Source: a virus. From it: a stretch of 31,268 nt of DNA. The stretch is taken from positions 1-31,268 of the IMG/VR virus record IMGVR_UViG_3300036828_001051; one strand, 5' to 3'. Position numbers and translations under genes: made by a program. The first letter of the stretch is position 1; every line of letters begins with the position of its first letter. Below are positions 1 to 31,268 of this stretch, in pieces. Under the pieces are notes generated by a model. That model ran no database searches. It saw only the letters and a list, made by a program, of their open reading frames with translations, and was not told the origin of the DNA.

Positions 1-276
1 ATAATGGTCGGGGTTGGGCCACGTCGGCGGCAGGATGCGGATGGTGTTGCCGCCACTCTTTGGCTTGAACATCATGCCCTTGAACGGCTGCTCGCCGCCG
101 CCGCCCGCACGGGAACGACTCATCTGCCGCCGCGTGCTGTCGGCCGAAGGCCGCCAATACTCGCGGCGCGGTTTACTTGCTCGGCTCGGCGCTGCCCGGC
201 GGTCGCCGCCGCGATCCTGGTTGCGCGGGCGGTCCCCCTGCCCGTTTCCATGTCTATCGCTTCTGTTTTTCGCCAT
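1..276 (-). CDS. Single-stranded DNA-binding protein, gp32-like (3' end outside window)
   Basis: Partial gene; 92 codons are visible and the rest lies left of the window. The ATG at 276 has an AAGGAAAG ribosome site and overlaps the upstream gene by 23 bases. Residues 1-51 are strongly basic and low-complexity (Arg, Gly, Asn, Asp, Ser), probably disordered. From residue 52 (an internal Met at base 123) the sequence becomes the phage SSB N-terminal pattern, FKPKSGGNTIRILPP, which in phage gp32-like OB-fold proteins leads into the DNA-binding barrel. In the family this protein coats single strands at the fork and recruits recombination factors; a UvsY-like gene two positions upstream fits that. 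The basic leader might serve cooperative binding, as the short basic N-terminus of T4 gp32 does (inference). The start at 123 lacks a good ribosome site, so 276 is preferred. Confidence 0.72.
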   Translation of the reverse strand, partial: MAKNRSDRHGNGQGDRPRNQDRGGDRRAAPSRASKPRREYWRPSADSTRRQMSRSRAGGGGEQPFKGMMFKPKSGGNTIRILPPTWPNPDHY

Positions 277-445
277 TGCTTTCCTTCCTTCTTTCCAAAT
301 CTTCAAGTTCACGTAGCAAACTGTCGGTGTGGGCTTTCTTAGCGGTGAACCATGCGTTGCCCGCCACCCGCACAGTAATCCATATCAAGGCGATGCCGAT
401 GATCACGCCAAGGGCGTTGAGAACTACGTTATCGAACATGCCCAT
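254..445 (-). CDS. Small single-pass membrane protein
   Basis: 63 aa starting at the ATG one base after the stop of the upstream gene (TGAGATG arrangement), which suggests translational coupling. Residues about 5-30 form one hydrophobic segment (VVLNALGVIIGIALIWITV) with few charges, followed by a basic and acidic tail rich in Arg, Lys and Glu that is likely helical and cytoplasmic. No signal-peptidase site is evident. It sits between the UvsY-like and SSB genes. Function unknown; small inner-membrane proteins are common in phage early operons. A longer start at 487 exists but has no ribosome site and would overlap the upstream gene by 41 bases. Confidence 0.6.
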   Translation of the reverse strand: MGMFDNVVLNALGVIIGIALIWITVRVAGNAWFTAKKAHTDSLLRELEDLERRKESNGEKQKR

Positions 446-446
446 C

Positions 447-1022
447 TCATTTTCGGAAGTGTTCGCGTTGCTTTTCCCTCGCAGCATTGGCGTTTGCCGA
501 GCGCATGCCGCCCGATGCTTTCTCCATATCCGAGCCGTAGTAGTTGGCTATGTAAAGCTGGATCAGGTCGCGGATGGCATAGCTGCGGGCGTGGAAGGCT
601 TCCTTGAGCGCAGCCGCGAGTCCTACTTTGAGGTCCAGCTGGGACATCTTGTCCCTGACGGCACGGACCCCGGGGTCGAGCAGGGTCTCACTTTCGATGC
701 GCTTCTCGACGACTTTCTCGCCGCTCTCTTCGGCGTCGTGGCGGGACTTTGCCGCGAAGTTGGATTCAGCTTCTTTCAGGTTCTGCTTGGCTTCGTCGCG
801 CCATGAGATCAGCCGTGCCAGACGATTGGCCACCTCCGCGAACAATTCCGGATGTTCGCAGCAGACTTCCTCCAGGTGGAAGCGGTCGATGCGCAGCCGT
901 TCCTCAAGCTGAGCATCGCTCAGGTCCCGGTATCTGGTCGGTCGCGGCGTCGAGTCGATGACGACCCCTTTGGGAGGCAGCGCCGGATTTGAGCGAGTCT
1001 TCCCTTCTCTGCGTTCGGCCAT
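447..1022 (-). CDS. Putative UvsY-like recombination mediator
   Basis: 191 aa, ATG preceded by AGGGAAGAG. The first 40 residues are basic and Pro-rich; residues about 45-160 are predicted long helices with a charged middle (AEESGEKVVEKRIESETLLD) and a C-terminal helix containing ALKEAFHARSYAIRDLIQLY; the last 30 residues are Asn/Ala-rich and polar. This layout (helix, acidic TE-type loop, D-containing helix, helix ending in R..aI..L) matches the UvsY-like family found next to phage SSB genes, where the protein loads a RecA-like recombinase on SSB-coated DNA. I see no recombinase gene in the window. The family call rests on pattern and neighbourhood only; it could be another helical phage protein. 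Confidence 0.45.
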   Translation of the reverse strand: MAERREGKTRSNPALPPKGVVIDSTPRPTRYRDLSDAQLEERLRIDRFHLEEVCCEHPELFAEVANRLARLISWRDEAKQNLKEAESNFAAKSRHDAEESGEKVVEKRIESETLLDPGVRAVRDKMSQLDLKVGLAAALKEAFHARSYAIRDLIQLYIANYYGSDMEKASGGMRSANANAAREKQREHFRK

Positions 1023-1046
1023 GACTCTTCCCTTTCCTTGCTTAGA

Positions 1047-1244
1047 TCATATCCGTTTGCTTTTGTGGCTAGGACTTGGGGCGGAGTTTCGACTGGCAAA
1101 GCTGCTGTCCCAGCGTTTAAGAATGTTCCAGTGCGGCGTGCAATACCAGAAGCTTTTGCGGCTGTGTCTGGGCGGGCGGTGGCAGGGGATTCCTTCGATC
1201 GAGCAAACGCAACATGCCTGACGGTTGAGCAGCTTTTTGGCCAT
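1047..1244 (-). CDS. Cys-rich small protein, possible zinc-binding
   Basis: 65 aa. ATG lies 4 bases after the stop of the clamp-loader gene, with GGGA as a weak ribosome site. Residues 11-38 carry CCVC, a further Cys-His pair (PCH) and YCTPHW, giving enough ligands for one zinc site; the tail is Ser/Lys-rich. Phages often encode such CxxC...C..H mini-proteins beside replication genes, but no function is known. Tight spacing on both sides supports a real gene. Confidence 0.55.
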   Translation of the reverse strand: MAKKLLNRQACCVCSIEGIPCHRPPRHSRKSFWYCTPHWNILKRWDSSFASRNSAPSPSHKSKRI

Positions 1245-1248
1245 TCAA

Positions 1249-2172
1249 TTAATCCCAGAAGATGCAGTGGCCGATGGAGCGGAGCAGCTGGGCCTTGGCT
1301 TCGTAATTGGCATAGCTCGCGGAGAATTGCTCCATCAGGCCGAGGAAGAACCGAGCCTTCTGGTCGTTCTTGGCGTTCTGGGCGGCGGCGGCAAAGTAGT
1401 TGACAGCCTGGATGCGGATGCTCTCCGGATTGGCGCTGTCGAGCTTCTCCAACAACCCCATCGCCGCCCCCCACTGGGCGTTGCCCCGCGCCAGCAGCCG
1501 CAGCAGATCGATGGTTTCCTCCTGCTCTTCGACGGCTTGCAGCACCTCGGCGGCTTCAGTGCGGTCCTTGATGTCACGGCAGGCGGCGAGGTTCACCAGG
1601 GCTTGCCGAGCCGAGCCTTCGGCTCGTGCCACCACCAGTTGCCTGATCGCGTCAGGCAGCTCGATCCCTTCTTCGGCAGCCACATACTCCACCAGATCGG
1701 TGAGGTCGTTCTTGTCGAGCGGCTTGAGTTGGAGGTGCAGACAGCGGGTCTGCATGGTCTTCGGCATCTTGATCGGATTGGTAGTGCAGAAGAACCAGTA
1801 GACGCCCTCGGGCGGCTCTTCGGTGGCCTTGAGGATGCTGTCCCAGGCTTGTGGACTGAGGCGGTGGGCCTCGTCGATAATCACAGCCTTGCCGTCCTCG
1901 CCGGTCAGCGGGCGGTACTGTGTCATTTCCTGGATTTTGCGCATGTCCTCCACGCCCGTATAGGTGGCGGCATCCACCTCGGTCAGGGCGGTGTTGAAGG
2001 CTCGGGCGGTGATGCGCGCCAACGTGGTCTTACCGACGCCACTCGGGCCTGACAGCAGGAAACATTGAAAATCCCTGTGTTCGACAGCGCTTTCCATGAC
2101 CTTGACTGCGGCGTCCTGGCCGAGAACGTCTCGGAACTCAGCAGGTCTGTAGCTTGTATGCAGTGTGGTCAT
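1249..2172 (-). CDS. DnaX-like sliding-clamp loader ATPase
   Basis: 307 aa AAA+ protein. Walker A is GPSGVGKTT (residues 42-50), Walker B VIIDEAH (97-103), sensor 1 CTTNP, followed by a TRC motif equivalent to the SRC arginine-finger motif of clamp loaders. The run HRLSPQAWDSILKATEEPP is the DnaX/RFC hallmark. Unlike bacterial DnaX it has no zinc-binding cysteines after Walker A and lacks domains IV-V. In the family it opens and loads the sliding clamp at primed sites using ATP; the clamp gene is two genes upstream. The ATG at 2172 gives a 4-base ATGA overlap with the polymerase and a GGGAGG site 5 bases ahead, so it is chosen over the upstream ATG at 2190. Only one loader gene is seen, so it may form a homopentamer or recruit a host delta subunit. 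Confidence 0.85.
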   Translation of the reverse strand: MTTLHTSYRPAEFRDVLGQDAAVKVMESAVEHRDFQCFLLSGPSGVGKTTLARITARAFNTALTEVDAATYTGVEDMRKIQEMTQYRPLTGEDGKAVIIDEAHRLSPQAWDSILKATEEPPEGVYWFFCTTNPIKMPKTMQTRCLHLQLKPLDKNDLTDLVEYVAAEEGIELPDAIRQLVVARAEGSARQALVNLAACRDIKDRTEAAEVLQAVEEQEETIDLLRLLARGNAQWGAAMGLLEKLDSANPESIRIQAVNYFAAAAQNAKNDQKARFFLGLMEQFSASYANYEAKAQLLRSIGHCIFWD

Positions 2173-4739
2173 CTCAACCTCCCTGTCCAAGTATCGGATT
2201 CCAGCGGCCCGTAGGTTGTGATCTCTTCTACTTTATCCCAGCTTTGACCTACCGATATCTCTACGCTGAGAGGCACCACCTTGGTCCAGGGAAACGGGCA
2301 GGACAGCATGACATCGACAACGACTTCGGCATTCTTCTCGATCTCTCTGTCGGGCCAGATGAAGTTGAGATCGTCGTGTACCATCATGAACGGATAGAAC
2401 CGCGGTTCCTCCATCTCGCATAACCTGATCATAGCATCGAAGATGATTATAGCTTCATCGCTTTGGATCGGCGTATTGATCACTTCGGTGTGGGCGACAG
2501 GAGCGTAACGGCGGAATCCGGAGTGGCCGGTGACGTAGCCATTCTCCTGGTAGAACTGATGCAGACCTGCATGCCAGTCGGCAACGCCGGGGAAGGCGTC
2601 GCGGAACTCGTCGTGCAGCTGGTACCCCAACTCCTCGGGGATGCCGAGTGTTGTCGCCACCTTCCTGCCGCCAGCGCCGAAGAACGAAGCAAAGACAAAC
2701 TCGTTTTTGGCTCTGCCGCGAAACCATTTCATCAGCTTCTTGTCGGCAAGAACTTTTTTCAAGCCGCCATTGCGGTCAGCCCACTCTGGGTGAAGCTGGA
2801 ATATGCGGTCGCGCCAATCGGCATGAATGTCGTGCCGGTCCCAGAACGATTGCACCAGAGCTTCGTCGAGACTTTCCATAGCCACATTACGAGCCTGTAT
2901 CTGCCCGGAATCGAATGACACCATCTTGTAGCCTGGGGGAGCTTCGACCTGCCCGCGGACTTCGAGCGCATCGCCGAAATGCTTGGGGGCGTTCTGCACA
3001 TTCGGCTTCTCGCAGCTCGATCTCCATGTCCGCGTCCGCGACAGGTTCAGTATCGGGTGTAGCAGCCTGTCGGGAAAGACGCAGGATTCCTCGTGATCGA
3101 TGCGATAGGCGTTGATATAGGTGGACAACACCTTGGCGGATTCTTTCCACTCGATGTGGAGCTTCGCCAGCGGGTCGGCGATCTTCTCGATCTCGGCTTC
3201 CCGCGCGTTCGGCAGCACTTCCCCGATCAGCCTGAAAGCCTTCTTCGCATCGTTGTTATTGCTCGGACGGTAGTCGTGGCCGAAATTCTTCTTGAAGCGC
3301 TTGGCCAGCGGCGTGGCGTCGATCTGCTGGCGGACTTCCGCGAGTCTGGCCTCGTATTTCCTAGCCAGGTGTTCGCTCGTCCGTGGCGCTATCGGGATGC
3401 CGCGCAGCTGCATCAGGGTTGCCGCCTTGAGACGGCCGACGTGGTGCTCGTAGGTTTCCTTGCTGTCGTGCTCATCGAGCAGCCGGGACTGGGCGGTGTG
3501 CGTGAGCCTGTGGTACTTGGCGTCAATGCCGTTGTAGAGCAGCACTGTATCCAGCGGCGTGGCGTCCAGCTGCTCGCGGTCGATGTTGGTCAGCTGCTTG
3601 ATGCCGATGCCGAAATGGTTGATGCAGATGAAGTTGAGGTCGAGCGTGGCTTGGCGTTGGTCGAGGATGAAGGCTTGGGCCTGGGCGTCGCCCCAACGGC
3701 CGCGGTGGATGACCTGATCGCCGTAGAAATAGCCGAGCCACTCCATTTCGAATGGCGAGAACTGAACCTTGCGGCCTGCGCAGGTTTGCAGGAAATCGAC
3801 CAGCAGGTCCTCCAGCCTGGAGCGCTCGTCAGCTGTCCACTCGGCTTCGCGGTGATAGAGCGGGAACGAGACGGTCCCGGAGGCTCCGGACAGCGCCACG
3901 CTCAGGATGCAGGCTCCATCGCTGTACGGACGCAGGCAGTTGGTTTCCAGGTCGAGGCCGATGGTCTTGTCGCTGTGCAGCCGGGCCAGCCCGGCTTCAA
4001 CGGCTTCAAGATTACGGAGGCAATCGATGCCGCTCTCGGCATCGGCACGGGTGTGGACCCTGGGTGTTGGCAGACCTTGATCGACGGCGGCGAAGGCGCG
4101 GTCAAGGTCCTTGGTGAACACGAAGGACATGGCTTCGTGCTGCTCGCGGGTGTTGTCGTTGTCGAGGCGCAGGATGTAGGACGGATGCAGCAGCGGGAAA
4201 TACCAGCAGGTATGACTGCCGATCCGCACTGGAACCCGGCGTCCGTTCCACTTGGTGATGCTATTCTGTTTGATCGTCCAATGCAGCGGGATGCCGCCGA
4301 AGCCGAATATGGCCTCGGGCCGGGACTGCTCGATGTCCTGTTGCACCGAAGGGCGGCAGCACTCGATGGCGGCCACGGTCGGCGTGGCGTTGATGTAGAA
4401 CAGTTTGGTCTTGTTCAGTTTCACCGGCCGGGTGCGAACTACGTTGTTCCAGCGGAGCTGCTTCTCCCAGCGGTAGGGGATGTGCCTGTGCAGGAAATTC
4501 CCGGCCACGCCGACGAAATTCTCACCCTGGTTGGCTTCATCCTCTCCCGGCGCTTCGCCGAGCATGTAGACCTTCGGGTGCTCGCTGCCGTGCGCTTTGA
4601 TTTGCGCGTGTTTCGGTCTGTAGCCGTTCTGGTATTTGAGCGGGCACAGGTTGCAGCCGTGCGTGTGCAGGGCGGAGAAGGACAGGCCGCGAATCTCGTC
4701 GGGATCGGCATGGTTGCCGCTAGGCGGGAACAAGCTCAT
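2169..4739 (-). CDS. UDG-like domain fused to family-A DNA polymerase
   Basis: 856 aa. Residues 1-200: family-4-like uracil-DNA glycosylase, with C29-x2-C32, motif GEAPGEDE (61-68), NFVGVAG, C127/C128 and HPS (185-187). Three of the four usual iron-sulfur cysteines can be placed; the one expected in the VRTRP stretch is replaced by Thr. Residues 255-415: 3'-5' exonuclease, with Exo I DLE (D263, E265), a divergent Exo II (FSPFEMEWL) and Exo III Y402-x3-D406. Residues 440-840: polymerase, with NVQNAPK (580-586), motif A D610 (SFDSGQIQ), motif B R676-x-K678 to the FFGAGG turn, and motif C HDD (788-790). It should be the replicative polymerase. There is no 5'-nuclease domain. Start: GGGAG 9 bases upstream, 20-base overlap with the preceding gene. 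The fused glycosylase-like domain may survey template uracil or be a non-catalytic recruiter. Confidence 0.92.
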   Translation of the reverse strand: MSLFPPSGNHADPDEIRGLSFSALHTHGCNLCPLKYQNGYRPKHAQIKAHGSEHPKVYMLGEAPGEDEANQGENFVGVAGNFLHRHIPYRWEKQLRWNNVVRTRPVKLNKTKLFYINATPTVAAIECCRPSVQQDIEQSRPEAIFGFGGIPLHWTIKQNSITKWNGRRVPVRIGSHTCWYFPLLHPSYILRLDNDNTREQHEAMSFVFTKDLDRAFAAVDQGLPTPRVHTRADAESGIDCLRNLEAVEAGLARLHSDKTIGLDLETNCLRPYSDGACILSVALSGASGTVSFPLYHREAEWTADERSRLEDLLVDFLQTCAGRKVQFSPFEMEWLGYFYGDQVIHRGRWGDAQAQAFILDQRQATLDLNFICINHFGIGIKQLTNIDREQLDATPLDTVLLYNGIDAKYHRLTHTAQSRLLDEHDSKETYEHHVGRLKAATLMQLRGIPIAPRTSEHLARKYEARLAEVRQQIDATPLAKRFKKNFGHDYRPSNNNDAKKAFRLIGEVLPNAREAEIEKIADPLAKLHIEWKESAKVLSTYINAYRIDHEESCVFPDRLLHPILNLSRTRTWRSSCEKPNVQNAPKHFGDALEVRGQVEAPPGYKMVSFDSGQIQARNVAMESLDEALVQSFWDRHDIHADWRDRIFQLHPEWADRNGGLKKVLADKKLMKWFRGRAKNEFVFASFFGAGGRKVATTLGIPEELGYQLHDEFRDAFPGVADWHAGLHQFYQENGYVTGHSGFRRYAPVAHTEVINTPIQSDEAIIIFDAMIRLCEMEEPRFYPFMMVHDDLNFIWPDREIEKNAEVVVDVMLSCPFPWTKVVPLSVEISVGQSWDKVEEITTYGPLESDTWTGRLR

Positions 4740-4896
4740 TGTCGCGCACTCCCGCCCCGGCGAAGAACGCCTTGCGCAGCGCGCGGTACGCGAACCTGTC
4801 TTTGTGCTCCCGCCATAGTGGCCATTCCTTGTCGAGGTAGTAGTGGAACAGAACCTCGGTATCCTCGATCAGGCGTTGTCTGTCGTCAGCGTCCAT
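4720..4896 (-). CDS. Small charged protein, unknown
   Basis: 58 aa squeezed between clamp and polymerase. The ATG at 4896 lies 3 bases after the clamp stop with GGAAG upstream; the end overlaps the polymerase start by 20 bases. The protein is Asp/Glu and Arg/Lys rich (DADDRQRLIEDTEVLFHYY, then KEWPLWREHKDRFAYRAL), predicted helical. No family recognised. Its location suggests a replisome accessory role, but that is only inference. A longer start at 4956 would overlap the clamp by 58 bases. Confidence 0.5.
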   Translation of the reverse strand: MDADDRQRLIEDTEVLFHYYLDKEWPLWREHKDRFAYRALRKAFFAGAGVRDNELVPA

Positions 4897-4898
4897 GT

Positions 4899-5960
4899 TC
4901 AGCTTCCGCAGGACAGCAGATAGATGTCGTCGGGACCGCACGACAGGATCGCGCACCGATCGGTGATCAACAGGTCCTCGTACCTATCATATACCTTGTG
5001 TAGGAAGCTTGCTTTTAGCTTCACGGAAATGTCGGGATGCTCGATATTGATCTTGTCGATAGCCTCGCCGCGCTGAGAACTGGAACGGAACTCCATGGCG
5101 TTGTTGCGGCAGGCGACGTAGGTTTGCACTTCGTTGCCTTCGATGTTGCAGAGCCTGGCTGCCAGTTCGAGCGCGATCTTGAGGCGTGGTCGCTGCTGTT
5201 TGCTGAGCTTGATCGGTGGCTTGTTCGGCAGCATGCGGGCGAGCACCTTCTCGAAATCGGTCGGTTGTTCCGGAAGCGTTAGGTGTTGGCTGGACAACAC
5301 GGTGTCGTCGGCGAAGAACATGGCGTAGTCCTGGGTCAAGGCCAGCCGGTTCTTCACCGCATGTTTGCCCAAGCGTAGCATCTCGCCGCAGAACAAGGCG
5401 GGGAGGATTACCCGCTGTTTGAGCCGCAACGGCGGCGGCACATCAAGCTGCCGGTAGCTCATGGAGTTCTTGTTGTTGTACGAGAACAGCTTGGCTTTGG
5501 CCGTCGCGGGAATCCAGGTGATCCCGGTGTATTGCACCTCGCTGGAAGTTTCCACGGTCGATTGCAGCAGGGTGTCGATCGCGTCGAGAAAGTCCTCGTC
5601 GATCATCGCGGTGTTCTTTGCCGCGACCGGCATCCGGAAAACGAAATCCTCGATGCTGTGGGATTCGAGCTTGATCCTGGTCCTGCCGCCGCCGATGGTC
5701 ACGGCGCCGTTGCTTCTGCTAAGTTCGACCTTGTCGGCGTGGGAGATGATGCGCAAGGTGTCGATCAGCACCTTGCCGGGAACGGTGCCTTTGAAATCGC
5801 TTTTCAGAGCCGTGGCGATGGCGATCTTGGTATCGTAGGCGATGATCTGGGTGCCGGTGAAAAGGATGTGCTTGAGGATCGGCGACAGGTCATGAGCGGC
5901 TACGGCCGGGGCGACCGTTTCGAGTTTTTGCAGCAGCTCTTTGCGCTTGAATGACGACAT
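4899..5960 (-). CDS. DnaN-like DNA sliding clamp
   Basis: 353 aa, ATG at 5960 with GGAG 7 bases ahead; the longer ORF start at 5996 has no such site. The N-terminal third (SPILKHILFTGTQIIAYD, then DFKGTVPGKVLIDTLRII) follows the beta-clamp pattern of strand, helix and the PG-containing turn; later TRIKLESHSIEDFVFRMP corresponds to the clamp core motif that precedes 'ef P'. Two further repeats of the fold are weakly visible. In the family the clamp tethers polymerase to DNA. Neighbours (polymerase, loader) fit. The first 71 bases overlap the 3' end of the methyltransferase gene upstream. Divergent from bacterial DnaN; a PCNA-like phage clamp is the alternative. Confidence 0.75.
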   Translation of the reverse strand: MSSFKRKELLQKLETVAPAVAAHDLSPILKHILFTGTQIIAYDTKIAIATALKSDFKGTVPGKVLIDTLRIISHADKVELSRSNGAVTIGGGRTRIKLESHSIEDFVFRMPVAAKNTAMIDEDFLDAIDTLLQSTVETSSEVQYTGITWIPATAKAKLFSYNNKNSMSYRQLDVPPPLRLKQRVILPALFCGEMLRLGKHAVKNRLALTQDYAMFFADDTVLSSQHLTLPEQPTDFEKVLARMLPNKPPIKLSKQQRPRLKIALELAARLCNIEGNEVQTYVACRNNAMEFRSSSQRGEAIDKINIEHPDISVKLKASFLHKVYDRYEDLLITDRCAILSCGPDDIYLLSCGS

Positions 5961-7323
5961 CTTGTTCTCCGAATAATGAGGATTCCTTGGGCTCACCCTG
6001 GGTCATATCAGCCGGTTCGCGCAGCCCTTGTATCCGTCGTTTGATCATTGGTCTGTATTTGGCATTTAGCTCGATCAGAACAGCCTGGCGCCCGAACATT
6101 TTGGCTATAGCTCCAACCGTGCCGCTACCGCCGAATGGATCGAGGACGGTGCAGGGAACCACATCGGCATTGCAGGAGCAGGAAGGCGACCAGCCGATGG
6201 TTCGTGTACCGATCGGCTCATCGTAGCTTTGTCCTGCGGTTCCGCGCGAATGCCGAGCATCCTGTTTATCTCCGAACCATTTTTCGTGGTGCTTGTAATC
6301 AGTCTCAGTATGTCGTTTCCACGGTGCCCCGCACTTCGCGCAGCAGCCGCGTTCGCTCGTGCCTGCTTGCAGGCATATTGCGACAAGCTTCGGAGGGAAG
6401 GTTGCGAAGTGTGCGCCGGGGAATGGTGCTGTGGGTATTTCCCACACGGAGCGGCGGTTGCGATTTACTGATTGTTCTCCTGACTTGTATCTACCGGCAA
6501 GTTTAGCGAGACCGTCATTGCCGCCGTTATTAGCTCCGTATCGTTCTGCTGTATTTTTGATCCCGATTCCAGGGCCACTATGTGACCAGTCTTTCCCACT
6601 TTCCTTAACCGCTTCTGCATCATAGAAATATCGAGCTGATTTCGTGAACAGGAAAACGTATTCATGAGCTTTGGCTGGGCGGTCGGTTATCGACTCGGGC
6701 ATCGGATTCGGTTTCGACCAGATGATGTCGGAACGAAGCCACCATCCATCTGCTTGGAGCGCAAAAGCTACACGCCAGGGAACCCCGCATAAATCCTTCG
6801 GCTTTAATCCGTCTGTGACTGTACTGAATGGCTTATCGCGAAAGGTGCGGTCGTCATTGCCTGCTGCTTTGGTGTCGGCGGCGGAGCGGCCATTGATCGC
6901 GGTGGCGTAGCTATCGCCGTAGTTGAGCCAAAGGGTGCCATCGCTCCGCAGTACGCGACGAGCTTCGCGAAACACCTTGACCATTGCGGCTACGTGTTCA
7001 GCGAGTGTCGGCTCCAGCCCGAGTTGTGGATCAACATAGCGTGCTCCGCAAGAACAGATTGACGCTGGAAAGTCTGAAGGAAAAGCGCCTTCGGTTTGTT
7101 TTCCTGCGGCTCCGCTCCCGCCTCGGCCGCCCCGAGCTGCAATCCGGTCATGGTTATGCTTGGGGGCGCCGCCTTCCCATTTTCCGGTGCCGTAATCACG
7201 CAGCCCCCAATACGGCGGTGAAGTAATCACGCAATGCACCGACTCGCTTGGCAGCCGTTTAAGGACGCTAAGGCAGTCGCCTTCGTAAAGGACGACTGCC
7301 TTATCTAATTGATGAGGGGGCAC
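5890..7323 (-). CDS. Beta-class site-specific DNA methyltransferase (N4-cytosine or N6-adenine)
   Basis: 477 aa, GTG start at 7323 two bases after the stop of the preceding gene. Motif order is IV then I, the beta class: catalytic SPPYWGLRDYG (about residues 35-45) near the N-terminus and SAM-binding DPFGGSGT near residue 400, followed by VLIELN. SPPY is more typical of N4-cytosine enzymes, DPPY of N6-adenine, so N4-cytosine is favoured. Residues 330-385 contain CCAKCG and CSC that may bind zinc in the target-recognition insert. No cognate nuclease is nearby, so a solitary enzyme that protects phage DNA from host restriction is likely. The 3' end runs 71 bases into the clamp gene. Confidence 0.88.
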   Translation of the reverse strand: MPPHQLDKAVVLYEGDCLSVLKRLPSESVHCVITSPPYWGLRDYGTGKWEGGAPKHNHDRIAARGGRGGSGAAGKQTEGAFPSDFPASICSCGARYVDPQLGLEPTLAEHVAAMVKVFREARRVLRSDGTLWLNYGDSYATAINGRSAADTKAAGNDDRTFRDKPFSTVTDGLKPKDLCGVPWRVAFALQADGWWLRSDIIWSKPNPMPESITDRPAKAHEYVFLFTKSARYFYDAEAVKESGKDWSHSGPGIGIKNTAERYGANNGGNDGLAKLAGRYKSGEQSVNRNRRSVWEIPTAPFPGAHFATFPPKLVAICLQAGTSERGCCAKCGAPWKRHTETDYKHHEKWFGDKQDARHSRGTAGQSYDEPIGTRTIGWSPSCSCNADVVPCTVLDPFGGSGTVGAIAKMFGRQAVLIELNAKYRPMIKRRIQGLREPADMTQGEPKESSLFGEQDVVIQAQRAAAKTRNGRPGRSRS

Positions 7324-7324
7324 G

Positions 7325-8023
7325 TCAAAGCTTCATGTTCTTCAGCTTGTCCTGGGCTTTCAGGTCCACGAGCATGTTGTAGGCGTTGTTGCGGATCGCG
7401 TTCATCGCCACCATCGAACAACTGTTGCCTTTCTTCTGCAGGATTTCCATGATCTCCGGGCCGGTGACTGTCGGGTTCTTGATGATCGCCGCGCGGATGA
7501 TCGAGGGAGCGCTTTCCTTGTTTCGCGACGTGGTCCTCCGCCCTACCGGGGCGGCAGCCTTCTCAGCCTTCTTGGGCGGTGCAGCCTTGCCGTTACCGGC
7601 CTTTGTTACGACCCTCTTGGCTGGGGTGGTAGTCTTGGCTTTTGCCATTGGTTTTCCTTTCTTTATCGCCTTTCCCTGCTTCGCTTCGGCAGCCTCGGCA
7701 GCCTCGGCTTCGGATTCTGCTTCGGCCTCTTCAGCTGCCGATTGAGGAAAATCGTCTAATTGTGGCTCCCCGTCAAGCTGCTGGTTCGTAGCCTGGTCCC
7801 GGTCCACCTCCAAGTCGTTCCAGTAGTCCTGGCGCTTGTCGAGCTGGTCGATTACCCCTTTGCTGTTGTACCAATCCTGGTCTTCGGCGGTCAGACGATT
7901 CCATTCGCCTTTCGACATGGCATTGATCGCCCGCACTATGTCGGCGAGAGACCCTTGCCGGTCGTTTGCGTTGATCTTGACGCCCGTTGCTTTGGTCAGG
8001 CGCTTCTCCATCGCACTAGCCAT
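7325..8023 (-). CDS. Probable independently translated C-terminal protein (internal start)
   Basis: An in-frame ATG at 8023, inside the methyltransferase fusion, is preceded by AGAAGGAGAGAAAT, one of the best ribosome sites in the window and better than that of the full ORF. It would give a 232-aa protein: residues 1-85 with TGVKINANDRQGSLADIVRAI and a Trp-containing helix, an acidic Ala/Glu segment, a basic Lys/Ala/Pro segment like histone-tail linkers, and a final helix-turn-helix-like 55 residues. Such a protein is likely to bind DNA (inference). The window therefore suggests two products from one frame, the fusion and this shorter form. Confidence 0.6.
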   Translation of the reverse strand: MASAMEKRLTKATGVKINANDRQGSLADIVRAINAMSKGEWNRLTAEDQDWYNSKGVIDQLDKRQDYWNDLEVDRDQATNQQLDGEPQLDDFPQSAAEEAEAESEAEAAEAAEAKQGKAIKKGKPMAKAKTTTPAKRVVTKAGNGKAAPPKKAEKAAAPVGRRTTSRNKESAPSIIRAAIIKNPTVTGPEIMEILQKKGNSCSMVAMNAIRNNAYNMLVDLKAQDKLKNMKL

Positions 8024-8767
8024 ATTTCTCTCCTTCTCGAACTTGAATAGGCTGTCTGAGTTACGTTTGCCAAATTGAAATACCGCTTCGCTGCTGCAAA
8101 CGTGGTTGCGATTCCTGCCTAGAGACCCTCTGCTGTAGGTGAACCCGATGAATGGCAGCCAGTCGGCGCTGGTGTGCTCGCACACCTGGACAAAGCCCTG
8201 GCGTGACCGGCTCCATCGGGCGAGAGCCGGGTAGTCGATATTGTTGTGCCGATAGCCGTACCCGGTGTGCTGGTACGGCGGGTCGATGTGCCAGTGCGCT
8301 TCGATGGCAGGTGCGGATTCGTAGCCGCCCTCGATCAGCTTCCAGCCGCGGATATGGCGAAGCTGGGAGGCGATGCGGGCGCGAACCTTCTCGTTCCACA
8401 GCATCGTTGTCGGGTACTTGGCCCACTCGGTGGCTTGCCGGTTCACGGCCGGGCGTTGCTGTCCCCGGTTGAACCAGAAGCCGATCAGCCATTTCGCCTC
8501 CTGGCAGGCGTGCAGCCCTTCGGTGCTGTCGATGTCGGTCGGCAGCTTCTCGATCTCGCTTTCCTTGACCTTGATCAGGTAGCGCCAGATCGCGGCTATG
8601 GTCGGGTCGATCTCGACCAGGATGACCTTGCGAGCGTGCGCTGCCCAGTAGCAGGAATAGCCTGCGCTGCCCGCAAACGGCTCGACGATGGTGTCGTGCT
8701 GTGGCTCTCCCAGGCGCTTGGCCATGCGGAACTTGCCACCGTAAAAGCTGAAGAACGGCCGTAGCAT
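7325..8767 (-). CDS. D12-class adenine methyltransferase fused in frame to a second phage protein
   Basis: 480 aa from the ATG at 8767. Residues 1-235 are a Dam-like D12-class N6-adenine methyltransferase: FYGGKFRMAKRL (motif X), VEPFAGSAG (motif I, 28-36), IDPPYQ (motif IV, 161-166), then CEHTSADWLPF and EAVF, which is where such enzymes normally end. Without a stop the frame continues into MASAMEKRL..., which looks like a separate protein: a helical part, an Ala/Glu-rich linker, a Lys/Ala-rich linker and a C-terminal wHTH-like segment (SIIRAAIIKNPTVTGPEIME). The ATG at 8767 has a poor ribosome site; TTG at 8773 is possible. The fusion may be natural, or the original stop may have been lost by an indel: one base away in another frame a stop follows WQT. 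Confidence 0.85.
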   Translation of the reverse strand: MLRPFFSFYGGKFRMAKRLGEPQHDTIVEPFAGSAGYSCYWAAHARKVILVEIDPTIAAIWRYLIKVKESEIEKLPTDIDSTEGLHACQEAKWLIGFWFNRGQQRPAVNRQATEWAKYPTTMLWNEKVRARIASQLRHIRGWKLIEGGYESAPAIEAHWHIDPPYQHTGYGYRHNNIDYPALARWSRSRQGFVQVCEHTSADWLPFIGFTYSRGSLGRNRNHVCSSEAVFQFGKRNSDSLFKFEKERNMASAMEKRLTKATGVKINANDRQGSLADIVRAINAMSKGEWNRLTAEDQDWYNSKGVIDQLDKRQDYWNDLEVDRDQATNQQLDGEPQLDDFPQSAAEEAEAESEAEAAEAAEAKQGKAIKKGKPMAKAKTTTPAKRVVTKAGNGKAAPPKKAEKAAAPVGRRTTSRNKESAPSIIRAAIIKNPTVTGPEIMEILQKKGNSCSMVAMNAIRNNAYNMLVDLKAQDKLKNMKL

Positions 8768-8791
8768 ACCCAAGCCATATCCGTCGCATTT

Positions 8792-9319
8792 TCAAGCTAT
8801 GTCCGTATCGGCTTCCTTGAGCGGCCCGAGGAAGTTGAGAAGCTGAGAATGCAGGTCGAATTGCGTGTCATCAAGGCCGATCAGGCGGCATAGCCATTGA
8901 TTGGTGGTCTCACGGCGGCCACCGAGCCAGCGGCGCGGGGGGTATTTGAGCAGCTCCGGGTGGTCGATGATGGCGAGCAAGAGGGCGCGGACAGCTGCGG
9001 GAGCGCTGGTGGTGAATCCACGCAGGTCTTCTTCTTCGTTTTCCTGCTCAGGAAGCTTATCGGTGGAAATGTCTATAGCCTGCTTGCTGCGGGAGTTGGC
9101 CAAGCGGTGCATATGGTTGGTGAAGGTGGTCTTGAACAGCGCCATCTGCTGGCTGCGCTTGTTGACATCGGGGTATTTGGCGACGACGATCTGCCAGCAC
9201 AGGACACCATCGGCTATGAGTTCGTCGAGGTCGTACCAGTGGTATATTCTCCACAGATTCGCCCGCGCCGTTTTGGCCAGCCAGATGCGTGCGGAGCTAT
9301 CCATCTCGGATGATGGCAT
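8792..9319 (-). CDS. Sigma-70 region-2-like protein
   Basis: 175 aa; GGAGG lies 9 bases before the ATG. Residues about 10-75 read ARANLWRIYHWYDLDELIAD followed by GVLCWQIVVAKYP and FKTTFTNHMHRLA, which resembles sigma-factor region 2 (the fDDLiQeG-type core-binding helix and the kY..f..f region). The rest is acidic, then a possible C-terminal helical domain with WLGGRRETTNQWLCRLIGL that might act as a reduced region 4. If real, it would redirect host RNA polymerase to phage genes. No canonical region 4 HTH is evident, so other helical phage proteins remain possible. Confidence 0.45.
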   Translation of the reverse strand: MPSSEMDSSARIWLAKTARANLWRIYHWYDLDELIADGVLCWQIVVAKYPDVNKRSQQMALFKTTFTNHMHRLANSRSKQAIDISTDKLPEQENEEEDLRGFTTSAPAAVRALLLAIIDHPELLKYPPRRWLGGRRETTNQWLCRLIGLDDTQFDLHSQLLNFLGPLKEADTDIA

Positions 9320-9386
9320 CGGGGGTTTCCTCCACGAGAAGCAATTGGCGGCTTACCCAGACGGAGGCCGCCGACTCCGTGATCAT
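9297..9386 (-). CDS. Possible 29-aa peptide
   Basis: A short frame (starts MITESAASVWVSRQLLL, ends IIRDG) overlaps the next gene's start by 23 bases, an overlap style common here, and the frame stays open upstream to base 9465 without a better start. Ribosome site is poor. The 9320-9465 gap otherwise shows no feature, so this is offered as a weak candidate. Confidence 0.25.
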   Translation of the reverse strand: MITESAASVWVSRQLLLVEETPDAIIRDG

Positions 9387-9465
9387 CTTGGTCTGTTCAT
9401 ACTTGAACAGATACTCCGCTGGATTCGGAGGAGGGCGAAAGGCTAGGCAAGAACCGTTCCTGATG

Positions 9466-10389
9466 TCAAGATAGCGTCAAGATATTTTGTAGTTCGCCAG
9501 CATTTCGTATGGTTGCGGGGTCTTTCAAATGTGGTGGCAAATTGATAGCCTCGACCTGCATCGATCGCAGCATTGATTCGGTCAGCATCGCTGTCGGGAG
9601 TGTGTGCCGGTCGAGCAGCAGCACTCGGCGTCTATATCGTGGGAGCAGGTCGTACAGAAGATCAACCTGTTGATCTGACGGCCCGCTGGTGAAGAAGCAT
9701 GTGGCTGGGAGTCCGAGTACGCATAGTTTGAGGGCGTCGAACGGCCCCTCGGTCAGGGCGATGCAGTCACCGCCGCTTTTGAGGCGGTCGAACCAGAGCA
9801 GGTAGTGCGGAGCCGGGCCTTCGGCTTTGTAGCGGCGTTCTTCGCCGGTGACGATGCTGCGCCCGGTCCACGCCACCAGCTTGCCGCGGTGGCGAATCGG
9901 GAAGATGATCCGGTAGCGGAACCGCCCGTGGCGGCAGTAGTGAAGCTCGTATTTTCTGGTCATGGTCGCGATCTGCGAGTGGGTGAAGCCGCGCTTGATC
10001 AGGTAGTGGTTGAACGGCTCGGCCATCGGTGAATCGTCGAACGGGCGGAACTCGCGCTGCCATTGCAGCAGCTGCGGCTCGGGTGCGGTTTCGTTCATCA
10101 ATGCCTCGATCCTGGTTTTGAAGTCGTCGATCGGTGGCGGCTTCCCGCGGCTGCCGGTGAGGATAGCCGCGTGCTCCAGTGAACAGTGCAGCAGCGCCGC
10201 CACCAGCCTGGCGGGGCTGATGCCGCTGTGAGCCTTCCGCCCGACCCAACACCACCAGCCGCGGCCACCGAGGTCGATCGCTAGGTGACGCTCGTTGGGC
10301 GGGCAGAAGGGACAGGGGAGGCGGGCGTGCCTCCCCTGCGTTTCGAAGGCGATGTTGTACTGCTTGAGGAAGTCTGGCCAGGAGAACAT
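9466..10389 (-). CDS. DnaG-type primase
   Basis: 307 aa. Residues about 25-50 hold a zinc-binding motif (CPFCPP, HLAI, WWCWVG) like the CHC2 zinc finger of DnaG primases. The catalytic Toprim domain shows LTEGPFDALKL (conserved Glu and Asp) and LLLDRHTLPT, where the second Asp of the usual D-x-D is replaced, a departure worth noting. In the family it makes RNA primers at the fork and works with the DnaB-type helicase, encoded at 21.4-22.9 kb. The helicase-binding C-terminal domain of DnaG is absent. The ATG at 10389 is preceded directly by AGCAGGCGAAGC, which is the last piece of the pentamer array. Confidence 0.82.
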   Translation of the reverse strand: MFSWPDFLKQYNIAFETQGRHARLPCPFCPPNERHLAIDLGGRGWWCWVGRKAHSGISPARLVAALLHCSLEHAAILTGSRGKPPPIDDFKTRIEALMNETAPEPQLLQWQREFRPFDDSPMAEPFNHYLIKRGFTHSQIATMTRKYELHYCRHGRFRYRIIFPIRHRGKLVAWTGRSIVTGEERRYKAEGPAPHYLLWFDRLKSGGDCIALTEGPFDALKLCVLGLPATCFFTSGPSDQQVDLLYDLLPRYRRRVLLLDRHTLPTAMLTESMLRSMQVEAINLPPHLKDPATIRNAGELQNILTLS

Positions 10390-10856
10390 GCTTCGCCTGC
10401 TTTGTTTGGCTCTGTCTCCGCAAAGCTAGGCTTTGCTTTGCCTGCTTTGCTCGGCTACGTTAAGCTCGGCTACGTTAAGCTCGGCTACGCTCAGCCTGCT
10501 TTGCTTTGCTATGATTGCGCTGCGCTTTGCTTTACTGGGCTGTGCCAAGCTCCGCCTGCTTTGCTTCGCCACGCTTTGCTCGAACTCGGCTCTGCCCCGC
10601 TTGGCTTGACCTGCTTTGTTGGGCTGCGCTACGCTTCGCTCGGCTCGGTTGTGCTATGTTTTGCTCCGCTATGCCTGCTTTGCTGGGTTTTACTGAGCCG
10701 CGCTTCGCTTCGCTTAGCTTCGCTTCGCCTGCTTTGCTATGATTGCGCTGAGCGGAGCTTGGCTTCGCTATGCTAAGCCTGCTTTGCTGGGCTTCGCTTC
10801 GCGAAGCGAAGCTTCGTTATGCTTTGCTTAGCCTGCTTAGCTCGGCTTAAGCCTGC
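10390..10856 (-). repeat. Pentamer array 1
   Basis: About 467 non-coding bases made of plus-strand NGCTN pentamers (variants NGTTN, NACTN, NGCCN). CCTGCTT anchors occur at 10396, 10441, 10495, 10555, 10610, 10674, 10728, 10778, 10832 and 10852. Most anchor intervals equal 5k+4 (54, 64, 54, 54); the others contain one or two hexamers such as TGATTG or GAACTC. A 15-base unit GGCTACGTTAAGCTC is perfectly tandem at 10452-10486. TGCTATGATTGCGCTG occurs twice (near 10507 and 10736). The array starts inside the stop region of the 159-aa gene and ends at the primase start codon. Confidence 0.92.
10791..10812. repeat. 22-bp perfect palindrome inside array 1
   Basis: GCTTCGCTTCG followed by its exact reverse complement. 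It is made of pentamers turned round (…CGCTT CGCGA AGCGA AGCTT…) without breaking the 5-base phase. It could form a hairpin in either strand or a symmetric protein-binding site. Confidence 0.85.
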
Positions 10857-11336
10857 TCAGTTCGGCGGCGATCCTTCAGGGCGTTGGCCGTCCCGCTGCC
10901 GGTCTTTGGTATACGACTCCTGGTGCGACACTTTGCGAGCGGAGGATACCGCTGCCCATACTCCTGACAGCTCTTGCAGGTTGTCGTACTTTTCCTTCGC
11001 CCGGTCGAAATCGGCGAAGGCGTCCTGCAGCAGTATCTCGCGCAGCCGGGGGGTGTCGATCACGTCGTTCACGTCGCGGAAGCCGCCTCCTGGATTGACC
11101 CGGTCGATCGACAGCGACACCCACTGCCGGTTGCCGCGGGCGTCGCGGATGTTGACGGCGATGAGCTGGCGAATCTGGTGGCATTGCCAGTGCTTCGCCG
11201 CTGTAGTCACGTTCCACTCAATGGCCTTGTGCAGCGCCGATTTCGGGTGACTCTTGGCCCAGGCGTGGATTTTCTCCACTTGCGCGAGGTCGCCGAATTG
11301 CCGCTTCAGGGCAAGTAGTTCAGACTTGATGGTCAT
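10857..11336 (-). CDS. Phage protein of unknown function, full-length copy of a duplicated gene
   Basis: 159 aa from the ATG at 11336, 6 bases after AAGGAG. Residues 1-60 (TIKSELLALKRQFGDLA, HAWAKSHPKSALHKAIEW, AAKHWQCHQIRQLI) match a short phage domain seen in many phages in which '...SaLHk.feWdd..AA...r..qaR.LI' is conserved; residues 60-130 continue as VNIRDARGNRQWVSLSIDRV and a helix. Function unknown. The 64-aa gene just upstream repeats the first 52 residues and the ribosome site. The gene lies between arrays 1 and 2, and its stop is the first element of array 1. Confidence 0.8.
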   Translation of the reverse strand: MTIKSELLALKRQFGDLAQVEKIHAWAKSHPKSALHKAIEWNVTTAAKHWQCHQIRQLIAVNIRDARGNRQWVSLSIDRVNPGGGFRDVNDVIDTPRLREILLQDAFADFDRAKEKYDNLQELSGVWAAVSSARKVSHQESYTKDRQRDGQRPEGSPPN

Positions 11337-11514
11337 CATGTTCTCCTTTCCCATCGTTAGCATATTGCCAGTGCTTCGCCGCCGAAGCCTCGTTCCAGTC
11401 GATGCTTCGATGCAACGCCGAGTTTGGGTGGCTTTTGGCCCAGGCGTGGATTTCCTTCGGGTCTAGGTCGCCAAACTCCCGTTTCAGAGCCAGTAGTTCA
11501 GACTTGATGCTCAT
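11320..11514 (-). CDS. Truncated tandem copy of the downstream gene
   Basis: 64 aa. Residues 1-52 (SIKSELLALKREFGDL, EIHAWAKSHPNSALHRSIDW, ASAAKHWQY) are about 75 percent identical to the start of the next gene; after that the frame runs into the ribosome site of the second copy and ends in an unrelated tail rich in Asp, His and Gly. GGAAAGGAGAACA is kept ahead of both starts. This is a partial tandem duplication. The short product could be functional (an isolated domain) or a by-product. The leader 11515-11559 contains TATGATGATAAC, a possible -10. Confidence 0.75.
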   Translation of the reverse strand: MSIKSELLALKREFGDLDPKEIHAWAKSHPNSALHRSIDWNEASAAKHWQYANDGKGEHDDHQV

Positions 11515-11559
11515 GGTGTTCTCCTTTCCAGGTCTATCGTTATCATCATATCAACCGAG

Positions 11560-11909
11560 CCTGCTTTGCTCCGCTCGGCTAAGCTCGGCTGTGCTAAGCC
11601 TGCTTTGTTGTGCTGTGCTGTACTAAGCTGGGCTGGGCTACGCCTGCTTTGTTTTGCTCGGCTCGGCTAGGCTATGTTGTGCTAGACTGCGCTCTGCTTC
11701 GTTTCGCTTCGCTATGCCCGCTTTGCTTTGCTCTGCTCAGTTGCGCTCAGTTGTGCTGCATGATGCTGAGCTACGCTGTGCTGCGCCTGCTTGGCTTGGC
11801 TCAGCTTGGCTCACCTAAGCTCTGCTGTGCTATGCCTGCTTCGCTGAAAGGTGGGCTGAGCACTGTTGCGCTCAGCCCCGTTTCGCTCTGCGTAGCTAGG
11901 CTCAGCCTG
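11560..11909 (-). repeat. Pentamer array 2
   Basis: About 350 non-coding bases of the same NGCTN pentamers. CCTGCTT anchors lie at 11560, 11599, 11643, 11786, 11835 and 11906, with a CCCGCTT variant at 11718. Intervals 39, 44 and 49 obey 5k+4; the others contain small phase slips. The last anchor overlaps the stop codon of the 226-aa gene. Segment 11838-11880 (CGCTGAAAGGTGGGCTGAGC...) is the most decayed part. Confidence 0.9.
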
Positions 11910-12590
11910 CTACTCGATGGAGAAGGTTCCCCACCCGCAGCCGGTGGAGTTCTTGCTGTCGGGGCGTCCGGCGCCGATCCCGACCTGCACCCCGACCCGC
12001 GCCATCAGATTCATCACGTCCGATGGGCTGAACTGGTCGGCGTCCCACTTGACCCGGATCACCGCCTTCCACTTTTCGAAGAACGGGCGCGGGATGATGT
12101 CGGTGGAGCCATCCGCCAGCTTGACGGCGATATCCTTCCGCTTCGGCGTTCCGTTGAGCTTGACCAACGGGCTGCCGTCCTCGGCGTCGATGCCGTCATG
12201 CTCCACGAACAGGCAGAGTTTGGCGCGGGTCATCTGGTAACCGACCGTGCGGCAGGCCGACACCATGGCGCTGCGGATCGACGAGGCGGGGATGCCGTAC
12301 CAGCCCTCGGTGCTGACGTGCATCGCGCTTTTGAAGACCTTATCGAAATCCTTCGGCTCGCGCTTCTTGTTCTTGCGCGAGACCTCCCCGGCTTCCTGCT
12401 TGGCGATCATGGCCAGCCGACTTGCGCTCGACATCCGGTTCATCACGTAGGGCGCCGTCCCATTGATCGTAACGTCGGCGACGCGGAAGTTCGGCGGCGT
12501 GATGACGATCTTCTCCACAGGTTTGCTGGGGATGTCGGTCTTCTTGTTGACCAGTTTGGTGGGGTCGGTCTTTGGGGTTTTGTCCAGCAT
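11910..12590 (-). CDS. Phage protein of unknown function between arrays 2 and 3
   Basis: 226 aa, ATG preceded by AAGGAGAGAGAC. Residues 1-35 are Lys/Pro/Thr-rich; then VTINGTAPYVMNRMS, a charged loop, and WYGIPASSIRSAMVSACRTVGYQ (conserved in phage homologues I have seen), LCLFVEHDGIDAEDGSPLVKL, and a Gly-rich C-terminus VGIGAGRPDSKNSTGCGWG. An N-terminal 'i.G..p' strand plus a late G-rich loop is loosely like RAMP/Cas7-type RNA-binding folds, but this is only a shape resemblance. It is the only gene flanked on both sides by pentamer arrays, so a link between the protein and arrays deserves testing. Confidence 0.8.
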   Translation of the reverse strand: MLDKTPKTDPTKLVNKKTDIPSKPVEKIVITPPNFRVADVTINGTAPYVMNRMSSASRLAMIAKQEAGEVSRKNKKREPKDFDKVFKSAMHVSTEGWYGIPASSIRSAMVSACRTVGYQMTRAKLCLFVEHDGIDAEDGSPLVKLNGTPKRKDIAVKLADGSTDIIPRPFFEKWKAVIRVKWDADQFSPSDVMNLMARVGVQVGIGAGRPDSKNSTGCGWGTFSIE

Positions 12591-12708
12591 GTCTCTCTCC
12601 TTGCTTGGACTGGAAGCTGCGTGATTGCCGCTTCACTTTCTTTCGTATCACGTGCCGGTTCTGTTTGTCTGTAGCTATAATTGCATGGTAGCTATGTAGC
12701 TATGTTTG
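12591..12708 (-). promoter_or_regulatory. Leader with GTAGCTAT direct repeats
   Basis: Three copies of GTAGCTAT on the plus strand at 12671, 12688 and 12696 (the last two abut, period 8). A fourth copy lies at 13640 in the divergent regulatory region, where both share TGTAGCTATAATT. They may be operator sites or part of phage promoters. A plus-strand TATAAT at 12676 points into array 3 but has no good -35. CAGTCCAA also occurs twice on the minus strand. Confidence 0.4.
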
Positions 12709-13037
12709 GACTGCTTTGTTCAGCTAAGCTGCGTTAGGCTCCGCTCTGCTATGCTATGCCTGCTTCGCTTTGCTGCGTTAGGCTCAGTTAGGCTCCGCTC
12801 TGCTCTGCTATGCCTGCTTTGCTCGGCTACGTTGTGCTCTGCGACGTTGTGCTCTGCTTCGCTAGGCTCCGCTCGGCTCTGCCTGCTTTGCTCAGCTCAG
12901 CTCCGTTACGTTGTGCTAAGCTCCGCTGTGCCTGCTTTGTTTTGCTGTGCTAGGCTTCGTTCCGCTCCGCTCAGCTTTGCTCCGCCTGCTTTGCTATGCC
13001 ACGCTTAGCACAGCGAAGCTCGGCTCAGCTCAGCCTG
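12709..13037 (-). repeat. Pentamer array 3 (most regular)
   Basis: About 330 non-coding bases. CCTGCTT anchors at 12759, 12813, 12882, 12931, 12985 and 13034, plus ACTGCTTTG at 12710; intervals 49, 54, 69, 49, 54, 49 are all exactly 5k+4. Each unit is 9-13 pentamers (NGCTN, sometimes NGTTN) then a four-base NGCC, then restarts with TGCTTTG. Even the inverted stretch at 13006-13020 keeps the 5-base phase. It lies just past the terminator of the upstream operon and before the 226-aa gene. Confidence 0.93.
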
Positions 13038-13080
13038 CTTTGAAAAAGAAAGGGGCTGCCTCTTGTCCAGGCAGCCCCTT
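13038..13080 (-). terminator. Intrinsic terminator
   Basis: Perfect 12-bp stem: 13050-13061 (AAGGGGCTGCCT) pairs with 13069-13080, 7-base loop; on the minus strand it is followed by TTTCTTTTTC. It ends the two-gene operon 13561-13084, 3 bases after the last stop. Confidence 0.9.
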
Positions 13081-13083
13081 GTC

Positions 13084-13263
13084 TCATTCGTCTAGCTCCA
13101 GGAAATGGTTGGTGACGAAGCGGATTTGCCCGTCATCCAAGCGCACCTCGGAGACCTCCGCGCCAAGACGGACGACGGTGCCGACTTGGTCGGTGCTCCA
13201 CTCGCGAACCCGGCTCTGCTCAGATAAAAGCGGAGCCTGCTTCCTCAACTTCCTGTGCTTCAC
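13084..13263 (-). CDS. Small protein, unknown (GTG start)
   Basis: 59 aa. The GTG at 13263 has GGAG 7 bases upstream; the gene overlaps the 113-aa gene by 44 bases in another frame and ends just before the terminator. The sequence starts basic (KHRKLRKQ), then has alternating beta-type residues VGTVVRLGAEVSEVRLDDGQ and ends NHFLELDE, plausible for a small beta-barrel (SH3-like) protein. No family recognised. The terminator placement and codon pattern support it. Confidence 0.65.
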   Translation of the reverse strand: MKHRKLRKQAPLLSEQSRVREWSTDQVGTVVRLGAEVSEVRLDDGQIRFVTNHFLELDE

Positions 13264-13561
13264 GGTCGATCTCCGTATTGGGGATGGCGCGAGATGGTGC
13301 AGGCAGCACCAGCGGGTCGTTGCCGCCGCCTTTGCCTTTTTTCCAGCTCTTCACCGCTGCCTCGATCTTGGCTTTGACCTCGGCGGCGGTGCCGCGGACC
13401 AGAAGGCCGCGGCCGTCGCACATCCTGATGACCGTGATCCCGCTCTGGCGGGCGTGGTCGATGACTGAGCCCACGAAGTTGGGATTCACCGAGAGCTGGA
13501 GCGGATGGGGAATCCCATCCTCGTCCTCCCGACTTTCAGCGCGTTCAAATTCGACCAGCAT
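13220..13561 (-). CDS. Small phage protein, unknown
   Basis: 113 aa, ATG with GAGGAGG 7 bases ahead. Residues 22-70 (LSVNPNFVGSVIDHA, ITVIRMCDGRGLLVRGTAAEV) follow a short beta-rich pattern (NP..v..v....TvI.l.dGr...V.g...eV) seen in small FlbD-like and phage proteins. The tail is Lys/Gly- and then Pro/Glu-rich. First gene of an operon with its own sigma70-like promoter. Function unknown. Confidence 0.7.
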   Translation of the reverse strand: MLVEFERAESREDEDGIPHPLQLSVNPNFVGSVIDHARQSGITVIRMCDGRGLLVRGTAAEVKAKIEAAVKSWKKGKGGGNDPLVLPAPSRAIPNTEIDREAQEVEEAGSAFI

Positions 13562-13604
13562 GTGATATCCTCCTCTTGTTGGTCGTTGCGCACTAACATT
13601 TCAT

Positions 13605-13633
13605 ATTCTATAGCCGAACGAGGCAGGATGCAA
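13605..13633 (-). promoter_or_regulatory. Sigma70-type promoter
   Basis: Minus strand TTGCAT (13633-13628), 17-base spacer, TAGAAT (13610-13605), about 45 bases before the ATG at 13561. Lies in the divergent region shared with the plus-strand amidoligase operon. Confidence 0.65.
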
Positions 13634-13639
13634 GGGGGT

Positions 13640-13650
13640 GTAGCTATAAT
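13640..13650 (+). promoter_or_regulatory. Candidate -10 / GTAGCTAT element for the plus operon
   Basis: GTAGCTATAAT contains a perfect TATAAT 72 bases before the amidoligase start, without a matching -35. The same sequence element recurs at 12671, so an activator or phage-specific polymerase specificity may be involved. Confidence 0.35.
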
Positions 13651-13722
13651 TTTTATCTCCCGGCCGTATTGACTCCAGCCGATGTAGCCGTAGACTGGGC
13701 ATCGATCATCAGGAGGCCACAA

Positions 13723-14913
13723 GTGGGCAAAGAGTTCAAGCGGTCATACGGTATCGAAATCGAGGTGCACGCGCCGGTGGGCAAGACCCGCGCGGCGTTG
13801 GCGCACGCCATCACCGCAGCAGGCGTTAGCTGCAAAGCCATCGAGTACCGCGATCACTACGATCACGGCGGAGGCTGGGCCATCAAGACCGACAGGTCGG
13901 TTGCCGCCGACTACGGCTTCGAGGCGGTGTCGCCGCCGCTGACCGGCGAGGAAGGCTTCGCGCAAACGGAGAAGGTCTGCGCCGTGTTGCTGCAGCACGG
14001 GTGCCAGATCACCAGCAAATGCGGCTTGCACGTTCATATCGATGCCAGGAATCCGACGCGGATTGCGATCGAAAGCCTGCGGCGGCTGGCCTTGCTCTAT
14101 GTCGGGCATGAGCTGCTGATCGATGCCTGCATGCCAGCGTCCCGGCGCGGCAAGGCGGCAGCTAACGGCTATGCTCACGGCTTTGCTGGGGTGTCGGCGA
14201 ACGCGATCATGGCCTGTCGCGATGCTGGTTCGCTTGCTCAGGTCATGCGGCCCGGCCGGGTACCGGGCGGTGCGCTGCGCGAATATCGCTACGTGAAGCT
14301 CAACTTCGGCTCGATCTTGACTCACGGCACCGTCGAATTTCGTCATCATGGCGGCACCCTGGAGCCCGAGAAAATCCGTAACTGGGTGTACGCCTGCCAG
14401 CGCATGGTCGAATATGCTTTGCGTGGCGAGGATCAACAGGTGGTCCACGAAACGCGCCGGGTCATCGCCACCGTGCGCCAGGGAACCAAGCGGGCGATGG
14501 TGGTGGACATGCTGCTGCGGCCGGTAGGCTGCACCCATTCGGAGGTGTTGCTGGCCACCGGCTGGAAGCAGGTCTCGGTTGCCGACATCGCCCATTGCTA
14601 CGGCCTGACGCTGCGCACCGAATCTGTCTACGTCTCGGTGCGCGTCGAAGGGGCAAGGCGGCAGCGGGAGACGCGCTATTGGGGCGTGCGCAGCGAAGCT
14701 TCGGAGCGCCCGACGCGGCGGTCGGGGAGTGTTGTCCACAGGCAGTCGGCGAGCAGCTTGCTGGAGTTCTGCACCCGCCTGGGCATGGACGAGGACGAAA
14801 TCAAGTTCTGGCAGTCCCGCGCCGATATGTTTGCCAGAGCTACATTGGCGGTGTCGAGCGCACAGCCGCAGCCGGATATTTTGACCGCACTCAGGACTGG
14901 AGGGACGATCTGA
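13723..14913 (+). CDS. Amidoligase-family protein (glutamine-synthetase-fold COOH-NH2 ligase)
   Basis: 396 aa. The GTG at 13723 sits 6 bases after AGGAGG and is preferred to the TTG at 13669. Family marks: YGIEIEV at the start (metal-binding Glu on the first strand), WAIKTDRSV and FEAVSPPLTGEEG, KCGLHVHIDA, a YVGHELLIDACMPASRR segment, then YVKLNFGSILTHGTVEFRHHG (catalytic strand with Glu, Arg, His) and NWVYACQRMV. These match the 'putative amidoligase' family, predicted to form amide bonds between a carboxylate and an amine with ATP. The C-terminal 120 residues are basic and variable. A gamma-glutamylcyclotransferase-like gene two genes on supports gamma-glutamyl or similar peptide chemistry. 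Substrate unknown: phage protein tags, cell wall or DNA-linked groups are options. Confidence 0.85.
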   Translation: MGKEFKRSYGIEIEVHAPVGKTRAALAHAITAAGVSCKAIEYRDHYDHGGGWAIKTDRSVAADYGFEAVSPPLTGEEGFAQTEKVCAVLLQHGCQITSKCGLHVHIDARNPTRIAIESLRRLALLYVGHELLIDACMPASRRGKAAANGYAHGFAGVSANAIMACRDAGSLAQVMRPGRVPGGALREYRYVKLNFGSILTHGTVEFRHHGGTLEPEKIRNWVYACQRMVEYALRGEDQQVVHETRRVIATVRQGTKRAMVVDMLLRPVGCTHSEVLLATGWKQVSVADIAHCYGLTLRTESVYVSVRVEGARRQRETRYWGVRSEASERPTRRSGSVVHRQSASSLLEFCTRLGMDEDEIKFWQSRADMFARATLAVSSAQPQPDILTALRTGGTI

Positions 14914-15041
14914 TGACCAAGAGACTTGTTGCCAGCAAACGCGCCAAATTTGTTTACTTTTGGTCGCGAGTCCAGGTTGGTGCGGCCCACGAATGCTGGC
15001 CATTTAAGGGTGGGATAGTACGGAAAAGGAGGAGAACATGA
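14913..15041 (+). CDS. Short HNH-endonuclease-like fragment
   Basis: 42 aa. ATG overlaps the amidoligase stop (TGATG), with GGAGGG 8 bases upstream; its own stop overlaps the next ATG (ATGA). Residues 13-30 (FVYFWSRVQVGAAHECWPFK) are the usual opening of phage HNH endonucleases (FW.kV....eCW.W.G), but the HNH core is missing and a basic tail (VRKRRRT) follows, encoded by the next gene's ribosome site. Most likely a decayed homing-endonuclease remnant kept as a coupling frame; a functional mini-protein is possible. Confidence 0.55.
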   Translation: MTKRLVASKRAKFVYFWSRVQVGAAHECWPFKGGIVRKRRRT

Positions 15042-15586
15042 CTAGAAAGTATTACCTTAGCTACGGCAGCAACCTCCATATCAGCAGCATGCGGCGGCGC
15101 TGCCCTGATGCCAAGCCGCTGTCGAAAATGCTGATCAACAATGCCCGGCTGGTGTTCCGCGGCGTGGCCGATCTGAGCTTCGAGCGTGGGCATCTGGCTC
15201 CGCTTGGGTTGTGGGAGATCAGCGCCAAGGATGAAGCTGTCCTCGATAGCTATGAGGGGGTCAATAGCGGAATGTACAGCAAGTACGATATCAAGGTTGA
15301 TGATGTAGGCAACACCGCGCTGATCTACCTGATGAATGACGATGGCATCTTTCCGCCGAGCGCCCAGTATGCCGCCATCATCCGCGCCGGGTACTGTGAT
15401 TTCGGCTTGGACGAAGCTTTCCTTGACGATGCGATCTGCCACTCGTACCGGGCGGTGTCGCACAGCGCGCAGACCCGTGCGCGACGCAAGCGGCAGAAGC
15501 TGAGCAACACGCACCGCTATCTGGCCGAACTGCCGAAGGAATTGAAGAATGCGGCTTGGAAGGCTGAAGGGGAGGGGATAAAATGA
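15038..15586 (+). CDS. Gamma-glutamylcyclotransferase-like (AIG2/GGCT fold)
   Basis: 182 aa with AAAGGAGGAGAAC at the start. YYLSYGSNLHISSMRRRCP is the diagnostic YGSNL loop; LGLWEISAKDEAVLDSYEGV holds the Asp/Glu region where the catalytic Glu lies (LDSYEG), and YSKYDIKV follows as in the family. The tail is basic. In the family it cyclises a gamma-glutamyl group to 5-oxoproline and frees the amine, or handles gamma-glutamyl-amines. Paired with the amidoligase it could trim or reverse the linkage. The stop overlaps the next ATG by ATGA, so the genes are translationally coupled. Confidence 0.88.
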   Translation: MTRKYYLSYGSNLHISSMRRRCPDAKPLSKMLINNARLVFRGVADLSFERGHLAPLGLWEISAKDEAVLDSYEGVNSGMYSKYDIKVDDVGNTALIYLMNDDGIFPPSAQYAAIIRAGYCDFGLDEAFLDDAICHSYRAVSHSAQTRARRKRQKLSNTHRYLAELPKELKNAAWKAEGEGIK

Positions 15587-16338
15587 AACGCTATGAAAAT
15601 AGCCAAGGTGTTTTCTTCATTGACGAGGCCGATCAGATGTTTGGCACGGAGATCGAGCGCGGCTACCATCTTGAGCTGGGTTTGGCCATGCATTACTCCA
15701 GGCCCGAGGATCACATCCTTGTACTCGGCGCTCATGTCGGCGCGGTGGCTATTCCGCTCTCGGCGGTGCGGCGGGAGGTTGTGGCTGTGGAGGCCAACCC
15801 GCGCACGTTTCGCGCTCTGGTTATGAACGTCAATTTGAATAGACGGCCCAATATCCGCTCGCTCCAAGCCGCAGCCAACGACCAGACTGGGGAAATCCAG
15901 TTTGTGCTCAATACCAGAAACAGCGGCAGCTCGAAGCGCATGCCCAAATTCGCCCACCGCGATTATTTCGACGACGACCCGCAGATTGTCACTGTCGTCG
16001 CTTGGCGCATGGACGATCTGGTCATGCACACAAACCTGATCTTCATGGATATCGAAGGCTCCGAGCACGCCGCCATGCTCGGCATGCCGCGGCTCCTGGG
16101 GGAGGCGCGAGCCGTGATTACGGAGTTCCTGCCACATCACCTCACCCACGTCGCCGGGATCACCGTCGAGCAATTCGTAGAGCCGTTGCTGCCACATTTT
16201 GACCGGCTGGAAATTCCAGGTGTGAGCAATCCGATCGAGCAACCGGCTTTTGTTCCGCTGCTGCAAGGCTTGGTTGATCGAGGCGTGTTCTGCCCAGCAA
16301 TCGTGTTCTACAAATCAGGAGGGAGCTATGGAATATAA
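15583..16338 (+). CDS. FkbM-type SAM-dependent methyltransferase
   Basis: 251 aa; GGAGGGG ahead of the ATG, 4-base overlap with the previous gene. SAM-binding motifs: HILVLGAHVGAVAIPLS (motif I, with Gly-His-Gly in place of the usual G-N-G) and VVAVEANPRTFRALVMNV (acidic end of strand 2), then LIFMDIEGSEHAAMLGM, the FkbM signature (D.EG.E..vL.G). FkbM enzymes O-methylate sugars, antibiotics or modified compounds. In this operon it could methylate the product of the amidoligase/GGCT pair. Substrate unknown. Confidence 0.8.
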   Translation: MKRYENSQGVFFIDEADQMFGTEIERGYHLELGLAMHYSRPEDHILVLGAHVGAVAIPLSAVRREVVAVEANPRTFRALVMNVNLNRRPNIRSLQAAANDQTGEIQFVLNTRNSGSSKRMPKFAHRDYFDDDPQIVTVVAWRMDDLVMHTNLIFMDIEGSEHAAMLGMPRLLGEARAVITEFLPHHLTHVAGITVEQFVEPLLPHFDRLEIPGVSNPIEQPAFVPLLQGLVDRGVFCPAIVFYKSGGSYGI

Positions 16339-16987
16339 CGCCGCAATGACGAAAGTCTTCGACAAGGTGCCGCCGCGAATGCGGCGGCTGCCGATTACCG
16401 AAGAGGGCTGGCCTCAGCTTTGGTTCGCGGGGATCACGGAAGCGGGCAAGCCGGACCTGCGCTGTGCTAATCCGGCGAAACGAGTGCAGGCAGTTACCCA
16501 CGATTTGTGCTGGTTGTGCGGGCAAACTTTGGGCGTGTGGAAGGTCTTCGTGACCGGCCCGATGTGTGCAGTTAACCGTACCACCAGCGAGCCGCCGTGC
16601 CATCTGGAGTGCGCGCAGTTCGCCGTCCTGGCGTGCCCGTTCCTGTCACGGCCGAAAATGAAGCGTAATGATGCCGACCTCCCTGACGGCTATGAAGCGC
16701 CTCCTGGTTATGCCATCATGCGTAATCCTGGCGCCACGGCGTTGTGGGTGTGCAAGAGCTACCGGCCGTTCCGCGTCGATTCTACGGAGTGGTTGATTGA
16801 AATGGGCGAGCCGCGCGAGGTGCTTTGGTATGCTGAAGGCGGCTTTGCCACGCGAGCCCAGGTCAGGGCCTCGATCGATAGCGGCTACCCAGCATTGTTG
16901 AAGATCGCCAAAGAGCAAAGCGGTGAAGCGGTGGTGTCGTTGGCGAGGAAGCTGGAAGGCGTGAAACGGTTTCTGCCTGCGGCATGA
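16328..16987 (+). CDS. Conserved Cys-rich phage protein, unknown
   Basis: 219 aa starting at the ATG after GGAGGGAGCT; overlaps the methyltransferase by 11 bases. Residues about 55-110 hold CWLCGQTL, VTGPMCAVNRTTSEPPCH, CAQFAVLACPFL: a CxxC plus Cys/His cluster that probably binds zinc. I recognise the pattern (CW.CG...GPMC..NR.tSEPPcH..CA....CPFL) from many phage and prophage genomes without a known function. The C-terminus is a basic helix. Last gene of the plus operon, 7 bases before the terminator. Confidence 0.82.
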   Translation: MEYNAAMTKVFDKVPPRMRRLPITEEGWPQLWFAGITEAGKPDLRCANPAKRVQAVTHDLCWLCGQTLGVWKVFVTGPMCAVNRTTSEPPCHLECAQFAVLACPFLSRPKMKRNDADLPDGYEAPPGYAIMRNPGATALWVCKSYRPFRVDSTEWLIEMGEPREVLWYAEGGFATRAQVRASIDSGYPALLKIAKEQSGEAVVSLARKLEGVKRFLPAA

Positions 16988-16993
16988 TAAGAA

Positions 16994-17021
16994 AAAAGGG
17001 GCCTGTTTCCAGGCCCCTTTT
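16994..17021. terminator. Bidirectional intrinsic terminator
   Basis: 12-bp stem 16994-17005 (AAAAGGGGCCTG) with 17010-17021, 4-base loop (GAAA on the minus strand). Plus strand has a T4 run; minus strand ends in T6. It serves the converging plus operon and the 63-aa minus gene. Confidence 0.92.
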
Positions 17022-17035
17022 CCCTATTTAACTGT

Positions 17036-17227
17036 TTACTCGTTACTCTCCCAACCAGCGTCCCATCCGCATTCCCAGGACACCGCTTGGAGAGAATCAT
17101 GCGGATACGGATTTTCCGGCGGTTCATCGGGTTGATTCGCTTTAACCGCTTTGTAACCGAGGTCGTATCCTACCAAGTACGCTTCGCCGTCGAACTCTTC
17201 GACTTTTCCAACACGTAAAGGTTTCAT
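17036..17227 (-). CDS. RMF/CrpP-like small protein
   Basis: 63 aa, AAAGGAGAGAGAC before the ATG. The C-terminal half has AYLVGYDLGYKA, NPYP and WECGWDAGW, the spacing (G...G....NPyp......W..GW) of ribosome modulation factor-like proteins. RMF dimerises 70S ribosomes; phage or plasmid relatives of this fold may bind other partners. A gene of its own transcription unit: a consensus promoter on one side and the bidirectional terminator on the other. Possibly expressed early and strongly. A second RMF-like protein is encoded at 24.7-25.1 kb. Confidence 0.6.
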   Translation of the reverse strand: MKPLRVGKVEEFDGEAYLVGYDLGYKAVKANQPDEPPENPYPHDSLQAVSWECGWDAGWESNE

Positions 17228-17262
17228 GTCTCTCTCCTTTTGTGGACTTGTTCCACGGGATT

Positions 17263-17291
17263 ATTATCTCATAATCAGTTAGAAAAGTCAA
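17263..17291 (-). promoter_or_regulatory. Sigma70-type promoter for the RMF-like gene
   Basis: Minus strand TTGACT (17291-17286), 17-base spacer, GATAAT (17268-17263), 36 bases before the start codon. It touches the stop codon of the helicase gene. Best host-type promoter in the window. Confidence 0.85.
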
Positions 17292-19688
17292 TCAAATAAT
17301 CGCTTTCCCGTCGATGATCTGCCGGAACAAATCGTTCCCTTCCTTGATCGCCTTCAGGATCGATTCGTCCACCGAATCGGCACAGACCAGATCGTAGCTG
17401 AAAACATGCTTGTGCTTGGAATCCTGCCGCTCGAAACGGCGGCGGCATTGCTTGCGCACATCAGGCCGCACCGGGCTCTCATAGAAGAAGCCGTATTTCG
17501 CCGCCTGCAGGTTCAGTCCCTCGCCGAAGCTGTTCTGCATGACCAGGACGCGGACGTTCGGATCGTCGTTGAACCGCCTGCGTGCTCCACCTTGATCCTT
17601 GGTCTTGCCGTAGAGGTGGAGCGCGCCGATCCCAAGCCGGTGCAGTTCCTTGATGATGCGCAGGCCCGACCATGTGTATTCGTAGAAAACGATAGCTTTG
17701 TCGTCCACGCTTTCCAGCAAGGTCAGCAGCAGTTCCAGCTTCGGGTTGTCGGGGAAGGTGAACTGTGCGCTCTTGCCGGTGTCGTCGTCCTTGAAGCCGA
17801 CGAAGCCGGAACTGATCTGGCGCATACGCAGCCAGGCGTTCTTCTGTTCGCGGTAGTTGCCGACGCTTTCGCGCATGGTCGTCACCGCGCGCCGGTAGTA
17901 GGTTTCGGCGTCCTCGGGCAATGAGAACTTCTTGACGATCTCCACCACCTTGGGCAGGTCGGCTTCATCGGCTTCGAAGCGGATCGAGCGATTGTTGAGA
18001 ATGCGGTTGAGCAAGCCGCTTTTCGATTTCTTGAATATGAACTTGGCGGTGCCGAACAAATCCTTCTGCTCGGAGAAGAACGCGGCGCGGAACAGGGCCA
18101 GGGTCTCGCCCAGGGTCTCGCCGCCGTCCACCATGCGCATCTGCCCCCAGAGGTCGGTGGGATCACGCCCGAGCGGCGTGGCTGACAACGCCATGACCAG
18201 CTTCGCGTTAGTGGCGATGCGGTTGCATATTCGAAATGGCAGCTTGTTCTTCGATTTGGCTCCGTGGCTTTCGTCGAGCACGATCCCATCGAATTTGTCG
18301 GTCAGCGCCCGCATCAGCCGTGGACTGACATCGAGGCGATTGCGTCCCTTCCTGCCGCGGCGTTGGTCCTTCACTTTTTCGCAGGCGAGGTAATACAGGC
18401 CCGAATACGTCTCGATCGTGACCAGGGCGTCGCTGCAGCCGAGCATGAGGTGCTTGGCTTCCGTCTCCGATGGCATGATGCAATAGCTCAGGTTGGGGAA
18501 GTGCTTCTCGATTTCGAGCTTCCATTCTTCCTTGTTGGCCTTGCGCGGCACCAGGACGAGAACGTGCCTGATCTGCTTGCGCCGTTGCAGGTGCAAAGCC
18601 ACAGCCAAGGTGGTGATTGTCTTGCCTGAATTGTGATGGCATAGCCCGTGCGCGATATAATTTTCATAGACAGGGACATGAATATCGTAGTAGACATCAT
18701 ATCGGAGAAAACGGACACTGGCTATGGAGTCAAATGATGAAGCGTCCTTTCCAAATCCAAATGCCGCGGCTTCGTTATTTAGTCTCTCTCGGCTGGCGAC
18801 TGACTGAGTTGGCTGCGAAGTATAACTGCGACCGTCGTATGGTTCATCAACGCATCCAAACTCTGGATATCCTTTACAATTATAGCAAAGGCTCTCCTGG
18901 CTCGCGAAATGGTTCTTGGAAGGGCGGCCGATCAAAGAGGAAAGGCTATTGGTACATTCTGAGGCCCAATCACCCGAATGCGACCAAAGGGGGCTATGTT
19001 CTGGAATCACGGTTGGTAATGGAGAAAAAGTTGGGGCGTTTGCTGTCTCGTTCGGAGGTAGTCCATCATAAAGACAGCAACCTTGACAATAACAAACTAA
19101 GCAATCTGTTTGTTTATGGCAGCAACGGTGAGCACTTGGCTGAAACTCTGAAAGGCCAATGTCCGAACTGGACTGAGGATGGCAAGCGTCGAATACAGGA
19201 AGGCGTGCACCGAGCTGTTGTGAAGCGAAAAAAGAAAGCCATCCAGCATCAGTTAAGAAGCGGTGCCGCGCGGTTACCACGATAATTCGGCCAGACGCGA
19301 ATCGGATTTCAAATAGCGCTGTTGGTCCTAATTGAAATGGACATTCAGCTTCGACTAAACGCAAGCCGTTTTGCGTTCTCGCCCAAACCAGCAGCGGCTT
19401 CCCACGCCGATATAATTCGTCAATCCTGATTGGACCGCGGTCTGTCTCAATCAAGGTTTCGGCACCTACACATCCCGTGTCGGCCCAGAGCGCGAAGCGA
19501 AGAGCGCGCAGCACCACCAGCAGCATGATCTTCTGGTGCAGCCGCAGCTTCTGCCATACGGCCGGATCGACCCGGCGTTTGTCAGCAAGCCGATCCAGAG
19601 CTTCAGGCTTCAGTCTTTTGTAAACTGCCCAGTTGCTTCTGGGGCGGTTGAGGAAGGCTGGGACGGCGCGTGGGTCGAGGGCTCCCAT
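17292..19688 (-). CDS. SNF2-type helicase/ATPase interrupted by an intein
   Basis: 798 codons: extein 517 aa plus intein 281 aa (residues 73-353). N-extein ends ALWADTG and C-extein starts SGKTITTLA, so splicing would rebuild the Walker A motif DTGSGKT. Other helicase marks: VLVLVPRKANKEEW (motif Ia), GIVLDESHGAK (DESH-box, motif II), LVMALSATPLG (III), VLVMQNSFGEGLNLQAA (V) and QCRRRFERQ (VI). SNF2-type proteins move along double-stranded DNA; phage versions assist replication or recombination. Before splicing the ATPase should be dead. Start at 19688 with AAGG 5 bases upstream; overlaps the previous gene by 79 bases. No cofactor genes nearby. Confidence 0.9.
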   Translation of the reverse strand: MGALDPRAVPAFLNRPRSNWAVYKRLKPEALDRLADKRRVDPAVWQKLRLHQKIMLLVVLRALRFALWADTGCVGAETLIETDRGPIRIDELYRRGKPLLVWARTQNGLRLVEAECPFQLGPTALFEIRFASGRIIVVTARHRFLTDAGWLSFFASQQLGARLPVFDACHPQSSSDIGLSEFQPSAHRCCHKQTDCLVCYCQGCCLYDGLPPNETANAPTFSPLPTVIPEHSPLWSHSGDWASECTNSLSSLIGRPSKNHFASQESLCYNCKGYPEFGCVDEPYDGRSYTSQPTQSVASRERLNNEAAAFGFGKDASSFDSIASVRFLRYDVYYDIHVPVYENYIAHGLCHHNSGKTITTLAVALHLQRRKQIRHVLVLVPRKANKEEWKLEIEKHFPNLSYCIMPSETEAKHLMLGCSDALVTIETYSGLYYLACEKVKDQRRGRKGRNRLDVSPRLMRALTDKFDGIVLDESHGAKSKNKLPFRICNRIATNAKLVMALSATPLGRDPTDLWGQMRMVDGGETLGETLALFRAAFFSEQKDLFGTAKFIFKKSKSGLLNRILNNRSIRFEADEADLPKVVEIVKKFSLPEDAETYYRRAVTTMRESVGNYREQKNAWLRMRQISSGFVGFKDDDTGKSAQFTFPDNPKLELLLTLLESVDDKAIVFYEYTWSGLRIIKELHRLGIGALHLYGKTKDQGGARRRFNDDPNVRVLVMQNSFGEGLNLQAAKYGFFYESPVRPDVRKQCRRRFERQDSKHKHVFSYDLVCADSVDESILKAIKEGNDLFRQIIDGKAII
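18630..19472 (-). other. Intein in the helicase Walker A motif, carrying an antisense homing endonuclease gene
   Basis: 281 aa. Splicing block A starts at Cys (CVGAETLIETDRGPI); block B is IIVVTARHRFLTDAGW with the T-x-x-H; block F VYYDIHVPVYENYIAHG; block G CHHN with the next extein residue Ser. All four catalytic positions (Cys1, block B His, penultimate His, terminal Asn, +1 Ser) are present, so it should splice. Where an endonuclease domain normally lies between blocks B and F (intein residues about 94-246), the sense translation is a Cys/Ser-rich sequence with no family features, because those bases encode an HNH enzyme on the other strand while the sense frame stays open. Confidence 0.9.
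18734..19285 (+). CDS. HNH homing endonuclease encoded antisense inside the intein
   Basis: 183 aa (182 if the second of two adjacent ATGs is used); GGAG lies 4 or 7 bases ahead. Residues 20-42: helix-turn-helix (LTELAAKYNCDRRMVHQRIQ). Residues 65-140: GYWYILRPNHP, GGYVLESRLVMEKKLGRLL, EVVHHKDSNLDNNKLSNL, the typical phage HNH nuclease core with the His-His pair, Asn and the EHR-like helix. The C-terminal 40 residues are basic. It lies wholly within the intein bases 18630-19472. The last 30 or so residues are antisense to splicing block B. In the family such enzymes cut intein- or intron-less alleles to spread the element. The gene is visibly more AT-rich than its neighbours, a sign of transfer. 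Confidence 0.88.
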   Translation: MMKRPFQIQMPRLRYLVSLGWRLTELAAKYNCDRRMVHQRIQTLDILYNYSKGSPGSRNGSWKGGRSKRKGYWYILRPNHPNATKGGYVLESRLVMEKKLGRLLSRSEVVHHKDSNLDNNKLSNLFVYGSNGEHLAETLKGQCPNWTEDGKRRIQEGVHRAVVKRKKKAIQHQLRSGAARLPR

Positions 19689-19834
19689 TGGTGCCTTGTT
19701 TCCCTATCTATGGCTACGTCAATGAGATTGCGAATCACTTTGGAGCGGTTCCGGTTTCCGAGCCAGCGAAAGTGGTGTTCGTAGAGGTAGACGTTGAGAC
19801 ATTTGTAGGGCTCAGGAGTTCTTGGGCGAGGCAT
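19610..19834 (-). CDS. Small protein, possible ribbon-helix-helix regulator
   Basis: 74 aa from the ATG at 19834, which overlaps the preceding stop (TGATG). Residues 8-45 (PYKCLNVYLYEHHFRWL, NRSKVIRNLIDVAID) look like a ribbon-helix-helix unit: a short strand, a helix, a turn and a second helix with ...R..lid.ai. The rest is polar, Pro/Ser/Thr-rich. It could be an autoregulator, but no operator is identified. It overlaps the helicase by 79 bases. Confidence 0.55.
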   Translation of the reverse strand: MPRPRTPEPYKCLNVYLYEHHFRWLGNRNRSKVIRNLIDVAIDRETRHQWEPSTHAPSQPSSTAPEATGQFTKD

Positions 19835-20076
19835 CAAACGTGTGTCTCCAGATCGTGTGTTTCCAGATATTTCACCAGATAATTCTGGTAGAACTGCGCC
19901 TTGCGGTAGTCCTCGGCTTCGCTACCCTTCCTCTTAGCGCGGGCGAGATAACAGTGGATAGTGAACTTCATGGCGCCGACGAACTCGTCCCTGGTCAGCC
20001 AAGCCTCCATGACTTTGATGACCTCGTACACGGTGTCACCGCCGTAATGGCTTGGATGATCTACTTTCTCACACAT
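19834..20076 (-). CDS. DUF3310 protein
   Basis: 80 aa. DHPSHYGGDTVYEVIKVMEAW, EFVGAMKFTIHCYLARAKRKG and DYRKAQFYQNYLVKYL are the complete family pattern (HPSHY...EvI......f..g...Ky..Ra..K....D..KA..Y). The same domain forms the C-terminal part of phage T7 gp1.7, a nucleotide kinase-related protein; here it stands alone. A role in phage nucleotide metabolism is likely given the MazG-like gene nearby. Confidence 0.88.
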   Translation of the reverse strand: MCEKVDHPSHYGGDTVYEVIKVMEAWLTRDEFVGAMKFTIHCYLARAKRKGSEAEDYRKAQFYQNYLVKYLETHDLETHV

Positions 20077-20162
20077 AACGCCTCCGTACCCGGATAATCC
20101 GCCATCGCCTTGGACTGTTCTTCGCCGTCACTATACAATACGATGATTGTGACGCTTTTCAA
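20061..20162 (-). CDS. Possible 33-aa peptide (TTG start)
   Basis: The frame MKSVTIIVLYSDGEEQSK, ending in LCVRK, begins at a TTG that overlaps the upstream TGA and ends 16 bases inside the DUF3310 gene, the overlap style of this operon. Codon third positions are GC-rich as in real genes. Ribosome site (GGCGG) is too close to be convincing. It is the only thing seen in the 82-base gap. Confidence 0.35.
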   Translation of the reverse strand: MKSVTIIVLYSDGEEQSKAMADYPGTEALCVRK

Positions 20163-20377
20163 TACCGCCAGATGACCGGACCTCGAACATTGAAGCCGGA
20201 CTCATCATCAGATATGACTTCGCCTTTAACCTCTCCCCACCGAACCGGTGGCCCGCCGAATGGATTCTTAACCGCTGGGCTTTTAATTTCTACTTTCTCC
20301 TCTTGGGGCGGCTGCTCTTTTTTAACAAGCTTCGCACCACGCAAACCAGCGGATTCCAAACGAGGAAACTTGCTCAT
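20159..20377 (-). CDS. Small basic/acidic protein, unknown
   Basis: 72 aa. ATGA overlap with the MazG-like gene. N-terminus is basic (KFPRLESAGLRGAKLVKK), the middle Glu/Lys/Pro-rich, and the C-terminus beta-type (EVKGEVISDDESGFNVRG, PVIWRY). Probably largely disordered. No family recognised; its overlap with a clear gene is the main support. Confidence 0.6.
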   Translation of the reverse strand: MSKFPRLESAGLRGAKLVKKEQPPQEEKVEIKSPAVKNPFGGPPVRWGEVKGEVISDDESGFNVRGPVIWRY

Positions 20378-20739
20378 ATCGTCATTCCCAGGTCGATCTT
20401 CTCTTGATTGCGTTTGGCGAACTTCTCTTCAGGCAGGCTTAGGCAGCGCTCCAGTTCGATTTTGAACACATCTTCGGGGTCCCAGCCGGACGATAGCGAA
20501 TAGACAGCCGCACAGAGCAGTACGCCGCCAAGTTCCTGCTTCAATTCCCCTGGCGGCTTGCGGTAGACCATGTTCACCAGATCGACCATCTTCTCGCGCG
20601 GAATGCCGTTGGCCTGCGCCAGCTCTACGGCTTCCTCGGCCAAGCGTAACGAGCGAATCGGAAGATTCATCATGTGCTCGTGTCCGAAGCAGCGTCTACC
20701 CCAAGCCCAAGCTGTTACCGCCATTTTATGGAACTGCAT
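20374..20739 (-). CDS. MazG-like NTP pyrophosphohydrolase
   Basis: 121 aa, GGAGGTAAATA before the ATG. RLAEEAVELAQA gives the ExxE metal motif and GELKQELGGVLLCAAVYS the second Glu motif (E..QE.GGV), the standard all-alpha MazG-type arrangement of phage proteins; the usual final Asp is replaced within GGV. Family members hydrolyse NTPs or dNTPs to NMP and pyrophosphate and can lower host alarmone or clean the nucleotide pool. Neighbours DUF3310 and DUF1937 fit nucleotide metabolism. Confidence 0.78.
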   Translation of the reverse strand: MQFHKMAVTAWAWGRRCFGHEHMMNLPIRSLRLAEEAVELAQANGIPREKMVDLVNMVYRKPPGELKQELGGVLLCAAVYSLSSGWDPEDVFKIELERCLSLPEEKFAKRNQEKIDLGMTI

Positions 20740-20750
20740 TATTTACCTCC

Positions 20751-20972
20751 TCAATCAGGGATTTTCTTCTTCGGCCACTGGCGCATCGCCCGCGCCTGCA
20801 TGCGCGCGTCGGCGACGATGTCCTGCGGGCATCCGGCGCCCTCGGCGCGGTCGGCCCATTCCATCACCAAAGCTGAAGCCAAGGCGTCCTGGGCGCGAAG
20901 GACGAAATAAGGCTCACTGGTGCCGTCAAGCTTCTTGAGCATTTCCCGGTTACGCACCGATCCTGGATTCAT
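20751..20972 (-). CDS. Conserved small phage protein
   Basis: 73 aa. EPYFVLRAQDALASALVMEWA, then GCPQDIVADARMQARAMRQWP, ending KKIPD. I recognise this pattern (EP.fvLRAqD......v..Wa......A...A..M..W....iPD) in many phages; no function is known. Conserved spacing in the operon. Confidence 0.75.
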   Translation of the reverse strand: MNPGSVRNREMLKKLDGTSEPYFVLRAQDALASALVMEWADRAEGAGCPQDIVADARMQARAMRQWPKKKIPD

Positions 20973-20993
20973 CCTGATTTCCCTTTCCGCGAT

Positions 20994-21368
20994 TTACCAA
21001 AACGGTTTATCCCAGTCGATGGCAAACTGGGAATGACCGTCGAAACTAATTCCATAGCCTTTGCGGCCGATGCGCTTGGCAAAATCGACTTCGTCGGTAA
21101 TGCCTTTGGACCTGTCGTAGCCGTCTATCTTCAGTATGAGCAGACCGCAGCTGCCGGTAATCATGGCATGGTTGTGCTCGCGCCAGAACTGGTACGGGAT
21201 CGGCAGGTCGAATTCTACCGAAATTAAGTGAGTGTAGACTATCGGCGAGTACGCGAGCACCCCGTTCTGGAAGCACCACGCCGCCGCCGTCTTGGCTATC
21301 TCGTAGCGGTGCACGCGAATGATTCGATGTTCGTGCGTATATGGACTGGCGAGAAACCAGTAGCTCAT
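20994..21368 (-). CDS. DUF1937 protein, nucleoside 2-deoxyribosyltransferase-like
   Basis: 124 aa. YWFLASPYTHEHRIIRVHRYE is the N-terminal signature (yLASPYsh....v..Ry), NGVLAYSPIVYTHLI follows (G...fSPI.hsh), and DGYDRSKGITDEVDFAKRIG is the C-terminal GW..S.Gv..Ei..A motif. The fold resembles nucleoside deoxyribosyltransferases, suggesting a role in base or nucleotide handling, possibly making modified nucleotides. Substrate unknown. Confidence 0.85.
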   Translation of the reverse strand: MSYWFLASPYTHEHRIIRVHRYEIAKTAAAWCFQNGVLAYSPIVYTHLISVEFDLPIPYQFWREHNHAMITGSCGLLILKIDGYDRSKGITDEVDFAKRIGRKGYGISFDGHSQFAIDWDKPFW

Positions 21369-21380
21369 TGATACGATCCC

Positions 21381-22907
21381 TTAGTTGTAGTCGTCCCGCA
21401 TCAAGCCCGCTTCTTCTCTCTCATCATATTCGCCGTCGCCGCCCTGGCCGTTGCGGCTATCACGCTGCCGGTCGTCCGCTGCCTTCTCTCCAGGGTAGTT
21501 TCTTGGCCGCTCCCTCGGCATCAGCGCACTGTCGAGAACGAACGCGCCGGTCTCGAAGGTCTGGCTGACCAGCACCTCGAATTTGTCTTTCTCGCCGCGG
21601 GCGTGGTCCACGAACAGGCGGCACAGGCCGTGCTCGGTCTCGGCCTCGGTAGCCGAATGGATGATCACCACGTCGGCGGTGTGGGTCTGGGTCCAATCCT
21701 CGCTGGCGTGGTATGAGCGCGCCTTGCCGCTTTTGTGGCCTTCGCGGGTCAGCTGGTGGACAATGACCAGAGCGTGGTGGCGCTCGACCGCGATCCGCCG
21801 CAGCTCCTCAGTGTTGTAGCCGAGGTCGAGGCGCCAATGGCTCGGGTCATTGCTGCGCATCTTCATCAGCTTCGGGTAGTCGATCGCCACCAGATCGGGG
21901 ATGAAGCCGTCAAGCTGTTCAAGGCGGTCCAGGTAGGCTTCGTACAATTCGACGGACAGGGTGCGGTTGGGGAATCGCTTGATGATCAGGTTGCCGATGC
22001 GCGGGCCGAAATTCAGGATGCGGGCTTCCAGCTCGCTTTGGATTTCGGGATTCTCGAAGTCGAAATTGGCGTACTCCTTGTCGTAGCGGATGGCGGTCAC
22101 AGCGCCGTCGCGGTTGCGCTCGAATCGGCTGACTTCGATCTCGCCGATGTCGTGGCGGGAAGCGCCGAACATGGACTGGTAATAGCGCAGCCGGGTCTCG
22201 AATTCAGAATTTTCCAGGGACAGGTGCAGGACCTTCTTGCCGTTGCGGATGGCACGCTTGTTGATGTTGATGAACAGCCAGCTTTTCCCCCGCCCCTTCC
22301 CGGCGATCATCAGGAACATTTCTTCGCGCGCCGGGGCGATGCGGCGGCGGTCCAGCTCGGCGATGCCGGTGGAGAATTCGTTGTGGTGCTTTTCCAGGTA
22401 GGCCAGGAACGGTTCCAGGTCGTCGTCCAGGCGCATGCCGCGGTCGAACTGGGCGTTCCGGGCTTTGATCACGTCGCGCATCGCCCGCTCGGCGGCTTCG
22501 ATGTTCTCGGGCGAGACCGGGCGCTTGAGGATTTCGGCGGTATGGAACACCGCCGTTTGCAAGCCGCGCCAGCGGGTGAGGGCCTGCACGCTGCCGATGA
22601 TGTACTCGGCATTGAGGCTGCCCTCCGCCAGCATGGCCATGCTGTAGAGCGTGCGTTCGTAGAACTTGGCTTTGGCCGGATTGTCGGCGTCTTCGAGGAT
22701 GTCGGCGAACAGGTCGCGGGTATGTAGCCTGGGGGCACGCTTGTGCTGCTTCCAGTAGCCGAGGACGCGGATGCCGATCTCGCGGTAGTCGCCTTCGAGA
22801 ATGCCGGGATCGAGCAGGCCGGACAGCATCTTGCCGTGGGTGTCGTCATAGCACAGTATCGCCACCAGCGATTCCTGCTGCGCGAAGGACAGGCGTTCGT
22901 GGTCCAT
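21381..22907 (-). CDS. DnaB-type replicative helicase
   Basis: 508 aa. Residues 1-150 form an all-helical N-terminal domain as in DnaB; the RecA-like C-terminal domain has Walker A GKGRGKS (203-209), VLHLSLENSEFETRLRYYQS (H1a with the E), Walker B DLVAIDYPKLM and VIVHQLTREG (H3 with Q). The last 50 residues are Arg/Asp/Gly-rich and disordered. In the family it unwinds the fork 5'-3' as a hexamer and recruits the primase, encoded at 9.5-10.4 kb. No loader gene is recognised. Confidence 0.9.
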   Translation of the reverse strand: MDHERLSFAQQESLVAILCYDDTHGKMLSGLLDPGILEGDYREIGIRVLGYWKQHKRAPRLHTRDLFADILEDADNPAKAKFYERTLYSMAMLAEGSLNAEYIIGSVQALTRWRGLQTAVFHTAEILKRPVSPENIEAAERAMRDVIKARNAQFDRGMRLDDDLEPFLAYLEKHHNEFSTGIAELDRRRIAPAREEMFLMIAGKGRGKSWLFININKRAIRNGKKVLHLSLENSEFETRLRYYQSMFGASRHDIGEIEVSRFERNRDGAVTAIRYDKEYANFDFENPEIQSELEARILNFGPRIGNLIIKRFPNRTLSVELYEAYLDRLEQLDGFIPDLVAIDYPKLMKMRSNDPSHWRLDLGYNTEELRRIAVERHHALVIVHQLTREGHKSGKARSYHASEDWTQTHTADVVIIHSATEAETEHGLCRLFVDHARGEKDKFEVLVSQTFETGAFVLDSALMPRERPRNYPGEKAADDRQRDSRNGQGGDGEYDEREEAGLMRDDYN

Positions 22908-22913
22908 GGCTGG

Positions 22914-23015
22914 CTACTTGGTCAACAGGTCGTTCAACAGGACGGTCCAGAGCAAGACCATCGCCAGCAGGACGGCGGAGACGACGGTCAGTTCGATGAG
23001 GCCCCTAGGTTTCAT
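22914..23015 (-). CDS. 33-aa single-span membrane peptide
   Basis: Starts after AGGAGGATCA, an excellent site, and overlaps the previous stop by ATGA. LIELTVVSAVLLAMVLLWTV forms one transmembrane helix, with a basic start (MKPRG) and NDLLTK tail. Probably inner membrane. Role unknown; shorter than usual gene-calling limits. Confidence 0.7.
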   Translation of the reverse strand: MKPRGLIELTVVSAVLLAMVLLWTVLLNDLLTK

Positions 23016-23203
23016 TGATCCTCCTCTTCGCGTTCGCCTTCGAGACATTTGAGCTTCGGCAATGTCGGCTTGACGCCCTTCTTGTGCATGCGGGTGTTGG
23101 CGGAGCGGATATTGCGCTTGAGCAGCTGTTCCTGAGTGAACTCGTGATTGGACCAGCGGCGGCCTCGCCAAGCGCCGCCGTATTTGCTGTGCTTTGCCGT
23201 CAT
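23012..23203 (-). CDS. Small basic protein, unknown
   Basis: 63 aa, ATGA overlaps on both sides. N-terminal Lys/Arg/Trp-rich (KHSKYGGAWRGRRWSNHEF), a helix EQLLKRNIRSANTRMHKK, then a Glu/Arg tail. The charge suggests nucleic-acid binding. No family recognised. Confidence 0.65.
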   Translation of the reverse strand: MTAKHSKYGGAWRGRRWSNHEFTQEQLLKRNIRSANTRMHKKGVKPTLPKLKCLEGEREEEDQ

Positions 23204-23646
23204 CGCTTGCCAGCCTGCTGGTTGCCGACCTCGTCAACCAGCGGGCCGCGGCGGACCAAAGCCGGGATGTCGCCGGGTTCCTCCTTGCCTTTCATGAGTT
23301 CCTCGATCGCCCGCTCGAAGTTGTCTTCAAGCTGCGACTGGTCCGGAACCGCCAGGCTCGGAGCATAGGCGGCATCCTTGGCCTCCTGCATGCTCTGTGT
23401 TATCAGCATGCTGAAGGCGTTGAGCCTGGTCACCAGCGTAATCGAATGCCGCTGGTAGAAGTCGCGCTCCCTGATCGCCTTCATCAGCTGCTCGTGCAGC
23501 GCCGCGTTCTTAGCTTCGAGGCGGAAGACCGTTTGCTCCTGGACCTTGAATTGTGCGCGCAGCTGCGCGGCTTCCGCCAGCGCCCGCTCGGCTTCCGCCA
23601 GCGTCCCGGCGATGGTGTGGGCGGCCTGTTCGGCGTGTTTGCTCAT
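23200..23646 (-). CDS. Coiled-coil protein, unknown
   Basis: 148 aa; GGAG 9 bases ahead of the ATG, ATGA overlap with the next gene. Residues 10-75 are Ala/Glu/Leu heptad-type sequence (TLAEAERALAEAAQLRAQFK, RLEAKNAALHEQLMKAI), a coiled coil; the rest is helical with an acidic end. Such proteins are frequent phage accessories of unknown role. Confidence 0.75.
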   Translation of the reverse strand: MSKHAEQAAHTIAGTLAEAERALAEAAQLRAQFKVQEQTVFRLEAKNAALHEQLMKAIRERDFYQRHSITLVTRLNAFSMLITQSMQEAKDAAYAPSLAVPDQSQLEDNFERAIEELMKGKEEPGDIPALVRRGPLVDEVGNQQAGKR

Positions 23647-23649
23647 GCT

Positions 23650-23889
23650 TCATGCTCCTATCGGTGGCGGCAGGCGGCTTTTGCCATCGCCGCCGTTGAG
23701 GATACTGACAGCAGCGACAGCGTCATCGAGATTGCTGTAGGTCAGCAGCAATTTGAAATCAGGCTTCCAGTCGCTGGCCTCATAGGGTAGGGCTCTGAAA
23801 TCGTGGCTCCAGTAGCCGACCTCATAAGTGTTGCCCGGAGGCGGTGCGGCGCTGCCTGCGGCGCCCGCTGCTATTCTGAACGTGTGCAT
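23650..23889 (-). CDS. Small phage protein, unknown
   Basis: 79 aa. Ala/Gly/Pro-rich start, then YEVGYWSHDFRALPYEASDW and LTYSNLDDAVAAVSILNGGD, a small alpha/beta unit. Stop overlaps the coiled-coil gene's ribosome site. GCATGAAGC precedes both this start and the next one. No family recognised. Confidence 0.65.
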   Translation of the reverse strand: MHTFRIAAGAAGSAAPPPGNTYEVGYWSHDFRALPYEASDWKPDFKLLLTYSNLDDAVAAVSILNGGDGKSRLPPPIGA

Positions 23890-23904
23890 GGCTTCATGCC
23901 CCTT

Positions 23905-24390
23905 CTACTTGACCACCCAGCCGTGCAGCAGTCCGGCCCGCGCATATCCGGGGAAGCTGTGTTCGATCACGGCAGGCAGGCGGTGAACATGCGCGAGAAA
24001 GGTCCGGGCGGTGACGACGATGCCCATCCTGGTCATATCCCGGTGCAATAGCCTGAACCCCAGGCAGAGCAGGGCGTGCTGCTGCGCCCGCGTCGGACAG
24101 GCTTGGCGCAGGTAGCGTAACAGCGGCGGTAGCTTGTCGCGGAAGCCAGCCGAGTGCTTGGCGGCCTGCCGCAGCTGGAACGAACTCGACATATCGGCTC
24201 CGAGTGATTGCGCTACCTCGGTGGCACAATGCAGGATCATGTCCAGGTCTTCCACTTCGTCCCAGGCTACGGCTTTGGCGACTTCGCCGTGCAGGCTGCG
24301 CAGCGCCTTGATGCGGGATGCCAGCTGATCGAGTTCCTCCCCCGATAGTTTAGGGAGCTGAGCGATAATTTCTTGCAGTGGCGAAATCAC
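23905..24390 (-). CDS. Conserved helical phage protein, unknown
   Basis: 161 aa. The GTG at 24390 overlaps the upstream TGA (GTGA) and has GGGAAG 7 bases ahead; the TTG-started longer frame is rejected. Helical N-terminus (LPKLSGEELDQLASRIKAL), then FRDKLPPLLRYLRQACPTRAQ, LLCLGFRLLHRDM and SFPGYARAGLLHGWVV. Phage-type conserved pattern without known function. Confidence 0.7.
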   Translation of the reverse strand: MISPLQEIIAQLPKLSGEELDQLASRIKALRSLHGEVAKAVAWDEVEDLDMILHCATEVAQSLGADMSSSFQLRQAAKHSAGFRDKLPPLLRYLRQACPTRAQQHALLCLGFRLLHRDMTRMGIVVTARTFLAHVHRLPAVIEHSFPGYARAGLLHGWVVK

Positions 24391-24668
24391 GGAATAGCTT
24401 CCCAAATGATCTGTTTGGTGCGGCGGCCCTCTCCATTCTTGCGCGGCTCACGGGCCAGCTCACGAACATATCCGGTCTTGCGCAAGTCCTTCATTCTCGG
24501 GGTCAGACTGGAATAGGCGATATCGGTGCTTCTGTGTATTTCCCAGCTACAACCTGGGCCATGGTCGAGCAAGTCGTTGTATATTCGCCAGCATAGGGTG
24601 TCATCCCTGACCCGTTGCGCAGCCTCGTGCGAAGTATCGGGATCGGAACGGCGGGCGCGTGCGGTCAT
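24387..24668 (-). CDS. Winged-helix DNA-binding protein
   Basis: 93 aa from the ATG at 24668, 6 bases after the preceding stop. RARRSDPDTSHEAAQRV is a start frequent in phage HTH proteins; then CWRIYNDLLDHGPGCSWEIHR (helix-turn-helix) and SSLTPRMKDLRKTGYVRE (recognition helix and wing), ending in a basic strand. Likely a transcriptional regulator or a recognition module. Target unknown. Confidence 0.7.
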   Translation of the reverse strand: MTARARRSDPDTSHEAAQRVRDDTLCWRIYNDLLDHGPGCSWEIHRSTDIAYSSLTPRMKDLRKTGYVRELAREPRKNGEGRRTKQIIWEAIP

Positions 24669-24673
24669 ATTTG

Positions 24674-25057
24674 CTATACCCGGAGAGTCCCTGGCGGGTC
24701 GCACTCGAAACGGAACGGCCACAGCAACGCGGTGTCGCCACGCTTGCGAGCTTCATCGCGTTGATGAGCTGTGCTCCAGCCCATGCGCCAAGAGACAGCG
24801 AGATCGCTGTTGGCGAATGGTGGGCACCTCTCGACAGGTATGCCGAGACGGCAGGCGGCGAAGCCGTCGCGTTGTGCGTATGACCAAGCCATGCGTATGG
24901 ATTTCTCCTTCTCTTCGGGAGAGACTTCGATCACCTTGATGTCAGCGATATTGAATTTCATGACTTCCTCCTCGCAGTATTGCAGCCATTGGTCTATGGC
25001 CCATTGCTCACCAGGATTACGCATCAGGACCCAATAAGCCATATCGAGAACGGTCAT
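24674..25057 (-). CDS. RMF-like protein with two possible starts
   Basis: 127 aa from the ATG at 25057 (GGGAG 8 bases ahead, ATGA overlap), or 95 aa from the in-frame ATG at 24961, which has AGGAGGAAGTC. The core AWSYAQRDGFAACRLGIPVE, RCPPF, VSWRMGWSTAH has the RMF-type spacing (G..A...Gi...rcP.......WrmGW). The N-terminal 32 residues (MAYWVLMRNPGEQWAIDQWL) are a separate helix. Both starts may be used, or the shorter may be the ancestral gene. Compare the RMF-like gene at 17.0-17.2 kb. Confidence 0.65.
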   Translation of the reverse strand: MTVLDMAYWVLMRNPGEQWAIDQWLQYCEEEVMKFNIADIKVIEVSPEEKEKSIRMAWSYAQRDGFAACRLGIPVERCPPFANSDLAVSWRMGWSTAHQRDEARKRGDTALLWPFRFECDPPGTLRV

Positions 25058-25341
25058 GGTATTGTCTCCCTGGACCAGAATGTCTCACCCAAGCTATTGG
25101 TCTCCTTAATCCACCGTGTCCACATCAGGTCTTCTGTCGGCACAAAGTGCGGATACTGATCGGCTGGTGTTAGGCCAAGTTTCTCCTGACCTTGTCGCCA
25201 CTCGCGCAGCAATCTTTGTCTCCAGCCCTTTCGTGGTGGCCACTTTACTCCCCATTGTGCAAGCCGCGCTTTGGTCCAGCCACCACGTGGAGACCTCCCA
25301 GCTTCCATCTCCTCCGCGGACACACCTTCACCTTTCTTCAT
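25054..25341 (-). CDS. Small phage protein, unknown
   Basis: 95 aa; the ATG at 25341 has GGAGG 8 bases ahead. GGWTKARLAQWGVKWPPRKGW is the notable conserved part (homeodomain-like 'wTk..L..wGv.wPp..GW...L'), followed by a basic helix and WTRWIKETNSLGETFW. A homing-endonuclease-like or DNA-binding helix is possible. First gene after the structured RNA region. Confidence 0.65.
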   Translation of the reverse strand: MKKGEGVSAEEMEAGRSPRGGWTKARLAQWGVKWPPRKGWRQRLLREWRQGQEKLGLTPADQYPHFVPTEDLMWTRWIKETNSLGETFWSRETIP

Positions 25342-25439
25342 ATCTACAACCTCCACAACCATAGCTCCGCCCTTTCCGCTGCATGGTGTACGTGTCGCGT
25401 GTCCGCTTGGATGGCGTGGACGTGCGAAACGTAGCTACA

Positions 25440-25700
25440 TGCTCCCTTGACGAAGGGTGACCCGGCTATAGCGGATCAGCGTACTCGGCTCCCTATTGGG
25501 TCTCATGACCCTGACGTGTTGTCCCCACGGCATCCGCTCAGACCATATCGGAGGTCTCGATCGTATCCAGAAGCCATCGCGGCTTTCGGCTGGACCGATA
25601 GTCAATCGGCTGACAGCCCGATACGACGCACTAACCGAGCGGGGGTTGCCCGCCATGCAGACCGGGTTGCAATGGGCACAGCATAGCCCGGATTTGTGAG
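25440..25700 (-). ncRNA. Candidate structured RNA, HEARO/omega-RNA-like
   Basis: No credible gene here. On the minus strand hairpins follow one another: 25662-25666 with 25687-25691 (CCGGG/CCCGG), 25639-25643 with 25649-25653, 25540-25544 with 25553-25557, 25498-25502 with 25507-25511 (GGGTC ATGA GACCC) and 25444-25448 with 25453-25457 (CCCTT CGTC AAGGG). A long-range 7-bp helix joins 25532-25538 and 25470-25476 (AGCGGAT/ATCCGCT). GCCGAAAGCC, then AGCGGATGCC, and a final GTCACC-hairpin-GAG occur in the same order as in the one IscB omega RNA scaffold I remember. The region 5' of the CCGGG stem would be the guide. No IscB is present in the window. Confidence 0.5.
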
Positions 25701-26079
25701 TTGAGGATTCTCCATGCCTCACGGCTACCACCTTGCGGTTATCGGCACAGGAGCTGGTGCCGTGGCCCTTGGTTTGCTCCGCTGCCAAGCTTCAGCGCCG
25801 TCCCGGCCATTTCCTGCCGGACATTTGGCGTTACGCTCTCAGTCAGCATGAAGCCGGGAGCGTTCACGCCGGAAAAGGCGTGGTCCGCTGGTACCGGATT
25901 TTGGGGGTTGCCTTGTTGTGGGGCGCTGTGTTACACAAAGAGCGCCATCACGCTGGCATTTCCATTTCCGGTCGTCACGGACTTGGATTTGGGGCGGGTC
26001 GTCTTACCGGCGATCCGCCTCGACTATTTTCAGGATGCCTCCGTCTTCATCCCATTGTCAAGAACGGGCCACAAACCCG
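25701..26079 (-). other. Non-coding region with strong hairpins, unassigned
   Basis: About 380 bases with no convincing frame on either strand. Minus-strand hairpins: 25922-25927 with 25941-25946 (GGCGCT/AGCGCC, with an inner GTGT-A-ACAC), 25865-25870 with 25877-25882 (CACGCC/GGCGTG, loop TTTTCC), 25800-25822 (GTCCGGC...GCCGGGAC, bulged) and 25743-25748 with 25757-25762 (CGGCAC/GTGCCG). It may be the 5' part of one large RNA of about 650 bases with the downstream candidate, or a decayed mobile element. TTGACA at about 26060 could be a -35 but no -10 fits. Confidence 0.4.
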
Positions 26080-26739
26080 CTAGGATCGCCGTAGAGCGCG
26101 TTTCGAACGCGAGGCGGTAGGGATGGCCCTCCTGGCCGGTTTCGACGCCCCAGCGTCCTTCCCAGGCGGTTTCACAGGCGGGTTCCATGGGATCAGGCGC
26201 ACGCCAGTCCGCGGCAGGTAGAGCGGATGCTTCGGGCTGCCGTCCAGATTGGTGCCCAGACACCACAAGGGAACTTTCAACTTGGTCAGCAAGGCTGTCA
26301 CATTGTCGAGGTGCGGTTGCAGCGCCCGGTGCAACCGTCCCCAGGCGCAGACCACATAGGCCGCGTCGGTGGCGAACCTTTTGATGAAGCCCAGGTTCTC
26401 GTCCGAGCACGGCTGTGGGTGGGTCAGCAGTGCTGACGGATCGGTGGTGCGGAAGTCGCAGACATTGGCCTTGACGTAGCGGAGGCAATTCAGCTCGCGT
26501 TGGGTGAAGATCAATTCCCATCTCACGGTCGGATCGTCGAAGCTCGACGTGGCCGTGCTCGGGTTCATGCCGATCCATAGAGCTATCTTGCCGTTCTTCT
26601 GTGCTTCGCCAGCCCAACGTTGCAGCCAATGCCGATAGAGCCCGTCGCTGGAGAAGCGGGCGGAGCCGTGAACGCCCGCGGGCAGCGGCCAGAGCCGCTT
26701 GCCGCCTGGGTCATGCTTGGTCTCGGGGAACAGCGTCAT
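26080..26739 (-). CDS. DUF1643 protein
   Basis: 219 aa. YRHWLQRWAG, LWIGMNPSTATSSFDDPTVRW (family signature NPSTA...DPTvr), VKANVCDFRTTDPSALL (v.vN.fa.R.TdP..L), YVVCAWGRLH and CLGTNLDGSPKHPLYLP (G.p.HPLY) cover the whole DUF1643 family pattern. Function unknown. The C-terminal 25 residues are Lys/Arg/Pro-rich and unlike the family, so the original end may have been rearranged when the adjacent structured region arose. Confidence 0.85.
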   Translation of the reverse strand: MTLFPETKHDPGGKRLWPLPAGVHGSARFSSDGLYRHWLQRWAGEAQKNGKIALWIGMNPSTATSSFDDPTVRWELIFTQRELNCLRYVKANVCDFRTTDPSALLTHPQPCSDENLGFIKRFATDAAYVVCAWGRLHRALQPHLDNVTALLTKLKVPLWCLGTNLDGSPKHPLYLPRTGVRLIPWNPPVKPPGKDAGASKPARRAIPTASRSKRALRRS

Positions 26740-26742
26740 GCC

Positions 26743-27333
26743 TTATCGCTGGGTCAGTGACTGATTTACGATTCTGGCCAAGGCCGGGTGAATCAATTTG
26801 GCGGTTCGCATGCGGGTCGCAGTTCCTTCATAGGTGTGCTTGTAGACGGTGGTTTGCGCCCCGCCCGTGCCGTGGGCGCCGGTCCGGGGATCGTGCCTTG
26901 GTATGTGCAGGTTGAGGAGTGGATGATCAGCAAGATATTGTTTAAGCTCCTCCATGAAAGCCCGCTGGCGTCTTGGGCTCATCGTTCGCGAACTGTCGTA
27001 GCCTTTGATCCACGTGCCGAATACGTGTTTGTAGCGGATGGAAAGCTTCGGTTGCCGGTTTGGTCTAATCATGGCCAGGATGTAGATCGTCGAAGGCTCG
27101 GTATGCACGTAAAGCACCGGATGACCAAAGAGCCTCTCCCCGGCTTCGCGAATCGCGTTGGATATTCCGCATTCCCAGGGAACACCGCGCCCATCCGGCT
27201 TGAAATGGCGGAATAGGATCGGGAGGCTTTTTTCCGTGGAAGCATCGAGATAGGGGGTATCGACCCAAGCTCCATCATCATAGTACAAGCGTCTTGTCGG
27301 CAGGGTTAACAGCTTCTTTTCGGTGATACGCAT
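26743..27333 (-). CDS. Phage protein, unknown
   Basis: 196 aa; AGGAAAA ahead of the ATG; stop 3 bases before the next gene. Mixed alpha/beta sequence: VDTPYLDASTEKSLPILF, VPWECGISNAIREAGERLF, VLYVHTEPSTIYILAMIR, then a basic C-terminus. No family recognised. The gene order is conserved-looking with its neighbours; function is not proposed. Confidence 0.7.
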   Translation of the reverse strand: MRITEKKLLTLPTRRLYYDDGAWVDTPYLDASTEKSLPILFRHFKPDGRGVPWECGISNAIREAGERLFGHPVLYVHTEPSTIYILAMIRPNRQPKLSIRYKHVFGTWIKGYDSSRTMSPRRQRAFMEELKQYLADHPLLNLHIPRHDPRTGAHGTGGAQTTVYKHTYEGTATRMRTAKLIHPALARIVNQSLTQR

Positions 27334-27336
27334 GAG

Positions 27337-27912
27337 TCATTTTCCTTTCTTCGCTGACAACATCTTCTTTCGCAGCTTCGCCGCTAGGGTGGACCACTCC
27401 TTGGCGACCAGCACGACTTCGGCAACCTCGGCTTTGGTGACGGCCTTGTCTTTGGCGTGTAGCAGCGGGAAGGTTTTGGCAAGGTTGGTTGCTTCCCGGC
27501 AGTGGAGTTCGGCTTGTTGCTTGTAGGTCAGGGTCGGATCGTCAAACTTGATATCGCAGGCATTTATCTTCGGGCGTTTCTTCGGCAGTTTGCGGACCTT
27601 GCCGTCGAGACCGACCCTCGTCTCGACTTTCAAGTCACTTTTCTTAGGTCTGCCAAGGGGTTGCGGTTCAACTGCGCCAGATGGCGCAGTTGAATTTCGA
27701 GCCCGCAGCACCGTGTTGCTGCCGACGCCAACCCGCTTTGCGATGGCACGATCGGATTCTCCCGGCGTCGCCGCGACCCCTGTGGCGGCGTGCTGACCAG
27801 CGGGGAGGTAGGGTGCTCCGCAGTTGCATCCGGCAGTGGCGCTGGCGCCGCAACTGGAGCATTCCATCTGTATGAATTCGGGGAACTGCAATACTTTGGC
27901 TGCTGCACTCAT
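27337..27912 (-). CDS. Zinc-finger plus HTH DNA-binding protein
   Basis: 191 aa; GGAG 9 bases before the ATG. ECSSCGASATAGCNCG (C-x2-C...C-x-C, zinc), then ESDRAIAKRVGVGSNTVLRAR, a clear helix-turn-helix with ParB-like 'dR.iA...gvs..tV...R' and RVGLDGKVRKLP, a phrase typical of phage and plasmid ParB-related proteins; the C-terminus is a Lys-rich helix. Likely a regulator or site-specific DNA-binding protein. Leader 27913-27960 has TATGATG (a repeated -10-like motif) and TAGCTATA. Confidence 0.75.
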   Translation of the reverse strand: MSAAAKVLQFPEFIQMECSSCGASATAGCNCGAPYLPAGQHAATGVAATPGESDRAIAKRVGVGSNTVLRARNSTAPSGAVEPQPLGRPKKSDLKVETRVGLDGKVRKLPKKRPKINACDIKFDDPTLTYKQQAELHCREATNLAKTFPLLHAKDKAVTKAEVAEVVLVAKEWSTLAAKLRKKMLSAKKGK

Positions 27913-27960
27913 TTCTGTTCTCTCCTTTCTACTGACATCATATTCGGGGAAATAGTATAG

Positions 27961-28134
27961 CTATTGGCAGTCCGGGCAGCGATGCCGCCACTGGTCACCC
28001 TCCCGCTCCGACCGCCAGCCTGCCTCGCGCATCCGGCCCAGAGCCTCGTACCAGTCGTGGGTTCCGGTCTCCAGCGTTTCCTGGCAGTCGTCGCATTCGA
28101 AGACGATGAGGCTGTAGTCGCGGGTGATGCTCAT
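27961..28134 (-). CDS. Zinc-ribbon small protein
   Basis: 57 aa, ATG in TGATG overlap with the upstream stop. FECDDCQ and HRCPDCQ give a four-Cys zinc ribbon at the two ends; between them GTHDWYEALGRMREAGWRSE. Such C..C...aGW......C..C proteins are common in phages. Function unknown. Too short for usual gene callers. Confidence 0.75.
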   Translation of the reverse strand: MSITRDYSLIVFECDDCQETLETGTHDWYEALGRMREAGWRSEREGDQWRHRCPDCQ

Positions 28135-28391
28135 CAGGGCTTCCGTTCATCAGCAAGCGCATCCTTGGCGATTTTGTGGATCGCACCCACAACCTCGCCG
28201 TCCTGAAATGCCCAATCATGCCGTGTACTGAGAATGCTCTTAAGCGCTGCCCGCAGCCGCTCGTTTTCCTTGTGATCCCGATTTCCGTCGCGCCAACGGC
28301 TCGGGTTGAACTTCCACGCTATCCACGGCCGATCTGGCCCGATCTGCAAATGCCAGTACCAAAGGCGAAGATTGATCCAGAGATTGCTCAT
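28134..28391 (-). CDS. Small phage protein, unknown
   Basis: 85 aa; GGGACGGGAA before the ATG, ATGA overlap. N-terminus aromatic (NLWINLRLWYWHLQIG), then a charged helix HKENERLRAALKSILS and an acidic end GEVVGAIHKIAKDALADE. No family recognised. The longer frame that extends to 28715 is a shadow of the neighbouring gene. Confidence 0.65.
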   Translation of the reverse strand: MSNLWINLRLWYWHLQIGPDRPWIAWKFNPSRWRDGNRDHKENERLRAALKSILSTRHDWAFQDGEVVGAIHKIAKDALADERKP

Positions 28392-28684
28392 TTCCCGTCC
28401 CGCTGCCGCCGCTTGCGAAAGCTGTCGAGCAGCGCTTGCGCCCCGACTAGGGTCGGGTCGCCAGCCATCGCGATGATCTCGGCGTCGGTCGGCGCGCGCA
28501 GGCTCAGGTCGTCGGCAAAGACCATCACGTCGCTGCAGTCGAGGCAGATGCTGAGGTTGCCCGGCGCGGCTTCGGTATCGACTCCGGTGGCGGCATCGAT
28601 GGCGGCATCGAGCGGCTTGCCGCATTGGCGACAGACGTTGGGCGGCATTCGCCGTATCAGACCGAGTTTTGACGGCAGTTTCAT
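28388..28684 (-). CDS. Zinc-binding small phage protein
   Basis: 98 aa; GGAGG 7 bases ahead. NVCRQCGKPLDAAIDA and PGNLSICLDCSDV are the two halves of a four-Cys ribbon with the phage-type phrase 'P.pGd.siC..Cg.v..F...L.lR.pt..E' (APTDAEIIAMA). Known as a widespread phage protein with no assigned role. Confidence 0.78.
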   Translation of the reverse strand: MKLPSKLGLIRRMPPNVCRQCGKPLDAAIDAATGVDTEAAPGNLSICLDCSDVMVFADDLSLRAPTDAEIIAMAGDPTLVGAQALLDSFRKRRQRDGK

Positions 28685-28710
28685 CGGCGAACCTCCGTGT
28701 TGATACTATC

Positions 28711-28740
28711 ATCATACCGGCTTGTCCACCATGGCTTCAA
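28711..28740 (-). promoter_or_regulatory. Candidate sigma70-type promoter
   Basis: Minus strand TTGAAG (28740-28735), 18-base spacer, TATGAT (28716-28711), 27 bases before the 98-aa gene. It overlaps the end of the large glycosyltransferase gene. TATGATG also precedes the genes at 27912 and 11514. Confidence 0.4.
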
Positions 28741-31195
28741 CGACCACGGTCTCGATCATGTTGAACTCATCGCCGATGACCTTGCCGTGGCCTTCGACGC
28801 CTTCCAGCGCCGGGTCTGGCGAGACCCCGACCGGCTGCGGGTTGACGTGCTTGAAGCCGCAATAGTACAGCGTCGCCGATAATAAGCCTTCGGTCCATGC
28901 GGTCTGGTGGCCATGGCCGAACAGGATGGCGTGCATGGCCCCGCGCAGGTCGGCATTCGGCGCCCATTTATTGCTTTCGACGAAGCGCATGTAGTCGGCG
29001 GTGGCGCGCTGCCAGACCTGCTCGACCGAGGGTACCGCGATGCGGATCGCGCCACCGGGGGCGAGGACGCGGAAGCAGTCCTTGAAGAAAGCGACTGCTT
29101 GGTAATAGCCGACGTGCTCGACGACATGCTCGGCGAAGATGTGCGAAGCCGAGTTGTCGGCGAACGGCAGCGGCAGTTGGGTGATATCGACTTCGGCATC
29201 GAAATTCTTCCAGCCTCGCAGGTTGTTGCCGCCGCAGCCGAAATTGAGCTTGTCGAAGGCTGCCAGCTGCAGGCGGAGCGTGAGACCCTCCGCGCTGCTG
29301 GCGGGCACGGTCAAGGTCTCGGTGCTGGTGTAGGCATGGTCGAAGGTGAGTACCGGCTCCTGCGCCAAGGCCAGTTGCGCGAACCGCTCGTAGATTTCCA
29401 TGTCGTCGAGCAGATGGTGGGTGGCGACCGAGCGGCAGTGAGTGATCCAGTCCATGTCGTCGAGATTGTCGAGGCTGATCTGGTTCTTGTCGCCGCGCAG
29501 CGCCTGCCAATGCTCCATGCGCAGGTGCTCCTTGAGGATGTCGCGGATGATCACTTCCGGCGTGCGCCTGTAGCCAGGGAAGTCCCAGTTGTAGCGCTTG
29601 ATGAATTCGAACTCGGTGAGGAACTTGGTGGAGAAGAACATCAGCGCCGTCTCCGCCCAGCCGTCCATGTGGAACTTGGTGCCCTTGACCGGCACCGAGA
29701 GCGCGTTGATGTTCTCGGCGCGCATTCGCTCGATGATCGGCTCGACACGCAGGCGCAGCAGTGAATCCGACTCGATGTGGGCGACGTATTCGTAGCCGTG
29801 GTCGATGGCGTATTGCAGGCCATAGCAGAAGGCGCGCCCCCAGCCGTCGCGGCCGGACGACGCCGGGCCTGCGGGGCCGTTGCGGTTGAGATGGCCGATG
29901 TTCTCGTCGAAGGAGAAGAACAGCAGCTGGTCCTGCATCCGCTCGATGAACTCCTCGGTGATCACCTCGGCCTGCCGCGGCGACTTGGAGTCGACCAGCA
30001 GCAGGTCGCAGGCGGGATTGAGCTTCTGGTGCAGCGTGCCCCACAGTTGGGTCAGCTTCACCCGCGGCTCGTTGTCTACATACATGGTGCCGAAGATCAG
30101 GATTTTGCCCCGGTCGTGCTGCGGCCGCGGCTGCGCTTTGGCTTCGGCGATGAAGCTCTGGAGCGCGGCGTGCGCTTTGGGCATGTCGATGGTCTTGTCG
30201 CAGGTGTGCATCATCTGGTGGCAGCGGCACGGATTGATCGGGATGATCGGCAGGGTCGGGGCCAGATGCGCGCCGACGATGTTGGTGTCTTCGTAGCTCT
30301 CGTTGCCGCCGTAGACGATGATGGTCGGGGTGCCGACAGCTTGCGCCAGGACCGGGGTAAACCCGGCATTGGTGAAGGCGAACGCCGCCTGCTTGAACAG
30401 TGCCGCCATCGCCTCGAACGAGAGTTCGCCGCCGTGCAGCTTGAGATCGGCAGCCTGCTCCGGGCCGACGATCCATTCGTCGCCGTGGCGCAGGCGGGCG
30501 ATGGAAACGGTGAAGAACTGCTCGCGTATCGCGTTGTAGAGTTCGTTGTAGTGATCGATGTCGGGGCAGCGGGCGGGCGCGTGCCAGCCGTGGTTGAGGA
30601 TGACCGGGCGGTAGACCATGAGCGGGCGGTCGCCGCGATTGCGCCACGCGTCCGATATCGGGTGGCAGGTCTGGTCGAGCAATTCATGCCATGCCTTTGG
30701 CACCGGCAGGCTGAAATCCGGTTTCTCGGGCATGGCGAGGCCGACCGAGGCGAACATCGCCTTGAGGATCGCGCCATGCTCCTTGATCGAGTTGCGCTCG
30801 TAGCCGATGCGCCGTGATTGCAGCCCTTCGGTGTGGGGATAGGAGGCTGGGCTGGAAGCGGTCTCGCGGATGCGGGCGTGACTGGCGCGGCGGCGGGCAT
30901 AGGGATGCAGGTCGCGTCCGAGCAGGTCGTGGATGACCGACAGATACGGGGTGTCGATCCAGACCTCGTATCGCTTCATCAGCTCACGCAGGATCGCCCG
31001 CTCGTGGATGCAGTCGCCGATGCCCCACATGCCGGTGACCAGCATCGGCGACTTGGTGCCGGAATGCGGCTTGGCTAAACTGGCATTGGGCACGTAGGTG
31101 TAGGCGAACGATCTCTCGTTGGGCGGCAGCACAGTGAACCCCGCGCGTTCCAGGTCCTTCACCGTGCGCACGAGACGGCCCGGTATTTTATTCAT
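28712..31195 (-). CDS. Three-domain glycosyltransferase-glycosyltransferase-methyltransferase
   Basis: 827 aa. Residues 45-345: GT-B-like domain; the part 240-297 (GELSFEAMAALFKQAAFAF, AQAVGTPTIIVYGG) resembles the nucleotide-sugar half of GT9-type enzymes. Residues 363-560: GT-A-like domain, ILIFGTMYVDNEPRV at its start and YEYVAHIESDSLLR with the D-x-D-like ESD (475-477). Residues 648-827: class I methyltransferase with KLNFGCGGNNLRGWKNFD (motif I), ITQLPLPFADNSASHIFAEH and LAPGGAIRIAVPS. Could build and methylate a sugar on DNA, on virion proteins or on host surface glycans; context does not decide. AGAGGAAATCC precedes the ATG. Confidence 0.82.
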   Translation of the reverse strand: MNKIPGRLVRTVKDLERAGFTVLPPNERSFAYTYVPNASLAKPHSGTKSPMLVTGMWGIGDCIHERAILRELMKRYEVWIDTPYLSVIHDLLGRDLHPYARRRASHARIRETASSPASYPHTEGLQSRRIGYERNSIKEHGAILKAMFASVGLAMPEKPDFSLPVPKAWHELLDQTCHPISDAWRNRGDRPLMVYRPVILNHGWHAPARCPDIDHYNELYNAIREQFFTVSIARLRHGDEWIVGPEQAADLKLHGGELSFEAMAALFKQAAFAFTNAGFTPVLAQAVGTPTIIVYGGNESYEDTNIVGAHLAPTLPIIPINPCRCHQMMHTCDKTIDMPKAHAALQSFIAEAKAQPRPQHDRGKILIFGTMYVDNEPRVKLTQLWGTLHQKLNPACDLLLVDSKSPRQAEVITEEFIERMQDQLLFFSFDENIGHLNRNGPAGPASSGRDGWGRAFCYGLQYAIDHGYEYVAHIESDSLLRLRVEPIIERMRAENINALSVPVKGTKFHMDGWAETALMFFSTKFLTEFEFIKRYNWDFPGYRRTPEVIIRDILKEHLRMEHWQALRGDKNQISLDNLDDMDWITHCRSVATHHLLDDMEIYERFAQLALAQEPVLTFDHAYTSTETLTVPASSAEGLTLRLQLAAFDKLNFGCGGNNLRGWKNFDAEVDITQLPLPFADNSASHIFAEHVVEHVGYYQAVAFFKDCFRVLAPGGAIRIAVPSVEQVWQRATADYMRFVESNKWAPNADLRGAMHAILFGHGHQTAWTEGLLSATLYYCGFKHVNPQPVGVSPDPALEGVEGHGKVIGDEFNMIETVVVEAMVDKPV

Positions 31196-31268
31196 GGATT
31201 TCCTCTTGCGGTTCTCGCGGTTGCCCCTGCGAGTCGGGAATGATAGCGTCCGCGAATCATGGTGACCG
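31192..31268 (-). CDS. 3' end of an upstream gene (partial)
   Basis: An open frame from the window edge ends ATARTARGNP with a TGA that overlaps the next ATG (ATGA), the coupling pattern used throughout. An ATG at 31260 lies in it, so it might also be a 22-aa peptide. Only 25 codons are visible. Confidence 0.4.
   Translation of the reverse strand, partial: VTMIRGRYHSRLAGATARTARGNP

Follow-up and report, generated by a model that had tools for sequence, protein, structure and literature searches.

A predicted amidoligase-GGCT enzyme pair in a reversed gene cassette of a soil-type bacterial virus

The DNA analysed here, referred to as the window, is a 31,268-nt fragment of a soil-type bacterial virus (IMGVR_UViG_3300036828_001051:1-31268). 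Positions 13723-16987 of its plus strand are occupied by a tightly packed unit of genes for an amidoligase, a gamma-glutamyl cyclotransferase (GGCT), an FkbM-family methyltransferase and a Cys-rich protein, or of five open reading frames (ORFs), if a 42-codon ORF between the amidoligase and GGCT genes is counted (Table 1). The remaining predicted protein genes of the window lie on the minus strand, and besides the cassette the plus strand holds just one tRNA-Gly. The initial annotation had placed the same four genes here, on the strand opposite to the rest, and this is borne out by gene calls and profiles. As to the translational coupling that it also described, the motifs are present, at the junctions of the amidoligase gene with the 42-codon ORF (TGATG, 14911-14915), of this ORF with the GGCT gene (ATGA at 15038) and of the GGCT and FkbM genes (ATGA at 15583), but TGATG couples the amidoligase gene to the small ORF and not directly to the GGCT gene. 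Likewise, the Cys-rich gene can be counted into the coupled chain in that it overlaps the FkbM gene, by 11 bp, but the ATGA junctions end at GGCT/FkbM. A terminator dedicated to the unit had been suggested as well, and here the proposal fails, as the hairpin downstream of the Cys-rich gene (z of -5.0 on the plus and -5.6 on the minus strand) also serves the convergent gene at 17036-17227, with a U-tract that is better on the minus strand. The promoter candidate in the divergent intergenic region upstream of the amidoligase gene (13562-13722) is, by its sequence, suggestive at best. A DNA-level search of named phages with the cassette region returned no match, and defence-system profiles (PADLOC) returned weak matches to single domains only.

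Table 1. Coordinates of the genes and candidate signals of the cassette within the window.
Feature	Coordinates	Strand	Basis
Amidoligase, 396 aa	13723..14913	+	Amidoligase_2; GTG start behind AGGAGG Shine-Dalgarno
42-codon ORF, probable N-terminal remnant of an HNH homing endonuclease	14913..15041	+	Weak tblastn; GC3
Gamma-glutamyl cyclotransferase of GGCT/AIG2 fold, 182 aa	15038..15586	+	AIG2_2; PHROG 2520; human GGCT match
FkbM-family SAM methyltransferase, 251 aa	15583..16338	+	TIGR01444; Methyltransf_21
Cys-rich protein, 219 aa	16328..16987	+	Alignment; AF2 model
Bidirectional intrinsic-terminator hairpin	16994..17021	both	12-bp stem, between convergent Cys-rich gene and 17036-17227 (-)
Possible sigma-70-like promoter	13669..13696	+	Consensus match 9/12 only

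The 42-codon ORF, which overlaps its neighbours on either side, is probably the stump of a homing endonuclease inserted between the core genes, as suggested by tblastn matches and composition. Ten of its 11 weak tblastn matches in phages are HNH endonucleases, at E-values of 0.1-4 each and with duplicates or near relatives among the records, and the one that was checked is an N-terminal match to a protein with an HNH_3 domain. Its GC3 is 0.51, versus 0.79 and 0.74 for the neighbouring genes.

The amidoligase is composed of an Amidoligase_2 domain of the GS/YbdK fold (residues 1-235), a winged-helix domain resembling DUF3489 (residues 250-290) and a helical tail. Amidoligase_2 (PF12224) is matched in Pfam at 1.2e-26, with 94.5 bits versus a curated cut-off of 22, and the amidoligase family of PHROGs at 9e-34; the Pfam match of the C-terminus to DUF3489 is barely above cut-off (3.2e-7). 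In the AlphaFold2 model (pLDDT 83), the protein has a fold of the glutamine synthetase (GS) superfamily, the best match being YbdK (1r8g; Z 14.0, 251 residues aligned, rmsd 4.9, 14% identity), with further matches to glutamine synthetases (GS, Z 13.4), plant glutamate-cysteine ligase and Dop. Relative to YbdK and the GS/GCS superfamily, the catalytic core is supplemented by the winged-helix extension, modelled with helices at 256-264, 272-279 and 286-292. The motifs GxExE, D-x-S, E-x-VSP, GxHxH, R/N and EFRxH are all kept in the window protein, and their residues are invariant in an alignment of 37 phage homologues that includes it, and likewise in 8 sequences from other phages.

The GGCT protein matches AIG2_2 of Pfam (5.2e-9, 36.9 bits versus a cut-off of 27) and PHROG 2520 (6.7e-24), while the GGACT model scores below its cut-off (19 versus 22.8). 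The closest solved GGCT is the human enzyme (2pn7), matched by profile at 4.9e-16, and in the alignment the two have in common the fold family, the YGSN substrate loop (Y9-G-S-N12 in the window protein) and the catalytic glutamate in the motif EGVxSGMY, Glu73 aligning with human Glu98; they differ in the C-terminal tail. Loss of catalytic residues had been named in the initial annotation as fatal to its proposal, and no such loss is seen: those of the amidoligase and of GGCT are intact, and both enzymes look active, as far as can be judged from these residues.

When GGCT, the amidoligase or the Cys-rich protein was used alone as a query against viral contigs, no relatives were retrieved, and alignments were needed instead. 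With the amidoligase alignment, 80 related viral loci were fetched, chosen by similarity among the matches listed, on contigs that can be incomplete. In 40 of these 80 a GGCT gene follows on the same strand, no more than 2 kb downstream; in 5 the sequence ends first, and 35 are devoid of GGCT, the latter all being more distant amidoligases among the matches listed. Among the 26 closest amidoligases of the matches listed, 25 are accompanied by GGCT, and the locus of the 26th (L024) is cut by the contig end. This conserved pairing is probably functional, on the evidence of gene neighbourhoods.

One of these loci is that of the closest amidoligase among the matches listed (L021, 44% identity), on the 61.8-kb viral contig IMGVR_UViG_3300047160_010625 (record G038), which is collinear with the window over the genes for the clamp loader, UDG-PolA, the sliding clamp, primase, the reversed cassette, the SNF2 helicase and DnaB. 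This relative encodes the amidoligase, also with the winged helix, and GGCT (55% identity) at the same site, likewise reversed, but, unlike the window, it possesses neither the FkbM gene, nor the Cys-rich gene, nor the helicase intein, and it carries a TnpB-like gene upstream of the amidoligase gene. From this comparison, the site of the pair, which is flanked by the genes for primase and the SNF2 helicase and read opposite to the replication genes, is conserved in the lineage. The replication module is also present in two more distant phages, Edwardsiella phage vB_EpM_ZHS and Vibrio phage SSP002, and because neither has an annotated amidoligase or GGCT gene there, the cassette is taken to be an insertion common to the window and its collinear relative. 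The HNH stump and the genes for FkbM and the Cys-rich protein were then gained in the branch of the window, or else lost in that of the relative.

The winged helix may keep a nucleic-acid-linked role possible for the amidoligase. In such a scheme, this domain would guide the enzyme to DNA or to a DNA-bound protein, and either a base or a replication protein would receive an amino acid or peptide, in keeping with the location of the cassette inside the replication module and with the conservation of the C-terminal winged helix at 16 amidoligase loci of environmental phages among the matches listed. However, many amidoligases paired with GGCT are devoid of the winged helix, no base-hypermodification genes are recognised in the window, and a location in the replication module says little by itself, and we consider this scheme highly improbable.

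The two remaining genes are of a different character. The FkbM protein is matched by TIGR01444 of NCBIfam (4.8e-18, 66 bits versus a cut-off of 37.7) and by Methyltransf_21 of Pfam (1.8e-9), and it displays SAM motif I (GAHVG, with Leu where Asp is usual), the acidic loop VEANP and the DxEGxE motif in the form of MDIEGSE. When used as a single query against viral contigs, it retrieved one locus, in an unrelated gene cluster of the sugar/glycan type, and, as to an origin via plasmids, two distant matches were found. The Cys-rich protein matches no Pfam, PHROG or NCBIfam family. Residues C61, C64, C80, H92, C95 and C103 are invariant in an alignment of 27 sequences, and the AF2 model is a confident one (pLDDT 88, pTM 0.85). 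Foldseek searches of PDB and BFVD with this model gave no match at E <= 0.001, and the best VIA-align result (Z 4.6, 47 residues) covers the C-terminal helices alone; this lack of a match does not prove a new fold. Homologues were found at 37 viral loci, in an alignment-based search, and at 18 genome loci, most of the latter in soil bacteria (Bradyrhizobium, Rhizobium, Paraburkholderia and Streptomyces among them), with no neighbours conserved beside them beyond small groups of similar contigs.

Neither of these genes follows the pair. Homologues of the window FkbM or Cys-rich proteins are found beside the pair in none of the 80 amidoligase loci among the matches listed, the Cys-rich query being validated in the same run by its own 37 homologues. 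As a very diverged FkbM protein could escape a homologue search, the TIGR01444 profile was run on the whole records, and it detected a member in 3 of the 80 among the matches listed, some 5.5, 6 and 14 kb away, so that FkbM is not linked to the pair in these records. Conversely, the amidoligase-GGCT pair is beside none of the 55 Cys-rich loci (37 viral and 18 genome), and an amidoligase gene is present in one of the 37 viral records, at the opposite end of the contig, so that the Cys-rich gene, too, is not linked to the pair in these loci. These counts bear directly on the original proposal of a four-gene pathway, in which the amidoligase would build a gamma-glutamyl or peptide adduct, the FkbM enzyme would methylate it, GGCT would trim it and the Cys-rich protein would bind or deliver the substrate, so that a component of the virion or of the host is modified. 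The single, tightly overlapping unit with one terminator speaks for such a pathway, and members of the FkbM family frequently O-methylate small molecules and glycans. However, it is not supported, because the FkbM and Cys-rich genes are unlinked to the pair, being absent from beside it also in the collinear relative, and the Cys-rich homologues occur elsewhere without the pair, with no FkbM gene in any of their 37 viral records. We thus consider it quite unlikely. Of the unit envisaged in the initial annotation, the amidoligase-GGCT pair stands, in 25 of the 26 closest relatives among the matches listed, and the FkbM and Cys-rich genes fall away (0 of 80); the expected conservation of all four genes in related phages is encountered neither in the amidoligase loci, nor in the Cys-rich loci, nor in the syntenic relative.

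The pair itself has a history in the literature. According to later papers, a phage peptidoglycan modification cassette was reportedly proposed by Iyer et al. in 2009. As a phage cassette, the amidoligase-GGCT pair has been described before (PMC5498523) and is thus, contrary to the initial suggestion of a novel peptide-type modification, not new in kind; the 'peptidoglycan modification cassette' is known from Pseudoalteromonas phage PSA-HP1 and its relatives (PMC5498523), and such phage cassettes have been hypothesized to remodel peptidoglycan peptides and so to exclude superinfecting phages (PMC5498523; PMC11318856; PMC11253131). Like the window, the PSA-HP1-type cassette combines a phage amidoligase and GGCT amid DNA-metabolism genes. 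The window differs from that type in its single, reversed amidoligase and GGCT genes, in the FkbM and Cys-rich genes downstream and in the winged helix, and no second amidoligase, ATP-grasp protein or glutamine amidotransferase (GATase) was found among the proteins scanned from this 31-kb genome fragment. Annotations of named Clostridia and Bacilli phages list the pair as well. In the Ca. Heliusvirales phages, Terrisporobacter phage TPDSL_ph1, Geobacillus phage GR1 and Bacillus phage 035JT001, the same two enzymes occur in the same order and on the same strand, with GGCT directly or shortly downstream, but their amidoligases are without the long C-terminal extension of the window protein, and the stretches fetched show neither an annotated FkbM partner nor a homologue of the Cys-rich protein. 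Our literature search found no co-mention of an amidoligase and FkbM, hence no earlier report of the larger unit, nor did it find a demonstrated substrate for any phage amidoligase-GGCT pair.

The gene identities, the conserved pairing, and the gene order and orientation are established at the level of sequence. The interpretation that we favor, with a probability of roughly 0.6, is that of an accessory cassette with the amidoligase-GGCT pair as its core, performing gamma-glutamyl-type chemistry, perhaps on host peptidoglycan, with the FkbM and Cys-rich genes being lineage-specific. Judging from the respective families, the amidoligase would use ATP to convert a carboxylate, most probably of the gamma-glutamyl type, into an acyl-phosphate and couple it to an amine, and GGCT would release gamma-glutamyl groups as 5-oxoproline. 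Both enzymes would then act on the same type of linkage, the former making it and the latter trimming, recycling or editing it. By analogy, the likeliest target would be a host-envelope peptide, for example a peptidoglycan stem peptide, altered during infection against competing phages. Peptidoglycan, the target in the published hypothesis, would by this analogy also be the most likely one here, even though a peptidoglycan enzyme has no obvious need of a winged helix. The FkbM and Cys-rich genes would be separately acquired members of the same transcription unit, probably not obligatory for the pathway.

A different role for the same chemistry would be in the metabolism of small molecules, in which the pair would attach gamma-glutamyl groups to, and remove them from, a soluble compound (an amine, polyamine or thiol) instead of the envelope. 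The gamma-glutamyl protecting-group logic of BtrJ/BtrG in butirosin synthesis, or a glutathione-like metabolism, can serve as the model, and the closest solved structures, human GGCT, whose substrates are small gamma-glutamyl amino acids, and, for the amidoligase fold, YbdK, are consistent with it. However, no further recognisable pathway genes are found nearby, and the spread of the pair across unrelated phages fits a role against the host or against competitors at least equally well; we hold this role to be unlikely.

Having preferred an accessory cassette with a two-enzyme core, we note that one tight transcription unit for all four genes leaves room for a joint function in this lineage. 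An extended pathway of this kind, in which a component of the phage or of the host would receive a methylated gamma-glutamyl adduct through the joint action of the winged-helix amidoligase, GGCT, the FkbM enzyme and the Cys-rich protein, seems very unlikely. The Cys-rich proteins represent a phage family whose structure is modelled with confidence, no structural relative having been detected. Phages carry the uncharacterised amidoligase-GGCT pair widely, and the comparison helps to narrow the unit to a two-enzyme core versus passenger genes. It also reveals that the reversed position is stable within one lineage of phages and that a subgroup of the amidoligases has a winged-helix extension.

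The site of the cassette may attract mobile elements in both this phage and its syntenic relative, the viral contig that carries the closest amidoligase locus (L021), as a TnpB/IS605 OrfB-like gene is the immediate upstream neighbor of the amidoligase in L021, and the short ORF at the amidoligase/GGCT junction of the window is probably the stump of an HNH homing endonuclease. Within the cassette, the DUF3489-like winged helix fused to the amidoligase recurs in 16 of the environmental phage amidoligase loci retrieved. Homologs of the Cys-rich protein are common in phages and in the genomes of soil bacteria, and no family is assigned to it in Pfam, PHROG, or NCBIfam; its AF2 model is confident (pLDDT 88), with no Foldseek match in PDB or BFVD (E ≤ 0.001).

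Features in the window and in L021
Feature	Positions	Strand	Basis
Uracil-DNA glycosylase domain/family A DNA polymerase fusion	2169-4739	-	domain matches
N6/N4 DNA methylase	5890-7323	-	domain match
Degenerate short tandem repeats	12738-12995		repeat search
Winged-helix DUF3489-like domain	C-terminal part of amidoligase 13723-14913	+	profile match
42-codon ORF, probable HNH stump	14913-15041	+	weak similarity, GC3
Cys-rich protein	16328-16987	+	homolog alignment, AF2 model
63-aa protein	17036-17227	-	weak profile match
SNF2-type helicase with intein	17292-19688	-	family profile, comparison with L021 homolog
tRNA-Gly (GCC)	26835-26910	+	tRNA prediction
TnpB/IS605 OrfB-like gene	L021:3529-4713	-	similarity

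Beyond the hairpin shared with the Cys-rich gene, which lies at its end, the 63-aa gene has a good promoter-like site ahead and a weak match to ribosome modulation factor (PF04957, 6.6e-4, under the cut-off). The helicase intein (approximately 280 residues) splits the Walker A motif (DTG/SGKT) and is absent from the L021 homolog (59% identical).

The DNA methylase gene was perhaps acquired recently, given its low GC3 (0.53 versus 0.73-0.80 in surrounding genes) and that no counterpart was found in the syntenic relative. The glycosylase domain is fused N-terminally, in front of the polymerase. The tandem repeats (units of 5, 15, and 54 bases) lie in the gap separating two minus-strand genes, and the tRNA sits antisense within a minus-strand ORF (26743-27333).

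Follow-up and report, generated by a model that had tools for sequence, protein, structure and literature searches.

An antisense HNH endonuclease gene within a Walker A intein of a phage helicase, and its relatives in phage terminases

Introduction

Must an intein and its endonuclease share a polypeptide? In mycobacteriophages, full-length inteins occupy the ATPase domain of the terminase large subunit (TerL), with two sites in Walker A (Kelley et al. 2016, PMC5050341). Their splicing and the cleavage of intein-less alleles have been shown experimentally, and some of the endonucleases are active (PMC5050341). They resemble the family described here in being phage inteins of the TerL ATPase domain and Walker A motif. 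They differ in that the endonuclease is a domain of the intein, whereas here it is a separate antisense gene; the words 'opposite' and 'antisense' do not occur in the text of PMC5050341. The ShiLan domain is a hidden out-of-frame HNH in a phage methylase whose mode of translation was left open (Arsenault et al. 2025, PMC11855218). As in the present case, an HNH gene is hidden in an insertion that leaves the host frame open, and its spread is patchy and homing-like. However, ShiLan uses an alternate frame of the host transcript and has neither an intein or splicing domain nor a detectable ribosome-binding site, whereas the element in our window lies on the opposite strand of a splicing domain. 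Nuclear group I introns with antisense homing endonuclease genes, which are expressed and whose products cut the empty site, offer a further parallel (Lian et al. 2022, PMC9548176). There too an antisense endonuclease gene lies within a self-splicing element, but the enzyme is a eukaryotic His-Cys protein, the cases are few, and the element is an RNA intron in rDNA, so that no opposite protein frame must stay open.

In the 'fractured genes' that carry split inteins, the host gene and the intein are both split, the endonuclease gene lies between the halves, and splicing occurs in trans. The endonuclease gene is likewise separate from the intein polypeptide, but here the intein is one uninterrupted polypeptide, and its helicase host is a single continuous 798-aa ORF rather than two ORFs.

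A search of the open-licence literature turned up no account of an intein that contains an antisense endonuclease gene. For actinobacteriophage inteins, a recent preprint reportedly speaks of 'non-canonical architecture'. P-loop terminase inteins, hidden out-of-frame HNHs and antisense group I intron endonucleases are known already; what appears to be new is an intein with an autonomous antisense endonuclease gene. This two-strand arrangement has apparently not been described before, and sequence comparisons show it as a class of mobile element that is probably widespread among phage genomes.

The helicase and its intein

The window, which is the whole 31,268-nt stretch of viral DNA analysed here and comes from an IMG/VR virus record, contains a helicase gene with an intein on its minus strand. 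Elsewhere in the window, a single ORF has a uracil-DNA glycosylase domain and a family A DNA polymerase domain (2169-4739, minus). A match to the N-terminal domain of DNA polymerase III beta, the sliding clamp, lies at 4899-5996 (minus) within a phage replication block. An AIG2/gamma-glutamylcyclotransferase-like ORF followed by an FkbM-type methyltransferase ORF occupies 15038-16338 on the plus strand, among mostly minus-strand neighbours. The features of the helicase gene are as follows.

17292-19688, minus strand: SNF2/SF2 helicase gene, interrupted by an intein; frame open throughout, 798 aa
19473-19688, minus strand: N-extein of the helicase
18630-19472, minus strand: intein of 281 aa with Cys1, C-terminal HHN and +1 Ser, splitting Walker A between ADTG and SGKT
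19263-19274, minus strand: splicing block B, T67-x-x-H70, double-coded with the final HNH codons; H70 is invariant in the family
18753-19184, minus strand: sense linker opposite the HNH gene, intein residues ~97-240, predicted disordered (pLDDT ~43-58)
18618-18629, minus strand: SGKT, the second half of Walker A, immediately after the intein, read from the sequence
17292-18629, minus strand: C-extein of the helicase

The protein matches SNF2-rel_dom (E=8e-15), Helicase_C and the phrog_62 DNA helicase family (E=2e-76). When joined, its exteins give a single alignment through the junction to Edwardsiella phage vB_EpM_ZHS, covering 98% of the query at 34.4% identity; a Pectobacterium phage terminase with the same kind of insertion also aligns through its junction to intein-less homologues, as expected of an in-frame insertion. 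The intein begins CVGAETLIET and ends YIAHGLCHHN, and all splicing residues are present (C1, T67 and H70 of block B, H280, N281 and the +1 Ser). The PF14890 intein domain matches at E=2e-6, which is below the curated cut-off of that profile. An AlphaFold2 model folds residues 1-93 and 247-281 into a confident HINT domain (block mean pLDDT 91-98), whose top Foldseek matches are the Ssp DnaB, Mtu RecA and Npu DnaE mini-inteins (E 3e-8). The endonuclease domain that a canonical full-length intein carries in its own frame and polypeptide is absent: the HNH lies on the opposite strand, and the sense linker is predicted to be disordered.

The antisense HNH gene

The plus strand of the intein carries the following features.

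18734-19285, plus strand: putative HTH-HNH homing endonuclease gene, 183 aa; alternative ATG at 18737, ORF open upstream to 18617
18656-18661, plus strand: TATAAT, a possible -10 box of an HNH promoter, weak and without a good -35
18726-18729, plus strand: GGAG, a Shine-Dalgarno-like site 4 nt before the ATG at 18734 and 7 nt before the ATG at 18737
18761-18862, plus strand: helix-turn-helix region, HNH residues 10-43, from model secondary structure and a weak HTH_11 match
19055-19138, plus strand: HNH catalytic core EVVHH...N...NL...N..H, residues 108-135, from the family alignment

The gene covers nucleotides 188-739 of the intein. Its product matches HNH_3 (Pfam PF13392, E=1.3e-5, above cut-off) and PHROG HNH families (best 2.5e-21). 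In the family alignment E108, V109, H112, N120 and N124 are invariant and H134 occurs in at least 90% of sequences. The AlphaFold2 model (mean pLDDT 90.4) has a three-helix N-terminal HTH region, an HNH core and a long C-terminal helix; together with the profile matches and the conserved residues, this gives the putative enzyme both an HNH homing endonuclease motif and a DNA-binding module. The nearest solved relative, I-HmuI, is a weak match (Foldseek E 0.55; sequence profile E 0.004).

An earlier note, made from the sequence of this window alone, had described a complete minus-strand intein (Cys1, T-x-x-H, HHN/Ser) splitting the helicase Walker A, and its boundaries proved exact. The same is true of the plus-strand HNH gene with its HTH, HNH core and GGAG, now backed by the PF13392 and PHROG matches, and of the overlap of the HNH tail with block B, where the last codons overlie T67-x-x-H70.

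Recurrence in phages and bacteria

Is this layout peculiar to one phage? By tblastn, the window HNH matches Pectobacterium/Dickeya phages Taid, Pappous, Setonix, Ymer, Abuela, Sabo, Koroua and Amona, and in three of these the window intein matches the same places on the opposite strand. Pseudoalteromonas phage PHS3, also found with the HNH, is annotated with an HNH gene next to a truncated terminase. Scanning with five aligned HNHs yielded 80 viral loci, mostly antisense within a long opposite ORF. Taking all viral loci together, an opposite ORF spans 105 non-identical HNH genes, and 104 of these share one phase, in which HNH position 1 lies opposite sense position 1, HNH 2 opposite sense 3 and HNH 3 opposite sense 2. 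The single exception, L015, looks free-standing, with no intein profile match in its flanks. This gene (L015:4001-4453) is among the closest relatives of the window HNH (56% identity) and, given its intein-free surroundings, may be a donor or an escapee.

A second scan used the intein C-terminus and Walker A only, leaving the HNH out, and parsed 80 loci in viral contigs. An antisense HNH was found in 68 of the 80 (E 1e-5 to 1e-78), none in 12, mostly short mini-inteins, and a sense HNH in 0 of 80, counts that include near-identical contigs and apply to this intein subfamily rather than to phage inteins generally. In bacterial genomes, HNHs with a family-profile score of at least 188 were all antisense-nested in the same phase (seven loci, including Enterobacter cloacae DSM 26481 and an Acinetobacter), and those scoring below 188 had no intein opposite. 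Scans of viral and genome contigs with a single protein, helicase or HNH, returned nothing useful, and profile and junction-pattern scans were needed; the plasmid collection gave 0 intein matches and two remote HNH matches.

The inteins of the family retain the residues of splicing. Among 94 delimited inteins, Cys1 is present in 92, a terminal HN in 93 and a +1 Ser, Thr or Cys in all 94, and 52 of 56 homologous host ORFs match PF14890 at E<=1e-3. Most host ORFs are terminase large subunits and three are SNF2-type helicases. Insertion falls within Walker A (e.g. GGRG^SGKS), and the HNH gene typically extends from about block B to ~45 residues before the intein C-terminus; in the terminases of Pectobacterium and PHS3, nearly all of the N-terminal splicing domain is covered. 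In L014, the locus closest to the window in HNH, intein and extein, the insertion lies slightly upstream in the P-loop (HN^CGMGKT) and the +1 residue is Cys. At L129, L142 and L157, inteins at the same motif lie within very long ORFs (1500-1870 aa). One remote HNH relative of the same broad superfamily in the bacterial genomes, L227, is a canonical in-frame HNH intein within a 1433-aa ORF.

Two intein-bearing TerL genes are called incomplete or truncated in their annotation despite an open frame, L234:1324-3611 (E. coli MEI003, NZ_CP071263.1) and L007:1469-3595 (PHS3), because the antisense HNH ORF was preferred. Other terminases annotated as broken may be the same case.

The earlier note had further proposed that the endonuclease invaded in inverted orientation and could be expressed independently of splicing. 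The comparative data support an inverted, independently expressible gene; the inversion, however, is not an event in this phage. Antisense orientation is rather the shared state of a large family, in which one phase is conserved. Nor is the HNH normally in sense among homologues, as shown by the junction-selected loci, L227 being the one distant in-frame case. An inversion during assembly is excluded, because the same layout occurs in complete phage genomes, bacterial chromosomes and more than 100 contigs.

Open frames, selection and expression

Could both frames be open by chance? We held one protein fixed, permuted its own synonymous codons and counted stops in the opposite frame, with 300 shuffles each. 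In the window, fixing the HNH protein gives 6.6 expected sense stops, and fixing the sense protein likewise gives 6.6 expected stops in the opposite frame; none are seen in either case (0/300 shuffles each). Across 104 family genes, selected for a spanning ORF, 0 sense stops are seen against 644 expected and 0 HNH-frame stops against 503, and yet only 10 of 115 non-identical HNH genes are unspanned, most of them low-scoring relatives. The sense frame thus stays open opposite the HNH gene, as had been claimed from the window alone, but the probability of 0.0006 attached to that claim came from a crude null and is superseded by the codon permutation.

Substitutions in 22 independent pairs fall at HNH codon positions 1, 2 and 3 in the numbers 467, 389 and 1209. 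The excess at HNH wobble bases falls on sense second positions and therefore changes sense residues. The dN/dS comparison in both frames that had been suggested was run on relatives by NG86, a method not designed for overlapping frames, and returned a median of 0.17 in the HNH frame, against 1.66 in the overlapping stretch of the sense frame; on the C-side of the host gene the median was 0.05. The plus frame, far from being degenerate, is under purifying selection. We attribute the sense value of 1.66 to antisense constraint and not to positive selection. The simplest reading is that the endonuclease is under selection and that the linker opposite is selected for little beyond openness. The sense linker is somewhat less hydrophobic than the exteins. 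A linker kept hydrophilic through avoidance of A at HNH wobble bases found no support: A is slightly raised, T raised and C lowered.

At the HNH starts of 73 non-redundant loci, a Shine-Dalgarno match of 4 or more nt occurs in 70% against a background of 18%, and one of 5 or more nt in 42% against 4%. Of 72 loci, 13 have a sigma70-like site (at least 10/12) whose -10 ends 20-50 nt ahead of the HNH start, where dinucleotide shuffles give 0.3; further upstream, these 72 loci show no excess. In the window alone the promoter scan gave nothing above chance, and because the window promoter is weak, the case for independent HNH transcription comes from the family. From such signals we infer that the HNH can be expressed apart from splicing, from its own strand.

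Mobility, empty sites and HNH loss

Several relatives carry elements that are more alike than the genes around them. The element is 95.5% identical in nucleotides between L067 and L068, with flanks at 45% and 64%; 97.5% between L082 and L083 (flanks 60%/85%); and 95.6% between Koroua and Taid (flanks 62%/88%). The C-side flank figures are the safer, because some N-flanks enter neighbouring, poorly alignable DNA. This signature of a homing element belongs to those relatives, the window having no near relative.

Comparison of intein-less with intein-bearing alleles, another proposed check, shows that empty sites exist and that alignments pass through the junction. The Enterobacter cloacae element sits in a terminase gene, and Escherichia phage PHB10 matches its flanks (83% and 92%) with ~1010 nt missing at the intein ends. 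L116 and L117 are 97-100% identical over most of the aligned stretch, but in L116 a clean deletion has removed most of the HNH gene and most of the sense linker, and what remains is a mini-intein still in frame. L119, too, is a mini-intein, a diverged one. Distances between HNHs and between splicing domains correlate (r = 0.78; 0.585 after extein distance is removed), which is consistent with descent of the two as one unit.

Discussion

What kind of element is this? Very probably it is a composite homing element, in which an antisense HNH gene spreads together with a mini-intein of HINT fold. On the minus strand there would be a mini-intein with a disordered linker of ~145 residues in the endonuclease-insertion loop; on the plus strand, the linker and part of the splicing domain would encode a separate HTH-HNH homing endonuclease. 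The helicase would be made as a precursor and Walker A restored when the intein removes itself, as the conserved catalytic residues and fold suggest. The HNH would be transcribed and translated independently from the opposite strand, to which the family-wide Shine-Dalgarno signal and the positioned sigma70-like promoter point. Alleles lacking the intein would be cut by its product at the Walker A codons or close to them, and repair templated on the carrier allele would bring in the intein together with the HNH; the drop in identity from element to flanks and the empty sites argue for such cutting and co-conversion. Selection would maintain the HNH protein and keep the opposite sense frame mainly stop-free, and loss of the HNH would leave an ordinary mini-intein.

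Might the HNH be kept for another job, with homing secondary? Antisense regulation of the host gene, exclusion of rival phages or an aid to DNA packaging could each be imagined, given the placement in terminase and helicase genes, the damping that convergent transcription could exert on the host gene, and the fact that in some other phages packaging is aided by HNH proteins close to the terminase. The element is nevertheless patchily present, with empty sites and mini-intein alleles, a distribution that fits a mobile element, and we regard another primary role as unlikely. We are more doubtful still that the intein is an ordinary mini-intein whose antisense HNH no longer acts. In most pairs dN/dS is low, the catalytic residues are intact, the gene has its own Shine-Dalgarno site and promoter, and the greater likeness of element than flanks implies recent joint movement. 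Decay of this kind nonetheless finds support in the copies in which the HNH is lost or the sense frame broken (L116, L119, L121), and could hold for the window's own copy, which lacks a near relative.

The RefSeq annotation of E. coli MEI003, a terminase pseudogene ('incomplete; missing N-terminus') and an HNH gene, amounts to a different account, namely a free-standing HNH gene inserted into a host gene that it breaks, with no working intein. That is very improbable: the sense frame is open against ~6 stops expected per gene, the family conserves Cys1, the His of block B, the HN pair and a Ser, Thr or Cys at +1, the modelled HINT fold is confident, and strong purifying selection acts on the C-side of the host gene (dN/dS 0.05). 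There is a negligible chance that the explanation is a mini-intein whose long linker lies opposite a strand that is fortuitously open and HNH-like. Although phage genes rich in G+C often have long open frames on the antisense strand, and many occur in the window, comparative data have already refuted this account through strong HNH-family homology, 104 homologous loci in the same phase, a dN/dS of 0.17, invariant catalytic residues, and enrichment of ribosome-binding sites and promoters.

If the composite homing element is the right reading, how far does it reach? We see about an even chance that these loci form a large unrecognised class of two-strand elements, in which an autonomous antisense HNH with its own promoter and ribosome site is the usual partner of such phage Walker A inteins. 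Endonuclease output would then be uncoupled, in time and amount, from an often-late host gene, and convergent transcription may regulate the packaging ATPase.

An intein and its endonuclease, on this evidence, need not share a polypeptide, a transcript or a strand. This bears on the ways in which inteins gain and lose endonucleases, and on the timing of homing. The family would also supply many natural cases of antisense double coding, in which one constrained and one nearly free protein are held in a fixed phase over deep divergence. It would account for essential terminase genes annotated as broken or truncated, as in E. coli MEI003 and Pseudoalteromonas phage PHS3. Because natural versions occur with the HNH, without it and as empty sites, these questions are directly testable in phage systems.

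Follow-up and report, generated by a model that had tools for sequence, protein, structure and literature searches.

A covarying non-coding RNA family found in phages and in Bradyrhizobium genomes

The non-coding interval and its surroundings

The window analyzed here, the whole stretch of 31,268 nucleotides of a 31-kb IMG/VR virus record (IMGVR_UViG_3300036828_001051), belongs to a phage whose distant relatives include Edwardsiella phage ZHS and the Vibrio Mardecavirus group, with ~25-35% amino-acid identity in the polymerase and the helicase. A DUF1643 gene and the gene for a 95-aa phage protein are separated by about 720 bases that contain no coding frame (Table 1). Six-frame codon scores gave no sustained positive frame in 25363-26080 and clearly positive values in the adjoining genes, and a simple gene caller left 25058-26079 empty; the two agree with the preliminary description, which had placed a structured non-coding region at 25440-26079. 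The structured non-coding stretch was upheld, and the limit at 25440 was not, the conserved tail continuing to 25363. Judging from the sequence, the 95-aa gene is more likely to start at 25341, after its own GGAGG, than at the AUG that follows this tail.

Compared with 20 shuffles per strand, the 718-nt stretch folded with z-scores of -4.8 (minus) and -4.1 (plus), the core delimited below with only -1.45 and the 5' half with -2.71, and other segments of the same genome fold as well as or better than the RNA region. Folding energy by itself is a weak argument for an RNA, and covariation, not energy, was decisive in calling a structured RNA. Mean folding z-scores reached their window-wide minimum at 16801-17475 (minus strand), which includes a gap between convergent genes.

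Several further features of the window were noted. The second gene downstream of the RNA, 24674-25057 (minus strand), gave a weak Pfam match to RMF, the ribosome modulation factor (E 9e-4, below the cut-off). ARAGORN called a tRNA-Gly at 26835-26910 (plus strand), antisense to the gene at 26743-27333; the call is probably false. Three intergenic gaps (10390-10856, 11515-11909 and 12591-13083) are full of degenerate five-base repeats of the GCTCT/GCTAT type, one of them with a 54-base period. The gene for an SNF2-type helicase (17292-19688, minus strand) carries an intein-like interruption (Pfam Intein_splicing, E 2e-6), within which an HNH-like ORF lies on the opposite strand (18617-19285, plus strand).

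Table 1. Positions of the RNA, its elements and associated features (window coordinates unless a locus is named)
Feature	Position	Strand	Basis or remark
DUF1643 gene, 5' neighbor of the RNA region	26080-26739	-	Pfam E 2e-26
Non-coding RNA region, whole	25363..26080	-	no coding frame; fold z -4.8
5' half, non-coding	25692..26080	-	fold z -2.7; RNA membership judged from position only
Conserved family core, 12 helices	25442..25691	-	R1 match, 90.3 bits
H1 hairpin CCGGG-CUAUGCUGUGCCCAUUGCAA-CCCGG, best conserved element	25662..25691	-	R1 match and covariation
H3 hairpin GCGGG-CAACC-CCCGC	25639..25653	-	covariation
H4 UCGUAUC/GAUACGA, around H5, H6 and a GCGA hairpin	25561..25626	-	sequence; family helix position covaries
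H5/H6 GGCUG..CCGAU-UGACU-AUCGG..CAGCC; loop kisses H11	25588..25618	-	covariation
H8 CGUG-GGGACAA-CACG	25515..25529	-	helix 10 of alignment A4, 7/7 pairs covary
H9 GGGUC-AUGA-GACCC	25498..25511	-	sequence; equivalent hairpins in relatives; outside scored model
Conserved single strand AGGGAGCCGAGUACGC, family form AGGGAAACGAGUAYSC	25479..25494	-	
H10 UGAUCC..GGGUCA	25458..25478	-	helix 11 of A4, 6/6 pairs covary
H11 CCCU-UCGUCA-AGGG; loop pairs with H6 loop	25444..25457	-	covariation
Conserved 3' tail GCGGAAAGGGCGGAGCU, then AUG at 25362	25363..25379	-	same tail in most members
95-aa phage gene, 3' neighbor of the RNA region	25054-25341	-	
Isolated H1-type hairpin CUAYGCUGUG..UUGCRA, L025	8723-8750		Y-R covariation; phage non-coding region
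Isolated H1-type hairpin CUAYGCUGUG..UUGCRA, L094	about 5693-5665	-	Y-R covariation; phage non-coding region
FDWD/FDWN small-protein gene, L142	7426-7905		
FDWD/FDWN small-protein gene, L145	8219-8683		
FDWD/FDWN small-protein gene, L146	8182-8670		
FDWD/FDWN small-protein gene, L147	8276-8764		

Homologues and covariation

Searches of IMG/VR with three proteins of the window phage as queries returned no close relatives. The DnaB helicase as query gave 80 loci of distant relatives, in which neither blastn nor model R2 found the RNA; several of them contain other long structured gaps. One helicase relative (L025) has a short hairpin motif that also occurs in the window. Searching with a degenerate pattern of this motif turned up a clear homologue in L088, a 57-kb phage (71-nt alignment, E 7e-8), and a genome scan with the same pattern retrieved a stretch of Bradyrhizobium altum Pear77 (L103). 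The remaining genome hits lie in coding sequence, mostly cyanobacterial MutS, and were therefore set aside as chance or protein conservation. The L103 stretch, used as query against Bradyrhizobium genomes, returned many copies, B. altum itself having three; these Bradyrhizobium copies align across 500-650 nt, with many loops conserved. Cultured phages and plasmids held no similar DNA. L025 and L094 were not counted as members, the part in common being the H1-type hairpin only (L025: 14.4 bits); L094 resembles a compact RNA of ~300 nt that has a promoter-like TTGACA and ends in what looks like a terminator.

Relatives of the window phage also held long non-coding, apparently structured gaps in L010 (5133-5808), L012 (6573-7120), L040 (8972-9800) and L073 (17033-18152), which are matched neither by Rfam nor by the window RNA family and are possibly further RNA families. 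Nine type II hammerhead ribozymes, all on the same strand, were seen in L011 (IMGVR_UViG_3300019889_000009) at 14333-20761, and one more in L035.

Ten Bradyrhizobium core sequences were aligned (A3), and covariance model R1 was built from these alone, with the window left out; the A3 consensus has 50 pairs, 26 of which are changed on both sides. R1 matched the window over its full length (model 1-236 of 236) at 25442-25691 on the minus strand, with 90.3 bits and E 6e-25, and the L088 phage, which is temperate, with 76.9 bits and E 6e-21. Across 24 members, two-sided changes occur at 45/50 pairs and 93.2% of the cells are paired, as against 67.5% after shuffling and about 41-45% with partners slid; the covariation score is 0.585 vs 0.179 (shuffles) and ~0.07-0.09 (slid controls), a value that no shuffle matches. 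Because the 24-member alignment was fitted to the model, the unfitted A3 count (26/50) is the cleaner of the two. In both counts, helices of the core have covariance support in homologous sequences. It is near certain that the window region belongs to an RNA family, the window core being a conserved, heavily covarying fold of ~250 nt.

Within this fold, the loops of H6 and H11 can pair (in the window, UUGAC at 25605-25601 with GUCAA at 25451-25447). Their mean complementarity is 5.4 nt vs 4.3 nt with shuffled partners (0/2000 shuffles as high), and the loop pairs covary: UGAC/GUCA, UGACC/GGUCA, GACAUG/CAUGUC, GGUAUG/CAUACC and GGCAUG/CAUGCC. The long-range helix H13 is supported more weakly (p about 0.01). 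A 7-bp helix, AGCGGAT/ATCCGCT, had been proposed to enclose several hairpins; only its outer AGCG/CGCT part is weakly supported (p about 0.01), and the full helix is not conserved in the family, its 3' strand pairing locally instead in H10 (TGATCC/GGGTCA).

Beyond the core, a tail of the type GGAAAGGGCGRAGCURUG is common to nearly all members, and the window carries the family tail GGAAAGGGCGRAGCU at 25379-25363. A 5' domain (GUCGAGAUCGGCCAUGAUC..; GAUGAAUGACCGCA) is present in many Bradyrhizobium members; nhmmer found nothing of it in the window or L088, and L177, L178, L175 and L183 also appear to be without it, so that it is not a defining feature. For the 5' half of the window region (25692-26080), no homologue was detected.

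Judged against Rfam 15 and open-access papers only, the family is previously unrecognized: none of the Rfam 15 families matched the window, even at E 10, and no paper describing the RNA was found in an open-access library.

Genomic settings and possible roles

Each family member forms a sharply bounded unit of 520-590 nt, and the sequences flanking different members are unrelated; L139 and L140, for example, are 95% identical across 553 nt and not at all beyond, and L180 and L182 are 88% identical. The copies are often located near phage integrase, recombination, terminase or tail genes. A tyrosine integrase is encoded in the locus of nine core copies (a raw count, without a random-locus baseline), resolvases occur in the loci of other copies, and a tRNA gene sometimes adjoins. 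In L187, the integrase-bearing phage of L088, the RNA lies 3' of Cro/CI-type regulators and 5' of exonuclease and RecT genes; in L177, upstream of Erf and RecE-type exonuclease genes; in L196, before the small and large terminase subunits and head genes; and in L197, before the tape measure gene. The gene beside the RNA is thus not constant from copy to copy, which argues for an independent RNA. In several Bradyrhizobium islands, an unnamed small protein with FDWD/FDWN is encoded just 5' of the RNA unit, with no Pfam or PHROG match where tested.

Occurrence is patchy, covering phages as well as phage-derived, integrase-bearing islands in Bradyrhizobium and in the family around it. The RNA was found in 18/265 Bradyrhizobium species, with up to three copies per genome, and, in a sample of the family, in 13/391 genomes, some of them not part of the genus sample; samples of the order and the phylum (about 395 genomes each) yielded none outside Bradyrhizobium, the filters used in these scans being of a kind that loses weak matches.

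On present evidence, the RNA is somewhat more probably than otherwise a free-standing phage RNA that works like GOLLD and ROOL and is unrelated to them in sequence. Lying on the same strand as its neighbors, it would be transcribed from the minus strand within the phage operon, would fold into a compact tertiary structure, and, like GOLLD and ROOL, would act in trans as the RNA itself while the phage runs through its life cycle, rather than as a nuclease guide or as a regulator of one particular downstream gene. The combination of a conserved fold, unpaired loops, a covarying tertiary contact and a variable neighbor points to such an RNA acting as itself in trans. No protein partner was found. 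More tentatively, and short of an even chance, it may represent a new class of its own among large phage RNAs that act in trans, with no relation to GOLLD, ROOL, OLE or HEARO; such an RNA would assemble, via its conserved kissing loops, into an ordered and possibly multimeric complex in the service of the temperate phages of Bradyrhizobium and its relatives.

The main rival, given that the RNA is directed toward the next gene and that its tail resembles a start site, is a cis-acting operon leader, that is, a very large 5' untranslated element controlling elongation (antitermination, as in the HK022 put RNAs) or translation of the genes just downstream. The RNA is on the strand of the downstream genes and heads early or recombination genes in L187 and L177; in the copies inspected closely (window, L144, L196 and L197), the next gene follows within 20-50 nt; and the tail GGAAAGGGCGGAGCUAUG has the look of a ribosome-binding site followed by a start codon, the AUG of the window tail being in frame with a 102-aa reading of the next gene. 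However, different copies precede unrelated genes (terminase, a tail gene, small early genes or that of the 95-aa protein); in most, no ORF follows the tail AUG, and in several the AUG itself is missing. Known antitermination leaders are far smaller than this RNA. We consider a leader function unlikely, if still to be taken seriously.

Less probable again is a mobile element made of the RNA alone, one that, like an IS, an intron or HEARO, moves from site to site by itself; in its favor are the sharp ends, the near-identical copies in unrelated flanks and the presence of up to three copies per genome. Comparison of four units with 257 Bradyrhizobium genomes revealed no clean empty site and no junction-crossing match, the group I/II intron models of Rfam and the HEARO model matched neither the window nor its relatives, and phage mosaicism yields the same picture.

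The preliminary description had likened the 3' part to a HEARO/omega RNA, which, standing alone, could guide IscB in trans. Its HEARO-like strings, GCCGAAAGCC, AGCGGATGCC and the GTCACC-hairpin, do occur on the minus strand and are the only point in favor of this reading, but they sit in other helices (GTCACC spans the junction of two of them, from the 3' strand of H10 into the 5' strand of H11), and the resemblance was rejected as coincidence. The HEARO model RF02033 has no match in the window at E up to 10, nor in the phage members or the Bradyrhizobium members tested; a run over 60 Bradyrhizobium genomes returned nothing, the control genomes being likewise silent in that run. The IscB domain RRXRR (PF14239) is absent from the 31-kb record. 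A guide function of this kind is highly improbable.

That the region is no RNA at all, only degraded coding sequence or a hairpin-bearing DNA element (a replication origin, for instance), might fit its position upstream of replication genes and the unremarkable single-sequence folding energy of the core, but has next to no probability in view of two-sided covariation at 45/50 pairs with G-U tolerated, conserved loops, a model that prefers one strand and the lack of a coding frame.

Relation to known RNA classes

To our knowledge, very few RNAs of such size and such dense covariation have been described from bacteria or phages. GOLLD, ROOL and OLE, all solved recently, are RNA-only complexes of unknown function, and a further unrelated family would make it possible to ask independently whether large phage RNAs have a common purpose. 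The presence of the RNA in named bacteria, such as B. altum Pear77 with its three copies, makes expression, induction and deletion accessible in the laboratory.

The HK022 put RNAs are phage antitermination leaders, with put sites of about 65-70 nt. In some members, the RNA described here similarly is a structured RNA heading a phage early operon; it differs from put in being several times larger and in having no fixed downstream gene. With HEARO, the IscB omega RNA (RF02033), it has in common a few short strings and the occurrence as discrete units in varied contexts, and differs from it in the absence of a covariance-model match at the thresholds tried, of IscB and of an identified guide region, and in its fold.

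The nearest analogues are GOLLD and ROOL, ornate phage and prophage RNAs, of unknown role, that assemble into RNA cages. The preliminary description had also suggested another large phage RNA class such as these. A large structured minus-strand phage RNA is what was found, whereas covariance searches with the whole of Rfam 15, including the HEARO, GOLLD and ROOL models, gave no match in the window at E up to 10; the likeness is one of kind, not of membership. The trait common to GOLLD and ROOL, a large covarying RNA linked to phages or prophages with no protein, recurs here. The ten sRNAs described in Bradyrhizobium (PMC5082802) are small, with size markers of 60-160 nt, and were judged against the family by size. 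GOLLD has different helices and gave no Rfam match, and the host range of the present RNA is much narrower; many GOLLD and ROOL loci carry a tRNA array, whereas this RNA lies in none. ROOL is an ornate RNA of about 650 nt, found in prophages and phages and with pseudoknot-type contacts (PMC12286853). Our RNA resembles it in size class, ornate fold, phage or prophage home and pseudoknot-type contacts, and is distinguished from it by the lack of an Rfam match and of any detected sequence or layout in common.
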